A stretch of 64,000 nt of DNA from positions 189,235-253,234 of the forward strand of contig NZ_WOTN01000001.1 in assembly GCF_010993745.1 (NCBI RefSeq), written 5' to 3'. Positions 1 to 64,000 of this stretch are shown here, piece by piece (position 1 is the first letter of the stretch; each line of letters begins with the position of its first letter). The notes below the pieces were generated by a model. That model made no database searches. It was not told where the DNA came from and saw nothing but the letters and a program-made list of their open reading frames with translations. Made by a program: the position numbers and the translations under genes. Source of the stretch: Fodinicola acaciae. GTDB taxonomy: Bacteria; Actinomycetota; Actinomycetes; Mycobacteriales; HKI-0501.

Positions 1-300
1 CAGTCCCAGCGCGATCGCCGAATTGGTGACCAGCGACTGCGCGGCCGCGTTTTCGACCGCGCGTTGTTTGGCGGCGATCTGCGCTTTGAGCAGCGCGCTG
101 TCCCGCTGCGAGTAAGCACCTGACTGGAGTTTGTCGATGGTTTTGCTCAGGCCGGGGTCGTTTTTCGGGTCCACGACGACTTTCGCGATGTTTCCGTGCA
201 AAGTGCCGAGAAACAGCACGTACGTCACGACCATCAGCACCAGGCCACTGAGGATCAGCATGCCGCCATACCAAAGCGTCAGTCGCGCGCGGACGGTCAA
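1..300 (-). CDS. Sensor histidine kinase, N-terminal part (cut by window edge)
   Basis: The minus strand is open for exactly 100 codons from a TTG at 300 to the edge with no stop. The TTG overlaps the TGA of the response regulator gene (TTGA), which is typical of coupled two-component operons. The peptide begins MTVRARLTLWYGG, then a hydrophobic stretch at about residues 9-33, then a soluble extracellular-looking segment: the usual start of an OmpR-partner membrane sensor kinase. The HAMP, dimerisation and ATPase domains lie outside the window, so the kinase assignment rests on topology, the N-terminal motif and operon position. A signal sensed at the cell envelope is an inference. Confidence 0.75.
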   Translation of the reverse strand, partial: MTVRARLTLWYGGMLILSGLVLMVVTYVLFLGTLHGNIAKVVVDPKNDPGLSKTIDKLQSGAYSQRDSALLKAQIAAKQRAVENAAAQSLVTNSAIALGL

Positions 301-953
301 CGCAGCTCGTAGCCAACTCCGCGGACCGTGCCGATCAGCGGCGGCTGGCCGAGCTTGCGGCGCAACGTCATCACCGTCACGCGTACGACGTTCGTGAACG
401 GATCGATGTTCTCGTCCCATACCCGCTCCAACAGCGTCTCGGCCGACACCACCGCGCCGTCCGCGCGCATCAGCTCTTCCAGTACGGCGAATTCCTTGAG
501 CGACAGGAAAACCGGATGCCCGTCGCGGAGCACCTCGCGGCGGCCGGGATCGACTCGCAGGCCCGATCTGACCAGCCGCGGCGGCGCGGCCGGACGCGAC
601 CGGCGGGCCAACGCGCGTACGCGCGCGACCAGCTCGGCGAAGGCGAACGGTTTGCCGAGATAGTCGTCGGCACCGAGCGCGAGTCCGTCGACCCGGTCGT
701 CCACCGTGGTCGACGCGGTCAGCATGAGTACGCGCGTGTCGCGTCCGTCCTGGACCATCCGCCGGCAGATCTCGTCGCCGGAGACCGCCGGCAGGTCGCG
801 GTCGAGCACCACCACGTCGTACGCGTTCACCGCGATCCGTTGCAGCGCCTGATCGCCGTCGTAGGTCACGTCGACAGCGATCGCTTCCTGCCGCAGCCCT
901 TCGGCGATCGCGTCGGCGAGCAGCCGCTCGTCCTCCACGACCAGTACGCGCAC
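297..953 (-). CDS. OmpR/PhoB-family response regulator
   Basis: This is a 218-residue regulator. The receiver domain (about 1-115) starts MRVLVVEDE, has the acidic pair, the phospho-acceptor Asp in VVVLDRDLP, and the conserved Thr and Lys in MLTAS and LGKPF. The C-terminal winged helix (about 125-218) ends RKLGQPPLIGTVRGVGYEL, the classic OmpR-type recognition region. I chose the GTG at 953 because a GGAGGTGG ribosome-binding site sits just upstream and the receiver begins immediately. The kinase follows with overlapping stop and start. The divergent lipoprotein-adaptor-ABC exporter genes are the likely targets; this is inferred from the layout and from the inverted repeat in between. Confidence 0.93.
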   Translation of the reverse strand: MRVLVVEDERLLADAIAEGLRQEAIAVDVTYDGDQALQRIAVNAYDVVVLDRDLPAVSGDEICRRMVQDGRDTRVLMLTASTTVDDRVDGLALGADDYLGKPFAFAELVARVRALARRSRPAAPPRLVRSGLRVDPGRREVLRDGHPVFLSLKEFAVLEELMRADGAVVSAETLLERVWDENIDPFTNVVRVTVMTLRRKLGQPPLIGTVRGVGYELR

Positions 954-999
954 TCCGACCACCTCCGCGACACCATTGTCGTCAGAAAACATAAAACCG

Positions 1000-1032
1000 C
1001 GATAAGGAGAAACGCTGACGCTGGCCTTATCG
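1000..1032. promoter_or_regulatory. Inverted repeat between the two-component system and exporter genes
   Basis: The arms CGATAAGG (1000-1007) and CCTTATCG (1025-1032) are perfectly complementary across 17 bases. They lie in the only divergent gap, 22 bases before the lipoprotein start. Either a regulator-binding site or a leader hairpin would fit. The function is inferred. Confidence 0.4.
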
Positions 1033-1053
1033 GCCGGTCGGTTCAATGCCGCC

Positions 1054-1527
1054 ATGCGTACTCTCGTTGCGATTTTGTTGGTGTTTTTCGCGGTCAGCGC
1101 GTGTTCGTCCACGTCACCGCCGAAGGTGGCGACCGCCGGCGGTGCCACGTCGTCCGCTTCGACGACCGCCGCGCCAGCCGCGGATCCACACGAGCGCGCT
1201 CTGCAGTTCAGCCGCTGCCTGCGAGCGCACGGCGTGGACGTACCGGATCCGGGTCCGAGCGGCGGGCTCACCGTCACCGGCAAGGACAAGACCAAGCTGA
1301 ACAGCGCCATGCGGGCGTGTGCGGCGTACAACCCGAAAGGCACCGGTGGGCCGGTCACGCCGGCGCAGCTGGCACAGCTGCGCCGTTGGGCCGCGTGCAT
1401 CCGGGCACACGGCCTGCCGAGTTTCCCCGATCCGCGGCCGGACGGCGGATTCACGCTGGACAAGAAGGACAAAGCGAAGTTCGACGTCGCGCAGCAGGCC
1501 TGCCGGTCCAACGGGGGCAGGAAATGA
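1054..1527 (+). CDS. Lipoprotein with two Cys-containing repeats, exporter-associated
   Basis: The 157-residue product has a lipoprotein signal peptide with lipobox VSAC, so Cys17 would be lipidated. A Ser/Thr/Ala-rich linker follows. The mature part has two related units of about 45 residues, each with a Cys-Xaa-Arg-Ala-His-Gly core ([13 protein letters not shown] and [14 protein letters not shown]) and a second Cys near its end (RACAAYN and QACRSNG), suggesting one disulfide per unit. Its stop overlaps the adaptor start (ATGA). Similar small lipoproteins are common beside actinobacterial HlyD/MacB-like genes. Its exact role is unknown to me; a partner of the exporter on the outer face of the membrane is the simplest idea. 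Confidence 0.8.
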
Positions 1528-2564
1528 GGCGGATCGTCGCGGTCGCCGGCGGTGCCGCGGTCGTCATCGGCGCGACCGCGGTCGCCGCGACCGGCCTGTT
1601 GTCCGGAGCAGCCAAGCCGCCGGCCACCAGCGGCCTGCCGGCGGCGACCGCCACCGTGACACGCGCGGACATCGAGGAGACCGTCGACGTGGACGGCGCC
1701 ATCTCCTACGGCACGCCGGCCGACCTGGTGGCTCGCACCGCCGGCACGATCACCTCGATTGCCGCGCAGGCCAGCCAAGTCTCGCGCGGGCAGGCGCTCT
1801 ACGCGGTGGACGCGCAGCCGGTTTTCCTGATGTACGGCTCGGTCCCGTTCTATCGTCCACTGTCGACGGACGCGACCGGTGCCGATGTGGCCGAGCTGGA
1901 AAGCAATCTCGCGGCGCTCGGCTATGGCGGTTTCACCGTCGACGATCGGTTTACCAGCAACACGGCCGATGCCGTACGCCGCTGGCAGACCGACCGGGGC
2001 GTGGCGGCGACCGGGACGATCACGCCGTCGTCGGTGTCCGTCGCGTCCGGTCCGGTCCGGATCGCCGCGCAGACCAGGAAAACCGGCGACCAGGTCGGTC
2101 CGGGGCAGCCGGTCCTGCAATGCACCTCGGCCGTACGCGCGGTCAACGTGCCGCTGGACATCTCCGACCAGCAATACGCGCGCGCCGGGGCGGCGGTCAC
2201 CATCGACCTGCCCGACCACACGACGACCGCCGGGGTGATCGCTTCGGTTGGCACGGCCGCGACCACGCAAAGCGGGCAGACGACGATCCCGGTCGCGATC
2301 GCGTTTCGCGATCCTGGCCGGATAACCGCGCTCGAAGGCGCGCCGGTGACCGTACATCTGGTGTCGGCGCAGCGAAAGGACGTGCTGACCGTGCCGGTGG
2401 CGGCCCTGCTCGCGCTTGCCGAAGGCGGCTATGGCCTGCAGGTCGTCGACGGGACCCAGACGCGAATCGTGCCGGTGAGGACCGGACTTTTCGGGTCTGG
2501 CGCGGTCGAGGTCTCCGGGCCGGGACTGACCGCCGGCACCAGGGTCGGGATGCCGCCGTCATGA
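1524..2564 (+). CDS. Membrane-anchored efflux adaptor (HlyD/MacA-like) with peptidoglycan-binding domain
   Basis: This 346-residue protein has an N-terminal membrane anchor (about 4-28), then an adaptor core opening with [17 protein letters not shown] peptidoglycan_binding_1 type module is inserted at about residues 113-155 ([20 protein letters not shown] then a DAVRRWQ helix). The beta-barrel and membrane-proximal parts follow ([39 protein letters not shown]). The fold resembles HlyD/MacA adaptors, but in a Gram-positive the partner would be the ABC exporter encoded next, tethered to the wall. The start overlaps the lipoprotein stop and the stop overlaps the ATPase start, so the four genes form one operon. 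Confidence 0.87.
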
Positions 2565-3232
2565 CCGGACTGGTCGAGTTGTCGGCCGTAGGCAAGGTTT
2601 TCCGCAGCGGCGCGGGATTCCAGACGCCGGCTGTGCGCGGTGTGTCGCTGGCCATCGAGGCCGGCGAGCTGGTGGCGATCGTGGGGCCGTCCGGTTCGGG
2701 AAAATCGACGCTGCTGCACCTGATCGGGACGCTGGAACGGCCAACCGCGGGCGAGGTCCGGATCGACGGCGAGGACGTGTCGCGGTTGCCGGACCACCGG
2801 CTGGCCGGGATCCGCGCGCACCGGATTGGCTTTGTCTTCCAACACTTTTTCCTCGCGGCGGGGAGTACGGCGCTGGACAACGTGGCGGATGGACTGCTCT
2901 ACACCGGTGTTTCCTTACGGCAGCGGCGACGGCGCGCACGTGAGGCGCTCGAACGCGTCGGCCTGGCCGAGCGGCTGAGCCACCGGCCGTACGAGCTGTC
3001 CGGCGGCGAGCAGCAGCGCGTCGCGGTCGCTCGCGCGGTGGTCGGCCAGCCGGCGCTGCTGCTCGCCGACGAGCCGACCGGCAACCTGGACAGCGAGTCC
3101 GGCCGGGGAGTGCTGGAGCTGCTGCGGGACCTGCATTCCACCGGTACGACCGTCGTGCTGATCACCCACGACCGTCAGCTGGCCGCCGCCGTACCAAGGG
3201 TGATCACCATGCGGGACGGGGAGGTCCGGTGA
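2561..3232 (+). CDS. ABC transporter ATPase, MacB/LolD-like
   Basis: The product is a 223-residue nucleotide-binding subunit. Visible motifs are Walker [10 protein letters not shown] (about 42-50), the Q-loop FVFQHFF, the signature [14 protein letters not shown], Walker [13 protein letters not shown] and the switch His in LITHD. This is the size and sequence type of LolD/MacB/FtsE ATPases that pair with FtsX-like permeases. The start ATG overlaps the adaptor stop, and its stop overlaps the permease GTG. It energises the exporter formed with the next gene. The substrate is unknown; antimicrobial peptides or lipid-linked compounds are typical for such modules, which is inference. Confidence 0.95.
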
Positions 3233-4425
3233 AGTCACGTCTGCGAGGTGCCGACCTGGCGCGCGTCGGCGGTTATGGCCTGCGCGCCCGGCCGCTGCGG
3301 ATTTTGTTGTCCGCGCTCGGAATCGCCATCGGGATCGCGTCGATGACCGCGGTGGTGGGGATTTCCACCTCCAGCCAGGCACAGTTGAACAGGCAGCTGG
3401 ACCTGCTCGGCACGAACCTGTTGCGGGTCACCGCCGGCCAGGACCTGGCCAAGGGTCAGCGGGCCACGCTGCCGGACACCGCGCCGTCGATGATCCGGCG
3501 GATCGGCCCGGTGACGGCCGCGTCCGCGACCGGTGCGGTGCCGGACGCGAACGTCTATCGCACCGACCGCATCCCGGTCGTCGAGAGCAACAGCATCGCC
3601 GTGCTGGCCGCCGACCTCGACCTGCCGTCGACCGTACGCGCGACGACCGCCAGCGGCACCTGGCTGAACGCCGCGACGGCGCGATATCCGGCGGTCGTAC
3701 TCGGCAGCGACACCGCGCGGCTGCTCGGCATCGCGTCGCCTGGCGTGAGTGTGTGGCTGGGCCGGCACTGGTTCACCGTGATCGGCATCCTCGGCCCGGT
3801 GGCGCTCGCGCCCGAGCTGGACGACGCCGCGCTGATCGGCTGGCCGGTCGCCACCGCGTTGCTCGGCTGCTGTGGCCAATTCGATGGCCATCCGAGCACG
3901 GTCTACGAGCGGTCCGCCGACGAGACGGTCGACGCGGTCGGTGCCGTACTCGCCGCCACCGCCAACCCGCGCCACCCCGAGCAGGTCACGGTCAGCCGGC
4001 CGTCGGACGCCCTGGCCGCGCGCAACGCCGCCAACCAGGCGTTCACCGGCCTGCTGGTCGGCCTCGGCGCGGTCGCGTTGCTGGTCGGCGGGGTCGGGGT
4101 GGCGAACACCATGGTCATCTCGGCGCTGGAACGGCGCGGCGAGATCGGGCTGCGGCGCGCTCTCGGTGCTCGACGCTCGCACATCGCGCTGCAGTTCCTG
4201 GTCGAGTCGGTGCTGTTGTCGCTGCTCGGCGGCCTGGCCGGCGTGGTCGGCGGGATCGCCGCCACGGCCGTGTACGCGCTGCCGCGTGGCTGGTCGTTGA
4301 GCGTGCCGCCATGGGTGAGCGTGGCCGCCGTGGTGCTGACGGTGGCGATCGGTGCGCTGGCCGGCCTCTATCCGGCCGTACGCGCCGCGCGCCTGTCGCC
4401 GACGGCGGCCCTGGCCTCGGGCTGA
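3229..4425 (+). CDS. ABC transporter permease, FtsX/MacB family
   Basis: The 398-residue permease has the MacB layout: one N-terminal membrane helix ([19 protein letters not shown]), a large extracytoplasmic MacB_PCD-like domain (about 45-255), then three C-terminal helices, with the cytoplasmic loop motif [16 protein letters not shown] after the second helix. The GTG start overlaps the ATPase stop (GTGA). This is the last gene of the exporter operon; the next gene, efp, has its own upstream region. The substrate cannot be read from sequence. Confidence 0.92.
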
Positions 4426-4455
4426 GGTTGCTGCAGGCCGTCGACGTGACGCCGA

Positions 4456-4461
4456 TATACT
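4456..4461 (+). promoter_or_regulatory. Candidate -10 element for efp
   Basis: TATACT matches the sigma-70 type -10 consensus in five of six positions and stands out in GC-rich sequence 47 bases before efp. I see no good -35 hexamer at 16-18 bases, so this is tentative. Confidence 0.35.
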
Positions 4462-4508
4462 GGCTCTTTACGGTTGTTTCTCAACTTGATCAGGAGACGT
4501 AAGCGCGC

Positions 4509-5072
4509 ATGGCCACCACGAACGACCTGAAGAACGGCTTGGTGCTCAACCTGGACGGCCAGCTCTGGTCGGTCGTGGAGTTCCAGCATGTCAAGCCCGG
4601 CAAAGGCGGCGCTTTCGTCCGGACCAAGCTGAAGAACGTGCTGTCCGGCAAGGTCGTCGACAAGACCTTCAACGCCGGCACCAAGGTGGAGACCGCCAAC
4701 GTCGACAAGCGCGGCATGACCTACTCCTACGCCGAGGGCCAGGACTTCGTCTTCCTGGACGGCGAGACGTACGACCTGGTCACCGTGCCCGGCGACGTGG
4801 TCGGCGGGGCCAAGGACTACCTGCTGGACAACGCCGAGGTGACGGTCGCGCTGCACGACGGCACGCCGCTCTACATCGAGCTGCCGGCCAGCGTGGAGAT
4901 CACCATCAGCCAGACCGACCCCGGCCTGCAGGGTGACCGGTCCACCGGCGGCACCAAGCCGGCGACGCTGGAGACCGGCGCCGAGATCCAGGTGCCGCTG
5001 TTCGTCACCAGCGGCGAGAAGATCAAGGTCGACACCCGCGACGGCCGTTACATCGGCCGCGTCTCGAGCTGA
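4509..5072 (+). CDS. efp: Translation elongation factor P
   Basis: The 187-residue product is full length. The N-terminal KOW-like domain has the tip loop [15 protein letters not shown], with the Lys that contacts the peptidyl-tRNA. Two OB-like domains follow, and the C-terminus has [20 protein letters not shown] and [13 protein letters not shown], both diagnostic of EF-P. EF-P rescues ribosomes stalled at polyproline, relevant here because several encoded proteins carry proline runs. The typical actinobacterial neighbour nusB follows 48 bases after the stop. Confidence 0.98.
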
Positions 5073-5120
5073 CCTCCGTTGCCAGACGGCAAAGACAGCT
5101 GGAGTGCCGGGACGGCCGAG

Positions 5121-5531
5121 ATGTCGGCCAGGCGCAAGGCCCGGAAACGGGCCCTGGACGTGTTGTACGAGGCCGACCTGCGCGGCCTGGACGCGGCCGG
5201 CATCCTGGCCGACCGGCTCAAACAGGCCGACCCGCCGGTGCAGGACTACACGGTCACGCTGGTCGAGGGCGCCTCAGCGCACCGCGCGCGGATCGACGAG
5301 CTGCTCGGCACGTACGCCGAGGGCTGGACGCTGGAGCGGATGCCGCCGGTCGACCGCAACCTGCTGCGGGTCGCGATCTTCGAGATGATGTGGTGCGACG
5401 ACGTCGACGACGCGGTCGCCATCAACGAGGCCGTGGAGCTCGCGCAACTGCTCTCCACCGACGACTCGCCGCGGTTCGTGAACGGCGTCCTCGGCAAGAT
5501 CCAGCTGGTCAAAAGCGAGCTGCCGACGTAA
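5121..5531 (+). CDS. nusB: Transcription antitermination factor NusB
   Basis: From the ATG at 5121 the protein has 136 residues and begins MSARRKARKRALDVLYEADL, the conserved NusB start. The C-terminal half has the family core VDRNLLRVAIFEMMW, then AINEAVELAQLLSTDDSPRFVNGVLGKI. NusB joins NusE and NusG on boxA RNA for antitermination in rRNA synthesis. An in-frame TTG at 5079 would add 14 residues but has no homologous sequence or ribosome-binding site. A strong hairpin ends the efp-nusB transcript. Confidence 0.96.
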   Translation: MSARRKARKRALDVLYEADLRGLDAAGILADRLKQADPPVQDYTVTLVEGASAHRARIDELLGTYAEGWTLERMPPVDRNLLRVAIFEMMWCDDVDDAVAINEAVELAQLLSTDDSPRFVNGVLGKIQLVKSELPT

Positions 5532-5538
5532 GCGGCAA

Positions 5539-5577
5539 GGCCGCCCTGCGTGCGCGCTCGGCGCACGCAGGGCGGCC
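5539..5577. terminator. Bidirectional terminator hairpin between nusB and bldD
   Basis: A perfect 17-base stem (5539-5555 with 5561-5577) closes a five-base loop. It lies 7 bases from each of the convergent stops of nusB and bldD and so can end both transcripts. There is no U-tract, as is common in actinobacteria. Confidence 0.85.
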
Positions 5578-5584
5578 CTGCGGT

Positions 5585-6067
5585 CTACTGCGGCTGGCGG
5601 GCGTCGCCGCCGATCAGTACGCCCCACTCGTTCAGCCGCTCGTTGAGGCCGGACGGCGAGGTGTCGTAGATGATCGCCAGCGCGCGCATGTCGTCGGCGC
5701 GGATCGACAGCACGCGACCGTTGTAGTCGCCGCGCTGCTGCTGGATGCTGCGCGCATAGCGCAGCAGGGCGCCGGCCTCGTCGGACGGCAGGTGCAGCAG
5801 CCGCTCCAGGTCGAGGACGACCCGGCCGCTCTCCTCGTGCCGGCTCGGCGTCGGGTCCGGCAGCAGCTCGGACATGGGGACGCGGTAGAAGTCCGCCAGC
5901 TCCGACAGCCGGGCCACCGTGACGGCGCGGTCACCGCGCTCGTACGACCCGACGACGACCGCCTTCCAGCGGCCGGAGGACTTTTCTTCCACGCCTTGCA
6001 GCGACAGACCCTGCTGCTGGCGGATGGCGCGCAGCCGAGCGCCGAGGGCACGTGCGTAGTCAGACAT
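5585..6067 (-). CDS. bldD: Developmental master regulator BldD
   Basis: The 160-residue regulator has an N-terminal XRE-type helix-turn-helix (about 5-70, with GRWKAVVVGSYERGDRAVTV, nearly identical to Streptomyces BldD) and a C-terminal domain carrying the cyclic-di-GMP signature RxD-x8-RxxD as RGD-YNGRVLSI-RADD. In Streptomyces a tetramer of cyclic-di-GMP glues two BldD protomers together to repress sporulation genes during vegetative growth. Intact binding residues argue that this cell uses the same switch. Gene position between nusB and pyrR is also conserved. A BldD-box-like site upstream suggests autoregulation. Confidence 0.97.
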   Translation of the reverse strand: MSDYARALGARLRAIRQQQGLSLQGVEEKSSGRWKAVVVGSYERGDRAVTVARLSELADFYRVPMSELLPDPTPSRHEESGRVVLDLERLLHLPSDEAGALLRYARSIQQQRGDYNGRVLSIRADDMRALAIIYDTSPSGLNERLNEWGVLIGGDARQPQ

Positions 6068-6114
6068 CCAAGCTCCGAGTTGCGTCCTGGTCTTCCGTTA
6101 CCATCCGTGATCAT

Positions 6115-6129
6115 ACTACGGAGAGTGAC
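6115..6129. promoter_or_regulatory. BldD-box-like operator upstream of bldD
   Basis: ACTACGGAGAGTGAC matches seven of the nine defined positions of the Streptomyces BldD consensus nTnACnCwGnGTnAn. It lies 48-62 bases upstream of the bldD start, where autoregulatory sites are known in Streptomyces. Confidence 0.55.
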
Positions 6130-6420
6130 GACATTGGGGTCTTCATCGAGATTCGTTGTCACATTCTCATCTGAGGCTGTGCGTAACGGTTCTCGTGCAT
6201 GATCTATCGCACGGTGACCACCTCAGCGTTACGGCCGATTTTCCGATCGCACCACGTTATTCAATCGTTACCTGCAGCTATCGTCTCTCGCGCGTGTCGC
6301 GGCGTCAATGCGAACGATCGCAAGAGCCGGCTGTGACGGCCTGGCCGGTCGGTCAACTGTCGGGCTGTGACGGTCGGCACGACACCGCGCGGCGACCGCG
6401 CGGTGCGGTAAACCCGCTGG

Positions 6421-6426
6421 TAGCGT
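6421..6426 (+). promoter_or_regulatory. Candidate -10 element of the pyr operon
   Basis: TAGCGT fits the actinobacterial TAnnnT -10 pattern. It would give a leader of about 50 bases before pyrR, just enough to hold the PyrR loop and the ribosome-binding site. No -35 of note is visible. Confidence 0.45.
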
Positions 6427-6454
6427 GCCAGTCGGTCGACATTCCTTTAACCAG

Positions 6455-7963
<1,509 letters not shown>

Positions 7964-7967
<4 letters not shown>

Positions 7968-9226
7968 CCTCCTCCTGGATCGTCTCCGGCACTCAGGTCG
8001 GGGATCTTTTCGTACGCGACGGCGTTTTCGTCGACTCCGAGCCGGCCGACGCGCAGCGCATCGACGCCACCGGCCTGATCGCGTTGCCGGGTTTGGTCGA
8101 CCTGCACACGCATCTGCGTGAGCCTGGCCGCGAGGACGCGGAGACGGTCGAGACCGGCAGCCGTGCCGCGGCGCTCGGCGGCTACACGGCCGTGTGCGCG
8201 ATGGCGAACACCGATCCGGTGGCCGACACCGCCGGCGTGGTCGAGCAGGTGTGGCGCCTGGGCAAGGACGCCGGTTTGGTCGACGTGCAACCGATCGGCG
8301 CGGTCACCGTCGGACTGGCCGGCGAGCGGTTGGCCGAGCTCGGCGCGATGGCCACGTCGGCGGCGGACGTACGTGTGTTTTCCGATGACGGCCACTGCGT
8401 GCACGATCCGGTGCTGATGCGCCGGGCCTTGGAGTATGTGAAGGCTTTCGACGGCGTGATCGCGCAGCACGCGGAGGAGCCGCGGCTGACCGCCGGCGCG
8501 CAGATGAACGAAGGCGACACCTCGGCTCGGCTCGGTCTGGCCGGCTGGCCCGCCGTCGCCGAGGAAGCGATCATCGCTCGCGATGTTTTGCTGGCCGGTC
8601 ACGTGAATTCGCGGCTGCACATCTGCCACGTGTCGACCGCCGGCAGCGTCGAGCTGATCCGCTGGGCCAAATCCAAGGGATGGCGGGTGACCGCCGAGGT
8701 CACACCGCACCACCTGCTGCTGACCGACGAGCTGGTCGGCAGCTATGACCCGGTCTTCAAGGTGAATCCGCCATTGCGTACGGAAGCCGACGTGTTGGCG
8801 CTGCGAGAGGGACTGCGCGACGGCACGATCGACATCGTCGCCACCGACCACGCTCCACACACCGTGGAGGACAAGGAATGCGAGTGGGCCTACGCGCGTC
8901 CCGGCATGGTGGGGCTGGAAACCGCACTGTCCATTGTGGTCGAGGCGATGGCCGGCACCGACGACATCTGGGGCCGCGTCACCGACTGGATGTCGGTCAC
9001 TCCGGCGCGCATCGCCGGCCTTTCCCAGCAGGGGCAGGGATTGCGGCCCGGCGCGCCGGCCAACCTGACGCTTTTCGACCCGTCGCTGACCTGGACACCG
9101 GGGCCTTCTGAGCTGATGAGCAGATCGCACAACACGCCGTACGCCGGACGCGAGCTGTCCGGCCGGGTCGTCGCGACCTTCCTGCGCGGTGAGCCGACCG
9201 TGCTCGACGGAAAGGCACAGAAATGA
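7964..9226 (+). CDS. pyrC: Dihydroorotase
   Basis: This is a 420-residue class I (long) dihydroorotase, closing carbamoyl-aspartate to dihydroorotate. Metal ligands are visible in [10 protein letters not shown], in the [12 protein letters not shown] stretch, in [10 protein letters not shown] and in [10 protein letters not shown], with the catalytic Asp in the last. The start GTG overlaps the pyrB stop (GTGA), and its own stop overlaps the carA start. The length is normal for the amidohydrolase-family type. Confidence 0.96.
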
Positions 9227-10324
9227 GCGCCGTACTCGTGCTGGAGGACGGCCGGGTCTTCCGCGGCGAGCCGTACGGCGCGGTCGGGGAGACCTTTGGT
9301 GAGGCCGTTTTCGCCACCGGCATGACCGGCTATCAGGAAACGCTCACCGATCCGTCCTATCGCGGCCAGATCGTCTGCATGACCGCGCCGCACATCGGCA
9401 ACACCGGCGTCAACGACGAGGACGACGAGTCCGAGCGGATCTGGGTCAACGGTTACGTCGTACGCGACCCGGCGCGCCGGCCGTCCAACTGGCGGTCCAA
9501 GCGCGGTCTCGACGAGCAACTGGCCAGCCAGGGAATCGTTGGCATCGCGGGGGTGGACACGCGTGCGTTGACGCGGCATCTGCGTGAGCGTGGCGCGATG
9601 CGGTGCGGCATCTCCAATGTGGACGGCGCGGACGCCGACGAGTTGCTGGCCAAGGTCAGGCAAAGTCCGTCGATGGTCGGCGCCGACTACGTCGCCGATG
9701 TGACGACCAGGCGGCCCTATGTCGTACGCGCTGACGGCGAGCCGCGGTTCACCGTCGCGGCGATCGACCTTGGTATCAAACGAAACACGCCGCGCAGTTT
9801 CGCGCGGCGGGGGATCACGACGCACGTCCTGCCGGCGTACGTGACGACGCAGGAGCTGGTCACCCTGGCACCGGACGGCGTCTTTCTGTCCAACGGTCCC
9901 GGCGATCCCGCGACGACCGACGCGGTTGTCCAGCTGACCAAGGGCGTGCTGGACGCCGGCATCCCGCTTTTCGGGATCTGCTTCGGAAACCAGGTGCTCG
10001 GCCGGGCGCTGGGGTTTGGCACCTACAAGCTGACCTTCGGCCATCGCGGCATCAACCAGCCCGTGCAGGACCGCGCCACCGGGAAGGTGGAGGTCACCGC
10101 GCACAACCACGGTTTCGCCGTGGACGCCCCGCTGGACCGGGTCAGCGACACGCCGTACGGCCGCGTCGAGGTCAGCCATGTCGGCCTGAACGACGACGTG
10201 GTGGAGGGCCTGGTGTGCCGGGACGTGCCGGCGTTCAGCGTGCAATATCACCCCGAGGCGGCCGCCGGTCCGCACGACGCGAGCTATCTCTTCGACCGTT
10301 TCGTCGCGCTGATGGAGGAACGCA

Positions 10325-10332
<8 letters not shown>
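9223..10332 (+). CDS. carA: Carbamoyl-phosphate synthase small (glutaminase) subunit
   Basis: This 369-residue subunit releases ammonia from glutamine for CarB. The N-terminal half has the CarA signature [20 protein letters not shown]. The C-terminal class I amidotransferase has the nucleophile Cys in [15 protein letters not shown] and the His-Glu pair in [12 protein letters not shown]. The ATG start overlaps the pyrC stop, and carB starts eight bases before the carA stop, so subunit synthesis is tightly coupled. Confidence 0.97.
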
Positions 10333-13650
<3,318 letters not shown>

Positions 13651-13654
<4 letters not shown>

Positions 13655-14670
13655 CACTTTACGAACGTACGCTGCGGACCGCGCTGTTCCGGCTCGGTGG
13701 AGACCCGGAGACGGTGCACGTCCGCACTTTGCGAGCGCTGTCGCGGATCTCTCGCCGGCCGGCAGCGCTCGCGCCGCTGCGGAAACGCTATTTCCTCAGC
13801 GATCCGGTGCTGGTCGCCGGCGTACGCTTCGCCAACCGGGTGGGCCTCGCGGCGGGCCTGGACAAGGACGGCATCGCGCTGGACGCCTGGCCGGCGCTCG
13901 GCTTCGGCTCGGTCGAGGTTGGTACGGTCACCGCGAAACCGCAGCCGGGCAACGACAAACCGCGGCTGTTCCGGCTGCCGGCCAGCGGCGCGATCATCAA
14001 CCGGATGGGGTTCAACAACGCCGGCGCCACGGTTTTGGCCTCCCGTCTGGGCGTACGCGGCCGGCTGCCGGTGCCGCTGGGCATCAGCATCGGCAAGTCC
14101 AAGGTCACGCCGCTCGCTGACGCCACCGAGGACTATCTGGTTTCGTTGCGGCAGCTGCAAAAATACGCCGACTATGTGGCGATCAACGTCAGCTCGCCGA
14201 ACACGCCGGGTTTGCGCCGGCTGGCTGGCAAAACCGAGCTGACCGAGCTGGTTTCCGCGCTGGTGGCCGAATCCAGCGCGCCGCTGTTCGTGAAGGTCGC
14301 GCCGGACCTGACCGACGGCGCCATCGCCGACCTGCTGGATGTCTGCGTGGAGCACGGTGTCGCCGGGATCATCGCCACCAACACGACGATCACCCGCAAC
14401 GGCCTCGCCGCCGTCGACGTGTCCCGCGGCGAGGAAGGCGGCGGCCTCAGCGGCCGGCCGCTGACCGTACGCGCCCGCGAGGTGGTTCGCTTCGTCCACA
14501 CCGAAACAGCCGGAAAACTGCCGGTGATCGGCGTCGGCGGCATCATGACACCTGGCGACGCGCTGCGGATGTTCGACGCCGGCGCGGCGGTGGTGCAGCT
14601 CTACACCGGCTTCGTCTACGGCGGCCCGACCCTGGTACGCGCCATCAACAAGTCCGCTCTCGGCGGCTGA
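13651..14670 (+). CDS. pyrD: Dihydroorotate dehydrogenase (quinone), class 2
   Basis: The 339-residue flavoenzyme oxidises dihydroorotate to orotate and passes electrons to the quinone pool. The class 2 type is shown by the N-terminal helical extension before the barrel, the catalytic Ser in [21 protein letters not shown] near the FMN, and the phosphate-binding end [20 protein letters not shown]. The GTG start overlaps the carB stop. It is the last gene of this operon; pyrF, next in Streptomyces, is 11 kb away here. Confidence 0.97.
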
Positions 14671-14731
14671 TCAACGGCCTCGTCGGGGCTGACCGTATTA
14701 TCTGCGCGGAACATTCCTAGCGGGGACGGTC

Positions 14732-15589
14732 ATGCCTAGAAACGGGTTTTTCCGGCGGATACTTCACTGGTTCGTTCGTCCAGTGGCGTCGGGATCGTTG
14801 ACCTCGGTGCTCGGGGTCATCGTCGCGCTGGTCCTGCTCGGCGGCTTCGCGACTTACCGGATCCAGGCGATGAACGCCGTGGACACCGGCGCGTCGTACG
14901 CTCCGGCGCGCACGTATCGGTTGTACGAAGGCACGCCGGCCGCCGCTTATCCGGAAGGTGCCGCCGGGATCCTGCTCCCGGCCGTGACGCCACTGGGCTC
15001 GTGGTCGGCGGCGGCTGTGCGGAAAGCGTTGCTGCAGGTCAAAAACGCGCTGGTCGCCTCGCACCTCGACCGTGAGACGCTGGTCGATCACAACGCGGTG
15101 ACGTTCCTGGCGATGTTGACCGAGCCGAGCCGGGAGTTCCAGCAGCGGATGTTCCGGTCGCACGAGGCGACACCGGCGATTTTCGTGGCGAAAGACGTGA
15201 AACTGGCCGACGTCGCACCACGGGTCAGCGGGCGGCTGACGGTCAGCGCGTCCGCCGGCTATCTGGTCGTCAGAAGCAACTACGTCTGGGCGTACGCGTT
15301 CTCCGGGGTGTCCAACAGCCCCGGTGATCACGTCGTCGTCGTCCACGACGAGATCGAGTGGCGGGCCTACGGCGACGACGCCGAAGATCCCGGCCTGTCC
15401 GTCGCGGGCATCCGTTCGTACGTCTACAACATCAGTTGCGCCGACATCAAAGCCGGCGTGATCGCGCCGAACCGGTCGGTCGTCGATGATGGCGCCGACG
15501 ACGGCGTCGACTGGAGCCGGCAGGCGTACGACCCGAAGCAGTCGGTCGAGGTGCCGGACAAGTGCCCGAGCCCCAGCCCGAGCGGCTGA
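14732..15589 (+). CDS. Membrane-anchored extracytoplasmic protein, paralogue A
   Basis: The 285-residue protein has one membrane helix (about 22-42) and an outside domain; I recognise no named family. It is clearly related to the protein at 17168-18139: both have a GTPAA...GAAGI motif after the helix, then W-SA-x-V-x-KAL-x-x-VK-x-ALVA-x-HLDR, and near the end NYVWAYAFSGVSNSPGDHVV followed by VHDEIEW, matching [20 protein letters not shown] and VHDTQRW in the other copy. Both end with a late Cys pair region and a short Pro/Ser-rich tail. It starts 61 bases after pyrD and may partly be transcribed with it. The function is unknown. Confidence 0.8.
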   Translation: MPRNGFFRRILHWFVRPVASGSLTSVLGVIVALVLLGGFATYRIQAMNAVDTGASYAPARTYRLYEGTPAAAYPEGAAGILLPAVTPLGSWSAAAVRKALLQVKNALVASHLDRETLVDHNAVTFLAMLTEPSREFQQRMFRSHEATPAIFVAKDVKLADVAPRVSGRLTVSASAGYLVVRSNYVWAYAFSGVSNSPGDHVVVVHDEIEWRAYGDDAEDPGLSVAGIRSYVYNISCADIKAGVIAPNRSVVDDGADDGVDWSRQAYDPKQSVEVPDKCPSPSPSG

Positions 15590-15599
15590 TACTGGGGCG

Positions 15600-16547
15600 A
15601 TGGCGCTTCGAACCGTATTCACCGAGACTTTTGGCATCCGGCATCCGATCGCGCTGGCTCCGATGGGTGGCTCCGCCGGCGGCGCGCTGGCCGCGGCGGT
15701 GTCCAACGGCGGTGGCCTCGGACTGATCGGTGGCGGCCGAGGCGATCGTGAGTGGCTGGATCGCGAGGTGGCGCTGGCGACCGCGGCCACGGACCGGCCG
15801 TGGGGGATCGGCTTCCTCACCTGGGCCGTCGACGCCGAGGTCATCGCGTGGGCGTTGGAAAAACGGCCGAGTGCGCTGATGCTGTCGTTCGGCGATCCGA
15901 TGCCGTTCGCATCGCGCGTACGCGACGCCGGCGTACCGTTGATCGTGCAGGTCACCGACCTCGACGAGGCCAAGCGCGCGCTGGATGCCGGCGCAGACCT
16001 GATCGTCGCGCAAGGTGGCGAGGCCGGCGGTCACGGCAAGGGCCAGGCGACGCTGCCGTTCGTACCCGTTGTGGTCGACCTGGCCGGGCCGACGCCGGTG
16101 CTGGCCGCCGGTGGCATCGCCGACGGTCGTGGCGTCGCGGCGGCACTCGTGCTCGGTGCCGTCGGAGCGTTGGTCGGTACGCGGTTCCAGGCGAGTCCGG
16201 AGGCGTTGGTGTCGCCGGAGACCGCCAAGGCGATCCTCGACGCGTCCGGCGCGGACACCGATCGCAACCGCATCGTCGACATCGCGCGTGAGGCCGGATG
16301 GCCGGCGGAGTACACCGCGCGTACGGTCCGCGACAGCTTCCTGGCGGAGTGGCACGACCGCGAGGACGAACCGGAGGCGGCCAGACGTGCCTATCGAGCG
16401 GCGGTTGACAGCGGCGCGATCGCCAGCCAGCCGGTGTGGGCCGGCCAGGCGGCCGACCTGATCACCGCGATCGAACCGGCCGCCGACCTGGTCGACCGTC
16501 TCGCCGCCGAGGCCGAGCAGGCACTCAGCCGCGCCGGGCGGGACTGA
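15600..16547 (+). CDS. Nitronate monooxygenase-type FMN enzyme
   Basis: The 315-residue protein has the TIM-barrel nitronate monooxygenase/2-nitropropane dioxygenase fold: the start has PIALAPMGGSAGGALAAAVS, the FMN-phosphate region has QGGEAGGHG and PVLAAGGIADGRGVAAAL, followed by GALVGTRFQASPEA. The catalytic His of class I enzymes corresponds to that in GGEAGGHGKG. Such enzymes detoxify nitroalkanes such as propionate 3-nitronate; the true substrate is uncertain. I chose the ATG at 15600 as the homology begins there. Its 3' end overlaps the convergent phosphatase gene by 23 bases. Confidence 0.88.
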   Translation: MALRTVFTETFGIRHPIALAPMGGSAGGALAAAVSNGGGLGLIGGGRGDREWLDREVALATAATDRPWGIGFLTWAVDAEVIAWALEKRPSALMLSFGDPMPFASRVRDAGVPLIVQVTDLDEAKRALDAGADLIVAQGGEAGGHGKGQATLPFVPVVVDLAGPTPVLAAGGIADGRGVAAALVLGAVGALVGTRFQASPEALVSPETAKAILDASGADTDRNRIVDIAREAGWPAEYTARTVRDSFLAEWHDREDEPEAARRAYRAAVDSGAIASQPVWAGQAADLITAIEPAADLVDRLAAEAEQALSRAGRD

Positions 16548-17091
16548 CCCAGCCAGTGGAGATCTCGTACGTCCAACCTTCCTGCCACTGAAACGGCGCG
16601 TCCACCAGGTCCGCCAGCCGCGCGCCGGCCAGCAACACCTGCAGCGCCCAGCGGTTGGCCGAGTGAGCGATGACCAGAATGTGCCTTCCATCCCATTTTT
16701 GGCTACATTCCTCGACGAAAGACGCGGTCGCCGCGACGACGTCCTGATAGCTCTGTCCGCCCGCGAACGGTGTGTCGATGTGCTGCCGGCGTACGGCCGC
16801 GAGATCGGCCACCGAGCAGCCATTGAGGTCGCCGTAGTCGCACTCGCGCAGCCGTTCGTCCTGATGGATCGCGATGTCTCTGCCGGCAAAAGCCAGCCGC
16901 GCGGTCTCGACCGCACGTGCCAGGTCCGAGGTGAAAACCGCGGCGAGATCGTCGGTCCGGCGCCGTACGCCGAGCTCAGCAGCGAGCAACCGGCCGCGAG
17001 CGGACAGCCGGCCAGGCAGCCAGCCGGTGGCGATGCCGTTTTCGTTGTCCTCGGTGATCGAGTGCGTCTCGTACGTCAGCGTCAGTGTCAT
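16525..17091 (-). CDS. Histidine phosphatase superfamily protein
   Basis: From the ATG at 17091 the protein has 188 residues; an ATG at 17100 is also possible. It has the phosphoglycerate-mutase-like layout: the first catalytic His in YETHSITEDNENG, then GWLPGRLSARG, VFTSDLARAVETA, a catalytic acid in LRECDYGDLNG and the second His in VIAHSANRWAL. The usual first motif RHG reads THS here, so the phosphate-binding Arg of that motif is replaced; I recall this THS-type motif from other actinobacterial members, so it may be a subfamily trait. The substrate is unknown. The gene converges on, and overlaps, the nitronate monooxygenase. Confidence 0.85.
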   Translation of the reverse strand: MTLTLTYETHSITEDNENGIATGWLPGRLSARGRLLAAELGVRRRTDDLAAVFTSDLARAVETARLAFAGRDIAIHQDERLRECDYGDLNGCSVADLAAVRRQHIDTPFAGGQSYQDVVAATASFVEECSQKWDGRHILVIAHSANRWALQVLLAGARLADLVDAPFQWQEGWTYEISTGWVSPARRG

Positions 17092-17167
17092 CGGCGCCAT
17101 TTTCGCGGAGGTTTGCTGAAGGGCGGTCGCGGGTAGTCGGGCGGCAAGCGAGCGGAGGCCGCTTCCG

Positions 17168-18139
17168 ATGACCCGACGTGCAACCTTTCGTGCATCGCAG
17201 TCCGTACGTGGCGTGTCGGAGGACGATGGCCGTAATGTCACTGGCACTGTGACCACCCGCCACCTCCACGGACGTTCTCCAGCACCTGCGGACGTGCCAC
17301 CACATCTGCGGCCGCGACCCGAGCGCAGCGCCGTCCGGCAGGTGTTCTCGCCGTCGATGCTGTGGCGGATCGCCGGTGGCATCCTGGTGATCGTCCTGGT
17401 GATCGGCGCGTGGACGCTGTCACGGATGCCGGCCGGTTCGACCGGTGTGGCGCCACGGCAGAGCCGGCCGGCAGCGCTCGGGCCGTTCGACGGCACGCCG
17501 GCGGCCAGCTTCACCGCCGGAGCGGCCGGCATCACCATGCCGGAGCCGGAAGCGGTCGACGGTTGGTCGGCGAGCCAGGTGAGCAAAGCGCTGTCGATGG
17601 TCAAGCAGGCGCTGGTCGCTGGCCATCTCGACCGGCGGATGCTGGTGCGGCGGCAGACCGACGCGTTCGTCGCACTGTTCGCGAAGGACGCGCGGTCGGA
17701 GATCCGCGACCGCTTCCTGGCCGGCCGGTTCAGCGGCGCGGCCGTACGCGTCGCGCCGACGGCGACGCTCGCGGCGGAGCAGCCACGGGTACGCGGCACC
17801 ACCGAGGTCGGCACCTCGACGGCCGGCAACGGCCTGGCGGTCCTGGAGATCACCACCAACTACATCTGGGTCTATCCGTTCGCCGGCGCGTCGGCCTCGC
17901 CGGGCGACCGGCTGGTGATCGTCCACGACACGCAACGCTGGTGGATCTATCACCGCGGCGAGGTCACCTCGGCGTCGGCGGGCCTGTGGCTCAACCGCAG
18001 CGAGGCGTACGCCTTCAACACCGACTGCGGCATCGACAAGGCCTACATCGCGCCGCCGCCGGCCGGCCAGCGCAAGATCCCGCCGGTGACGATCTACGAC
18101 CCGGACATGCCGCCGAGCATCCCCAACCCCTGCGGGTGA
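17168..18139 (+). CDS. Membrane-anchored extracytoplasmic protein, paralogue B
   Basis: The 323-residue protein has a charged cytoplasmic N-terminus, a membrane helix at about 66-84 and an outside domain of about 235 residues ending in a Pro-rich tail. It shares with the protein at 14732-15589 the segments [36 protein letters not shown] plus HLDR, and [26 protein letters not shown] ribosome-binding site nine bases before the ATG at 17168 supports this start; in-frame GTGs at 17213 and 17249 are alternatives. No named family is recognised. The two copies bracket the nitronate monooxygenase and phosphatase genes. Confidence 0.78.
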
Positions 18140-18186
18140 TCCGCCGTAGAGTCGGCAGCAGTCTCTCGGACAGAAGGAGCGCGAAC

Positions 18187-19173
18187 GTGCCCGTAACGCT
18201 GCCGACCCGCCGGCTGGGTGAGCTCACCGTCAGTGCTCAGGGGCTGGGCTGCATGGGGATGAGCCAGGCCTACGGCGCCGGCGACGAGACCGAGTCGATC
18301 GCCACCATCCACCGTGCGCTCGACCTCGGCGTCACGCTGCTGGACACCGCCAACGTGTATGGCGAGGGCCACAACGAGGAGCTGGTCGGCCGCGCGATCG
18401 CCGGTCGCCGCGACGAGGTCGTGCTGGCCACCAAGTTCGGCATCGTCCGCGACGACGCCGGGCAGGGGACGCGCGGCGACCCGGCGTACGTGAAGCAGTG
18501 CTGCGAGGAGTCGTTGCGCCGGCTCAACGTCGACCACATCGACCTCTACTACCAGCACCGCGTCGACCCCAAGGTGCCGATCGAGGAGACCTGGGGTGCG
18601 CTGGCCGAGCTGGTGGCCGAGGGAAAGGTCGGTCATCTCGGCATTTCCGAGGCCGGTCCGGTGTCGATCCGCAAGGCGTACGCGGTGCATCCGATCACCG
18701 CGCTGCAGAGCGAGTGGTCGTTGTGGACCCGCGGCATCGAGGGCGACGTGGTGCCGGTGTGCCGCGAGCTGGGGATCGGCATCGTGCCGTTTTCTCCGCT
18801 CGGCCGCGGATTCCTGACCGGCGCGGTCACCTCGGTCGAGCAGCTCGACAAAGACGACATGCGGCGCAACCTGCCCCGCTTCGCGGACGGGAACATCGAT
18901 CGCAACCTGGCGATCGTTGCAGCGCTAAAAGCGTTGGCGGAGCGCAAAGGCGTCACCGCCGGACAGCTCGCGCTTGCCTGGGTCCAGCGCAAAGGCGAGG
19001 ATGTCGTGCCGATTCCCGGTACGAAGCGGCGCGGCTATCTCGAGCAGAATGTCGCGGCCGCCACGTTGGAACTGTCGGACGCGGATCTCGCCGAGATCGA
19101 GGCCGCCGCTCCGGCCGACGCGGTCGCCGGCGAGCGTTATCCGGCGGCATTGGCGAAAAATGTCGCCGAATGA
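18187..19173 (+). CDS. Aldo/keto reductase
   Basis: The 328-residue TIM-barrel oxidoreductase starts at a GTG preceded by AAGGAG. The tetrad is visible: Asp and Tyr in [13 protein letters not shown], Lys in [10 protein letters not shown], His in [11 protein letters not shown]. The NADPH-binding end has [19 protein letters not shown]. It resembles the AKR11/AKR13-like general group that reduces aldehydes. The start region has [13 protein letters not shown], common in these. The substrate is unknown, and neighbours give no clear pathway. Confidence 0.92.
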
Positions 19174-19272
19174 CATCTCGGGATGATCTATTTCCCGTAA
19201 CGAAGGGGTAAACCGAGCGGTCGCGGCCATTCGTTGGCGGTAGAAAATGCGTACGCCGCGAACGGGGGCTCG

Positions 19273-20112
19273 ATGAACAACGGTTGGTTGCGCGTTGCGG
19301 TCGCCGCGATCGTGCTGGCCGTCGTGGCCGCCGGTGTGAACGCGCTGTCGCACCAGACGCTGACGACCGAGGGGCCGTTGCCGTCGGTGCTCAGCCTCGG
19401 GTTGATGGTGGCCGGCGCCGTGGAACTTGTCGCCGTCGGCGTGGTGGTCGCCGGCTTGATCTGGCTGATCAACCCGCGACTCGGCGGACGCCAGACGCGC
19501 CGGCATGCCGCGGTCCTGATGGCGATGGTGTGCCTGGTCATCGTCGTCGCGGTACTGGCCCGGTGGACCCGGCCGCTACAAGAGCCGCACAACCAGCCGT
19601 CGGCCAAGGTGCCACCAGGCGTACGTGGCGGGTCATCGGAGCCGGTCGCGCTCGCGCCGGACTCTGCTGCCGTGGTGCTGCTGGTCGTCGCTGTGGTCGC
19701 GTTGGCGGTGATAGCCGTGCTGTTCATGCTCAGCCGGCTGCGGCGGCGTACGACAGCGGTCGCGCCGGTCAGTCCGGCCGTCCCGCCGCTGGCCGATGCC
19801 GCGCGGCTCGGCCGCGACGCCGTACTCGCCGGCGACACCAGCCCCAGAGCCGCGATCATCCGCTGTTTCGCGGCGATGGAGGACGCGCTGACCGGTCGCG
19901 GCGAGGTGTCGCCGCGTGCCTCGGACACACCGGTCGAGGTGCTGGAACGCGCGTGGCGCCGCGGCCTGATCCGGCCGGAGCCGGCGGGTGTCCTGCTCAA
20001 CCTGTTCGCGGTGGCGCGGTTCAGCGACCATCCGATGGAGGAGGACGACCGCGCGGCTGCCGCCGCGGCGCTGTCGGACCTGCTCGACGACCTGCGCGAG
20101 CGTACGCCGTGA
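19273..20112 (+). CDS. Membrane protein with C-terminal DUF4129 domain
   Basis: The 279-residue protein has an N-terminal helix (about 5-25), a second and third helix near 40-62 and 75-92, a short loop, a fourth helix (about 133-155), and a cytoplasmic DUF4129 domain at the end (TPVEVLERAWRRGLI then FAVARFSDHPM). DUF4129 proteins accompany MoxR ATPases and DUF58 proteins. The ATG at 19273 with GGGGG upstream is preferred over an ATG at 19234 because the first helix starts right after it. It opens a five-gene operon with overlapping or adjoining ends. Confidence 0.83.
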   Translation: MNNGWLRVAVAAIVLAVVAAGVNALSHQTLTTEGPLPSVLSLGLMVAGAVELVAVGVVVAGLIWLINPRLGGRQTRRHAAVLMAMVCLVIVVAVLARWTRPLQEPHNQPSAKVPPGVRGGSSEPVALAPDSAAVVLLVVAVVALAVIAVLFMLSRLRRRTTAVAPVSPAVPPLADAARLGRDAVLAGDTSPRAAIIRCFAAMEDALTGRGEVSPRASDTPVEVLERAWRRGLIRPEPAGVLLNLFAVARFSDHPMEEDDRAAAAAALSDLLDDLRERTP

Positions 20113-20588
20113 AGCGCGTGATCGTCGCGGTCGCGGTCGCCGTCTGCGCAGTCGTCGTCCTGACTGTCGGTTGGGCCGTGTTTGGCCAGGTCGGCGCATG
20201 GATGGCTGGCCTGGCGGTGGCGACGGTGGTGGTCGGCACCGTCGCGCTGCGGCTCGGCGGCGACCCGCCGCCGGCGAAGCCCGCGCGGTCACCGCCGCTG
20301 AGCCGGCAGGTGCGCGCCGGCCGGCTGGTCAGTGCCGCCGGCTGGAACGGTGGCTCGCAGCGCGACTGGGACACGACCGTACGGCCGAGCCTGCTGCGGC
20401 TGGTCGACGTGCTGCTCTCCGAGCGGTTCCAGACCGACCACGTACGCCGGCCAGACCTCGCTCGCGAGCTGCTCGGCGACCAGCTGTGGACGCTGCTCGA
20501 CCCGGACCGCGGCGTCTGCGAGGACCGTGCCGTGCCCGGTCCGGAGCGCGCCGCGCTCGCTCGAATCCTGACCCGACTGGAGGCATAG
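20109..20588 (+). CDS. Small membrane protein in MoxR/DUF58 operon
   Basis: The 159-residue protein has two predicted membrane helices (about 4-26 and 28-48) followed by a soluble, Arg-rich domain with LSRQVRAGRLVSAAGW, WDTTVRPSLLRLVDVLL and a conserved-looking LLGDQLWTLLDPD. I do not recognise a named family. The GTG start overlaps the DUF4129 gene's stop, and moxR follows directly (TAG then ATG). It is probably a structural partner of the MoxR machine. Confidence 0.78.
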   Translation: MKRVIVAVAVAVCAVVVLTVGWAVFGQVGAWMAGLAVATVVVGTVALRLGGDPPPAKPARSPPLSRQVRAGRLVSAAGWNGGSQRDWDTTVRPSLLRLVDVLLSERFQTDHVRRPDLARELLGDQLWTLLDPDRGVCEDRAVPGPERAALARILTRLEA

Positions 20589-21550
<962 letters not shown>

Positions 21551-21554
<4 letters not shown>

Positions 21555-22813
21555 CCGAGGTCCAGCTGCGCTGGCACACCTCGGCGGCGCTGCGGCTGCT
21601 CGGTGTCATGGCGCTGATGGGGCTGATTTCCGGCTTGCTGCTGGCCAAAGCCGGTGCGATGATCTTCGCGGCCGCAGCGCTCGGCGCACTGCTCGCGGCC
21701 GGTCGCTTCGGCCGGCCGCCGGAGCGGCTGCGCGTGACGGCGGCGCTGTCGGAGGACCGCTGTTTCGAGGATGACGTGCTCGTCGTGCGCGTCGATGCGC
21801 AGCTGCCCGCAGGCGTACAGATGGACGTACGGCCGATCCTGCCGTTTGGCATGGCCGCCGAGGACGGCGGGGACGAGACGGAGCACCGGATCCGCGTACG
21901 CCGCTGGGGTGGCTACGAACTCAGTTGTGAGCTCGTCTTCACGGCTGACGCCGGCCTGCTGCTCGCCTCGGTCGAGCTGGATTTCGGTGCGGTGCGGGTC
22001 TTTCCGCGGCCGACCGAGCTGCGAAGGATGCCGGTGCCGGCCGACCTGCCGGACCGGGTCGGCCTGCACGTGAGCACCGGCCTGGGGGAGGGGTCGGAGT
22101 TCGCCGGCATCCGCACGTACGCGACCGGCGACCGGTTGCGGCAGGTGAACTGGAAGGCCAGCGCGCGGCACGGCCAGATGCTGGTCAACGAGCGGCTGCC
22201 GGAGAAGGCCAACGACGTCGTCGCGATGATCGACGCGTACGGCGATGTCGGTCCGGTCGGGTCGTCGAGCCTGGACCTGGCCGTACACGCCGCCAGCGAC
22301 CTCGCGCAGGCGGCGCTGCGCGACGGCGACCGGGCCGGTGTGGTGGTGCTCGGCGGCCTGATCAGCTGGCTGCCGGCCGAGCTCGGCGCGCGGCAGTTCT
22401 ACCGGATCGTCGAGCACGTGCTGGACGCGCGTACGCAGGAGTTTGACCTCGAGCCGAACCTGGAGCGGATCCCGCGTACGGCGTTGCCGGAGCGCGCGGT
22501 GGTGATCGTGCTGACGCCGCTGGTGGATCCGCGTACCATCGGCGTCCTCCGTGACCTGCGAGCACGCGGCCGGACGGTCGTCGTGGTCGACGTGCTGCGC
22601 GGCGAGCCGGCGATGCGTGTCGACCGACGGCAGGCCGAGCTGGCGCTGCGGATGTGGCGGATCGAGCGGCGCGGGATCCGGATGCTGCTGGCTGACCTCG
22701 GCATTCCGCTGGTGCCATGGGAACCGGGCCTGCGGCTGGACGCCGTACTCGCACCGGTGAGCCGGCGGCGGCTGGTGCGGCGCAGTGGCGCGTTTTCCGG
22801 GGTGAGCGGATGA
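21551..22813 (+). CDS. DUF58 domain protein (von Willebrand A-like), MoxR partner
   Basis: The 420-residue protein has two N-terminal membrane helices (about 14-52), an immunoglobulin-like region, then the DUF58 signature GSEFAGIRTYATGDRLRQVN and WKASARHG, followed by a von Willebrand A-like fold (VVAMIDAYGD, with a Ser-rich loop near LDLAVHAASDLAQAALRDGD). DUF58 proteins are encoded beside MoxR almost everywhere. Overlap with both neighbours (ATGA) places it in the operon. Role in envelope assembly is the usual inference. Confidence 0.92.
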
Positions 22814-23280
22814 AACTCGTCCTGGCTCAGCTCGGCCTCGGTGTCGCGTTCGGCGTCGTGAGCATGGCCGGCGGCACTCCAGGCTCGCTGGTCTTCGGCG
22901 CTCTGGCGGCGCTCGCGTCGGTCGCCGTCATCCGGTGGCCGTCGGCCGGCTGCCTGATGCCCGTTGTCTGCGCCGCGATCGCGATCGCCTTCGGAGACTC
23001 GCGAGTGGTCAGTTTGCTGGCGGCGGCTGTGTGCGGCCTGCTCGGCGTTTTGTTCGTGCTGGCCGGAAACGTACGCCGTGGCCGTGGCACCCTGGCGGCT
23101 CGGCTGGACCTGCTCGCCGGCTCCGCCATCGCGGTCGCCGGCGCCGGCATCGGTGCTTTCGTCGACACCGGCTGGGGTTGGCTGGCCGTACTCGTCCCGG
23201 TCGGCGCCGCGGCCGTCTACCTGACCGCCATGCTGGCCCTCCGTACCCCGGCCGCCATCTCCGGCGACCCAGACCGGTAG
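22810..23280 (+). CDS. Small polytopic membrane protein, end of MoxR/DUF58 operon
   Basis: From the ATG at 22810, overlapping the DUF58 stop, the 156-residue product consists almost entirely of four to six hydrophobic helices with short loops, e.g. LVFGALAALASVAVIRW and LLAGSAIAVAGAGIGAFV. No family is recognised. Its position suggests a subunit of the membrane assembly built with the MoxR and DUF58 proteins. Confidence 0.75.
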   Translation: MKLVLAQLGLGVAFGVVSMAGGTPGSLVFGALAALASVAVIRWPSAGCLMPVVCAAIAIAFGDSRVVSLLAAAVCGLLGVLFVLAGNVRRGRGTLAARLDLLAGSAIAVAGAGIGAFVDTGWGWLAVLVPVGAAAVYLTAMLALRTPAAISGDPDR

Positions 23281-23592
23281 CGCCACGCGCAATTCCGCGC
23301 CCCTCACACACCCCGCGCCCTCACACACCCCTGCCGCCACCCCGCGCCTCGCCTCCCCGCCACCTCGCTCCACCGCGAAACTGTCGCCCCGGCGTGAGAC
23401 GCTTGATTAGGGGACCTCGCACCCCCCCGGCGCCCCCTGGGGACCCCCCGAAATCAACACTTCCAGCGGCGACTGACGGTTTCGGCGACCGTCCGCCACT
23501 GCTTAGCAACCCCAACGATCCCAGTTCTTACGATCCGGGGCCGGTGAGCGGCGCCGCGAGCGCCGCGAGGCCGGATCGGGCAGCATGGCGGC
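23281..23592. other. C-rich non-coding stretch
   Basis: These 312 bases have no convincing gene. The plus strand is strikingly C-rich and G-poor from 23281 to about 23460, with runs of five to seven C and a repeated CCCTCACACACCCC-like motif (23299-23333). A C-rich, G-poor transcript is the classical landing type for Rho, so termination after the membrane operon is plausible. The last part holds the upstream region of the next gene. Confidence 0.5.
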
Positions 23593-24942
23593 ATGCCTTC
23601 TGAAGAAGTGGACGTCGTTGTCATCGGCATGGGGCCCGGCGGTGAGTACGTGGCGGCTCAGTGCGCCACCGCCGGCCTGCGTACGGTCGGCGTCGAGTCG
23701 CGGCTGGTCGGCGGCGAGTGCCCGTATTTCGGCTGCGTGCCGAGCAAGATGATCATCCGCGCGGCGAACGCGCTCGGCGAGGCTGGGCGGGTCGGCGAGC
23801 TGGCCGGCACGGCCACGACCACGCCGGATTTCGGGCCGGTCGCGAAGCGGATACGCGACGAGGCCACCGACGACTGGGACGACAAGGTCGCCGTCGACCG
23901 GTTCACCGCGACCGGCGGCACCTTCGTGCGCGGGCGCGCGAAGATCACCGGTCCGCACACGGTCGCGGTCGACGGCCGCGAGTTCGTGGCGACGAAGGCG
24001 ATCGTGATCAACACCGGCACCGACCCGGCCGTGCCGCCGATCGACGGCCTCAAGGACACGCCGTACTGGACCAACCGCGACATCCTCAAAGCCGACCGGC
24101 TGCCGGCCTCGCTCGCCGTCCTCGGTGGCGGCGCGATCGGTCTCGAGCTGGCGCAGGCGTACGCCCGTTTCGGCGTCCAGGTGACGGTCGTGGAGGTCGC
24201 CGACCGGTTGCTGGCGCTGGAGGAGCCGGAGTCCAGCGAGCTGATCACCAAGGTCCTCAGCAACGAAGGCCTGACAGTCCACACCGGTGTCAAGGTCAGC
24301 CGCGTCTCGTACCACAACGGCTTCACACTGGACCTCGGCGGCGAGCACGTGACGGCCGAGAAACTGCTCGTCGCCGCCGGCCGGCGCACCGCGCTCAAGG
24401 AGCTCGGCGTGGCCGCGCTCGGCATCGACGACAGCGCGCGTTTCCTCGACACCGACGGCAACATGCGCGTTGTCGACGGCTTGTACGCGGTCGGCGACAT
24501 CACCGGCAAAGGCGCTTTCACCCACATGTCGATGTACCAGGCCGCGATCGCCGTTCGCGCGATTCTCGGCCAGGACGGTCCGCCGGCCGAGTACCACTCG
24601 GTGCCGCGGGTGACCTTCACCGACCCGGAAATCGGCGCCGTCGGCATGACCGAGCAACAGGCTCGCGACGCCGGCCGGACCGTACGCGTCGGCCTCAGCC
24701 AGCTGCCGAGCTCCGCGCGCGGCTGGATCCACAAGGCCGGCAACGACGGCCTGATCAAGCTGATCGAGAGCGACGGCGTCCTCGTCGGCGCCACCGCGGC
24801 CGGTCCGTCAGGTGGCGAGGTGTTGTCCGCGCTCGCGGTCGCCGTGCACGCGCGCGTCCCGGTCGATCGGCTCATCCACATGCCATACGCGTATCCGACG
24901 TTTCACCGCGCGATCGAGGACGCGCTGGGGAAGCTCGCGTGA
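23593..24942 (+). CDS. Pyridine nucleotide-disulfide oxidoreductase, dihydrolipoamide dehydrogenase-like
   Basis: The 449-residue FAD enzyme has the N-terminal FAD motif VIGMGPGGEYVA, a redox-active disulfide CPYFGC in GGECPYFGCVPSK, the NAD(P) fold LAVLGGGAIGLELAQAYARF, the second FAD contact LYAVGDITGKGAF and the dimerisation domain. The usual C-terminal His-Glu catalytic pair of lipoamide dehydrogenases (HPT...E) is changed to AYPTFHRAIEDAL, with Tyr in place of His. That and the absence of other 2-oxoacid dehydrogenase genes argue against lipoamide as substrate. It could be a disulfide or quinone reductase. The CYTH gene starts within its stop. Confidence 0.9.
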   Translation: MPSEEVDVVVIGMGPGGEYVAAQCATAGLRTVGVESRLVGGECPYFGCVPSKMIIRAANALGEAGRVGELAGTATTTPDFGPVAKRIRDEATDDWDDKVAVDRFTATGGTFVRGRAKITGPHTVAVDGREFVATKAIVINTGTDPAVPPIDGLKDTPYWTNRDILKADRLPASLAVLGGGAIGLELAQAYARFGVQVTVVEVADRLLALEEPESSELITKVLSNEGLTVHTGVKVSRVSYHNGFTLDLGGEHVTAEKLLVAAGRRTALKELGVAALGIDDSARFLDTDGNMRVVDGLYAVGDITGKGAFTHMSMYQAAIAVRAILGQDGPPAEYHSVPRVTFTDPEIGAVGMTEQQARDAGRTVRVGLSQLPSSARGWIHKAGNDGLIKLIESDGVLVGATAAGPSGGEVLSALAVAVHARVPVDRLIHMPYAYPTFHRAIEDALGKLA

Positions 24943-25538
24943 GCGGTCTGCTGGAGATCGAGCGCACGTACGAGGTCGACGACGCCTTCGTCCTGCCGGC
25001 GCTGACCGAGGTCACCGCCGTAGCACGCGTCGACGGCCCCGAGGAGCGCCTGCTGGACGCCACCTACTACGACACCCCAGACCTGCGCCTGCTGGCCGCC
25101 AAGATCACTTTCCGGCGGCGTACCGGCGGCTCGGACGCGGGCTGGCACCTGAAGCTGCCGGCCGGCGTGGATGCGCGGCGAGAATTGCACGCCTCGTTAA
25201 GTGACGACTTTCCGGCGGAGCTGGTCGACGTCGTACGCGCGCAGATCGGCGACGGCCGGCTGGCGCCGGCCGCTCGGATCGCGACGCGACGGTCCGTGTC
25301 GACGCTCGTCGGCCTGGACGGCGCCGCCTCCGCCGAGCTGTGCGACGACCGGGTCACCGCCGACATCCTGCTCACCGGCCACGAGAGCACGCAAAAGTGG
25401 CGTGAGCTGGAGGTCGAGCTGCGCGGCGGCGACCGCGCGGTGTTCGACGCGGTGGAAGAGCGGCTCTTCGCCGCCGGTGCGCGTCCGGCCACGATCGGTT
25501 CCAAGCTCGGCCACCTCCTGGGGCCTTATCTGCCGTGA
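24939..25538 (+). CDS. CYTH domain protein (triphosphate tunnel metalloenzyme)
   Basis: The 199-residue protein opens MSGLLEIERTYEV, a variant of the CYTH signature ExExK in which the Lys is Thr. It goes on with the family pattern DATYYDTPDLRLLAAKITFRRR, HLKLPAG, a KWRELEVEL strand and a C-terminal ARPATIGSKLGHLL. CYTH enzymes hydrolyse triphosphates or make cAMP or thiamine triphosphate derivatives; which applies is unknown, and the missing Lys could reduce activity. The GTG start overlaps the preceding stop. Confidence 0.88.
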   Translation: MSGLLEIERTYEVDDAFVLPALTEVTAVARVDGPEERLLDATYYDTPDLRLLAAKITFRRRTGGSDAGWHLKLPAGVDARRELHASLSDDFPAELVDVVRAQIGDGRLAPAARIATRRSVSTLVGLDGAASAELCDDRVTADILLTGHESTQKWRELEVELRGGDRAVFDAVEERLFAAGARPATIGSKLGHLLGPYLP

Positions 25539-25560
25539 CCCGCCGTGACCCGCCGTGACC
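25532..25560 (+). repeat. Short tandem repeat at the end of the CYTH gene
   Basis: The 10-mer CGCCGTGACC occurs at 25541 and 25551 after a nine-base copy at 25532 that contains the CYTH stop codon. Each copy carries a TGA in a different phase. Confidence 0.8.
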
Positions 25561-25609
25561 TGGCGCGGCAAATGCGCCGGTCACGGACGGAATCGAATAC
25601 GGTGGGGGT

Positions 25610-26449
25610 GTGAGCGAACCTTTCGGCGCTCGACTGCGCCAGGCGATGGACAAGCGGGGGCCCCTCTGCGTCGGCATCGATCCGCATGCCGCACTGCTGG
25701 AGAAATGGGGCCTTCCAGATGATCCGGTCGGCCTGGCGACCTTCGGCGACACGGTCATCGAGGCCGTCGGTGACCTGGCGGCGGTGGTCAAACCACAGTC
25801 GGCGTTCTTCGAGAGGCACGGCAGCGCCGGCATCGCGGTGCTGGAACGGCTCATCCGGCTGGCGGGGGAGGCCGGTGCGCTGGTGTTACTGGACGTGAAG
25901 CGTGGCGACATCGGGTCGACCGCCGCCGGATACGCGGACGCGTATCTGCGCGACGGCTCGCCGCTGGCCGCCGACGCCATCACGGTCAGCCCGTATCTGG
26001 GCGTCGGCGCGCTGGCGCCGGTGCTCGACACCGCTCGCGAGTACGGCAGGGGGACGTTCGTGCTGGCCCTGACCTCCAACCCGGAGGCGGTGCCGGTCCA
26101 GCACGCACGGACGACAGACGGCCGGACGGTCGCTCAGACGGTGCTCGACGAGCTGGCCGAGCGCAACGCCGGTGCGACCCCGATGGGATCGTACGGCGCT
26201 GTGGTCGGCGCCACAGTCGGCGAGACCGGACACGATCTGAGCCGGCTCAACGGTCCGTTCCTGGCGCCGGGGGTCGGCGCTCAGGGTGGTACGCCAGAGG
26301 GGTTGAAGGCCGTCTTCGGGGACGCGCTGCCGGCGGTGTTACCAGCGGTCAGCCGGGAAATCCTGGCCGCCGGACCGACGCCGGCCGCACTACGCGAAGC
26401 GACCGAAATGACCCTGCAGCGGTGTGTCGAGGTGTTGACACGCCGGTGA
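25610..26449 (+). CDS. pyrF: Orotidine 5'-phosphate decarboxylase, type 2
   Basis: The 279-residue enzyme makes UMP from OMP. It has the type 2 catalytic motif LDVKRGDIGSTAAGYADAYL, the substrate-binding DPHAALLEKWG near the start, and APGVGAQGGTPEGL at the phosphate site. In Streptomyces the gene follows pyrD directly; here 11 kb intervene, so it must use a separate promoter. The GTG at 25610 is the only start matching the conserved N-terminus. mihF and gmk follow as in other actinobacteria. Confidence 0.96.
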   Translation: MSEPFGARLRQAMDKRGPLCVGIDPHAALLEKWGLPDDPVGLATFGDTVIEAVGDLAAVVKPQSAFFERHGSAGIAVLERLIRLAGEAGALVLLDVKRGDIGSTAAGYADAYLRDGSPLAADAITVSPYLGVGALAPVLDTAREYGRGTFVLALTSNPEAVPVQHARTTDGRTVAQTVLDELAERNAGATPMGSYGAVVGATVGETGHDLSRLNGPFLAPGVGAQGGTPEGLKAVFGDALPAVLPAVSREILAAGPTPAALREATEMTLQRCVEVLTRR

Positions 26450-26499
26450 TAGCTGTAACTGTGCGTACCGGTTTTGACCACCGAGAAGCGGACCCCGCG

Positions 26500-26529
26500 T
26501 TGCCGCGGGCCGCGGGCGGTCGCTAGGTT
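26500..26529 (+). promoter_or_regulatory. Candidate promoter of mihF
   Basis: TTGCCG and TAGGTT are separated by 18 bases and match the -35 and -10 consensus in four and four positions. They lie 66 bases before mihF in an otherwise featureless 145-base gap. Confidence 0.4.
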
Positions 26530-26594
26530 CAGCGAATCGCCAGACCAGCACCATCCCCAAACTGCCCATCGACGACATTGACCGAGGTGAAAGA

Positions 26595-26918
26595 GTGGCG
26601 CTCCCGTCACTGAGCCCAGAACAGCGCGCGGCTGCACTGGAGAAGGCCGCCGTGGCACGCAAGGCACGGGCCGAGCTGAAGGACAAGCTCAAGCACGGCC
26701 AGACCACGCTCGCTGATGTGCTCAAGGCAGCCGACACCGACGAGGTGGTCGGCAAGATGAAGGTCGCGGCGGTGCTCGAGGCGCTGCCAGGTATCGGCAA
26801 GATCAGGGCTGTGCAGATCATGGAACGTTTCAAGATCGCCAACAGCCGGCGGCTGCGCGGACTCGGCGACAACCAGCGCCGTGCACTGCTGGACGAGTTC
26901 GGTTCTCCGGGACAGTAA
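26595..26918 (+). CDS. mihF: Integration host factor, actinobacterial type
   Basis: The 107-residue nucleoid protein begins MALPSLSPEQRAAALEKAA and has a helix-two-turn-helix core EALPGIGKIRAVQIMERF then LRGLGDNQRR, as in mycobacterial mIHF and Streptomyces sIHF. It binds and bends DNA without sequence preference and influences chromosome compaction and specialised metabolism. Position between pyrF and gmk is conserved. GTG start with a GAAAGAG ribosome-binding site. Confidence 0.96.
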   Translation: MALPSLSPEQRAAALEKAAVARKARAELKDKLKHGQTTLADVLKAADTDEVVGKMKVAAVLEALPGIGKIRAVQIMERFKIANSRRLRGLGDNQRRALLDEFGSPGQ

Positions 26919-26927
26919 GTTTCACTC

Positions 26928-27521
26928 GTGACCACGGATCAGCTGCCGACCGACAAGCCGGGCCGGCTCACGGTTCTCTCCGGTCCGTCCGGGGTGGGCA
27001 AGAGCACCGTGGTCGCGACGCTCCGGCGCGAGCACCCGGACGTCTGGCTGTCGGTGTCGGCGACGACCCGGCATCCGCGGCCGGGTGAACGCGACGGCGT
27101 GCACTACTACTTCGTCACCCGTGACCAGTTCATGGCCATGGTGGAGGACGGCATGCTGCTCGAATGGGCTGACTATGCCGGCAACCTCTACGGCACGCCG
27201 CGGGCCCCGGTGGAGCGGCGGCTCGCGGCCGGCCAGCACGCGCTGCTGGAGATCGACCTGTCCGGGGCCCGGCAGGTCCGCGCCGCCAAACCGGACGCCC
27301 TGCTGGTCTTCCTCGCGCCACCATCGCGCGAGCACCTGTTCGAGCGGCTGTCCGGCCGGGGCACCGAGGACGAGGAGACCGTACGGCGCCGGTTGGAGCT
27401 CGCTGAAGTCGAGTTGGCCGCCGTGGATGAGTTCGATGTCGTGATAGTTAACGACACCGTGCAAAACGCGTGCGAGCGGTTGGTAGGATTACTCGAGTCA
27501 CCTACAACTGCTCACCGCTGA
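26928..27521 (+). CDS. gmk: Guanylate kinase
   Basis: The 197-residue enzyme phosphorylates GMP to GDP with ATP. Walker A is [10 protein letters not shown] (about 18-27); the GMP-binding motif [20 protein letters not shown] and the lid [17 protein letters not shown] are present. GTG start nine bases after mihF's stop; rpoZ follows 16 bases after the stop. Short spacing suggests a mihF-gmk-rpoZ-coaBC transcript. Confidence 0.97.
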
Positions 27522-27537
27522 CTGAGGTCGATCTCGA

Positions 27538-27801
27538 GTGTCCGGCACCGTCGCCGCCCCTGAAGGCATCACCAACCCACCCATCGACGAGCTCCTGGAG
27601 AAGACCAGCTCCAAGTACGCGCTGGTCATCTATGCCGCCAAGCGCGCGCGCCAGATCAACGCGTACTACTCGCAGCTCGGCGAGGGCCTGCTGGAGTATG
27701 TCGGACCGCTGGTCGAGACCAGCCCGCAGGAGAAGCCGCTGTCGATCTCGCTGCGCGAGATCAACGCCAACCTGCTGACGCACGAGTCCGTCGAGTCCTG
27801 A
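27538..27801 (+). CDS. rpoZ: RNA polymerase omega subunit
   Basis: The 87-residue protein has the omega core [20 protein letters not shown] followed by [14 protein letters not shown], and an actinobacterial C-terminus [15 protein letters not shown]. Omega helps beta-prime fold and assemble. GTG start. Gene order gmk-rpoZ-coaBC is standard. Confidence 0.97.
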
Positions 27802-27827
27802 CCGATCATGCACGCCACGACGCGCCG

Positions 27828-29057
27828 GTGAGCGATTCTCCGGCGCGTCGCGTCATTCTTGGCGTCGGCGGCGGCATCGCCGCATACAAGGCCGCCGAGC
27901 TGCTGCGCAGGTTCACCGAGTCAGGTCTGGACGTACGCGTCGTGCCGACGGCGAGCGCGCTCAAGTTCGTCGGCGAGCCGACCTGGGCCGCGCTGTCCGG
28001 CCAGCCGGTGCACACCGACGTGTGGTCGGACGTGCACGAGGTCCCGCACGTACGTCTCGGCCGGCACGCCGATCTGGTCGTCGTCGCGCCGGCCACCGCC
28101 GACCTGCTCGCGAAAGCCGCGCATGGCCAGGCCGACGACCTGCTCACCTCCACGCTGCTGACGGCCACCTGTCCGGTCGTGTACGCGCCGGCGATGCACA
28201 CCGAGATGTGGTTGCATCCGGCGACCGTCGACAACGTCGCCACGCTGCGCTCCCGCGGCGCGCTGGTCATCGAGCCGGCGGTTGGACGGTTGACCGGCGC
28301 CGACACCGGGCCCGGCCGGCTGCCCGACCCGGACGACATCGCGGCGATCGCGTTTGCCACGTTGGCGCGCGGCTCGGCCGCCGCCGACCTCACCGGCCTG
28401 CGCGTCGTCGTCTCCGCCGGCGGCACGCGTGAACCGCTCGATCCGGTCCGGTTCCTCGGCAACCGGTCGTCCGGCCGGCAGGGTTACGCGCTGGCGCGTA
28501 CGGCCGCCGCTCGCGGCGCCACGGTCACGCTCGTCGCCGCCAACTCGCAGCTGCCGGATCCGACCGGCATGACGGTCCTGCGCGTCGGCACCACGGCGGA
28601 GCTGCGCGACGCGATGATCGCCGAGAGCCGCGACGCCGACGCGATCGTGATGGCCGCCGCGCCGGCCGACTTCCGGCCGGCCAGCAGCAGCTCATACAAG
28701 ATCAAGAAGGCCGACGACGGTTCGGCGCCGACGATCGCGCTCGAGCAAAACCCGGACATCCTCAAGCAGCTGTCCGCAGAGCGCGGCAAGCCTGGCCAGG
28801 TGGTGGTCGGTTTCGCCGCCGAGACCGGTGACGCCAGCCGTACGGTGTTGGAGTTGGGCCGAGCGAAGCTCGCGCGCAAAGGCTGCGATCTGCTGGCGGT
28901 CAACTACGTCGGCGAAGGCGGCGCCTTCGAAGGCACCGAAAACGCCGCGATCGTGCTCGGCGCCGACGGCTCGTCGACCGACGTGCCACGCGGCTCCAAG
29001 GAACGCTTGGCGAACGTGCTCTGGGACCTGGTGCTCGAGCGCATCAAGCGCGACTAG
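27828..29057 (+). CDS. coaBC: Bifunctional phosphopantothenoylcysteine decarboxylase/phosphopantothenate-cysteine ligase
   Basis: The 409-residue fusion supplies two steps of coenzyme A synthesis. The N-terminal flavodoxin-like CoaC half has LGVGGGIAAYKAAEL, the catalytic His in HVRLGRHADLVVVAPAT and the substrate clamp with Cys in LLTATCPVVYAPAMHTEMW. The CoaB half starts with VVSAGGTREPLDPVRFLGNR and has the KIKK and AAPADFRP segments. Its stop codon shares a CTAG with the stop of the convergent LamB/YcsF-like gene. Confidence 0.97.
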   Translation: MSDSPARRVILGVGGGIAAYKAAELLRRFTESGLDVRVVPTASALKFVGEPTWAALSGQPVHTDVWSDVHEVPHVRLGRHADLVVVAPATADLLAKAAHGQADDLLTSTLLTATCPVVYAPAMHTEMWLHPATVDNVATLRSRGALVIEPAVGRLTGADTGPGRLPDPDDIAAIAFATLARGSAAADLTGLRVVVSAGGTREPLDPVRFLGNRSSGRQGYALARTAAARGATVTLVAANSQLPDPTGMTVLRVGTTAELRDAMIAESRDADAIVMAAAPADFRPASSSSYKIKKADDGSAPTIALEQNPDILKQLSAERGKPGQVVVGFAAETGDASRTVLELGRAKLARKGCDLLAVNYVGEGGAFEGTENAAIVLGADGSSTDVPRGSKERLANVLWDLVLERIKRD

Positions 29058-29749
29058 TCGCCGTCGGCGGTGAAGTCGGCGATCCGTACGCCTGCACCGG
29101 CCAGCTCGTCGCGTACGCGTGCCGGCAGGTCTCCGGCCGGCAGGTGGATCGAGCGCGCCGGCATCGGCAGCGGCCGGCCTTCGTGGTCCGGCACGCGACC
29201 GGCGGTGGCGATCGCGACCGCGCGTGCCGCGATCGTACGCGCGTCGCGCAGCACCGCTCCTGGCTCGTCCTCCGGCAGCAGCTGACCGTTGGAGGCGTAC
29301 GCGCGATCCGCGTAGGCCTCGGTCGCGGTCGGAAGGCCGGCCTGGCTCGACCACAGCCACAGCTGCGATCCGGCCGCGCACAGCACGGTCAGGTCGTCCG
29401 GATCGAACAGCCGAACCGCTTCGACCAGCGCGTACGCCGCCGCCGCGTCGGTCCACGAGGCGGCACGCAGCGGCCCACCCGGTCGCACGTACCGGATTCG
29501 GGTGCCAGCGGCCCGCGCCAGCGCGTCCAGGCCGCCGAGCCGATAGAGCACCTCGTCGCGACGCCCGCAGCTGATCTGCGCGCCAAGCGCGACACCGCTC
29601 GCCGCCGCTGCGGCACAGATCCGCCGCAGCACGCCCGGCTCACCTGACTGCCAGCAGCACGGCACGCTGACGCTGGTCACGACTCCGAGCAGCGACATGT
29701 CTGGTTCGTCGCTGGGGAGGTCACAGTTGAGGTCGATGGTCACGTCCAT
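29054..29749 (-). CDS. Degenerate LamB/YcsF (PxpA-like) family protein
   Basis: The 231-residue protein aligns with 5-oxoprolinase subunit A: start MDVTIDLNCDLPSD, middle ALGAQISCGRRDEVLYRLGG, and the well-kept EAYADRAYASNGQLLPEDEP then GAVLRD. But catalytic landmarks are altered: the family's NxxCGFHAGDP reads VSVPCCWQSGEP, and KPHGALY reads RPGGPL, so the conserved His residues are lost. It may have a changed substrate or be non-catalytic. No PxpB or PxpC genes are nearby. It lies nine bases downstream of the MFS transporter gene and probably shares its transcript. Confidence 0.75.
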   Translation of the reverse strand: MDVTIDLNCDLPSDEPDMSLLGVVTSVSVPCCWQSGEPGVLRRICAAAAASGVALGAQISCGRRDEVLYRLGGLDALARAAGTRIRYVRPGGPLRAASWTDAAAAYALVEAVRLFDPDDLTVLCAAGSQLWLWSSQAGLPTATEAYADRAYASNGQLLPEDEPGAVLRDARTIAARAVAIATAGRVPDHEGRPLPMPARSIHLPAGDLPARVRDELAGAGVRIADFTADGD

Positions 29750-29758
29750 GGCGGTCCG

Positions 29759-31018
29759 TCATTCCAGCTCACGTCCGCGGGTTTCCGGCAGGCCGAGCAA
29801 CGCGACGACCGCGATCGCATAGCCGAGAGCGCCGAAGATCAACGCGCCACCGACACCCCAACTGCTGGCGAAAAAGCCGACTGCGGTGGGGAAGATCGCG
29901 CCGATGCCGCGGCCGGCGTTGTACGTCAGGCCCTGGCCGGTGCCGCGCAGCGCGGTCGGATAGAGCTCGGCCAGGAACGAGCCGAAGCCGCTGAAGATCG
30001 CCGACATCCCGAAGCCGAGCGGAAAGCCCAGCACCATGACCAGCGTGTTCGCGCCGACCGGGATCTGCGTGTACGCCACGACCAGGGCGGCGGACACCGC
30101 CGCGAACAGCACGATCGTCTTCTTCCGGCCGAGCAGGTCGGTCAGGTAGCCGGCGCTCACGTAGCCGAGGAACGCGCCGGCGATCAGGAAGGCCAGATAG
30201 CCACCGGTGTTGACCACCGACAGGCCGCGGTCGGTCTTCAGGTATGCCGGCAGCCAGGTCGCCAGCGTGTAGTAGCCGCCTTGCACGCCGGTCGTCAGCA
30301 GGCAGGCGAACAACGTCGTACGCAGCAGCGGCCGGCGGAAGATCGCGACGAACGAGCCGCGTTCGGCCGACTGCCGGCGGCGCTCGGTGATCTGTTCGTC
30401 CTCCTTGAGGTTGCGGCGGATCCACAGGATGAGCAGTGCCGGCAGGACGCCGGTCCAGAACAGCACGCGCCATGCGATCGGGTCGTTGAACAGCGAGAAC
30501 ACGATCGTGTATGCGGCGACGGCAAGACCCCAGCCGACGGCCCAGGCGCTCTGCACGAAGGCGACCGCGCGGCCGCGATACCGCGCTTGCGCGTATTCGG
30601 CGACCAGGATCGCGCCGGCCGCCCACTCACCGCCGAAGCCGAGGCCCTGCAGCGCGCGGAACACCAGCAGCGTCTCGAAGTTTGGCGCGAAGCCACAGAG
30701 CACGGTGAAGACGGCGTAGACGGCGATGGTCAGCTGCAGCGTGCGTACGCGGCCGATCCGGTCGGCCAGCACGCCGGCGATCGCGCCGCCGACCGCGGAG
30801 ACCACGAGTGTGACCGCGGTGAGCAGGCCGGCCTCACCGGTGGAGATGTGGAACGCGGCTGCGATGGCGGTGATGCTCAACGGCAGGACCTGGAAGTCGT
30901 ACGCGTCCAGGCCATAGCCGCCGAACGCGGCGACGAACGCGCGCCGGCCGCGTGGGCCGAGCGTTCGAAGCCATGCGAATGAGCGAGTGTCCTCTTGCTG
31001 AGCGGTGGCGATGTCCAT
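29759..31018 (-). CDS. MFS transporter, acid:proton symporter-like
   Basis: The 419-residue permease has twelve predicted helices, the early GYGLDAYDFQVL signature of the AAHS/sugar-acid symporter group, loop 2-3 motif GVLADRIGRVRTL and its counterpart GYLTDLLGRKKT, and RALQGLGFGGEWAAGAILVA in helix 4. Homologues import aromatic acids, sialate or similar carboxylates. Divergent from the GntR gene across 112 bases with a palindromic operator, so GntR control by the imported compound is likely. The YcsF-like gene follows. Confidence 0.92.
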   Translation of the reverse strand: MDIATAQQEDTRSFAWLRTLGPRGRRAFVAAFGGYGLDAYDFQVLPLSITAIAAAFHISTGEAGLLTAVTLVVSAVGGAIAGVLADRIGRVRTLQLTIAVYAVFTVLCGFAPNFETLLVFRALQGLGFGGEWAAGAILVAEYAQARYRGRAVAFVQSAWAVGWGLAVAAYTIVFSLFNDPIAWRVLFWTGVLPALLILWIRRNLKEDEQITERRRQSAERGSFVAIFRRPLLRTTLFACLLTTGVQGGYYTLATWLPAYLKTDRGLSVVNTGGYLAFLIAGAFLGYVSAGYLTDLLGRKKTIVLFAAVSAALVVAYTQIPVGANTLVMVLGFPLGFGMSAIFSGFGSFLAELYPTALRGTGQGLTYNAGRGIGAIFPTAVGFFASSWGVGGALIFGALGYAIAVVALLGLPETRGRELE

Positions 31019-31065
31019 GGCACACCTCGGGGGAGAGAGGGGCTTCGCGGTCCGCTCACTCTACA

Positions 31066-31080
31066 GATCGTTCAACGATC
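31066..31080. promoter_or_regulatory. Palindromic operator in MFS/GntR divergent region
   Basis: GATCGTTCAACGATC is a perfect palindrome with 7-base arms around one base, located 47 bases before the MFS start and 50 before the GntR gene. The size and place fit a GntR/FadR-type operator. Confidence 0.65.
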
Positions 31081-31130
31081 CTACAAGAGGATGGTTGGAT
31101 CGTAGCCGCCGTTAGCGATAAGCTGCCGCC

Positions 31131-31811
31131 GTGAGCGAAGCGCTGGGGCTGGCCGCCGACCGCGAGCTGCTGGGTCGTACGAGCACTGCCGAGCGGGTGG
31201 CCGGCATCCTGCGTACGCGCATCTCCGAGGGTTACTTCCGGCCTGGCGACCGGCTCTCCGAGAAGGAGATCGGTGACGCGCTCGGCGTCTCGCGCAACAC
31301 CTTGCGCGAGGCGTTCCGGCTGCTCACCCACGAAGGCCTGCTGCAGCACGAACTCAACCGCGGTGTCTTCGTACGCGTGCTGAGCGTCGACGACGTCGTG
31401 GACCTCTATCGCATCCGCAAGATCATCGAGTGCGCCGCCGTACGCGCGTTCGCTGGCACCGCGGCCGACCTGCGGGCGCTTTCCGCCGCGGTTGAGGAAG
31501 GCGAGCGCGCCGCGGCCGACCAGCGGTGGCGCGACCTCGGCACCGCCAACATCCACTACCACCAGGCGATCGCCGCGCTCAACCGCAGTCCCCGGGTCGA
31601 CGGCGTCATGCAGGGGGTGTTCGCCGAGCTGCGGATGGTCTTCCACGTGATGGTCGATCCGCGGCGCTTCCACGAGCCGTATCTCGACCGCAACCGCGAC
31701 CTGCTCGCGTTGTTGACGGCCGGCCGGACCGAGGAGGCGGAGAGGGTGCTCGCCACGTATCTCGACGACGCGGAGAAGCAGTTGATGGACGCCTACGCGC
31801 CACCGGCTTGA
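31131..31811 (+). CDS. GntR-family regulator, FCD (FadR) subfamily
   Basis: The 226-residue protein has an N-terminal winged helix (about 15-80: [47 protein letters not shown]) and an all-helical FCD ligand domain with metal-binding residues: Asp in [16 protein letters not shown], and His in the [20 protein letters not shown] region. FCD regulators sense small carboxylates. The gene diverges from the MFS-YcsF operon and shares the palindrome. GTG start with the promoter region immediately upstream. Confidence 0.94.
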
Positions 31812-31974
31812 GCGCCGGCCCGTAGTCTGGTCGCGTTGCCGGTTGGTGTCCGGATGCCGACAAACACCAGGAAACCTCTGGTGGCGTCCGTCACGGCGCA
31901 CCGGGTGTCCTGCCTGCGACGATGGAACAGTAGACTCAGCGGCTAGCCCAAAGATACCCACCCCTGGGAGAGTT

Positions 31975-33171
<1,197 letters not shown>

Positions 33172-33187
33172 AACCTCACAGCCCTGA

Positions 33188-33213
33188 GACCCCGTCACCT
33201 CGGTGGCGGGGTC
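33188..33213 (+). terminator. metK terminator
   Basis: A 12-base stem with one G-U pair (33188-33199 with 33202-33213) closes a two-base loop right after metK, followed by TTAT. The loop would open by one pair in practice. Confidence 0.75.
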
Positions 33214-33245
33214 TTATGGTGTCGGTAACCCGACGAGGAGGACGT

Positions 33246-34223
33246 ATGCGCGCGTGGCAGGTCAAGGAGCTCGGCGAGCCGGCGGACGTACTCACCCTGG
33301 CGGAGCTCGACGATCCGGCGCCGGGACCCGGCCAGGTGCTGGTGCGGCCGTCGGCCGCCGCGATCAACTTCCCTGACGTGCTGATGTGCCGCGGCCTCTA
33401 CCAGGTCAAGCCGCCGCTGCCGTTCACCATCGGCCAGGAGCTGTGTGGCGAGGTGGTCGCGGTCGGCGACGGCGTGACCAACGTGGCCGTCGGCGACCGC
33501 GTGCTCGGCGCCGCGCAGGGAGCCTTCGCCGATCTCGCGCTGACCGACGCCGGCGTCGTCTTTCCGGCGCCCGACTCGCTGACCGACGACGAGGCCTCGG
33601 CGCTGTTCATCGGCTACCAGACCGGATGGTTCGCACTGCACCGGCGCGCGGCGTTGCGACCGGGGGAGACGCTGCTGGTGCATGCGGCCGCCGGTGGCGT
33701 CGGCAGCGCCGCCGTACAACTCGGCAAGGCCGCCGGTGCGCGCGTGATCGGCGTTGTCGGTGGTGCCGCGAAGGCCGAGTTTGCCAAACAGCTCGGCGCT
33801 GACCTGGTGATCGACCGGCATACGCAGGACGTCATCGCCACGGTCAAGGAGGCGACCGAGGGACGCGGCGTCGATGTCGTGTACGACCCGGTCGGCGGCG
33901 AGGCCTACCAGCAGTCGACCAAGGTCATCGCGTTCGAAGGCCGCATCCTGGTGATCGGCTTCGCCAGCGGCACGATCCCGCAGGTCGGCATCAACCACGC
34001 GCTGATCAAGAACTACTCGATCGTCGGCCTGCACTGGGGCCTCTACAACCACCGCGCGCCGCAGCTGGTGGCCGAGTGCCACGCCGAGCTGACCAAGCTG
34101 GCCGACGCCGGCGCGATCAAGCCGCTGATCACCGAGCGCGTACGTGTCGACCGGGTGCCGGAGGCCGTGCAGCGGCTCGCCGACGGCAAGACCGTCGGCC
34201 GCCTCGCCGTGGTACGCGGATAG
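33246..34223 (+). CDS. NADPH:quinone oxidoreductase, zeta-crystallin-like
   Basis: The 325-residue medium-chain reductase starts at an ATG after GAGGAGG. It has the GroES-like half (AINFPDVLMCRGLYQVKPPL, PFTIGQELCGEVVAVGDGV) and the NADPH-binding half with LLVHAAAGGVGSAAVQLGKA and VIDRHTQ. No zinc ligands are present, as in quinone oxidoreductases and related enoyl reductases. The substrate is unknown. It converges on the ammonia-lyase gene with nine bases between stops. Confidence 0.92.
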   Translation: MRAWQVKELGEPADVLTLAELDDPAPGPGQVLVRPSAAAINFPDVLMCRGLYQVKPPLPFTIGQELCGEVVAVGDGVTNVAVGDRVLGAAQGAFADLALTDAGVVFPAPDSLTDDEASALFIGYQTGWFALHRRAALRPGETLLVHAAAGGVGSAAVQLGKAAGARVIGVVGGAAKAEFAKQLGADLVIDRHTQDVIATVKEATEGRGVDVVYDPVGGEAYQQSTKVIAFEGRILVIGFASGTIPQVGINHALIKNYSIVGLHWGLYNHRAPQLVAECHAELTKLADAGAIKPLITERVRVDRVPEAVQRLADGKTVGRLAVVRG

Positions 34224-34232
34224 GCCCGCGGC

Positions 34233-35684
34233 TCACAGGTCGGCGAGCCGCGGCAGCAGTGCGGCGGCCCGGCGTACGTCCTCGGTCAGCGACCGGTCCG
34301 CCAGGTCGTCGGACAACTGCTCGCTGGCCAGCTCCAACACGCCGCGCGCCGGGATGTCGAGCAGCTCCGCACGGCGCATCCGCAGCGCGCGTACGGCCGC
34401 CACCAGCTCGCAGGCGAGCACCTGCCGGTATGCGGCGGCCGCGGCGGTCGTCTGTCGCGCGGCCTGGGTGGAGAACGACGCGTGGTCCTCCATGCCGCGC
34501 GAAACGACGGCCGTCCCCAGCGTCACCGGCAGCGCCGCCTGCCGCAGCTGCGCCAGTGTGTCGTGCGCCAGATATTCCAGGATCATCACGCCGGAGCTGC
34601 CGGCCGGACCGGAGGCCAGGAACGGCGGGAGGCCGGTGAACGACGGCTCGACCAGGTCACCGAGCCGCGCCGCGGACAGCTCGGCGACCGAGTGCAGCGC
34701 GGCGCGCACCTGGTCGAGCGCGAGCGCCACGTACGCGGTGTGGAAGTGCGCGTGGTGGAAGACGTTGCCGACCTCGACCGACACCATCGGGTTTTCCGCG
34801 CTGGCGTTGATCTCGATCTCCAGCACCTGCTCCAGATAGCGCCGTGTGTCCAGCGCCGGCCCCTGCACCTGCGGAAACGCGCGCAGGCCATACGGGTCCT
34901 GCAGCCGGCTGCCGGGCTTGGCCACGCCGTGCATGCCGAGCAGCCGGCGGATCTCGGCGGCGCATTCCACCTGGCCGGGATGCGGCCGCGCCTCGTGCAC
35001 CGGCGTCGCGTACGCCTCCGGAGAGCCGTCCAGCGCCACGTACGACAGCGCCGCCACACCATGGCTCGCGCGCAGCAGCCGGTTCAGCTCGACGCACACC
35101 AGCGCCGCCTCGGCGAGAGTGGCCGCGTTGCTGCTCATGAACGCCAGCGCGTCGCTGCTGTCGATCCGGATCGGCGGCAGCTCGCCGGCCTGCCACGGCC
35201 GCTCGCCGGCCAGCGCCAGGCCCGTCTCGGCGAGCGCGGTCAGGTCGCCGGTGCCGATGCCGCCAAACCGGTGCACCAGCGGCAACGCGCCGTCGGCCAG
35301 CGCGTGTGCCAGCGCGGTGAGCAGCCGGGGATGCGCGCCGGAGCGGCCGGTGGCGAGCTGGTTGAGCCGGATCACCAGCATCGCCCGTACGTGCTCCGGC
35401 GGCAGCGGGTCGCCGCCACCGCCGGCGTGGCTGCGCAGCAACCGCAGGCCGTGCTCGCCGGCCGCCTCCGGCGGCACCGGTTCGTCGCGGTTGGCGCCGA
35501 CGCCGGTCGTACGCCCGTAGACGTGCCGCCGCGAGGCGAGGTCGCCGGCCAGCTGCCAGGACTGCTCGGCGCGGCTGACGGCGGAGTCGTCGAGCTCGGC
35601 GCGCGCCGCGCCGCTGGCCACCGACGCGACGTCAGCGCAGGTCAGGGCGCGGCCGTCGACACGTACGACAGGAGGATCGGTCAT
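34233..35684 (-). CDS. Aromatic amino acid ammonia-lyase family protein with Gly-Thr-Gly MIO triad
   Basis: From the ATG at 35684 the protein has 483 residues and aligns over its whole length with histidine/phenylalanine ammonia-lyases: catalytic Tyr56 in HVYGRTTGVG, RLLRSHAGGGGDPLP, VRAMLVIRLNQLATGRSG, the MIO region at 141-150, and EINASAENPMVS and MEDHASFSTQAARQT. The Ser-His pair (85-86) matches the specificity pair of histidine enzymes. The MIO-forming Ala-Ser-Gly reads Gly144-Thr145-Gly146, so whether the electrophile forms is open. Its gene follows a SARP regulator by five bases, pointing to specialised metabolism. Confidence 0.9.
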   Translation of the reverse strand: MTDPPVVRVDGRALTCADVASVASGAARAELDDSAVSRAEQSWQLAGDLASRRHVYGRTTGVGANRDEPVPPEAAGEHGLRLLRSHAGGGGDPLPPEHVRAMLVIRLNQLATGRSGAHPRLLTALAHALADGALPLVHRFGGIGTGDLTALAETGLALAGERPWQAGELPPIRIDSSDALAFMSSNAATLAEAALVCVELNRLLRASHGVAALSYVALDGSPEAYATPVHEARPHPGQVECAAEIRRLLGMHGVAKPGSRLQDPYGLRAFPQVQGPALDTRRYLEQVLEIEINASAENPMVSVEVGNVFHHAHFHTAYVALALDQVRAALHSVAELSAARLGDLVEPSFTGLPPFLASGPAGSSGVMILEYLAHDTLAQLRQAALPVTLGTAVVSRGMEDHASFSTQAARQTTAAAAAYRQVLACELVAAVRALRMRRAELLDIPARGVLELASEQLSDDLADRSLTEDVRRAAALLPRLADL

Positions 35685-35689
35685 CGCGG

Positions 35690-38455
35690 TCAGCTCGCGC
35701 GCGATGTGCTCGGCGTGGCCAGGTCGGCCAGCCAGCCGCGCAGTCGCTGCGCCGCCGGCAGGTCGTCGCGTTCCTCGCAGGTGCGCAACGCCTCGGTCCA
35801 CACGTCACGAGCGCACTCGCGGTGGCCGGCGGCCAGCAGCTGGCGGCCGAGGCTGCCTCGTACGGCCACCGCCAGCGTCGTCACGCCGGCGTGTTCGGCC
35901 TGGTCGAGAGCGTCGCGGTAGCTGGCGATGGCGGTCGTCCGGTCGCCGAGCCCGGCGCTGGCGTCAGCCTCGGTCTCCAGCGTGTACGCCAGCCGGGCCG
36001 GGTCGTTGAGGTCGCGGAAGATCGCCGCCGCCTTGCGCGCGTTGTCGAGTGCGTCGGCGTAGTGACCGAGTCCGTTCAAAGCGACAGCCAGGTTGTTGAG
36101 CACCATCGCCTTCGACAGTCGTACGCCTGTCGTCTCGCAGAGCGCCAACGCCTGCCGCATGGTGTCGCGAGCCTCGCCGTAGCGGCTGGACAGGTTGTAG
36201 CTGGAGCCGATGTTGATCAGCGCCATCAGCTGCTCGACCGGCGCGCCCAGGTGCTCGAACAGCGTGAGTGCGCGGCGGCAGGCGTCGATGGCGTCCTCGG
36301 TGCGGTGCAGCCGGCTGTACGGCGTGGCGAGGCCGTTGAGCGCCTTGGCCTCCAGGAACTGGTCGCCGGCCGCCCGCGCCGAGGCCACCGTCAGCTCACC
36401 GATCCGCAGCATCTCGTCCCAGTGACCGCGGATGTAGCGATGAGCCCAGCCGAGCTCGCCGAGGACCGCGGCGCGCCGGTGGTCGCCGCGGCTGACGGCC
36501 AGCTCGACCAGCGCGGCGATCGTCGAGCGCTGGCCGTCCCACCAGGCGATCGCCTGCGGATAGCCACCGAATCGAGCCGGCGTCGCGTACTCGTACGGCG
36601 TCGGCAGCCGCAGGCCGTGTGGATAGTCGGTGAGCTTCTCGCGCGCATTGGCGGCGGAGTGGACATACCAGTCCAGCAGCCTTCCGATCGCGGCGTCGCG
36701 GCCGGTGGCGGTCAGCTCGGTCTCGGCGACCTCCGCCGCGTACTCGCGGAGCAGGTCGTGCAGCTCGTACCGGTCGGTCGAGCGGCGCTCCAGCATGCTG
36801 GTCGACACCAGCTCGTCGAGCAACGCGGCGGCCTGGCGGTCGTCGACGCCACCGAGCGCGGCGGCCGCGCCGGTGCTCACGTCGTTGCCGGGATGCAGGC
36901 CGAGCAGGCCGAACAGTGTCGCGGCCGGCGCGGCAAGTGCCTGGTATGACCACGAGAACACCGCGCGCAGGTCGGACGGCGTGTCGTCGAGCGAGAAGGT
37001 GTCCAGCCGGCGGCGCTGGTGGTGCAGCTCGGTGAGCAGGTCGCCGAGCAGCCGGCCGGGATGGCGCGCGGCCGGCTCGGCGGCCAGCCGTACGGTCAGC
37101 GGCAGCCGGTCGCACAGCTCGACGATGCCGGCGGCCGCGGCTGGCTCGCGCGCGACCCGCTCGCCGCCGATCACACCGGCCAGCAGGTTGGTCGCGTCGG
37201 CGCTGGTCAGCTGTCCGACGGTGATCCGCCGCGCACCCTCGCGTACGGTCAGGCCGCGCAGCTGGCGGCGGCTGGTGACCAGCACGACGGCGTCGGTGCC
37301 AGGCAACAGCGGCCGCACCTGGTCGCTGTCGCGCGCGTTGTCCAGCACGATCAGCATCCGCCGGCCGGCCAGCTCGCTGCGGAAGACGGCGGCGCGCGCG
37401 TCGATGTCGGCGGGGATGTTGTCGACCGGCACGTTCAGCGACCGGAGCGCGGTCTCCAGCGCGTCGGCCGGTTCGACCGGCGTACCGGGACCGAAACCGC
37501 GCAGGTTGACATAGAGCTGGCCGTCTGGGAACAGGTCACTGACCCGGTGGGCCCAGTGCACCGCCAGCGCGGTCTTGCCGCTGCCGGCGGCGCCGTCAAT
37601 GGCCGCGATCACCACCGCGGAGGAGGGACCGATCAGTGCGTCGAGGCGGGCGAGCTGGTCCTCTCGGCCGGTGAATCCGGTGACGTCCGGCGGAAGCTGC
37701 CGCGGCGGACGTACGATCGTCGCGGCCGGCGGGGCGAGCAGCGAGCTGCGGTCCTCCAGGATCGCCTGGTGCAGGTCGCCGAGGTGGCGGCCGGGGTCGA
37801 GGCCGAGCTGGTCGCGGATCGCGGCGGCGGCCGTACGGTAGGCCTCCAGCGCGTCGGCGCGCCGGCCACAGCGGTGCAGCGCCAGCATCAGCCGCTGCCA
37901 CAACGCCTCACGCAGCGGATGTGCGGCGGTGAGACTGCGCAGCTCACCAAGCACCTCGCGGTGACGGCCGGCCTCCAGATCGATGTCCAGCCGCCGCTCC
38001 AGCGCCGACAGCAGCTCCTCGGTCAGCTCGCGCCCCGCCTCGTGCCGCAGCCGCTCGGACGGCACGTCGGCCAGCGGGTCGCCGCGCCACAACGCGAGCG
38101 CCTGGCGCAGCAGGTCGAGCTCGACGTCCGGGTCGCCGGCCGTGCGCGCGGCGTGCACCAACTCGCGAAACCGCAGCGCGTCGACCGCCGCGGGGTCGAT
38201 CCGCAACAGATAGCCGGGGCCGACCGTGACGATCCGCTCGTTGCCCAGCTGGCGGCGCAGCCTGGCGACGACGGTTTGCAAGCTGTTACGGGTGGACGGC
38301 GGCTCCGGCCACGCGTAGTCGGTGAGCGCCTGGTAGGACACCGTACGGTTGGCGGACAGCACGAGGGCGGCGAGCACAGCTCGCTGCCGTCCCCGCACGT
38401 CCGTGGGGCTCGCGTCGACGATCGCTTCGAACGGCCCCAGGACGTTGAACGCCAT
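35690..38455 (-). CDS. AfsR/SARP-family transcriptional regulator
   Basis: The 921-residue regulator starts with an OmpR-like winged helix (about 1-90: NVLGPFEAIVDASPTDVRGR, RRQLGNERIVTVGPGYLLRI), then a bacterial activation domain (about 95-240, LWRGDPLADVPSERLRHEAG), an NB-ARC ATPase (about 280-520, Walker A GAAGSGKTA and Walker B RRMLIVLDNARD), and C-terminal tetratricopeptide repeats (about 640-900). This is the AfsR layout that switches on antibiotic pathways. The ATG at 38455 is preferred; a TTG at 38470 is possible. The ammonia-lyase homologue is its operon partner and probable pathway gene. Confidence 0.93.
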   Translation of the reverse strand: MAFNVLGPFEAIVDASPTDVRGRQRAVLAALVLSANRTVSYQALTDYAWPEPPSTRNSLQTVVARLRRQLGNERIVTVGPGYLLRIDPAAVDALRFRELVHAARTAGDPDVELDLLRQALALWRGDPLADVPSERLRHEAGRELTEELLSALERRLDIDLEAGRHREVLGELRSLTAAHPLREALWQRLMLALHRCGRRADALEAYRTAAAAIRDQLGLDPGRHLGDLHQAILEDRSSLLAPPAATIVRPPRQLPPDVTGFTGREDQLARLDALIGPSSAVVIAAIDGAAGSGKTALAVHWAHRVSDLFPDGQLYVNLRGFGPGTPVEPADALETALRSLNVPVDNIPADIDARAAVFRSELAGRRMLIVLDNARDSDQVRPLLPGTDAVVLVTSRRQLRGLTVREGARRITVGQLTSADATNLLAGVIGGERVAREPAAAAGIVELCDRLPLTVRLAAEPAARHPGRLLGDLLTELHHQRRRLDTFSLDDTPSDLRAVFSWSYQALAAPAATLFGLLGLHPGNDVSTGAAAALGGVDDRQAAALLDELVSTSMLERRSTDRYELHDLLREYAAEVAETELTATGRDAAIGRLLDWYVHSAANAREKLTDYPHGLRLPTPYEYATPARFGGYPQAIAWWDGQRSTIAALVELAVSRGDHRRAAVLGELGWAHRYIRGHWDEMLRIGELTVASARAAGDQFLEAKALNGLATPYSRLHRTEDAIDACRRALTLFEHLGAPVEQLMALINIGSSYNLSSRYGEARDTMRQALALCETTGVRLSKAMVLNNLAVALNGLGHYADALDNARKAAAIFRDLNDPARLAYTLETEADASAGLGDRTTAIASYRDALDQAEHAGVTTLAVAVRGSLGRQLLAAGHRECARDVWTEALRTCEERDDLPAAQRLRGWLADLATPSTSRAS

Positions 38456-38512
38456 GGTCTCGCTGATCAAGGCCTGCCTCTCGATCCGCTGGACCGCAAG
38501 TGTAGGTCGTCC

Positions 38513-38529
38513 CTTAAACCTGTTTTAAG
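38513..38529. promoter_or_regulatory. AT-rich near-palindrome upstream of the SARP gene
   Basis: CTTAAACCTGTTTTAAG pairs with itself except for one extra T. It is 58 bases upstream of the SARP start and among the most AT-rich spots nearby. It may be an operator or promoter element; the remaining bases to 38735 form the divergent gap to priA and include TAGACC close before priA. Confidence 0.4.
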
Positions 38530-38735
38530 CTTCGACCCGAAATCGTAGAGACCACTTTGCCGTACGACCAGGACGTTGTCGCAGGCCGGTGCGATGTGAC
38601 GCGGAATTGGTCTACTCCGGCGCCGGAGTGCGGTCGGGCCGGATTGTGTGACTCTTGTCCTTTTCGGCGACTGTTCGCCGGCCGCGCGGACGCGGCCCCG
38701 GCCGGATGGTCGGGGTGCTCTGGTAGACCTGAGTT

Positions 38736-40754
38736 GTGACTGAGGGGGACGGCCAGCTGGCGCTGAGCGGACTCGCGCCGCGGCCGGCCCGCAAGCGCAA
38801 GCCGGGGGGTGGCCAGCAGCCGGCGGCGGCGTTGCCGGTCGCCAGGGTCGCCGTGGACATGTCGCTGGCACACCTCGACCGGCCGTTCGACTATCTGGTG
38901 CCGGCCGAGTGCGACGAGTCGGTCGTGCCGGGGTCGCGGGTGCGCGTACGGTTCGCCGGCCAGTTGGTGGACGGATACGTGCTGGCCCGCGCCGAGCAGA
39001 GCGAGCACCCCGGCAAGCTGGCATTTCTGCAGCGTGCGGTGTCCGCCGAGGCGGTGTTGAGCAGCGAGATCGCGGCCGTCGCGAGACAGGTGGCCGACCG
39101 CTACGCGGGCACGCTGGCGGACGTGTTGCGGCTGGCCATTCCGCCGCGGCACGCGCGCGCGGAGGCGGTGCGGACCGAGCCGGCGACCGGGGAGGTGCCG
39201 GAGCCGGATCCGGCCGGCTGGTCCAGATACGAGACCGGCGCGCAGTATCTCGGCGCGCTGGCCGACGGTCGCGCGCCGCGTGCGGTGTGGGGTGCGTTGG
39301 CCGGCGACGACTGGCCGGCACGGCTCGCCGAGGCCGCGGCGGCGTGCGTACGGTCCGGCCGCGGCGCGGTGCTGGTGGTGCCGGACCAGCGCGACCTCGA
39401 CCGCCTCGACGCGGCGCTGACCAGCGCGCTCGGCCCCGACCGGCACGTCAGCCTGTCCGCCGCGCTCGGTCCGGAAAGCCGCTATCGGCGCTGGTTGCGC
39501 GCCAGTCGCGGCCACGTGCCGGTGGTGGCTGGCACGCGCGCGGCGGCCTTCGCCCCGGTGCACAACGTCGGCCTGCTGGCGATCTGGGACGACGGCGACG
39601 ACCTGCACAACGAGCCGCGCGCGCCCTATCCGCACGCGCGCCAGGTGCTGCTCACCAGAGCGCAACACTCAGGCGCCGCGGTGCTGGTCGGCGCGTACGG
39701 CCGCACAGCCGAAGCGCAGCTGTTGCTCGAGTCCGGCTGGGCTCACGAGTTGGCCGGATCGCGGGCGACCGTACGCGCCGCGACGCCACGGGTCGTGCCG
39801 GTCGGCGACGAGCGTGACATGGAGCGCGACGCGGCGGCGGTGGCCGCGCGGCTGCCGACGGTCGCCTGGCAGGCGGCGCGCAAGGCGCTGGCCGACGGCG
39901 CGCCGGTGCTCGTACAGGTGCCGCGCCGGGGATATCTGCCGTCCATGGCCTGCGAGCGGTGCCGGGCGCCGGCTCGCTGCTCGGCCTGCGCCGGACCGCT
40001 GGCATTGTCGAGCGGCCATGCCGTCCCCAGTTGCCGGTGGTGCGGACGGCTGGCCGGCGACTGGACGTGTCCGGAGTGTTCGTCGCGGCGGCTGCGCGCG
40101 GCGGTCATCGGCGCCAGGCGGACGGCCGAGGAGCTTGGCCGCGCCTTCGCCGGCACGGCCGTACGCACCTCAGGCCGCGACGGAGTCATCGCGCGGGTGC
40201 CGCACGACGCGGCCCTGGTCATCGCCACGCCTGGTGCGGAGCCGGTCGCCGACGGCGGCTACGGCGCCGCGCTGCTGCTGGACAGCTGGGCCCTGCTCAC
40301 CCGCGCCGACCTGCGAGCCGCCGAGGAGACTTTGCGGCGCTGGGCCAACGCCGCGGCGCTCGTACGCTCGACCGGCACGGTCGTCGTACATGCCGACGGC
40401 ACGATCCCGGTCGTGCAGGCGCTGCTGCGCTGGGACCCCGGTTGGCACGCCGCCGCCGAGCTGGCCGACCGCACCGCGCTCGGTTTCCCACCGGCCGTAC
40501 GGATGGCCTCGCTCACCGGCCGCGCCGACGCGGTCGCCGACCTGCTGCAGACCGCTCGGCTGCCGGAAGGCGCCGAGACCCTCGGCCCGGTGCCGGCGTC
40601 CGAGGACGACGACACCGAGCGCACGCTCGTACGCGTCCGCCGCGGCCAGGGACCGGCGCTGGCCGACGCGCTCCGACAGGCCGCCGGCGTGCGAAGCGCG
40701 CGTAAGGCCCCCGACCCGGTCCGCGTCCAGATCGATCCGACCGAGCTGCTTTAG
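38736..40754 (+). CDS. priA: Primosomal protein N', actinobacterial PriA without helicase motifs
   Basis: The 672-residue protein has the PriA DNA-binding start (DMSLAHLDRPFDYLVPAE then GSRVRVRFAGQLVDGYVL) and eight Cys in two zinc modules (ACERCRAPARCSACAG and SCRWCGRLAGDWTCPEC). Walker A is absent: the region reads LAGDDWPARLAEAAAACVRS instead of a GxTGSGKTE motif, and the DExH box reads IWDDGDDLHNE. This is the known form in actinobacteria, annotated as probable replication restart protein without helicase activity. GTG start. Confidence 0.95.
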   Translation: MTEGDGQLALSGLAPRPARKRKPGGGQQPAAALPVARVAVDMSLAHLDRPFDYLVPAECDESVVPGSRVRVRFAGQLVDGYVLARAEQSEHPGKLAFLQRAVSAEAVLSSEIAAVARQVADRYAGTLADVLRLAIPPRHARAEAVRTEPATGEVPEPDPAGWSRYETGAQYLGALADGRAPRAVWGALAGDDWPARLAEAAAACVRSGRGAVLVVPDQRDLDRLDAALTSALGPDRHVSLSAALGPESRYRRWLRASRGHVPVVAGTRAAAFAPVHNVGLLAIWDDGDDLHNEPRAPYPHARQVLLTRAQHSGAAVLVGAYGRTAEAQLLLESGWAHELAGSRATVRAATPRVVPVGDERDMERDAAAVAARLPTVAWQAARKALADGAPVLVQVPRRGYLPSMACERCRAPARCSACAGPLALSSGHAVPSCRWCGRLAGDWTCPECSSRRLRAAVIGARRTAEELGRAFAGTAVRTSGRDGVIARVPHDAALVIATPGAEPVADGGYGAALLLDSWALLTRADLRAAEETLRRWANAAALVRSTGTVVVHADGTIPVVQALLRWDPGWHAAAELADRTALGFPPAVRMASLTGRADAVADLLQTARLPEGAETLGPVPASEDDDTERTLVRVRRGQGPALADALRQAAGVRSARKAPDPVRVQIDPTELL

Positions 40755-40756
40755 AT

Positions 40757-40957
40757 CTATCCGGCCAGGTGGACCAGCCCGCCCGGGCGATCACGTTCGT
40801 AGCGGTGAGCGGTCTGCTTCGACGACCGGATGCCATCACCCGTGATGGGGTCGCACTCACGAAGGTACTGGTGCCGACGCGAGATCCGCCACACCGTGCG
40901 GGCTGAAACACCGAACCTGGGGGCCGAGCAGATCAGGACCCTCGCGATGCTTGGCAC
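40757..40957 (-). pseudogene. IS481-type transposase, N-terminal fragment
   Basis: Read on the minus strand, the 66 codons give a helix-turn-helix-like segment RFGVSARTVWRISRRHQYLR followed by CDPITGD and HRYERDRPGGLVH, the linker that precedes the catalytic domain in IS481-family transposases. It then runs into a TAG right next to the priA stop. No upstream N-terminus is intact. It is a dead fragment. Confidence 0.65.
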
Positions 40958-41586
40958 GGGTCTTGGCCGGCATCGAATGCGACCGCGACGCTGCCGTTTG
41001 AGGCTCAGCTCGCATCCGCGGTTGGATGTTGAGCTCGCCCCTCAGAACGGCGGCTCTTCGGGGTAGCCGGGCTGCTTGTGTGGTGGTGGCCGGTTTTCGG
41101 TGGGCGGCTTCACGCCGCCTAGTGGTGGTGGGCGGGTGGCGTAGGACCAGGACGCGGATGTCGATACACGGCAACGGCTGCCGCAGAAACCCGACGGCAG
41201 CCGGCCCGTACGCGCTGGCGGTGGACCTTCGACGCGGCGGGTGTCCTCCTCGGCGGTGAACCGGCGCTCACCGTCGCAGAGCTGGCCGCACATCTCGTCA
41301 CACGCATCGGGTTACGGCGCGGCCGGTGGTTCCGGCCGCTGCTCAGCAGCCGACTCCGTCGGCGACTCGGTCGGCGGGTCGGTCGGCGGGTTGGGTGGGT
41401 CGGTGACGGGTGTCGCGGAGCTTGTCGCCGATCGTGTCGTTGAGCCGGTCGGCCAGATCCTCGGACAGCCCTGGCATGGGGCCGATGCCGCCGCGGACCA
41501 CGATGTCCACCAGAGCGTCCGCGCGGCGCTGCTGAATACCGCGGGGGTCGCCGGGTGCCGATGCCACACGGCGGGAAACCAGCGCA
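40958..41586. other. Decayed mobile-element region
   Basis: These about 630 bases hold no intact gene. Weak coding remnants occur on both strands, including a possible DUF222/HNH fragment, and an imperfect GTCGGCGG-type run at about 41357-41400. Codon use is more even than in flanking genes, as expected for decaying DNA between two transposase pieces. Confidence 0.55.
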
Positions 41587-41600
41587 CAGAAGAAGACCAA
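41343..41600 (-). pseudogene. Possible DUF222/HNH (13E12-type) fragment
   Basis: One minus frame reads APGDPRGIQQRRADALVDIV then VRGG, similar to the DPRTxxQRRADALV motif of DUF222 HNH proteins, followed by LSEDLADRLNDTIGD. It lacks both ends and the HNH motif. The match is short, so this is tentative. Confidence 0.3.
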
Positions 41601-42036
41601 ACTCGGCTACGACTACGTCCACTCCCTGATCGAGGACCATTCCCGGCTTGCCTACAGCGAGATCCTGCCCGACGAAAAGGGCCCGACATGCGCCGCGTTC
41701 CTGCAACGCGCGATCGACTACTTCGCTGCCTACGGCATCACCAGGATCGAACGGATCATGACCGACAACGCCTGGGCCTACCGATGGTCGTTACGCGAAG
41801 TCTGCGCCGCCCACAACATCACGCAGAAGTTCATCAAACCCCACTGCCCCTGGCAAACGGCAAAGTCGAACGCCTGAACCCAGACCCTGGCCACCGAATG
41901 GGCCTACCGGCAGGCATTCACCACCAACAACCAGCGCGCAGCCGCACTTGCACCATGGCTCCAGCACTACAACACTGAACGCCACCACAGCGCACTCGGA
42001 GGACAACCACCCATCAGCCGACTGCTACCAACCTGA
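41587..42036 (+). pseudogene. IS481-type transposase, C-terminal catalytic fragment with frameshifts
   Basis: The plus strand encodes KKTKLGYDYVHSLIEDHSRL, AYSEILPDEKGPTCAAFL, IERIMTDNAWAYRWSL and KFIKPHCPWQT, containing the first two acidic DDE positions of an IS481 transposase. At about 41857 four bases are missing from the expected TNGKVERLN, giving a TGA at 41875; the frame returns after one extra base near 41882 and continues TLATEWAYRQAF to HYNTERHHSALGG and PPISRL. So the gene is broken. It is opposite in direction to the N-terminal piece at 40757-40957. Confidence 0.85.
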
Positions 42037-42049
42037 TGGCCGGGTACAC

Positions 42050-43003
42050 CTAGAGGCTGCACCAGGCGGTGACGGCGTACCAGTGGTTGCCGGCACGCAG
42101 GTGCGACACGATCGCGCGTTGCAACGCCGTGTCCTGCGGCAGGCTGTCGAGGTCTTTCCCCTGATAACGGAAGATGAATTCGAGTACGGCGTCGTCGCCG
42201 TCGCGGCGGTGTCCGGTGCCGGTGAACCGACGTTGGAATCGTACGATGTTGGACTCCGCCGGCAGCGCGTCGGCGAGCTGCGTGTCCATCAGCCACGACA
42301 GGCACACCGCGTGTGCGTATTTCTCCTCCGGAAAGACGCGCTCGTAGAAGGCTTTCGCGGCGGCGAACGACGCGTCGCAGGCGGCCGGCGTCATCGGACC
42401 GCTCTCCGGGATGTGCACGCTCAGCACGCGGTCGCCGACCTCGAACTCGTCCGGCACCGCGATCCACGACCGTTGCCGCTCGAACTGCAGCCGGCCGAAG
42501 GAGAAGATCAGGCCGCGGAAATGCAGCGTCAGCCACCGGTGCGTGTGCAGACCGCTGGTGCCGCCGAAGATCCGCCGGTGTACGGCGATCTGCCGGCCGA
42601 CATCGGCCAGGATCTCCCGCGACTCGTCCTCGGTGACACCTTTCTCGGCATGCCAGCGGCGGATCTCCGGCACCGCGGAAAGGAAAACCCAGACGTAGAA
42701 GAAGCGGCCGGTCGCGCCGTACGACTCCGGCAGCGCCTGCCATGGCAGCATTCCCGGACCGCCGTCGATGCCGTCGACCAACTGCGCATGGCAGCGCTCG
42801 TGCAGCCACAGCAGCTCGGCCGCGGCCGGTCGCGCGGCGAGGATGTCGGCGAGGTCGTCGTCGCGTACGCCGAGATCGCGCAGCCGCTGGTCGGCGGTCG
42901 CCAGGTCCGGAAGGTCGACGACGGTTGGCGGCAGCTTCTCCAGGCTGTCCAGCCAATCGTTGGCCTCCGGCGGAAAACCCAAGGCGTTTCGCGGATCCGG
43001 CAC
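42050..43003 (-). CDS. Acyltransferase domain protein (DUF5596/GNAT-like)
   Basis: The 317-residue protein starts at a GTG preceded by GAGGAGGTCAG. It has the features of the DUF5596 acyltransferase family: GRFFYVWVFLSAVPEIRRWH, the pattern VHRRIFGGTSGL then WLTLHFRGLIFSFGRLQFER, and a GNAT-like C-terminal part with VLSVHIPESGPMTPAACDAS, CLSWLMDTQLA and ESNIVRFQRRF. The acyl donor and acceptor are unknown. It abuts the transposase remnant and converges on it, and could have arrived with it. Confidence 0.82.
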   Translation of the reverse strand: MPDPRNALGFPPEANDWLDSLEKLPPTVVDLPDLATADQRLRDLGVRDDDLADILAARPAAAELLWLHERCHAQLVDGIDGGPGMLPWQALPESYGATGRFFYVWVFLSAVPEIRRWHAEKGVTEDESREILADVGRQIAVHRRIFGGTSGLHTHRWLTLHFRGLIFSFGRLQFERQRSWIAVPDEFEVGDRVLSVHIPESGPMTPAACDASFAAAKAFYERVFPEEKYAHAVCLSWLMDTQLADALPAESNIVRFQRRFTGTGHRRDGDDAVLEFIFRYQGKDLDSLPQDTALQRAIVSHLRAGNHWYAVTAWCSL

Positions 43004-43312
43004 CTGACCTCCTCGGCGGTTTCGATGGCAGGTCCATCCTGCCAGGCCGACATTTGTCACAGTCGGCAAATAATTCTCCAGTGACAGAATTGTTGGTTTT
43101 CTTCTTGCGAACCGGGTCACAGTGGTGGCAATTTACGCTACCCTGGTGGCATCGCTGGACGGGAAATCGCGGGTCGTCGAGCGAGGGAGTGAGGAATGGT
43201 GTATCGCCGGGGCACAGAGCGGGCGGTGGCGTAGAGGCGCGGCCGCCCGTGTGCCGGACAGGCGCACCGCCGACATAAACTTGTCGGACTGTCCTCGATC
43301 CTGGAGAACCGC
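43004..43312. other. Divergent region acyltransferase/def with inverted repeat
   Basis: These 309 bases contain no gene. GCCGAC and GTCGGC (43046-43051 and 43062-43067) form an inverted repeat around TTTGTCAC, about 45-65 bases upstream of the acyltransferase gene. An AT-richer patch (43065-43140) probably holds promoters in both directions. Confidence 0.5.
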
Positions 43313-43867
43313 GTGACTGTCCAGCCGATCCGCCTGTTCGGCGACCCGGTGCTGCGTACGCCGGCCGATCCGGTGCAGACCTTCGACAAGGAGCTCCGCC
43401 GGCTGGTCGCCGACCTGCTCGACAGCATGCGCGAGAAGAGCGGCGCCGGCCTGGCCGCGCCACAGCTCGGCGTCGGTTTGCGGGTCTTCACCTTCGACGT
43501 CGACGACGTCGAGGGCCACATCGTCAACCCGGTGCTCGATTTCCCGGACGAGGAGGAGCAGGACGGTCCGGAAGGGTGCCTGTCCATCCCTGGGCTCTAC
43601 TTCGACACCAAGCGCCGGCAGAACGTGATCGCCAAGGGCTTCAACGAATACGGCGACCCGCTGCAGATCGTCGGCACCGGCCTGATGGCGCGCTGCTTGC
43701 AGCACGAGACCGACCACCTCGACGGCGTGCTGTTCGTCGACCGGCTCGACGCCGAGACCAAACGCGCGGCCATGAAGGCGATCCGCGAGTCGGAGTGGTT
43801 CGCGCAGGGCGGGCCGGCGCCGGTGGTCAAGATCAGCCCCGCCGAGTTGCATGGGACGATCCGCTGA
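43313..43867 (+). CDS. def: Peptide deformylase
   Basis: The 184-residue metalloenzyme removes the N-formyl group from nascent proteins. The three signatures are [19 protein letters not shown] with the metal Cys, and [11 protein letters not shown] with the HExxH ligands and catalytic Glu. GTG start with GGAG upstream. fmt, which adds the formyl group, follows 97 bases later, a common pairing. Confidence 0.97.
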
Positions 43868-43902
43868 AGCCCCGCGAAGGCGACGGGTTCGTGAGCATCG
43901 AG

Positions 43903-43932
43903 CGGATGCGGCGAGCGCAGCGGTCGCATCCG
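43903..43932 (+). repeat. Hairpin with GC-rich low-complexity linker between def and fmt
   Basis: CGGATGCG (43903-43910) and CGCATCCG (43925-43932) pair over a 14-base loop GCGAGCGCAGCGGT. Such GCGAGCGC-type linkers recur between actinobacterial genes. It could slow transcription or stabilise mRNA. Confidence 0.5.
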
Positions 43933-43964
43933 ACCAAGGCGCGGAGCGGTTCCGGAGTCGAGCA

Positions 43965-44891
43965 ATGAAACTCTGTTTCGCTGGTACGCCGGAGCCCGCT
44001 TTGCCTGCGCTGCGGGCCATTCACGCGTCTTCGCACGATCTGGTCGGGGTCATCACCCGCCCGGACGCGCCGGCCGGCCGTGGCCGGCACGCGCACCGGT
44101 CGCCGGTCGCCGCGTACGCGGACGAGCACGGCATCGAGGTGCTCACGCCGCGGCGTCCGCGCGAGCCCGAGTTTCAGGACCGGCTGCGGGCGATCGCTCC
44201 TGACTGCATCCCGGTCGTCGCGTACGGCGCGCTGATCCCGCGCAGCGCGCTCGACATCCCCAAGCACGGCTGGCTCAACCTGCACTTCTCGGTGCTGCCG
44301 GCCTGGCGTGGCGCGGCGCCGGTGCAGCACGCGCTGCTGCATGGCGACGACATCACCGGCGCGAGCGTGTTCACCATCGAGGAGTCGCTGGACACCGGCC
44401 CGGTGTTCGGCACCGTCACCGAGCCGATCGGACCGCACGACACCTCCGGCGACCTGCTCGCCCGGCTGGCCGAGTCAGGCGCGAAGCTGCTGGTCGCGGT
44501 GCTCGACGCCATCGAGGCAGGCACCGCCGTCGCGGTGCCGCAGCCGGCTGACGGTGTGACGGTCGCGCCGAAGGTCACGGTCGAAGACGCGCACGTACGG
44601 TGGGACGAGCCGGCGCGCGCGGTCGACCGTCGCATCCGCGCGTGCACGCCGGCGCCTGGCGCGTGGACGACCCTCGACGGCCACCGGCTCAAGCTGGGGC
44701 CGGCCACCCTGGAGGCGGAGGGCGAGCTGGCGCCTGGTGAGCTGGCGGTGGCGAAAAAGTACGTGCTCGCCGGCACCGGCACGACGCCGGTGCGGCTCGG
44801 CGAGGTGCAGGCCGAAGGCAAGCGCGCGATGCCGGCCGCCGACTGGGCCCGCGGCCTGCGGTTGGCCGGCGGCGAGATCCTCGGATCATGA
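43965..44891 (+). CDS. fmt: Methionyl-tRNA formyltransferase
   Basis: The 308-residue enzyme formylates initiator Met-tRNA from 10-formyltetrahydrofolate. It starts [19 protein letters not shown]; the catalytic core has [19 protein letters not shown] then [20 protein letters not shown] and the Asp in ESLDTGPVF. The C-terminal OB-like domain (about 205-308) contacts the tRNA. The ATG at 43965 matches the family start exactly. Its stop overlaps the rsmB start (ATGA). Confidence 0.97.
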
Positions 44892-46303
44892 CCGGCCACG
44901 GTCGTTTCAAGCCGGCCAAGAAAGCGACCCGGCCCTACCGGCGGCCGCAGCCCGACGCCGCTCGGCGCGCGGCTTTCGACACGCTGGTCGCGGTGACGGC
45001 CCGCGGCGCGTACGCCAACCTCGTGCTGCCCGGCATGCTCGCCGACCGGCGGATCACCGGCCGTGACGCGGCTTTCGCGACCGAGCTGGCTTACGGCACC
45101 CTGCGTGCTCGCGGCCAGCTGGACGCCGTCCTCGCCACGTGCAGCTCACGGCCGATCCAACAGGTCGATCCGCGCGTGCTGGAGTTGCTGCGGCTCGGCG
45201 CGTACCAACTGCTCCACATGCGCGTGCCGGCGCACGCCGGTGTCGCGGCGACCGTCGAGGTGGCGCGGGTGGCGGTCACCGACGGTCCGGCGAAGTTCGT
45301 CAACGCCGTGCTGCGGCGGGTCGCCGAGCGCGATCTCGATGGCTGGCTCGCCGAGGTGGCGCCGGACGACCCGGTCGGACAGCTGTCGATCGCGCACTCG
45401 CACCCGGAGTGGATCGTCCGCGCTTTTGCCGATGCGCTCAGCGAAAAACCGAGCGACCTGACCGAGACCGCGGCGGCGCTGGCCGCTGATGGCGCGCCGA
45501 CCGCGACCCATCTGGTGGCGCGGCCGGGTCGGATCTCGCGCGACGGGCTGGTTGCCGCGACCGGTGGTCAGGCCGGCCGTTTTTCGCCGTACGCGGTGTA
45601 TCTGGACGGTGGTGATCCGGCTGCGATCGCCGCCGTTTCCGACAACCGTGCCGCCGTGCAGGACGAAGGCAGCCAGCTTTGCGCTCTCGCGCTGGCAAAT
45701 CTCGAGCTCGCCGGCGCGGACCGGCGGTGGCTCGACCTGTGTGCCGGTCCCGGCGGGAAGGCGGGCCTGCTCGGTGCCGTGGCCGCCGAGCGCGGCGCAT
45801 CCGTTGTGGCGGTGGAACAATCCGAGCACCGAGCCGACCTGGTCGCGCGTACGACCGCCGGCCTGCCGGTCACCGTCGTCCACGCCGACGGCCGATCGGT
45901 TGGCGAGCATCCGGACCTTCCGGAGGCGGCGTTCGACCGGGTCCTGGTCGACGCTCCCTGTACGGGACTGGGCGCGTTGCGCCGCCGGCCGGAGGCTCGC
46001 TGGCGCCGGCAGCCGTCCGACGTCAATCCGCTCGTACGCTTGCAACGCGAGCTCGCACTGGCCGCTTTTCGTGCCGTACGGCCAGGCGGCGTGCTGGCAT
46101 ACGTCGTTTGTTCGCCGCATCTGGCGGAAACCCGCGTGCAGGTCGCCGACCTGGTGCGGCGGACGAGCGCCGAGCTGGTCGACGCCCGTCCGCTTTTTCC
46201 GGACCTGCCGGGCCTGGGCGACGGCCCGACCGTCCAGCTGTGGCCGCATCGGCAGGGGACCGACGCGATGTTCCTTGCGTTGCTGCGAAAACCTACTTCG
46301 TGA
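44888..46303 (+). CDS. rsmB: 16S rRNA (cytosine-967-C5) methyltransferase RsmB
   Basis: The 471-residue protein joins an N-terminal NusB-like RNA-binding domain (about 20-160: [50 protein letters not shown]) to a Rossmann methyltransferase (about 245-470) with SAM motif [13 protein letters not shown]. Catalytic Cys residues lie in [20 protein letters not shown] and [11 protein letters not shown]; the second differs from the usual YSTCS. Its end overlaps the convergent yceI gene by 11 bases. Confidence 0.95.
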
Positions 46304-46973
46304 GCTTCAGCAGAAACTCGATCTGGCCGGACGGGTCGACCTTGACGAAGTTGGCGATGTTCGGCGCCTGCACGCCGTAGTCGGCGAAGGTGACCGTGAT
46401 GTTGCCTTGCACCTGGATCGTGTTGCCGCTGACGTTTGCCTTGATCGGCACCGAAACCCGCTTGGTGACACCGTGAACGGTCAGGTTGCCCGTGGCGGTG
46501 GTGCTGACCGTCTGGCCGGCCGCCGGGATCGAGCCGAGCGCGATCGGTTTGGTGATGGTGAAAGTCGCGGTCGGAAACTGTGCCGTGTCGACAATGCCGA
46601 GGAAACGCTGGTCGCGCTGGTCCTGGTCGCTCCTGATTTTCGTCATGTCGACCGTGAAAGTGGCACTGCTGACATTCGTACCGGCGATCACCAGGTTGCC
46701 GGTGACACCGGTGCCGCGGCCGACAGCCGTGACGCTCTGGCCGGCGAGCGTCTCGTGTACGCGATAGCCGGCCTGGGAGCCGGACGCCACTTTCCACGCG
46801 CCGTCGACCGAGGTCGCCGCGCCGGTCGAGGACGGCGTGGACTCCAGCGTCAGAGCGGCCGGTTGGTTTCCTTCGACGAAGTTGACATATGCGAACGGCA
46901 CGCCGACGACGAGAACGACGGCCGCGACGACGACCCCGATCAGCCAGGCCAGCCAGTGCTTCCTGATGTTCAT
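46293..46973 (-). CDS. YceI-family lipocalin-like protein, membrane-anchored
   Basis: The 226-residue protein has an N-terminal membrane helix (about 8-28) and a YceI beta-barrel: GYRVHETLAGQSVTAVGRG, SSATFTVDMTKIRSDQDQRD, FLGIVDTAQFPTATFTITK, GNLTVHGVTKRVSVPIKA. YceI proteins bind isoprenoid-type lipids such as long polyprenyl quinones. A GGAGGAAG ribosome-binding site precedes the ATG. A perfect TTGAAGCTTCAA palindrome upstream points to MarR-type control. Confidence 0.94.
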   Translation of the reverse strand: MNIRKHWLAWLIGVVVAAVVLVVGVPFAYVNFVEGNQPAALTLESTPSSTGAATSVDGAWKVASGSQAGYRVHETLAGQSVTAVGRGTGVTGNLVIAGTNVSSATFTVDMTKIRSDQDQRDQRFLGIVDTAQFPTATFTITKPIALGSIPAAGQTVSTTATGNLTVHGVTKRVSVPIKANVSGNTIQVQGNITVTFADYGVQAPNIANFVKVDPSGQIEFLLKLTK

Positions 46974-46992
46974 GCGGCTCTTCCTCCGTTAG

Positions 46993-47004
46993 TTGAAGCT
47001 TCAA
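46993..47004. promoter_or_regulatory. MarR-type operator upstream of yceI
   Basis: TTGAAGCTTCAA is a perfect 12-base palindrome 20 bases upstream of the yceI start, of the kind bound by MarR-family repressors. No marR gene is present in the window. Confidence 0.55.
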
Positions 47005-47115
47005 ATAACTGTGCCAGTGAATTCGCGTACCTGCTAGTCGCGGGACCTGGCTCACAGCAAGACAGCTCTGACTGTGAATACGGAGGTCGCCGATCAGTCG
47101 TTCGGCGAAATGAAT

Positions 47116-47171
47116 GAGATTCGTGTCATGGCATTCTCACGCCATTCTCAGTAATGGCTGAGTCGAATCTC
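47116..47171 (-). repeat. Inverted repeat at the end of the dehydrogenase operon
   Basis: GAGATTCG (47116-47123) and CGAATCTC (47164-47171) pair, the second reaching into the dehydrogenase stop. Between them GCCATTCTCA/GTAATGGC can form an inner hairpin. It may terminate the minus-strand operon. Confidence 0.4.
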
Positions 47172-48114
47172 AGGGAACCAGACCGATTTTCAGGCGGCCG
47201 GCGGCTGGACGCAGTGCGGTGAGAAATGCGTCACGTATGTCCTCGAGCCGGAATATGTCGGTGACATAGGCGGCGGTCAGCTCCGGCCGGGCCACCAGGA
47301 ATGCCTCGGCGGCGGCGAGATGGCGTGGCCAGTCCCAGGTCACACCGGCTTTCAGGGTGAGGTTCTTGCGGAAGAACCGGCGCATCGGCAGGACGTAGTC
47401 CTCTTCCGGCAGACCGAAAACGAAAATCTCACCGTGCGGTCGTACGGCGTCCACGCAGTCCCGCAGAATGTCGTGCGAATGGCCGACGGCGTCGATGACC
47501 ACATCCGGTCTGTCCACATCGGACAGGCCAGCGGTCCACTGGCGGATATGTGCCCGCACCGGCTCGTCGATGCCGAAAATCTCCGCCACGTCACGCCGGT
47601 CGACGCGGTCGACGCCGACGACGTACGCGCCGCGGCCGTGCAGGATCGTGGCGAACAACACGCCGATCGGCCCCAGACCCAGCACGGCGACGCGCTTTCC
47701 GCGTACGTCTCCCAACCGCTGGACCGCGCAGAGCACACAGCACAGCGGCTGTGCGCTCGTGGCGTGCACGTCGTCGAGTTTCGGTGACAGCACGTGCAAA
47801 CGGTCGTCGCCGGAGGTGACGATCTCCATCAGCGCGGTCGGCCAGGCGGTGCCGACCACCCGGTCGCCGACCTGGATCCGTGGCGAGGCGGAGAAAACCA
47901 CGTCGCCGACGAACTCGTGCAGCGGTGCGCCGAGCATGCCGGTCTGCGGAAACTCCAGGTTGTGCACGCCGGTGAACGGCGGCAGGTCGCTGCCGCAGAT
48001 CGCGCCGGCGCGAAACCGCGCGAGGACCGCGCCCGCACCGAGATCCGCCGGATCCGGCTCAGGCACGTCCACGCGTTCGAACTCGTACGGCGCCGGCTGC
48101 CGCCAGGCCCACAT
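47170..48114 (-). CDS. Zinc-dependent alcohol dehydrogenase family protein
   Basis: The 314-residue medium-chain dehydrogenase has catalytic zinc ligands in AICGSDLPPFTG (Cys) and GAPLHEFVGDVV (His-Glu), then AQPLCCVLCAVQRLGDVRGK and the nucleotide fold VAVLGLGPIGVLFATIL with VVGVDRVDRRD favouring NAD. The structural-zinc Cys cluster is lacking. The ATG at 48114 overlaps the TGA of the preceding luciferase-like gene by one base (TGATG), so the two are translationally coupled. Confidence 0.88.
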   Translation of the reverse strand: MWAWRQPAPYEFERVDVPEPDPADLGAGAVLARFRAGAICGSDLPPFTGVHNLEFPQTGMLGAPLHEFVGDVVFSASPRIQVGDRVVGTAWPTALMEIVTSGDDRLHVLSPKLDDVHATSAQPLCCVLCAVQRLGDVRGKRVAVLGLGPIGVLFATILHGRGAYVVGVDRVDRRDVAEIFGIDEPVRAHIRQWTAGLSDVDRPDVVIDAVGHSHDILRDCVDAVRPHGEIFVFGLPEEDYVLPMRRFFRKNLTLKAGVTWDWPRHLAAAEAFLVARPELTAAYVTDIFRLEDIRDAFLTALRPAAGRLKIGLVP

Positions 48115-48941
48115 CAGCGCAGCGCTTTCGCCAATGGCTCCAGGATGTCCGGCTCGCAGTCCAGCGGCAGGTTCATCACGACCAGGTCCACGCCGGCCTC
48201 GCCGTACGCCCTCGCCGTCCGCACCGCGTCGTCGATGTTGTCGCCCTCGATGCGGACATTGGTCGAGCAGGTGATCTCGGCCGGGTCGCGGCCGACCTCC
48301 GCGCACCGGGTGAGCAGAACTTCCTTGAGTTCACGCCATTGTTCCGGCGACTCGGCGATGCAGTTCCACTCCTGCGCCCATTTCGCCACCGCGCGAAGCG
48401 TACGGTTGGGGCCCTTGCCGCCGATCACGATCGGCGGATGCGGCTTCTGGACGGCTTTCGGGTTGCAGAAGGCGTTGGTGAGCTTGACGTACTGCCCGTC
48501 GAAATTCGCCGTTTCCTCGGTCAGCAAGGCGATAATCGCCTGGACGCCTTCGTCGAACCGGTCGAAGCGCTCCTTCAGCGGCGGCAGCTCGATGCCGTAC
48601 GCGTCGCACTCCTGCTGGTTCCAGCCGGCGCCGACGCCGAGCTCGAGGCGGCCGCCGGAAATGATGTCGACGGTCGCCGCGATGTTGGCCAACAGCGCCG
48701 GATGCCGATAGATCATGCCGCTCACCTGGCAGCCGATCCGGATCCGGCTGGTCGCCTGGCCGAGCGCGGCCAGCATGCTCCATGCCTCCAGGTTGCGGCC
48801 GGCCGGATCGCCGGAGAGCGGATAAAAATGGTCCCAGTTCCAGGCAGATTCGAAGATCTCGTAGTCGTCGGCGGCGACCCACACGTCACGGATGCGTTCC
48901 CATGTCGTGTGTTCCGGCCGGGTCTTGATCGCGAAGCGCAC
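48114..48941 (-). CDS. Luciferase-like monooxygenase-fold oxidoreductase (probably F420-dependent)
   Basis: The 275-residue TIM-barrel protein begins MRFAIKTRPEHTTWERIRDV and has EIFESAWNWDHFYPL, IRIGCQVSGMIYRHPALLAN then IAATVDIISGGRLELGVGAG and PIVIGGKGPNRTLRAVAK, typical of LLM-class F420-dependent enzymes of actinobacteria. FMN use cannot be excluded. GTG start at 48941 after GAGGAGGAG. It is coupled to the alcohol dehydrogenase gene, suggesting consecutive redox steps on an unknown compound. Confidence 0.9.
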   Translation of the reverse strand: MRFAIKTRPEHTTWERIRDVWVAADDYEIFESAWNWDHFYPLSGDPAGRNLEAWSMLAALGQATSRIRIGCQVSGMIYRHPALLANIAATVDIISGGRLELGVGAGWNQQECDAYGIELPPLKERFDRFDEGVQAIIALLTEETANFDGQYVKLTNAFCNPKAVQKPHPPIVIGGKGPNRTLRAVAKWAQEWNCIAESPEQWRELKEVLLTRCAEVGRDPAEITCSTNVRIEGDNIDDAVRTARAYGEAGVDLVVMNLPLDCEPDILEPLAKALR

Positions 48942-49077
48942 CGCACTCCTCCTCGAAGGCATCGATCTTCCGCCACGAAACCTACGCCTGTTCAGGCGTA
49001 CTTGCGAAATCTCCGGATCCCCCGGTCCGGAACCGGCACAATGACGTTCACATTGGTGAAAGGACGGGGAAACGGCG

Positions 49078-49494
49078 ATGAACCCACGGCAACGGCTGCT
49101 CGACCGGATCGGCGACATCAACGACGTCGACCGGCCGCGGCCACTGGTCACGCTGGCCGAGTTTTTCGACGGCAACGACGATCCGGCGTCGATCGGCTAC
49201 AACCTGCCGGCTCCGCCGGCGCCGGCGGAGTTCGCCGAGTTGTTGTCATCGATCGCGCGGCGTGACGACGTGATCGACGTGCGTATCGAGGTGAAGGATC
49301 TGGAGGATCCGGACGGCTGGCCGTCGTCGGACTCGATCTGGATCTTCACCACGGCCGACCTGTCGACGGTCCAGAAATGGTTTCCGGAACGATTTGTGCC
49401 GGACGAATGGCACCTGGTGACGGAGCTGGAGGAGACTACCGAGCCATACCAGATCCCGGCCGGCGCGCACGGCATTCACGCCTGGTACGACTGA
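49078..49494 (+). CDS. Conserved hypothetical soluble protein
   Basis: The 138-residue acidic protein starts MNPRQRLLDRIGDINDVDRP and has LVTLAEFFDGNDDPASIGYN, a strand-rich middle (VIDVRIEVKDLEDPDGWPSS, DSIWIFTTADLSTVQKWFPE) and a Trp-Tyr end. The layout resembles small immunity-type or SMI1-unrelated cytosolic proteins of actinobacteria, but I recognise no family. The ATG has AGGACGGGG upstream. It stands alone. Confidence 0.72.
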   Translation: MNPRQRLLDRIGDINDVDRPRPLVTLAEFFDGNDDPASIGYNLPAPPAPAEFAELLSSIARRDDVIDVRIEVKDLEDPDGWPSSDSIWIFTTADLSTVQKWFPERFVPDEWHLVTELEETTEPYQIPAGAHGIHAWYD

Positions 49495-49565
49495 GCGACC
49501 GCCGTGTTGGCCGCGATGGCTAACGTATCGGCGGTGGATCAGCGATAGCTCAGTAGGTCTCGGAA

Positions 49566-50261
49566 ATGGGGGTTCGCCACGTGCCTGGCTCGGCTCTGCC
49601 GCCAGACGACGCCGGCGAGCGACCCTCCGATCTGCCGAGATTTCGGCATAAACGGCCGTTTTTGGGCTCGGCTCAGGTGCGCCGGCGCGTCCTGCTCGGC
49701 GGCACGATCGCGGGCGCCGGAGTGCTGGTCAACCTGGTGATCTGGTACGGCATCCCGAGCGTCCTCGCCTCGACCAACTCCACCATCACCATCACGCAGA
49801 CCAGCGGACCGATTCCGACCTCGCTGCCACCGACCGCGCCGGTCGACGGAGCCGACAGTGGCCGTGCGGTCGGTCCAGCCGGTGGTGGTACGAGCGCGCC
49901 GCCGACCTCGGCCACGACCAGCCAGCCTCCGCCGACCTCGGCGGCGCCACCGACGCGGCCGGCGCCGTCGCACCCGCGTACGCAGCCTCCGCCGTCGACG
50001 CAGCCGCCTCCGCAGCAGAATCCGCAGCCGAGTTACCGCACCGTCGAGGCGCGCCACGGGCGGGTGACCTTCCGCTACATGCCGGGACAACTCGATGTGA
50101 CCGGCGTGTCGCCCGACGACGGCTACGACGTCGGCGCCGGCCGCCAGTCGGCGACCCAGGTGATCGTGCAGTTCAGCCGCGGTGACAACCGCGAGACGAT
50201 CGTCGCGCAGGTCGACGACGACGGCACGCTGCGCGTGAAGATCTACGACCAGCGCGGCTGA
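49566..50261 (+). CDS. Anchored secreted protein with proline-rich linker
   Basis: The 231-residue protein has a basic cytoplasmic start, a membrane helix (about 43-67, VLLGGTIAGAGVLVNLVIWY), a Thr-rich stretch TNSTITITQTSGPIPTS, a long Pro/Ser/Thr linker (about 90-155) and a C-terminal beta domain of about 75 residues (YRTVEARHGRVTFRYMPGQL, TQVIVQFSRGDNRETIVAQV). It resembles wall-spanning tethers; EF-P would help its translation because of PPPST and QPPPQQ runs. No family known to me. An alternative GTG start lies at 49581. Confidence 0.72.
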   Translation: MGVRHVPGSALPPDDAGERPSDLPRFRHKRPFLGSAQVRRRVLLGGTIAGAGVLVNLVIWYGIPSVLASTNSTITITQTSGPIPTSLPPTAPVDGADSGRAVGPAGGGTSAPPTSATTSQPPPTSAAPPTRPAPSHPRTQPPPSTQPPPQQNPQPSYRTVEARHGRVTFRYMPGQLDVTGVSPDDGYDVGAGRQSATQVIVQFSRGDNRETIVAQVDDDGTLRVKIYDQRG

Positions 50262-50395
50262 CCGTACGCGGTCCACCGCTGTCGTTCCGGCCGCGTGGTT
50301 GACATCATGAGGGCAGGCCAACGTCCGTCCAAGCGCAGGGTGAGCCCTGGCGGACAGAGCGGTCTGGTCCACGCGCCACCCGGGAAGAGGTCCCG

Positions 50396-50500
50396 GTGTC
50401 TCGTTACGCGCGCCAGACGCTGCACGTCTTCGCGGTCAACCTGAGCCTGCTCGGCAGCTGCTTCGTGCTGTGTGCGCTGCTGGAGACCGTACGGTTCTAG
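50396..50500 (+). CDS. Putative 34-residue membrane peptide
   Basis: A GTG with GAAGAGGTC upstream opens 34 codons ending in TAG: basic start SRYARQTLH, then a hydrophobic helix with two Cys (VNLSLLGSCFVLCALL). The size and the ribosome-binding site make a real small protein possible. No homologue known to me; the AraC gene starts 20 bases later. Confidence 0.45.
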   Translation: MSRYARQTLHVFAVNLSLLGSCFVLCALLETVRF

Positions 50501-50519
50501 GTTGTGGCACCATCGGGCT

Positions 50520-50969
50520 GTGACCAGCAGATCCACCGATCAGCAACGGCTGCGTGACCTGGCGCAGCTGCGCCGCGTACGCGACCGTATCGACCGTGAG
50601 TACGCGCAGCCGCTCAACGTCGAGGCGCTCGCGCGCGGCGTCCACATGTCCGCCGGACACCTGAGCCGCGAGTTCCGCGCGGCCTACGGCGAGTCGCCGT
50701 ACTCCTACCTGATGACCCGCCGCATCGAGCGCGCGATGGCGCTGCTGCGCCGCGGCGACATGAGCGTCACCGACGTGTGCTTCACGGTCGGCTGTTCGTC
50801 GCTGGGGACCTTCAGCACGCGCTTCACCGAGCTGGTCGGCGTACCACCGAGCCAATATCGGCGCGACGCGACGAACGCGACGGAGGGGATGTCGCCATGC
50901 GTGGCCAAACAGGTGACCAGACCGATCAGGAATCGAGAAGCGCGCGTATCGGCGTCGCAGCTAGCGTGA
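50520..50969 (+). CDS. Short AraC-family regulator
   Basis: The 149-residue protein is essentially the AraC DNA-binding domain: two helix-turn-helix motifs, LNVEALARGVHMSAGHLSRE and MSVTDVCFTVGCSSLGTFST, followed by RFTELVGVPPSQYRR. There is no ligand domain, as in other short AraC regulators paired with VOC proteins. GTG start. The VOC gene starts at or just after its stop, so co-transcription is clear. Confidence 0.92.
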   Translation: MTSRSTDQQRLRDLAQLRRVRDRIDREYAQPLNVEALARGVHMSAGHLSREFRAAYGESPYSYLMTRRIERAMALLRRGDMSVTDVCFTVGCSSLGTFSTRFTELVGVPPSQYRRDATNATEGMSPCVAKQVTRPIRNREARVSASQLA

Positions 50970-50974
50970 CCGGC

Positions 50975-51388
50975 ATGGACATCACCATTCACCAGTCGTT
51001 TCTGCCGCACAACGACGCTCAGGAGGCGCTGGCCTTCTACCGTGACACGCTCGGTTTCGAGGTCCGCAACGACGTCGAGTACAACGGGATGCACTGGCTC
51101 ACCGTCGGCCCGCCCGGCCAGCCGGACACCGCCATCGTGCTGCACCCGCCGGCCGTCGACCCCGGCATCACCGAGGAGGAGCGCAAGACCATCACCGAGA
51201 TGATGGCCAAAGGCACCTTCGCCAGCATCAACCTCGCCACCAAGGACCTCGACTCGACGTTCGAGAAGCTGCAGCAGGCCGACAACGCCGACGTCGTGCA
51301 GGAGCCGACCGACCAGCCGTGGGGCGTACGCGACTGCGCGTTCCGCGACCCGTCCGGCAACATGATCCGCATCTTCGAGGTGCGCTGA
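50975..51388 (+). CDS. VOC (glyoxalase/bleomycin resistance) family protein
   Basis: The 137-residue protein has the paired beta-alpha-beta-beta-beta fold: QEALAFYRDTLGFEVRNDVE, HWLTVGPPGQPDTAIVLHPP, then QEPTDQPWGVRDCAFRDPSG with NMIRIFEV. Ligands in such proteins may be metals or drugs. A TAGCGT -10 (50962-50967) seven bases before the ATG could give a leaderless transcript; a GTG at 50966 overlapping the AraC stop is the alternative start. It lies between AraC and UvrA-like genes. Confidence 0.92.
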   Translation: MDITIHQSFLPHNDAQEALAFYRDTLGFEVRNDVEYNGMHWLTVGPPGQPDTAIVLHPPAVDPGITEEERKTITEMMAKGTFASINLATKDLDSTFEKLQQADNADVVQEPTDQPWGVRDCAFRDPSGNMIRIFEVR

Positions 51389-51458
51389 ACTCGTACGGCA
51401 GTCGTGAGGCGGGGCCGACCGGGCCTCGCCTCGCCGCTCAGCAGATGGAGACACCGAT

Positions 51459-53843
<2,385 letters not shown>

Positions 53844-53850
53844 GTCGGCA

Positions 53851-55452
53851 CTAGCGCGTGTGGACGACGTGGCCGGCGGCGATGGTGAGCTCGACGGACG
53901 CGTCGGCCACCTTGGCATCGGGGATGGCCAGGATGTCCCGGTCGAGTACGGCCAGGTCGGCGCGCTTGCCGACGGCGATCTCGCCGGCCTCGTCGTCATA
54001 GCTGACGAAGGCCGAGCCCTTGGTGAAGGCGTCGAGGCTGTCGCGTACGGACACGGCCTGCTCCGGCAGGAACGGCTGGTCGTCGCGTCGCAGCGGACTG
54101 ATCCGCCGCGCGGCCACCTCGATCTGCGCCAGCGGATCCGGCGTCGACACCGGCCAGTCACTGCCGGCGGCCAGCCGCGCACCGGCGTTTTTCAGGTCGG
54201 CGAAGGGATACATCCGGTCGGTCCGCTCGGCGCCGAGGTAGGGCCGGGTCAGCTCCTCCATCTGGTCGTCGCGCTGCGCCCAGTACGCCTGCATGTTGGC
54301 GGTCACGCCGAGCTGGGCGAAACGGGGAACGTCGGCCGGGTCGATCATCTGGATGTGCGCGATGTGGTGCCGGTTTTCGCTGTCTCCGTTGGCTTTCCGG
54401 GCGGCCGCGACGGCGTCCAGGCAGTCGCGCGCCGCGCGGTCGCCGATGGCGTGCATGTGGACGCCGAAGCCGATCCGGTCGAGCTCGGTGACCGCCGCTG
54501 CCAGCGTGTCGGAGTCCACATAGGACAGTCCGACGTTGTCCGTACGCCCGCCGCAGCCGTCGTGATAGGGCTCAAGGACCGCGCCGGTGTAGTTTTCCAG
54601 CACGCCGTCGGCCATGATCTTGACCGTACGCACCGAAATGTTGCCGCCGGATCCCCAGGACGCCTGCTCGACGAAGGCCGGAATCTGCTCCAGGCCGGCG
54701 TGCCGCTCCCACCACAGCGCACCCGCCACGCGCGCCGTCAGCTTGCCGGCGTCGTCCAGCGATCGGTATGCCGCAAGGGTTTCCGGCGTGACCCAGGCAT
54801 CCTGCCAGCCGGTGATGCCGAGCCGGTGCAGGAACTGCTGACCCCGCAGGATCGCGGCTTCCCAGTCCTGCCGGGAAAGTGCCGGCAGCCAACGGTCGCG
54901 AAAGGTGTACGCGGCGCCTTCCTGCAGCATGCCGACCGGCTCACCGGCGGCGTCGCGCTCGATGCGTCCGTCGGACGGATCCGGCGTTTGTGCGGTGATG
55001 CCGGCGATCCGCAGCGCCGCCGAGTTGACCCAGGCGCCGTGCACGTCGCGGTTGAACAGGAACACCGGACGGTCCGGCACGATCCGGTCCAGGTCCACCT
55101 TGGACGGAACGCCGCCGGGGAAATGCTCCATCGACCAGCCGCCGCCGGTGATCCACTCCTCGTCCGGATGTGCCTGCGCGTACGCGGAAATCGCCGCGAG
55201 ATAAGCGTCCTTGCCGTCCAGCTCGTTGAGACAGACCCGAAGCAGGTCGCGGCCCGCGTACGGCGTGTGCACGTGAGCGTCCTGGAAACCCGGCACGACC
55301 AGCCGGCCTGGCAACTCGAGCCGCTCGGTCTTCGGTCCTGTCATTGCCAAAGCCGCGTCGCCGAGCGCGGCGATGCGACCGGCTCGGATGGCTATCGCAG
55401 TGGCCGGCGTGCCGTAGATGGCGGCTCCGGTGATGACCAGGTCGGCGGTCAA
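53851..55452 (-). CDS. Amidohydrolase family protein (YtcJ-like)
   Basis: The 533-residue metal-dependent hydrolase has the start LVITGAAIYGTPATAIAIRA, metal-binding VVPGFQDAHVHTPYAGRDLL, MHAIGDRAARDCLDAV and HIAHIQMIDPAD, and the Asp site LAAGSDWPVSTPDPL, the pattern of YtcJ-type amidohydrolase_3 enzymes. The TTG start, after GGAGG, overlaps the APC permease stop (TTGA). Co-expression with an amine/amino-acid permease suggests it cleaves an imported amide or carbamate; the substrate is unknown. Confidence 0.92.
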   Translation of the reverse strand: MTADLVITGAAIYGTPATAIAIRAGRIAALGDAALAMTGPKTERLELPGRLVVPGFQDAHVHTPYAGRDLLRVCLNELDGKDAYLAAISAYAQAHPDEEWITGGGWSMEHFPGGVPSKVDLDRIVPDRPVFLFNRDVHGAWVNSAALRIAGITAQTPDPSDGRIERDAAGEPVGMLQEGAAYTFRDRWLPALSRQDWEAAILRGQQFLHRLGITGWQDAWVTPETLAAYRSLDDAGKLTARVAGALWWERHAGLEQIPAFVEQASWGSGGNISVRTVKIMADGVLENYTGAVLEPYHDGCGGRTDNVGLSYVDSDTLAAAVTELDRIGFGVHMHAIGDRAARDCLDAVAAARKANGDSENRHHIAHIQMIDPADVPRFAQLGVTANMQAYWAQRDDQMEELTRPYLGAERTDRMYPFADLKNAGARLAAGSDWPVSTPDPLAQIEVAARRISPLRRDDQPFLPEQAVSVRDSLDAFTKGSAFVSYDDEAGEIAVGKRADLAVLDRDILAIPDAKVADASVELTIAAGHVVHTR

Positions 55453-56867
55453 GCGGCGTCCTCCAGTGCTGGTGTGCGGCGGAAATATGCGACGCGGCGG
55501 CGCGCCAACGCGATCGGGATGCCGCCGGCAAGCACCACCAGCGCCACGACGTCCTGGAAGCGCGTGTTGGTTGCCGTGAAAGCGAAGCCATCGGCCGTGA
55601 TCCAGTTGTACACGAACAGATAAACCGCCATCGCGAAAAGGACGATCGCCGACAGCAACGGGAGCCAGCGTACGACCAGCTGGTCGGTGAGCGAACCGCG
55701 TTCGCGACGGAAGGCGGCGACGACGGCCAGGCCGGCGATCGCGTAATAGAGACAGACCGGCATGCCGATGGCGGTCACGAACGCGGTGATGATCTGGCTG
55801 AGGTTGCCCAGCGCCGCGCTCAGCACGCAGATCACCGTCGCGATGCCGCCGACCAGCAGCGTACCGACGGCCGGTGTGCCCCAACGCGGATGGATGCGGC
55901 CCCAGACCATGCCGAGCACCTGGTCGCGGGACATGCCGAGGGTCTGCCGGCTGGTCGCGAGCAGGATGGCCTGCGCGATCGCGAGCACCGAGATCAGCAA
56001 CGCGAGCGCGGCGACGAACTCACCGGGACGGCCGGCGACCCGGCCGGCGACGAACGTCAGGCCGGTCGCGCCGTGCTGGACCAGCTCGGGGATCGTCGTC
56101 GCGCGCTGGAATCCGATCTGCGCGAACAAAAAGACGACCAGGATCAGCGCGAGCGACCAGATCGCCGCGCGACCGGCCGACGACGTGCGCCGGCTCTCTT
56201 CGTTGAGACGTAGGGAATTGTCCCAACCCCAGTAGAGATAGATCGTAATGACGACACCGTGCACGATCGCGCCGACCGAGATGGCGAACGGATTGAACCA
56301 CGACAACGAAAACGTCTCACCGCCGCCATGCAGCAGTGCCAGGCCGCAGATGCCGACGACGGCGATCACGTCGACGATGATCAGCACGGTCTGGAAGCGT
56401 GCCGCGAGGTCGACGCCGCGTACGGCGAAAAAGCACAGCAAGGCCAGCCACAGGACGCCGATCACCGTACTCACCGGCACATTGGCCACGAGCTGGTCGG
56501 GGACGACACCGGCGGAGGCGAGGGTCTGCAGCGTGCTGTCGCCGGTGACGCGGATCGTGTACGACAACAGCAGGATCGAGCCGGAGACGGTGATCCAGGC
56601 GGACACGAAGCCGAGCCACGGACTGAGGTGGACGCCGGCCCAGTGGTAGACGCTGCCGAGGTTGGCGTCGCGCGCGTTGAGCCGCGCCAGGCCGGCCGCG
56701 ATGCCGAGCATCGGCAGGATCGCCAGGATCCAAATGCCCGGCATGGCCGGCCCGACGATCGCGGCGGTGACGCCGAGACCGACCCCGATGGTGAAGGTCG
56801 GCGCCATGCTGGAGATCGAGAGGCCGATGCCGTCGGCGATCCCGACAACGCGTCTGAGCTCCGGCAT
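55449..56867 (-). CDS. APC-superfamily amino acid/polyamine permease
   Basis: The 472-residue permease has about twelve helices with the APC-type start [40 protein letters not shown] in helix 3 and the helix 6 region [20 protein letters not shown]. Closest in look to AdiC/YjeH-like transporters of amino acids or amines. Its gene is first in a two-gene operon with the amidohydrolase, divergent from rpe across 99 bases. Confidence 0.9.
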
Positions 56868-56950
56868 GCCGCGACTTTGGCAGAAAAAGCGGGTCAAGAC
56901 AAGGGATTCCGTTGTCCGGAACACTTCGTTCGACGGATTCGCGCGGATCG

Positions 56951-56956
56951 TATGCT
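56951..56956 (+). promoter_or_regulatory. Candidate -10 element of rpe
   Basis: TATGCT ends ten bases before the rpe ATG. With no ribosome-binding site upstream of that ATG, a leaderless or nearly leaderless mRNA is plausible, as is common in actinobacteria. Confidence 0.4.
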
Positions 56957-56966
56957 GAGCGTCATC

Positions 56967-57629
56967 ATGGCTAAGCAGCAGACGTACGTGGCCCCCAGCA
57001 TCCTGTCCGCCGACTTCGCGCGGCTCGCCGACGAGGCCGCCGCGGCGCACGGCTCGGACTGGTTGCACGTCGACGTGATGGACAACCACTACGTGCCCAA
57101 CCTCACGCTCGGCCTGCCGGTGGTGAAGAGCCTCAAGGCGGCCACCGACATCCCGCTCGACTGCCACCTGATGATCGAAAATCCGGACCGGTGGGCGGTC
57201 GGCTATGCGGAGGCCGGCGCGGTCAACGTCTCGTTCCACGCCGAGACGACCGACAATCCGGTCGCCATCGCCAAGGACCTGCGGGCCGCCGGCAGCCTGG
57301 CGGGACTCGCGATCGACCGGGACACGCCGGTCGAGCCGTACCTGTCGCTGCTGCGCAACTTCGACACCGTGCTGATCATGACGATCAAGGCCGGTTTCGG
57401 TGGGCAGGCGTTCATCCCGGAGCTGCTGGCCAAGGTGCGGACGATCCGCCGGGCCATCGACGCCGACGACCTGTCGATCCGGCTGGAGGTCGACGGCGGC
57501 ATCAACACCGACACCATCGAGGCCGCGGCGGAGGCCGGCGCCGACACCTTCGTCGCGGGGTCGGCCGTCTACGGCGCCGACGACCCGGCCGAGGCCGTAC
57601 GCCGCCTGCGCGCCCTGGCCACCCCCTGA
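56967..57629 (+). CDS. rpe: Ribulose-phosphate 3-epimerase
   Basis: The 220-residue TIM-barrel enzyme interconverts ribulose 5-phosphate and xylulose 5-phosphate in the pentose phosphate pathway. Motifs: [65 protein letters not shown] and [11 protein letters not shown], with metal His and catalytic Asp visible. An ATG at 56952 would add five residues. A perfect hairpin follows the stop. Confidence 0.97.
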
Positions 57630-57633
57630 CCGC

Positions 57634-57668
57634 CGACGACGCAATCGGATTCCGATTGCGTCGTCGGA
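57634..57668 (+). terminator. rpe terminator
   Basis: A perfect 16-base stem (57634-57649 with 57653-57668) with a three-base loop ATT begins four bases after the rpe stop. There is no U-tract. Confidence 0.85.
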
Positions 57669-57769
57669 TGTGGCCTGACCTGCGATGATGTCGGCGCAGG
57701 TGCCAATCGGACACGCGCCGCGCGACCAAGATCAACTTCAATACTTAGGTAAGTTCCCCGCGGACCCAC

Positions 57770-57792
57770 CCCCCACCCGATCTGGGTGGGGG
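57770..57792. terminator. G/C-run hairpin downstream of the toxin gene
   Basis: CCCCCACCC and GGGTGGGGG pair perfectly over the loop GATCT. It lies 48 bases beyond the toxin stop (minus strand) and could end the toxin-antitoxin transcript. Confidence 0.55.
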
Positions 57793-57839
57793 CCCAGATT
57801 GGCGGGTGGGTGTGACAGTTTCGGCCCGTGCAAGAAGGG

Positions 57840-58187
57840 TCAGAGGTCGAGGGCGGCGCGGAGGGCGATGTCGATCTGTTCCATCGTCTCCTCGCCCATC
57901 CGGCCGATCCGTTCGGCGAACCAGCGTTTGCGCAGTGGTGCGACGGTCATCGCGCGTACGACGCCGGCCACCGGGTCATCGACCGGCACTTCGAGCAGCG
58001 AGGTCCGGGGGACCGGTGCCTGGTCGAAGTCGACGACCAGGGCGTCCTCGCGTGCGGCGGTGAGTTGCTGGTGTCCGACCACGACGACGAGCCGCTCGAC
58101 CTGGTTGAGTACGACGACCCGCCAGATCTCGCCGCGGAGCAGGACGCTGGTTTCCGGGACCGCCGGTCCCGAACGATGCCGTGCCAT
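57840..58187 (-). CDS. MazF/PemK-type toxin
   Basis: The 115-residue protein has the PemK fold pattern: VLLRGEIWRVVVLNQVERLV, VVVGHQQLTA, VEVPVDDPVAGVVRAM-like strands (LLEVPVDDPVAGVVRAMTVA) and the end RIGRMGEETMEQIDIALRAA. MazF toxins are mRNA or tRNA endonucleases. The ATG at 58187 is seven bases after the antitoxin stop; a GTG at 58214 overlapping the antitoxin is possible. The usual catalytic Arg and Thr/Ser pair are plausible but not certain. Confidence 0.82.
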   Translation of the reverse strand: MARHRSGPAVPETSVLLRGEIWRVVVLNQVERLVVVVGHQQLTAAREDALVVDFDQAPVPRTSLLEVPVDDPVAGVVRAMTVAPLRKRWFAERIGRMGEETMEQIDIALRAALDL

Positions 58188-58194
58188 ATTCGTG

Positions 58195-58422
58195 TTAGAC
58201 CTCGGGCTGCTCACCCGCGCGTTCGATCATCGCTTGTTCCGCGGCGTCGAGCCATGCTTCGTCGGTGGATGGAGAGTCGTGCACGGCCTCGGAGACCAGA
58301 TAAGCCCGGAGCGCGCGGTCGGTCAGCGCCGACAGCGACTCGCCGCGGCGTTCCGCGGCTTTGCGCGCGTGCATGGCGATCTGTTTCTGCACGCTCACGG
58401 TGAGCTTCTCGGTGGTCGCCAT
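58195..58422 (-). CDS. Antitoxin paired with MazF-type toxin
   Basis: The 75-residue protein starts MATTEKLTVSVQKQIAMHAR, a ribbon-helix-helix-like strand-helix pattern (EKLTVSVQKQI then ARKAAERRGESLSALTDRAL), with an acidic C-terminal tail (DEAWLDAAEQAMIERAGEQ) that would wrap the toxin. It precedes the toxin in the same operon, as usual. An in-frame GTG at 58443 would add seven residues. Confidence 0.8.
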   Translation of the reverse strand: MATTEKLTVSVQKQIAMHARKAAERRGESLSALTDRALRAYLVSEAVHDSPSTDEAWLDAAEQAMIERAGEQPEV

Positions 58423-58477
58423 GACAAGGAGCGTACCAGTCACAACGCCACCGGTACGCGCTCAGAAGTGCCAATTT

Positions 58478-58816
58478 CTACAGCATGGAACGAAGTTTGA
58501 CAAGATCGAAAATGCTGGCGTCGATCTTCACCCGGCCGGTGGCGAACGCGCTGGAAAATTTCAACGTGCCGCCGACCAACGCCACCAGATCGTCACTGGA
58601 GACGCTGAGGGTGATCTGTCCGCTGCCGTCGTCGTCGCGCTCGATGTCGGTGAGCTGGCCGTCGTGCAGCCGGCCGACGAAGGTCGCCGGCAGGTCGGTG
58701 ATCCGGCAGGCCAGCTTGCGGTCCAGCGACGCCTTCTTGCGCGTCGCCGCGTCGGCTCCGGCCAGCCGCTGTGCCAGCCCGTCCAGGGCCTGGCGGCACT
58801 CCTCGATGGTCGCCAT
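58478..58816 (-). CDS. SCP2 sterol-binding-like domain protein
   Basis: The 112-residue protein starts MATIEECRQALDGLAQRLAG and has strands CRITDLPATFVGRLHDGQLT, GQITLSVSSDDLVALVGGTL and FATGRVKIDASIFDLVKL, the pattern of small SCP2-type lipid carriers (W/GxGxVxxxGD-like end). It lies divergent from the phasin-like gene with mirrored promoter motifs between. Lipid binding is inferred from the fold. Confidence 0.82.
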   Translation of the reverse strand: MATIEECRQALDGLAQRLAGADAATRKKASLDRKLACRITDLPATFVGRLHDGQLTDIERDDDGSGQITLSVSSDDLVALVGGTLKFSSAFATGRVKIDASIFDLVKLRSML

Positions 58817-58822
58817 GATCGG

Positions 58823-58871
58823 CACGCTACCGCACCACGGCGAGTGGAAAACCTGCTCACCCGGTAGCGTG
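58823..58871. promoter_or_regulatory. Inverted repeat containing mirrored -10 hexamers
   Basis: CACGCTACCG (58823-58832) and CGGTAGCGTG (58862-58871) are perfect inverse copies, 29 bases apart, in the divergent gap between the SCP2-like and phasin-like genes. Each arm holds TAGCGT, the same hexamer as before pyrR, pointing outward in neither and along each gene's strand in one arm. Confidence 0.5.
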
Positions 58872-58948
58872 GCAGGACTGGCACAAAGGCGACAGTTACT
58901 CGTGGGAGCCGGCTGCCGCCGACGAGAGAAACGACAAGGGGGACGGCT

Positions 58949-59536
58949 ATGCCGGACGCTCTTAGGAACTACCTGGCGATGGCGACCGGGTTGACGGACG
59001 TGTCGAAGAAGAAGGCCAAGGCCGCGGCGAAAAAGCTGGCCAAGCGCGGCGGCGCGACCGTCGAGCAGATCCAGTCGCTGACCGAGGACCTGCTCTCGAC
59101 CAGCTCCGCCAACCGCGAGGCCGTCCAGAAGATCGTCCGGCTGGAGGTCGACCGCGCGCTCGGCCTCGTCGGCCTGGCCACCGCCGAGGAGGTCGAGACG
59201 CTGACGACGCGCGTACGCGACCTGGAGCGGCAACTGGCCGAGGCCAAGACCCGGATCGCCGAGGCAGAGAGCACCGCCGAGTCCGCCGTCAAGGCCGCGG
59301 CCGCCCCGGCCAGGACCGCACCGGCGAAGAAGGCCGCCAAGGCACCTGCGAAGGCTCCAGCCAAGACCGCGGCCAAGGCGCCGGCCAAAACGGCCGCCAA
59401 GACCGCGGCAAAGGCCGCCACGAAGACTCCGGCGAAGCGGACGCCGGCGCAGACCGCTGCCAAGAAGGCCGCGGCGCCGGCGACCCCGCCGGCGACCCCG
59501 CCGGCGACCCCGCCGGCCGATGGGGCGACCTCGTGA
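58949..59536 (+). CDS. Phasin-like protein with histone H1-like Lys/Ala/Pro tail
   Basis: The 195-residue protein has an N-terminal helical domain (about 1-65: NYLAMATGLTDVSKKKAKAA, VEQIQSLTEDLLSTSSANRE), a coiled coil (about 75-115, VETLTTRVRDLERQLAEAKT) and a basic tail of AKAPAK/TAAK repeats (about 120-195) ending APATPPATPPATPP. The first part resembles phasins of polyhydroxyalkanoate granules, the tail histone H1-like DNA-binding tails. It may link granules, membrane or nucleoid. AAGGGGG precedes the ATG, and the next gene overlaps its stop. Confidence 0.82.
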   Translation: MPDALRNYLAMATGLTDVSKKKAKAAAKKLAKRGGATVEQIQSLTEDLLSTSSANREAVQKIVRLEVDRALGLVGLATAEEVETLTTRVRDLERQLAEAKTRIAEAESTAESAVKAAAAPARTAPAKKAAKAPAKAPAKTAAKAPAKTAAKTAAKAATKTPAKRTPAQTAAKKAAAPATPPATPPATPPADGATS

Positions 59537-60168
59537 GTACGCCGATCCCGAAGCCGGGTCCGCCGCCGGGCTACCGGCCGGGACAGCCACCGGTGCCGGC
59601 GCCTGGATACCGGCCGCCACAGCCGTCCGACCCTCAGCCTGAGCCGCGGCAACCTGAGCCCCAGCCGGCGCCGAAGCCGGGACCGCCGCCGGGTCATGAG
59701 CCGGAGCAGCACGCGTACGGCGTAGAGCCCGCGGCGGAGGACGCCGCCGAGCCAGCGGTCGCCGAGTCAGCGGTCGCCGAGGCGTACGAGGCGCCGATCG
59801 CGGATGTCGAGCCTGTCGACGCTGAGCCTGTCGACGCTGAGCCTGTCGACGCTGAGCCTGTCGACGCTGAGCCTGTGGTTGCTGAGCCTGTGGTTGCTGA
59901 GCCTGTGGTTGCTGAGCCTGTGGTTGCTGAGCCTGTGGTTGCTGAGCCTGTGGTTGCTGAGCCGTACGAGGCGCCGGTCACGCACGTCGAGTCGGCACCA
60001 TGCGAGCCGGCGCCGGTCGACGACCGGCCCGAGCCGGTGATCCGGCTGGAGCAGTCCGTACGCCAGCTGGACGGCATCGAGCACCTGCCGATCGGCGAGC
60101 ACATCACGCGCTACGACGCGGTCCACAAGTCGTTGCAGGACGCGCTCTCCACCATCGACCAGGGCTAG
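59533..60168 (+). CDS. Pro/Glu/Val-rich repeat protein
   Basis: The 211-residue acidic protein has a Pro-rich start (PKPGPPPGYRPGQPPVPAPG), an Ala/Glu-rich part, ten five-residue repeats of AEPV[D/V] type (residues about 93-145) flanked by two copies of YEAP, and a compact C-terminal stretch (VIRLEQSVRQLDGIEHLPIG, HITRYDAVHKSLQDALSTID) that looks conserved. GTG start overlaps the phasin-like stop, and the TlyA start touches its stop. It probably is a flexible linker protein; I know no function. Confidence 0.78.
   Translation: MSTPIPKPGPPPGYRPGQPPVPAPGYRPPQPSDPQPEPRQPEPQPAPKPGPPPGHEPEQHAYGVEPAAEDAAEPAVAESAVAEAYEAPIADVEPVDAEPVDAEPVDAEPVDAEPVVAEPVVAEPVVAEPVVAEPVVAEPVVAEPYEAPVTHVESAPCEPAPVDDRPEPVIRLEQSVRQLDGIEHLPIGEHITRYDAVHKSLQDALSTIDQG
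59806..59970 (+). repeat. 15-bp coding minisatellite
   Basis: Nine exact-length 15-base units run from 59821 to 59955: three of GCTGAGCCTGTCGAC, then six of GCTGAGCCTGTGGTT, with partial units at either end. A 14-base direct repeat CGTACGAGGCGCCG flanks the array (59783 and 59963). Units within each block are identical, a sign of recent expansion. Confidence 0.97.
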
Positions 60169-60947
60169 TGGCGCTGCGCCTCGACGTGGCGCTGGTCCGC
60201 CGCGGCCTCGCACGTTCCCGCGAGCAGGCCGCGGCGCTGGTCGCCAGCGGCGCGGTCAGCGTCGACGGTCGCACAGCGGCCAAGCCGGCGGCCAAGGTCG
60301 CCGACGACGCCGAGGTCGTCGTACGCAGCGACGGACCGGCCTACGCATCGCGCGGCGCGCACAAGCTGGCCGGCGCGCTCACGGCGTTCGATGTCGAGGT
60401 CGCTGGACGCCGTTGCCTGGACGCGGGTGCGAGTACGGGCGGATTCACCGACGTGTTGCTGCGCGCCGGCGCCGCCGAGGTGGTCGGCGTCGACGTCGGC
60501 TATGGCCAACTGGTCGACAGTCTCCGTGACGATCCGCGCGTACGGACGCTTGAGCGTACGAACGTCCGCGACCTGACGCCCGACCAGATCGGCGGCCAGG
60601 TGGACCTCACCGTCGCCGACCTGTCGTTCATCTCGCTCAAGCTCGTTTTGCCTGCCCTGGCCGCGTGTACGCGCGCCGGCGGCGACATCCTGCCGATGGT
60701 CAAGCCGCAGTTCGAGGTTGGCAGGGAGCGGCTGGGATCGGGCGGCGTGGTGCGCGATCCGCGGTTACGGACGGAAGTCGTACTGGCAATCGCCGAATCG
60801 GCTGCGACGATGGGATGGGGCACCAGTGGCGTGCTGCGCAGTCCGCTGCCGGGTCCGTCGGGAAACGTCGAGTTCTTCCTGTGGTTGCGACGCGGCGCTC
60901 CCGACCCTGATCCGGAGCAGGTCGCGGCCGTGGCGGAGGCACCTTGA
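60168..60947 (+). CDS. tlyA: TlyA family rRNA 2'-O-methyltransferase/hemolysin
   Basis: The 259-residue protein has an N-terminal S4 RNA-binding domain (RLDVALVRRGLARSREQAAA) and an FtsJ-like Rossmann methyltransferase with SAM motif CLDAGASTGGFTDVLLRAGA and the K-D-K-E tetrad: Lys in RGAHKLAGAL, Asp in DAGASTGG, Lys in MVKPQFEVG, Glu in NVEFFLW. Mycobacterial TlyA methylates 16S C1409 and 23S C1920 and sets capreomycin sensitivity. GTG start touching the preceding stop; nadK overlaps its stop. Confidence 0.94.
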   Translation: MALRLDVALVRRGLARSREQAAALVASGAVSVDGRTAAKPAAKVADDAEVVVRSDGPAYASRGAHKLAGALTAFDVEVAGRRCLDAGASTGGFTDVLLRAGAAEVVGVDVGYGQLVDSLRDDPRVRTLERTNVRDLTPDQIGGQVDLTVADLSFISLKLVLPALAACTRAGGDILPMVKPQFEVGRERLGSGGVVRDPRLRTEVVLAIAESAATMGWGTSGVLRSPLPGPSGNVEFFLWLRRGAPDPDPEQVAAVAEAP

Positions 60948-61828
60948 CAAGACAGGCGTTGCTGGTCGCGCACACCGGGCGACCGGAAAACCTGGTCTGC
61001 GCCAAGCAGGTGGTCGGCCAGCTGGTCGACGCCGGCTTCGAGGTGCGCGTCCTCACCGACGAGGCCGGTGAGCTGCACGTCAAGGCCGACGAGGTCGACT
61101 ACGGGCCACAGGCCGCCGGCGACAGCGAGATCGTCTTCGCGCTCGGTGGCGACGGCACGTTGCTGCGCGCCGCCGAGCTGGCGCGGCCCGGCGGCGTGCC
61201 ACTGCTCGGCGTCAACCTCGGCCACGTCGGCTTCCTCGCCGAGGCAGAGCTGCACGACCTCGACGACGCGGTCAGCGCGGTCGTCGCCGGTCGTTACAAC
61301 GTCGACGAACGGCTGACGATCGACGTGACGGTCGTACGCGGCGGAGAGGTCGTCGTGGACGACTGGGCCCTCAACGAGGCGAGCGTCGAGAAGGCCGAGC
61401 GTGAGCGGATGCTCGACGTACTCGTCAGCGTCGACCGCCACCCGCTCTCGCGCTGGGGCTGCGACGGTGTCGTGCTCGCGACGCCGACCGGCTCCACCGC
61501 GTACGCCTTCTCCGCCGGCGGTCCGGTGGTGTCGCCGGACGTCGAAGCGCTGCTGCTGGCGCCGATAAGCGCACACGCGTTGTTCAACCGGCCATTGGTG
61601 GCCGCGCCGACCTCGGTGCTGACCGTGGACGTGCTGCCGAACAGCCGCGGTGTGGCCATCCTGTGCTGCGACGGCCGGCGCAGCTTCGAGCTGCGGACCG
61701 GCGACCGTGTCGAGGTCCGCCGGTCGGCGACGCCGGTGCGGGTCGTACGGCTGGAGCAGCGGTCGTTCACCGAGCGGCTGGTCGCCAAGTTCGCGCTGCC
61801 GATCGACGGCTGGCGCCGTCCCGACTGA
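60944..61828 (+). CDS. nadK: NAD kinase
   Basis: The 294-residue enzyme phosphorylates NAD to NADP. Motifs: FALGGDGTLLRAAELARP with the catalytic Asp, LLGVNLGHVGFLAEAEL, ALNEASVEKAER and the nucleotide-binding CDGVVLATPTGSTAYAFSAG. TTG start overlapping the tlyA stop (TTGA). The tlyA-nadK order is usual in actinobacteria, followed normally by recN; here an ogt gene converges instead. Confidence 0.96.
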   Translation: MTRQALLVAHTGRPENLVCAKQVVGQLVDAGFEVRVLTDEAGELHVKADEVDYGPQAAGDSEIVFALGGDGTLLRAAELARPGGVPLLGVNLGHVGFLAEAELHDLDDAVSAVVAGRYNVDERLTIDVTVVRGGEVVVDDWALNEASVEKAERERMLDVLVSVDRHPLSRWGCDGVVLATPTGSTAYAFSAGGPVVSPDVEALLLAPISAHALFNRPLVAAPTSVLTVDVLPNSRGVAILCCDGRRSFELRTGDRVEVRRSATPVRVVRLEQRSFTERLVAKFALPIDGWRRPD

Positions 61829-61843
61829 CCATTTGGCCCGCGG

Positions 61844-62335
61844 CTAGACGAGCGTGGCGGCCTGGTCGCGCTCGAAGTCGAGCAGGTAGCGCTTGCGCTC
61901 GATGCCGCCGCCATAGCCGGTGAGCGATCCGCCGGAGCCGATCACCCGGTGGCAGGGCACGATGATGCTGATCGGATTCTTGCCGTTTGCCAGGCCGACC
62001 GCGCGCGACGCGGTCGGACGGCCGATGTGCTCGGCGAGCTCTCCATACGACCAGGTTTCGCCGTACGGGATCTCCCGCAGCGCGGTCCACACGGTGCGCT
62101 GGAAGTCGGTGCCGGCCATCGCCAACGGCAGGTCGAAGTCCGTACGCTCACGGTTGAAATACTCGGTGAGCTGCTGCTTCACCTCACCGAAGGGCGTGTC
62201 GTCCGGCTCGCCGAAGAACTCCTCCGGCGGACGGTGCCGCTGCTGGTCCATGAACAGGCCGCTGAGCTGGCCGTCGACGGCGACCAGGGTCAGCGGACCG
62301 ACCGGACTGTCGATCGTGGTGTGTACGCGATGCAC
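61844..62335 (-). CDS. ogt: Methylated-DNA-protein-cysteine methyltransferase
   Basis: The 163-residue suicide repair protein removes methyl groups from O6-methylguanine. The acceptor Cys is in IIVPCHRVIGSGGSLTGYGG; the helix-turn-helix ASRAVGLANGKNP and GTDFQRTVWTALREIPYGET are typical. It begins nine bases after the Ada-AlkA gene ends, so the two are one operon for alkylation damage. Confidence 0.96.
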   Translation of the reverse strand: MHRVHTTIDSPVGPLTLVAVDGQLSGLFMDQQRHRPPEEFFGEPDDTPFGEVKQQLTEYFNRERTDFDLPLAMAGTDFQRTVWTALREIPYGETWSYGELAEHIGRPTASRAVGLANGKNPISIIVPCHRVIGSGGSLTGYGGGIERKRYLLDFERDQAATLV

Positions 62336-62344
62336 GTCGTGTCC

Positions 62345-63850
62345 TTACGCCGGGAGATGGTTGATCGGATGGTCGCTGGTGGCCCACAGATATTGCACCG
62401 CGTACGCGCGCCACGGCCGCCAGGCGGTCGCCGCGCGCGTCAGCGCGGCCGGTGTGGTCGGCAGGCCGGCCTGGCCGGCGGCGAGCCGTACGCCGAGGTC
62501 GGTCGGGGTGAACGCGTCGGGGTCGCCGAGTCCGCGCATGGCGATCGTCTCGACCGTCCACGGTCCGATGCCAGGTAGTGCGGCCAGCTGGGCACGCGCG
62601 TCGTCCCAGTCGGTGCCGGTGCCGAGGTCGACCTGTCCACCGGCCAGCGCGCGAGCGAGGCCGGTGATGGTGTCGCGGCGGCTTTGCGGCATGCCGACCG
62701 GCGTCGCGCCGGCGAGGCTTTCCGGCGTGGGGAAGAGGTGCGTGAGGCCACCGGCGGCGTCGTCGATCGGCTCGCCGCAGGCGGTGACCAGCCGAGCCGT
62801 GTGGGTACGCGCCGCGGCCGTCGACACCTGCTGGCCGAGCACCGCGCGGATCGCGAACTCGCCAGCGTCGACCGTACGCGGCACGCGGCGGCCGGGGTCC
62901 TTGTCGACCAGCGGCTGCAGCGCCGGATCGTGCCGCAGCTGGTCGTCGACCGCGATCGGATCGGCGTCGAGGTCGAGCAGCCGCCGGCAGCGCGCGATCG
63001 CCGTCGACAGGTCGCGAAGGTCGGCCAGCTCGAGCTGGCAGGCGATGTGGTCCGGCGTCGGCCGCAGCGCGACGATGCCGTGGCCATGCGGCAGCCGGAG
63101 CGTCCGCCGGTATGCACCGTCGCGCCATTCCTCGACGCCAGGCACCGCGGTGGCGACCAGGTGGCCGAAGAGATTGTCCGGACACAGCGGCGCGCGGAAC
63201 GGCAGTCGCAGTGAGATGTTTCCCTGTGTCGTTTGGCGATGCGCGCGGGTGCGCAGCTCGGTCGGTGTCAGCGCGAAGATCTCGCGGACCGTGTCGTTGA
63301 ACGCGCGTACGCTCGCGAACCCGGCCGCGAACGCCACGTCGCTCATCGGCAGTGTGCTGGTCTCGATCAGCGTGCGCGCGGTCTGTGCGCGTTGCGCTCG
63401 CGCGATCGCCAGCGGTCCGGCGCCGAGCTCCGCGTACACCTGCCGCTGCACCTGCCGGACGCTGTAACCCAGCCGGCTCGCCAGTCCTGGCACGCCGTCG
63501 CGGTCGATGACTCCGTCGGCGATCAGCCGCATCGCGCGCGCCACCAGGTCGGCGCGTTCGTTCCACTGCGGTGAGCCGGGACTGGCGTCCGGCCGGCAGC
63601 GCTTGCAGGCGCGGAAGCCGGCCTGCTGCGCCGCCGCGGCGCTCGGATAGAACCGCATGTTCTCGACTTTTGGCGGTACGACCGGACAACTCGGCCGGCA
63701 ATAGATGCGGGTGGTCAGCACGGCCGTGAAGAACCAGCCGTCGAACCGCGCGTCTTTGGACTGCACGGCTCGTACGCATCGCTCACGGTCCTGGAACATG
63801 CTCTCCAGCATCGCCCGCGGCGGCGGCGCTGGCTGGCGGAAAAACGACAT
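62345..63850 (-). CDS. Ada-AlkA fusion: methyl-sensor regulator and 3-methyladenine DNA glycosylase
   Basis: The 501-residue protein fuses an Ada-type zinc domain (about 25-85, Cys in YCRPSCP and ACKRCRPD, including the phosphotriester methyl acceptor), an AraC-type helix-turn-helix (about 95-195, MSDVAFAAGFASVRAFNDTV) and an AlkA glycosylase (about 210-501) with helix-hairpin-helix LPGIGPWTVETIAMRGLGDP and catalytic Asp after it. It both senses alkylation and excises bases. GTG 63853 or ATG 63850 may be the start. ogt follows. Confidence 0.95.
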   Translation of the reverse strand: MSFFRQPAPPPRAMLESMFQDRERCVRAVQSKDARFDGWFFTAVLTTRIYCRPSCPVVPPKVENMRFYPSAAAAQQAGFRACKRCRPDASPGSPQWNERADLVARAMRLIADGVIDRDGVPGLASRLGYSVRQVQRQVYAELGAGPLAIARAQRAQTARTLIETSTLPMSDVAFAAGFASVRAFNDTVREIFALTPTELRTRAHRQTTQGNISLRLPFRAPLCPDNLFGHLVATAVPGVEEWRDGAYRRTLRLPHGHGIVALRPTPDHIACQLELADLRDLSTAIARCRRLLDLDADPIAVDDQLRHDPALQPLVDKDPGRRVPRTVDAGEFAIRAVLGQQVSTAAARTHTARLVTACGEPIDDAAGGLTHLFPTPESLAGATPVGMPQSRRDTITGLARALAGGQVDLGTGTDWDDARAQLAALPGIGPWTVETIAMRGLGDPDAFTPTDLGVRLAAGQAGLPTTPAALTRAATAWRPWRAYAVQYLWATSDHPINHLPA

Positions 63851-63907
63851 CACGGTGTGGTCCGAATATGGCCAGACTTCGCGCGTACGAGCTGGTGAAG
63901 TTGCGGC

Positions 63908-64000
63908 ATGACAGTTGACTTCTTTCGCTCACTCCACCGCAACGGCCAGCCGCTCGTCCTGCCGAACTGCTGGGATGCCGCCAGCGCGCGCGTCATCGAG
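63908..64000 (+). CDS. PEP mutase/isocitrate lyase family protein, N-terminal part (cut by window edge)
   Basis: From the ATG at 63908, 31 codons remain open to the edge: FFRSLHRNGQPLVLPNCWDA then ASARVIE. This is the characteristic start of isocitrate lyase/phosphoenolpyruvate mutase family proteins. The catalytic motif is beyond the window, so the reaction cannot be assigned. It diverges from ada-alkA. Confidence 0.75.
   Translation, partial: MTVDFFRSLHRNGQPLVLPNCWDAASARVIE

Follow-up and report, generated by a model that had tools for sequence, protein, structure and literature searches.

The window, the whole 64-kb stretch of DNA that was analysed, belongs to an 8.86 Mb genome in 4 contigs, and two adjoining genes on its minus strand are described here; all features of the pair given below are on that strand. 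The first gene (34233–35684, with its ATG at 35684 and its stop at 34233) encodes a 483-aa lyase homologue that matches the Pfam family PF00221 with 404 bits. On the HutH equivalog model TIGR01225, the protein scores 293 bits, under the cut-off of 539, and the T. denticola ergothionase 6s7j scores 363 bits on the same model. Among the matches listed, relatives with an open frame show up to 72% identity, and the nearest named relative is that of Fodinicola feengrottensis, with 84% identity in its best segment. The second gene (35690–38455), directly upstream of the first, encodes a SARP/AfsR-like regulator of 921 residues. The pair is flanked by metK, a quinone oxidoreductase gene and a PriA-like gene (31975–34223 and 38736–40754); the order of metK and the oxidoreductase is kept in F. 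feengrottensis, with extra DNA between.

The regulator carries Trans_reg_C, BTAD and TPR domains as well as an NB-ARC domain just under the Pfam cut-off, and its score on the NCBIfam AfsR model (490.6 bits) is under the cut-off of 1430. Its gene stops at 35690, which leaves five bases to the ATG of the lyase on the same strand, in agreement with an earlier note on this DNA, which had placed a SARP gene immediately upstream of the lyase. The two genes are probably co-transcribed, and the SARP may control the lyase in this way; a promoter and terminator scan returned no match. The earlier note had also proposed a dedicated SARP–lyase system. However, when the flanks of 121 loci were scanned, a match to the window SARP of at least 60 bits was found in the window and in F. 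feengrottensis only. The other 118 loci, including 3 canonical HutH loci and 4 duplicates, gave no match at this threshold, and SARP plus lyase as a general conserved system was rejected on this ground. Note that the two F. feengrottensis loci (L041 and L102) are one contig, where a 559-aa FAD-monooxygenase-like ORF (named by eye) lies between SARP and lyase. In that genome the SARP, lyase, HutH and HutU genes are each fragmented, which points to draft quality. The regulators near other members of the group are of the RpiR, IclR or LacI type.

The lyase was aligned with the solved P. putida HAL by means of a profile of 18 homologues (17 short-loop proteins and one HutH) and in two MAFFT multiple alignments. 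HAL numbering was counted on the printed chain and agrees with the PDB titles D145A, Y280F and F329A. The residue tally covers 154 rows, consisting of the window, 36 order-level rows, 79 named GTDB rows, 10 phylum-level rows, four plasmid-record loci, 6s7j and 23 full-loop rows; four broken or short loci (L041, L102, L171 and L172) stand outside it. Tyr56 (35517–35519), the equivalent of the catalytic Tyr53 of HAL, is Tyr in 154/154 rows, and the pair Ser85-His86 (35427–35432), equivalent to the His83 pair of HAL, has His in 154/154. Across the short-loop rows, the equivalents of Tyr53, His83, Gln277, Arg283 and Phe329 are kept in 131/131, and Glu399 (34488–34490), the equivalent of HAL Glu414, is Glu in all 130 rows that reach the position. 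We take Glu414 to be an imidazole-binding residue of HAL, which presumably uses His and Glu for the imidazole. The residue before Glu414 is Gln in 22 of the 23 full-loop rows and mostly Leu, Ile or Val in the short-loop rows; it is Met in the window, not the Gln413 of HAL. At the HAL Tyr280 position, the 131 short-loop rows have Phe (96), Tyr (27, window included), Leu (7) or Val (1). The lyase gene is real, intact and conserved, and its open frame together with the conserved residues rules out a pseudogene.

The MIO loop is represented by Gly144-Thr145-Gly146 (35247–35255; codons GGC ACC GGC, read from 35255 to 35247), a remnant which the earlier note had described as Gly-Thr-Gly in place of Ala-Ser-Gly. 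The open frame, Tyr56, Ser85-His86 and this tripeptide all lie where that note had put them, and its view that the fold, the catalytic Tyr and the Ser-His pair are kept while the triad is abnormal was borne out; the tripeptide, however, is no substitution. The profile alignment gives a one-residue gap in the window triad, with the HAL loop G-S-V-G-A-S-G-D-L set against G-x-I-G-T-G-D-L of the short-loop profile (VGASGD to IG-TGD) and with the preceding G-x-[VIL]-G and the following G-D-L kept, and both MAFFT alignments place the same gap. As read from these alignments, the first Gly of Gly-Thr-Gly is the Gly that precedes the triad, one triad residue is gone and the Thr remains, in a loop one residue shorter than that of HAL; on the same reading, the MIO-forming Ala-Ser-Gly is missing from the window lyase. 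In addition, Ser184-Ser185-Asn186-Ala187 (35124–35135) is aligned with HAL Asn195-Gly-Thr and constitutes a second mark of MIO loss. Here HAL Asn195 is Ser in the window lyase; the earlier note had missed this Ser as well as the Met before the Glu414 equivalent.

The two marks go together throughout the 154 rows, with the short loop and Ser at HAL Asn195 in 131/131 and the full loop and Asn (Asn-Gly-Thr) in 23/23; this last count is 22/22 without TAM, whose triad was entered by hand because the solved chain prints MIO as one letter. Among 122 non-duplicate rows of the window type, the window itself counted, the loop is [IVL]G-TGD in 114 and IGD in 2, and 6 keep the Thr in TSD, TAD or TAE. Eight loci with short flanks (L010–L013, L023, L024, L026 and L027), which enter one multiple alignment only and of which L011 is the same gene as L039, read G-TGD there. 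Note that 5 of the 53 genomes with matches (G092, G152, G158, G170 and G176) were left out. A sequencing error at 35245–35255, a possibility raised in the earlier note, was rejected, since the short loop is conserved among relatives across the 122 rows. In the short-loop group as a whole, the residue of the gap region is mostly Thr and also Glu, Gln, Ala or Ile. Judged by its sequence, the window protein is very probably without MIO.

The same two changes occur in ergothionase, which lacks MIO according to a 2026 paper (PMC13405746). The T. denticola enzyme 6s7j reads SSIG-EGD in the loop and SCNA downstream, and its alignment with the window lyase has no gap in the MIO loop and the same S-x-N-A; homologues from S. 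meliloti, Burkholderia arboris and Polaromonas also have the short loop and S-x-N-A. With the MIO, Asn195 and Glu414 columns masked, the short-loop rows formed one side of a branch, with SH-aLRT support of 99 in a tree of 57 rows and support of 100/99 in a tree of 39 rows, where the branch was present in 100% of 200 bootstrap trees. A single loss of MIO presumes a root among the MIO enzymes, which were taken as the outgroup. The proteobacterial ergothionase homologues and 6s7j formed their own supported group (99) in the 57-row tree. In an AU test (p 0.54), the split tested was compatible with the favoured tree, which decides nothing. The AlphaFold model of the window lyase (mean pLDDT 86) matched HAL, TAM, PAL and ergothionase structures with Z of 29–40, and the values for HAL, TAM and ergothionase (37.7–39.8, with Thermoplasma HAL at 39.8, ergothionase at 38.1 and P. 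putida HAL at 37.7–37.9) do not discriminate between them. Given that 6s7j shares the short loop and Ser195 and falls in a common tree group, the window protein is, as far as its sequence tells, a MIO-free lyase of the ergothionase kind and not a Thr-MIO enzyme. It is probably not an ammonia-lyase, in line with the doubt in the earlier note whether it is a lyase at all. The names of the 8 NCBIfam models listed for the window protein and 6s7j cover neither this group nor ergothionase, so annotation by homology is likely to label such genes histidine ammonia-lyase.

The phylum-level homologue L181 has a VG-AGD loop with SSNA and joins the ergothionase side of the tree with weak support (81); it also has a three-residue insertion in the HAL Met382 region. 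Pseudonocardia endophytica encodes, in addition to a HutH and the window-type lyase, a third homologue (L207, G780:C2:1922944–1924311) with the short loop GSIG-AAD, like the ergothionase side, and no HutU-type gene was found in its flanks (L228). The proteobacterial proteins L153 (S. meliloti pSymA) and L154 (B. arboris) start with a stretch that resembles a signal peptide by eye.

We then surveyed by tblastn the surroundings of 111 non-duplicate short-loop loci besides the window, taking flanks of up to 8 kb, or less where a contig ended; L073, L096, L115 and L116 were left out as duplicates. Urocanate hydratase HutU, HutF and an M20 hydrolase occur in the same 7 of the 111 loci, and HutI in 7, one of these outside the HutU-linked set. 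A betaine-type ABC transporter (ATPase and binding protein) is present in 18/111. The flanks of 88 loci, which include most of the closer relatives of the window, e.g., in Amycolatopsis and Actinophytocola, contain neither hut genes nor the transporter, and the 64-kb window likewise contains no hut genes, no HutU-type hydratase and no betaine-type transporter. The hut-linked relatives are 57–68% identical to the window lyase, apart from L066 with 44%. In P. endophytica and four Actinomycetospora, the genes hutU-M20-hutF-hutI are followed directly by the lyase, whereas in Nocardioides luteus hutU-hutF stand on one side of the lyase and the ABC transporter, M20 and hutI, in this order, on the other. 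Of the two HutU genes in N. luteus, one accompanies a canonical HutH and the other the MIO-free lyase and transporter. Note that the five Pseudonocardia and Actinomycetospora loci are related, so that the number of independent events is below seven; in a FastTree tree with 112 rows, HutU linkage required 5 changes and transporter linkage 7. All seven linked hydratases score highest on the urocanate hydratase model TIGR01228, from 671 (contig-cut) to 925, and they reach 507–660 on the thiourocanate hydratase model NF058530 (cut-off 930). As a positive control, the hydratase adjoining the B. arboris ergothionase homologue scored 1050 on NF058530 and 706 on TIGR01228.

The binding protein of N. 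luteus (L079) matches ProX and EgtU about equally. Canonical HutH, too, has this betaine-type transporter as a neighbour in two loci (L072 and L229), so the transporter may carry histidine or urocanate. In the window genome, a betaine-type binding protein is encoded about 12 kb from hutH (C4:1290000–1306000). A CDO-type cupin and an Amidohydro_2-like protein (just under the Pfam cut-off) occur in 14/111 loci each, e.g., as a pair at about 6270–7840 of L053, often together with a LacI regulator; an NCBIfam search gave no family for the cupin or the amidohydrolase. A thiol dioxygenase beside the lyase might indicate that the sulfur of ergothioneine is removed first, giving hercynine. Several Streptomyces and Amycolatopsis loci have an RpiR regulator and an MFS-like gene, and Sciscionella (L114 and L132) has two tandem copies of the MIO-free lyase beside an RpiR regulator. 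The neighbourhood of L105, which bears the doubtful label Rhodococcus rhodnii and comes from a 12.4 Mb genome, is like that in Kibdelosporangium.

The window genome also encodes an ordinary HutH with a Cys-Ser-Gly triad, HutU and EgtD, the enzyme that makes hercynine, plus betaine-type binding proteins elsewhere. In 12 hand-picked genomes (six hut-linked and six not), HutU and EgtD were each found in 12/12; since EgtD is expected widely in Actinomycetota, its presence gives weak support. A further full-loop HutH with Cys-Ser-Gly is carried by 10 of the 12 (in pieces in F. feengrottensis). The draft genomes of Actinomycetospora callitridis (L135) and A. termitidis, whose lyase sits in the hut operon, gave no other PF00221 match, whereas in A. 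chibensis and A. cinnamomea the same operon is present and a canonical HutH is encoded at another site, whose 8-kb flanks gave no match to HutU, HutF or HutI.

Directly supported by these data are the loss of the MIO-forming sequence and of Asn195, the grouping with ergothionase, and the hut and transporter linkage of some relatives. MIO activates an amino group as a leaving group, whereas a trimethylated nitrogen can leave as trimethylamine by acid–base catalysis alone, as in ergothionase. A trimethylamine-type leaving group is likely for the window protein. As for the substrate, a predicted urocanate product, the kept imidazole pocket (His86 and Glu399) and the probable lack of MIO point to hercynine (N-alpha-trimethylhistidine), which we propose, with modest confidence, to be converted to urocanate and trimethylamine. 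In this reaction, the active-site Tyr would remove the beta-proton of the imidazole substrate, and the alpha-nitrogen, already a quaternary trimethylammonium, would leave without the MIO electrophile; the urocanate could then enter the ordinary hut pathway. We infer that the window protein has the same function as those of its relatives that are linked to hut genes. In the window organism, where the gene stands alone with the SARP, the enzyme could act on hercynine from inside or outside the cell, given that the genome encodes EgtD and a separate HutH and HutU. We know of no activity reported for any window-type protein, and in our literature searches we recognised no paper on a hercynine trimethylamine-lyase or on the MIO-free actinobacterial group.

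Alternatively, the protein could be a MIO-free lyase that acts on a different aromatic or imidazole betaine, or catalyse a step in a SARP-controlled pathway. The varied regulators and neighbours in the family, such as the RpiR and MFS-like genes in several Streptomyces and Amycolatopsis loci, and the SARP directly upstream in the window would suit this reading. However, the equivalents of the imidazole-site His and Glu are kept throughout, some relatives are linked to hut genes, and the SARP neighbour is not conserved, so that we regard this alternative as unlikely. A true ergothionase, converting ergothioneine to thiourocanate and trimethylamine, also appears unlikely. It would agree with the MIO-free group shared with 6s7j, with the EgtU-related betaine-type transporter beside some relatives, with EgtD in the host, and with the CDO-type cupin, which may point to a substrate containing sulfur in the branch concerned. 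On the other hand, the hydratases in 7/7 linked loci are for urocanate and not thiourocanate, the proteobacterial homologues and 6s7j form a separate supported group, and the Lys of the 6s7j IQK motif (chain position 383 by count), presumably catalytic in ergothionase, is Tyr in the window (LEY). Note that this Lys is present in L154 and L155 and absent from S. meliloti L153, so that it is no clean marker; the substrate of L153 may differ.

A cofactor-free histidine ammonia-lyase, which would remove ammonia from histidine without MIO and replace HutH in some hut operons, is improbable. Its place directly after hutU-M20-hutF-hutI in five loci and the two Actinomycetospora drafts with no other PF00221 match would fit such an enzyme. 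However, from MIO chemistry, deamination of histidine without the electrophile should not work, most of the picked genomes (10/12) also carry a full-loop HutH, and A. chibensis and A. cinnamomea combine the same operon with a canonical HutH. In addition, a MIO-deficient PAL variant lost all hydroamination activity with the two acrylates tested, according to a published study (PMC12535398). Finally, the Thr-derived MIO with an extra methyl group put forward in the earlier note, or an otherwise ordinary MIO lyase, was rejected as very improbable: the fold and most catalytic residues are kept and Thr could in principle dehydrate, but the loop lacks one residue and 131/131 short-loop rows have lost Asn195, exactly as in ergothionase, and relatives of the same group have E, Q, A or I in place of the Thr, a variation that itself disfavours a MIO made from Thr.

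By sequence alone, this group can be told from true HALs through a two-residue signature, the short loop together with Ser at 195, and at least 80 actinobacterial loci of the lyase family were seen in one scan. The proposed activity, if true, is one that we did not find described in the literature searched. Cleavage of hercynine would then open a second route into histidine catabolism, draw off the precursor of ergothioneine and supply trimethylamine. Moreover, HAL and the MIO-free lyase form a pair with the same fold and imidazole pocket and a different leaving group, so that the reason why MIO is needed becomes directly testable.

Among known systems, the window regulator shares the Trans_reg_C, BTAD, NB-ARC and TPR domains with AfsR and other large SARPs, but it falls under the AfsR equivalog cut-off and its linkage to the lyase is seen in Fodinicola only. 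The transporter beside 18 of the 111 loci is of the same type as the EgtU/ProX osmoprotectant ABC transporters; it is however absent from the window and in two loci accompanies canonical HutH. HutH (P. putida 1b8f/1gkm, and the HutH of the window genome at C4:1305801) resembles the window lyase in its fold and in the equivalents of Tyr53, His83, Gln277, Arg283, Phe329 and Glu414, and some window-type relatives sit in the same type of operon, but the window lyase has no Ala/Cys-Ser-Gly, no Asn195 and no Gln413. Ergothionase (6s7j/6s7q, Burkholderia sp. HME13), for which the comparison rests on 6s7j and three proteobacterial homologues and not on the HME13 sequence, shares the HAL fold, the short MIO loop, S-x-N-A for N-G-T and the catalytic Tyr. 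The window lyase differs from it in having Thr instead of Glu in the loop, in the absence of the IQK Lys and in an identity of 25% in the structural match, and its relatives differ in being linked to a urocanate and not a thiourocanate hydratase in seven loci.
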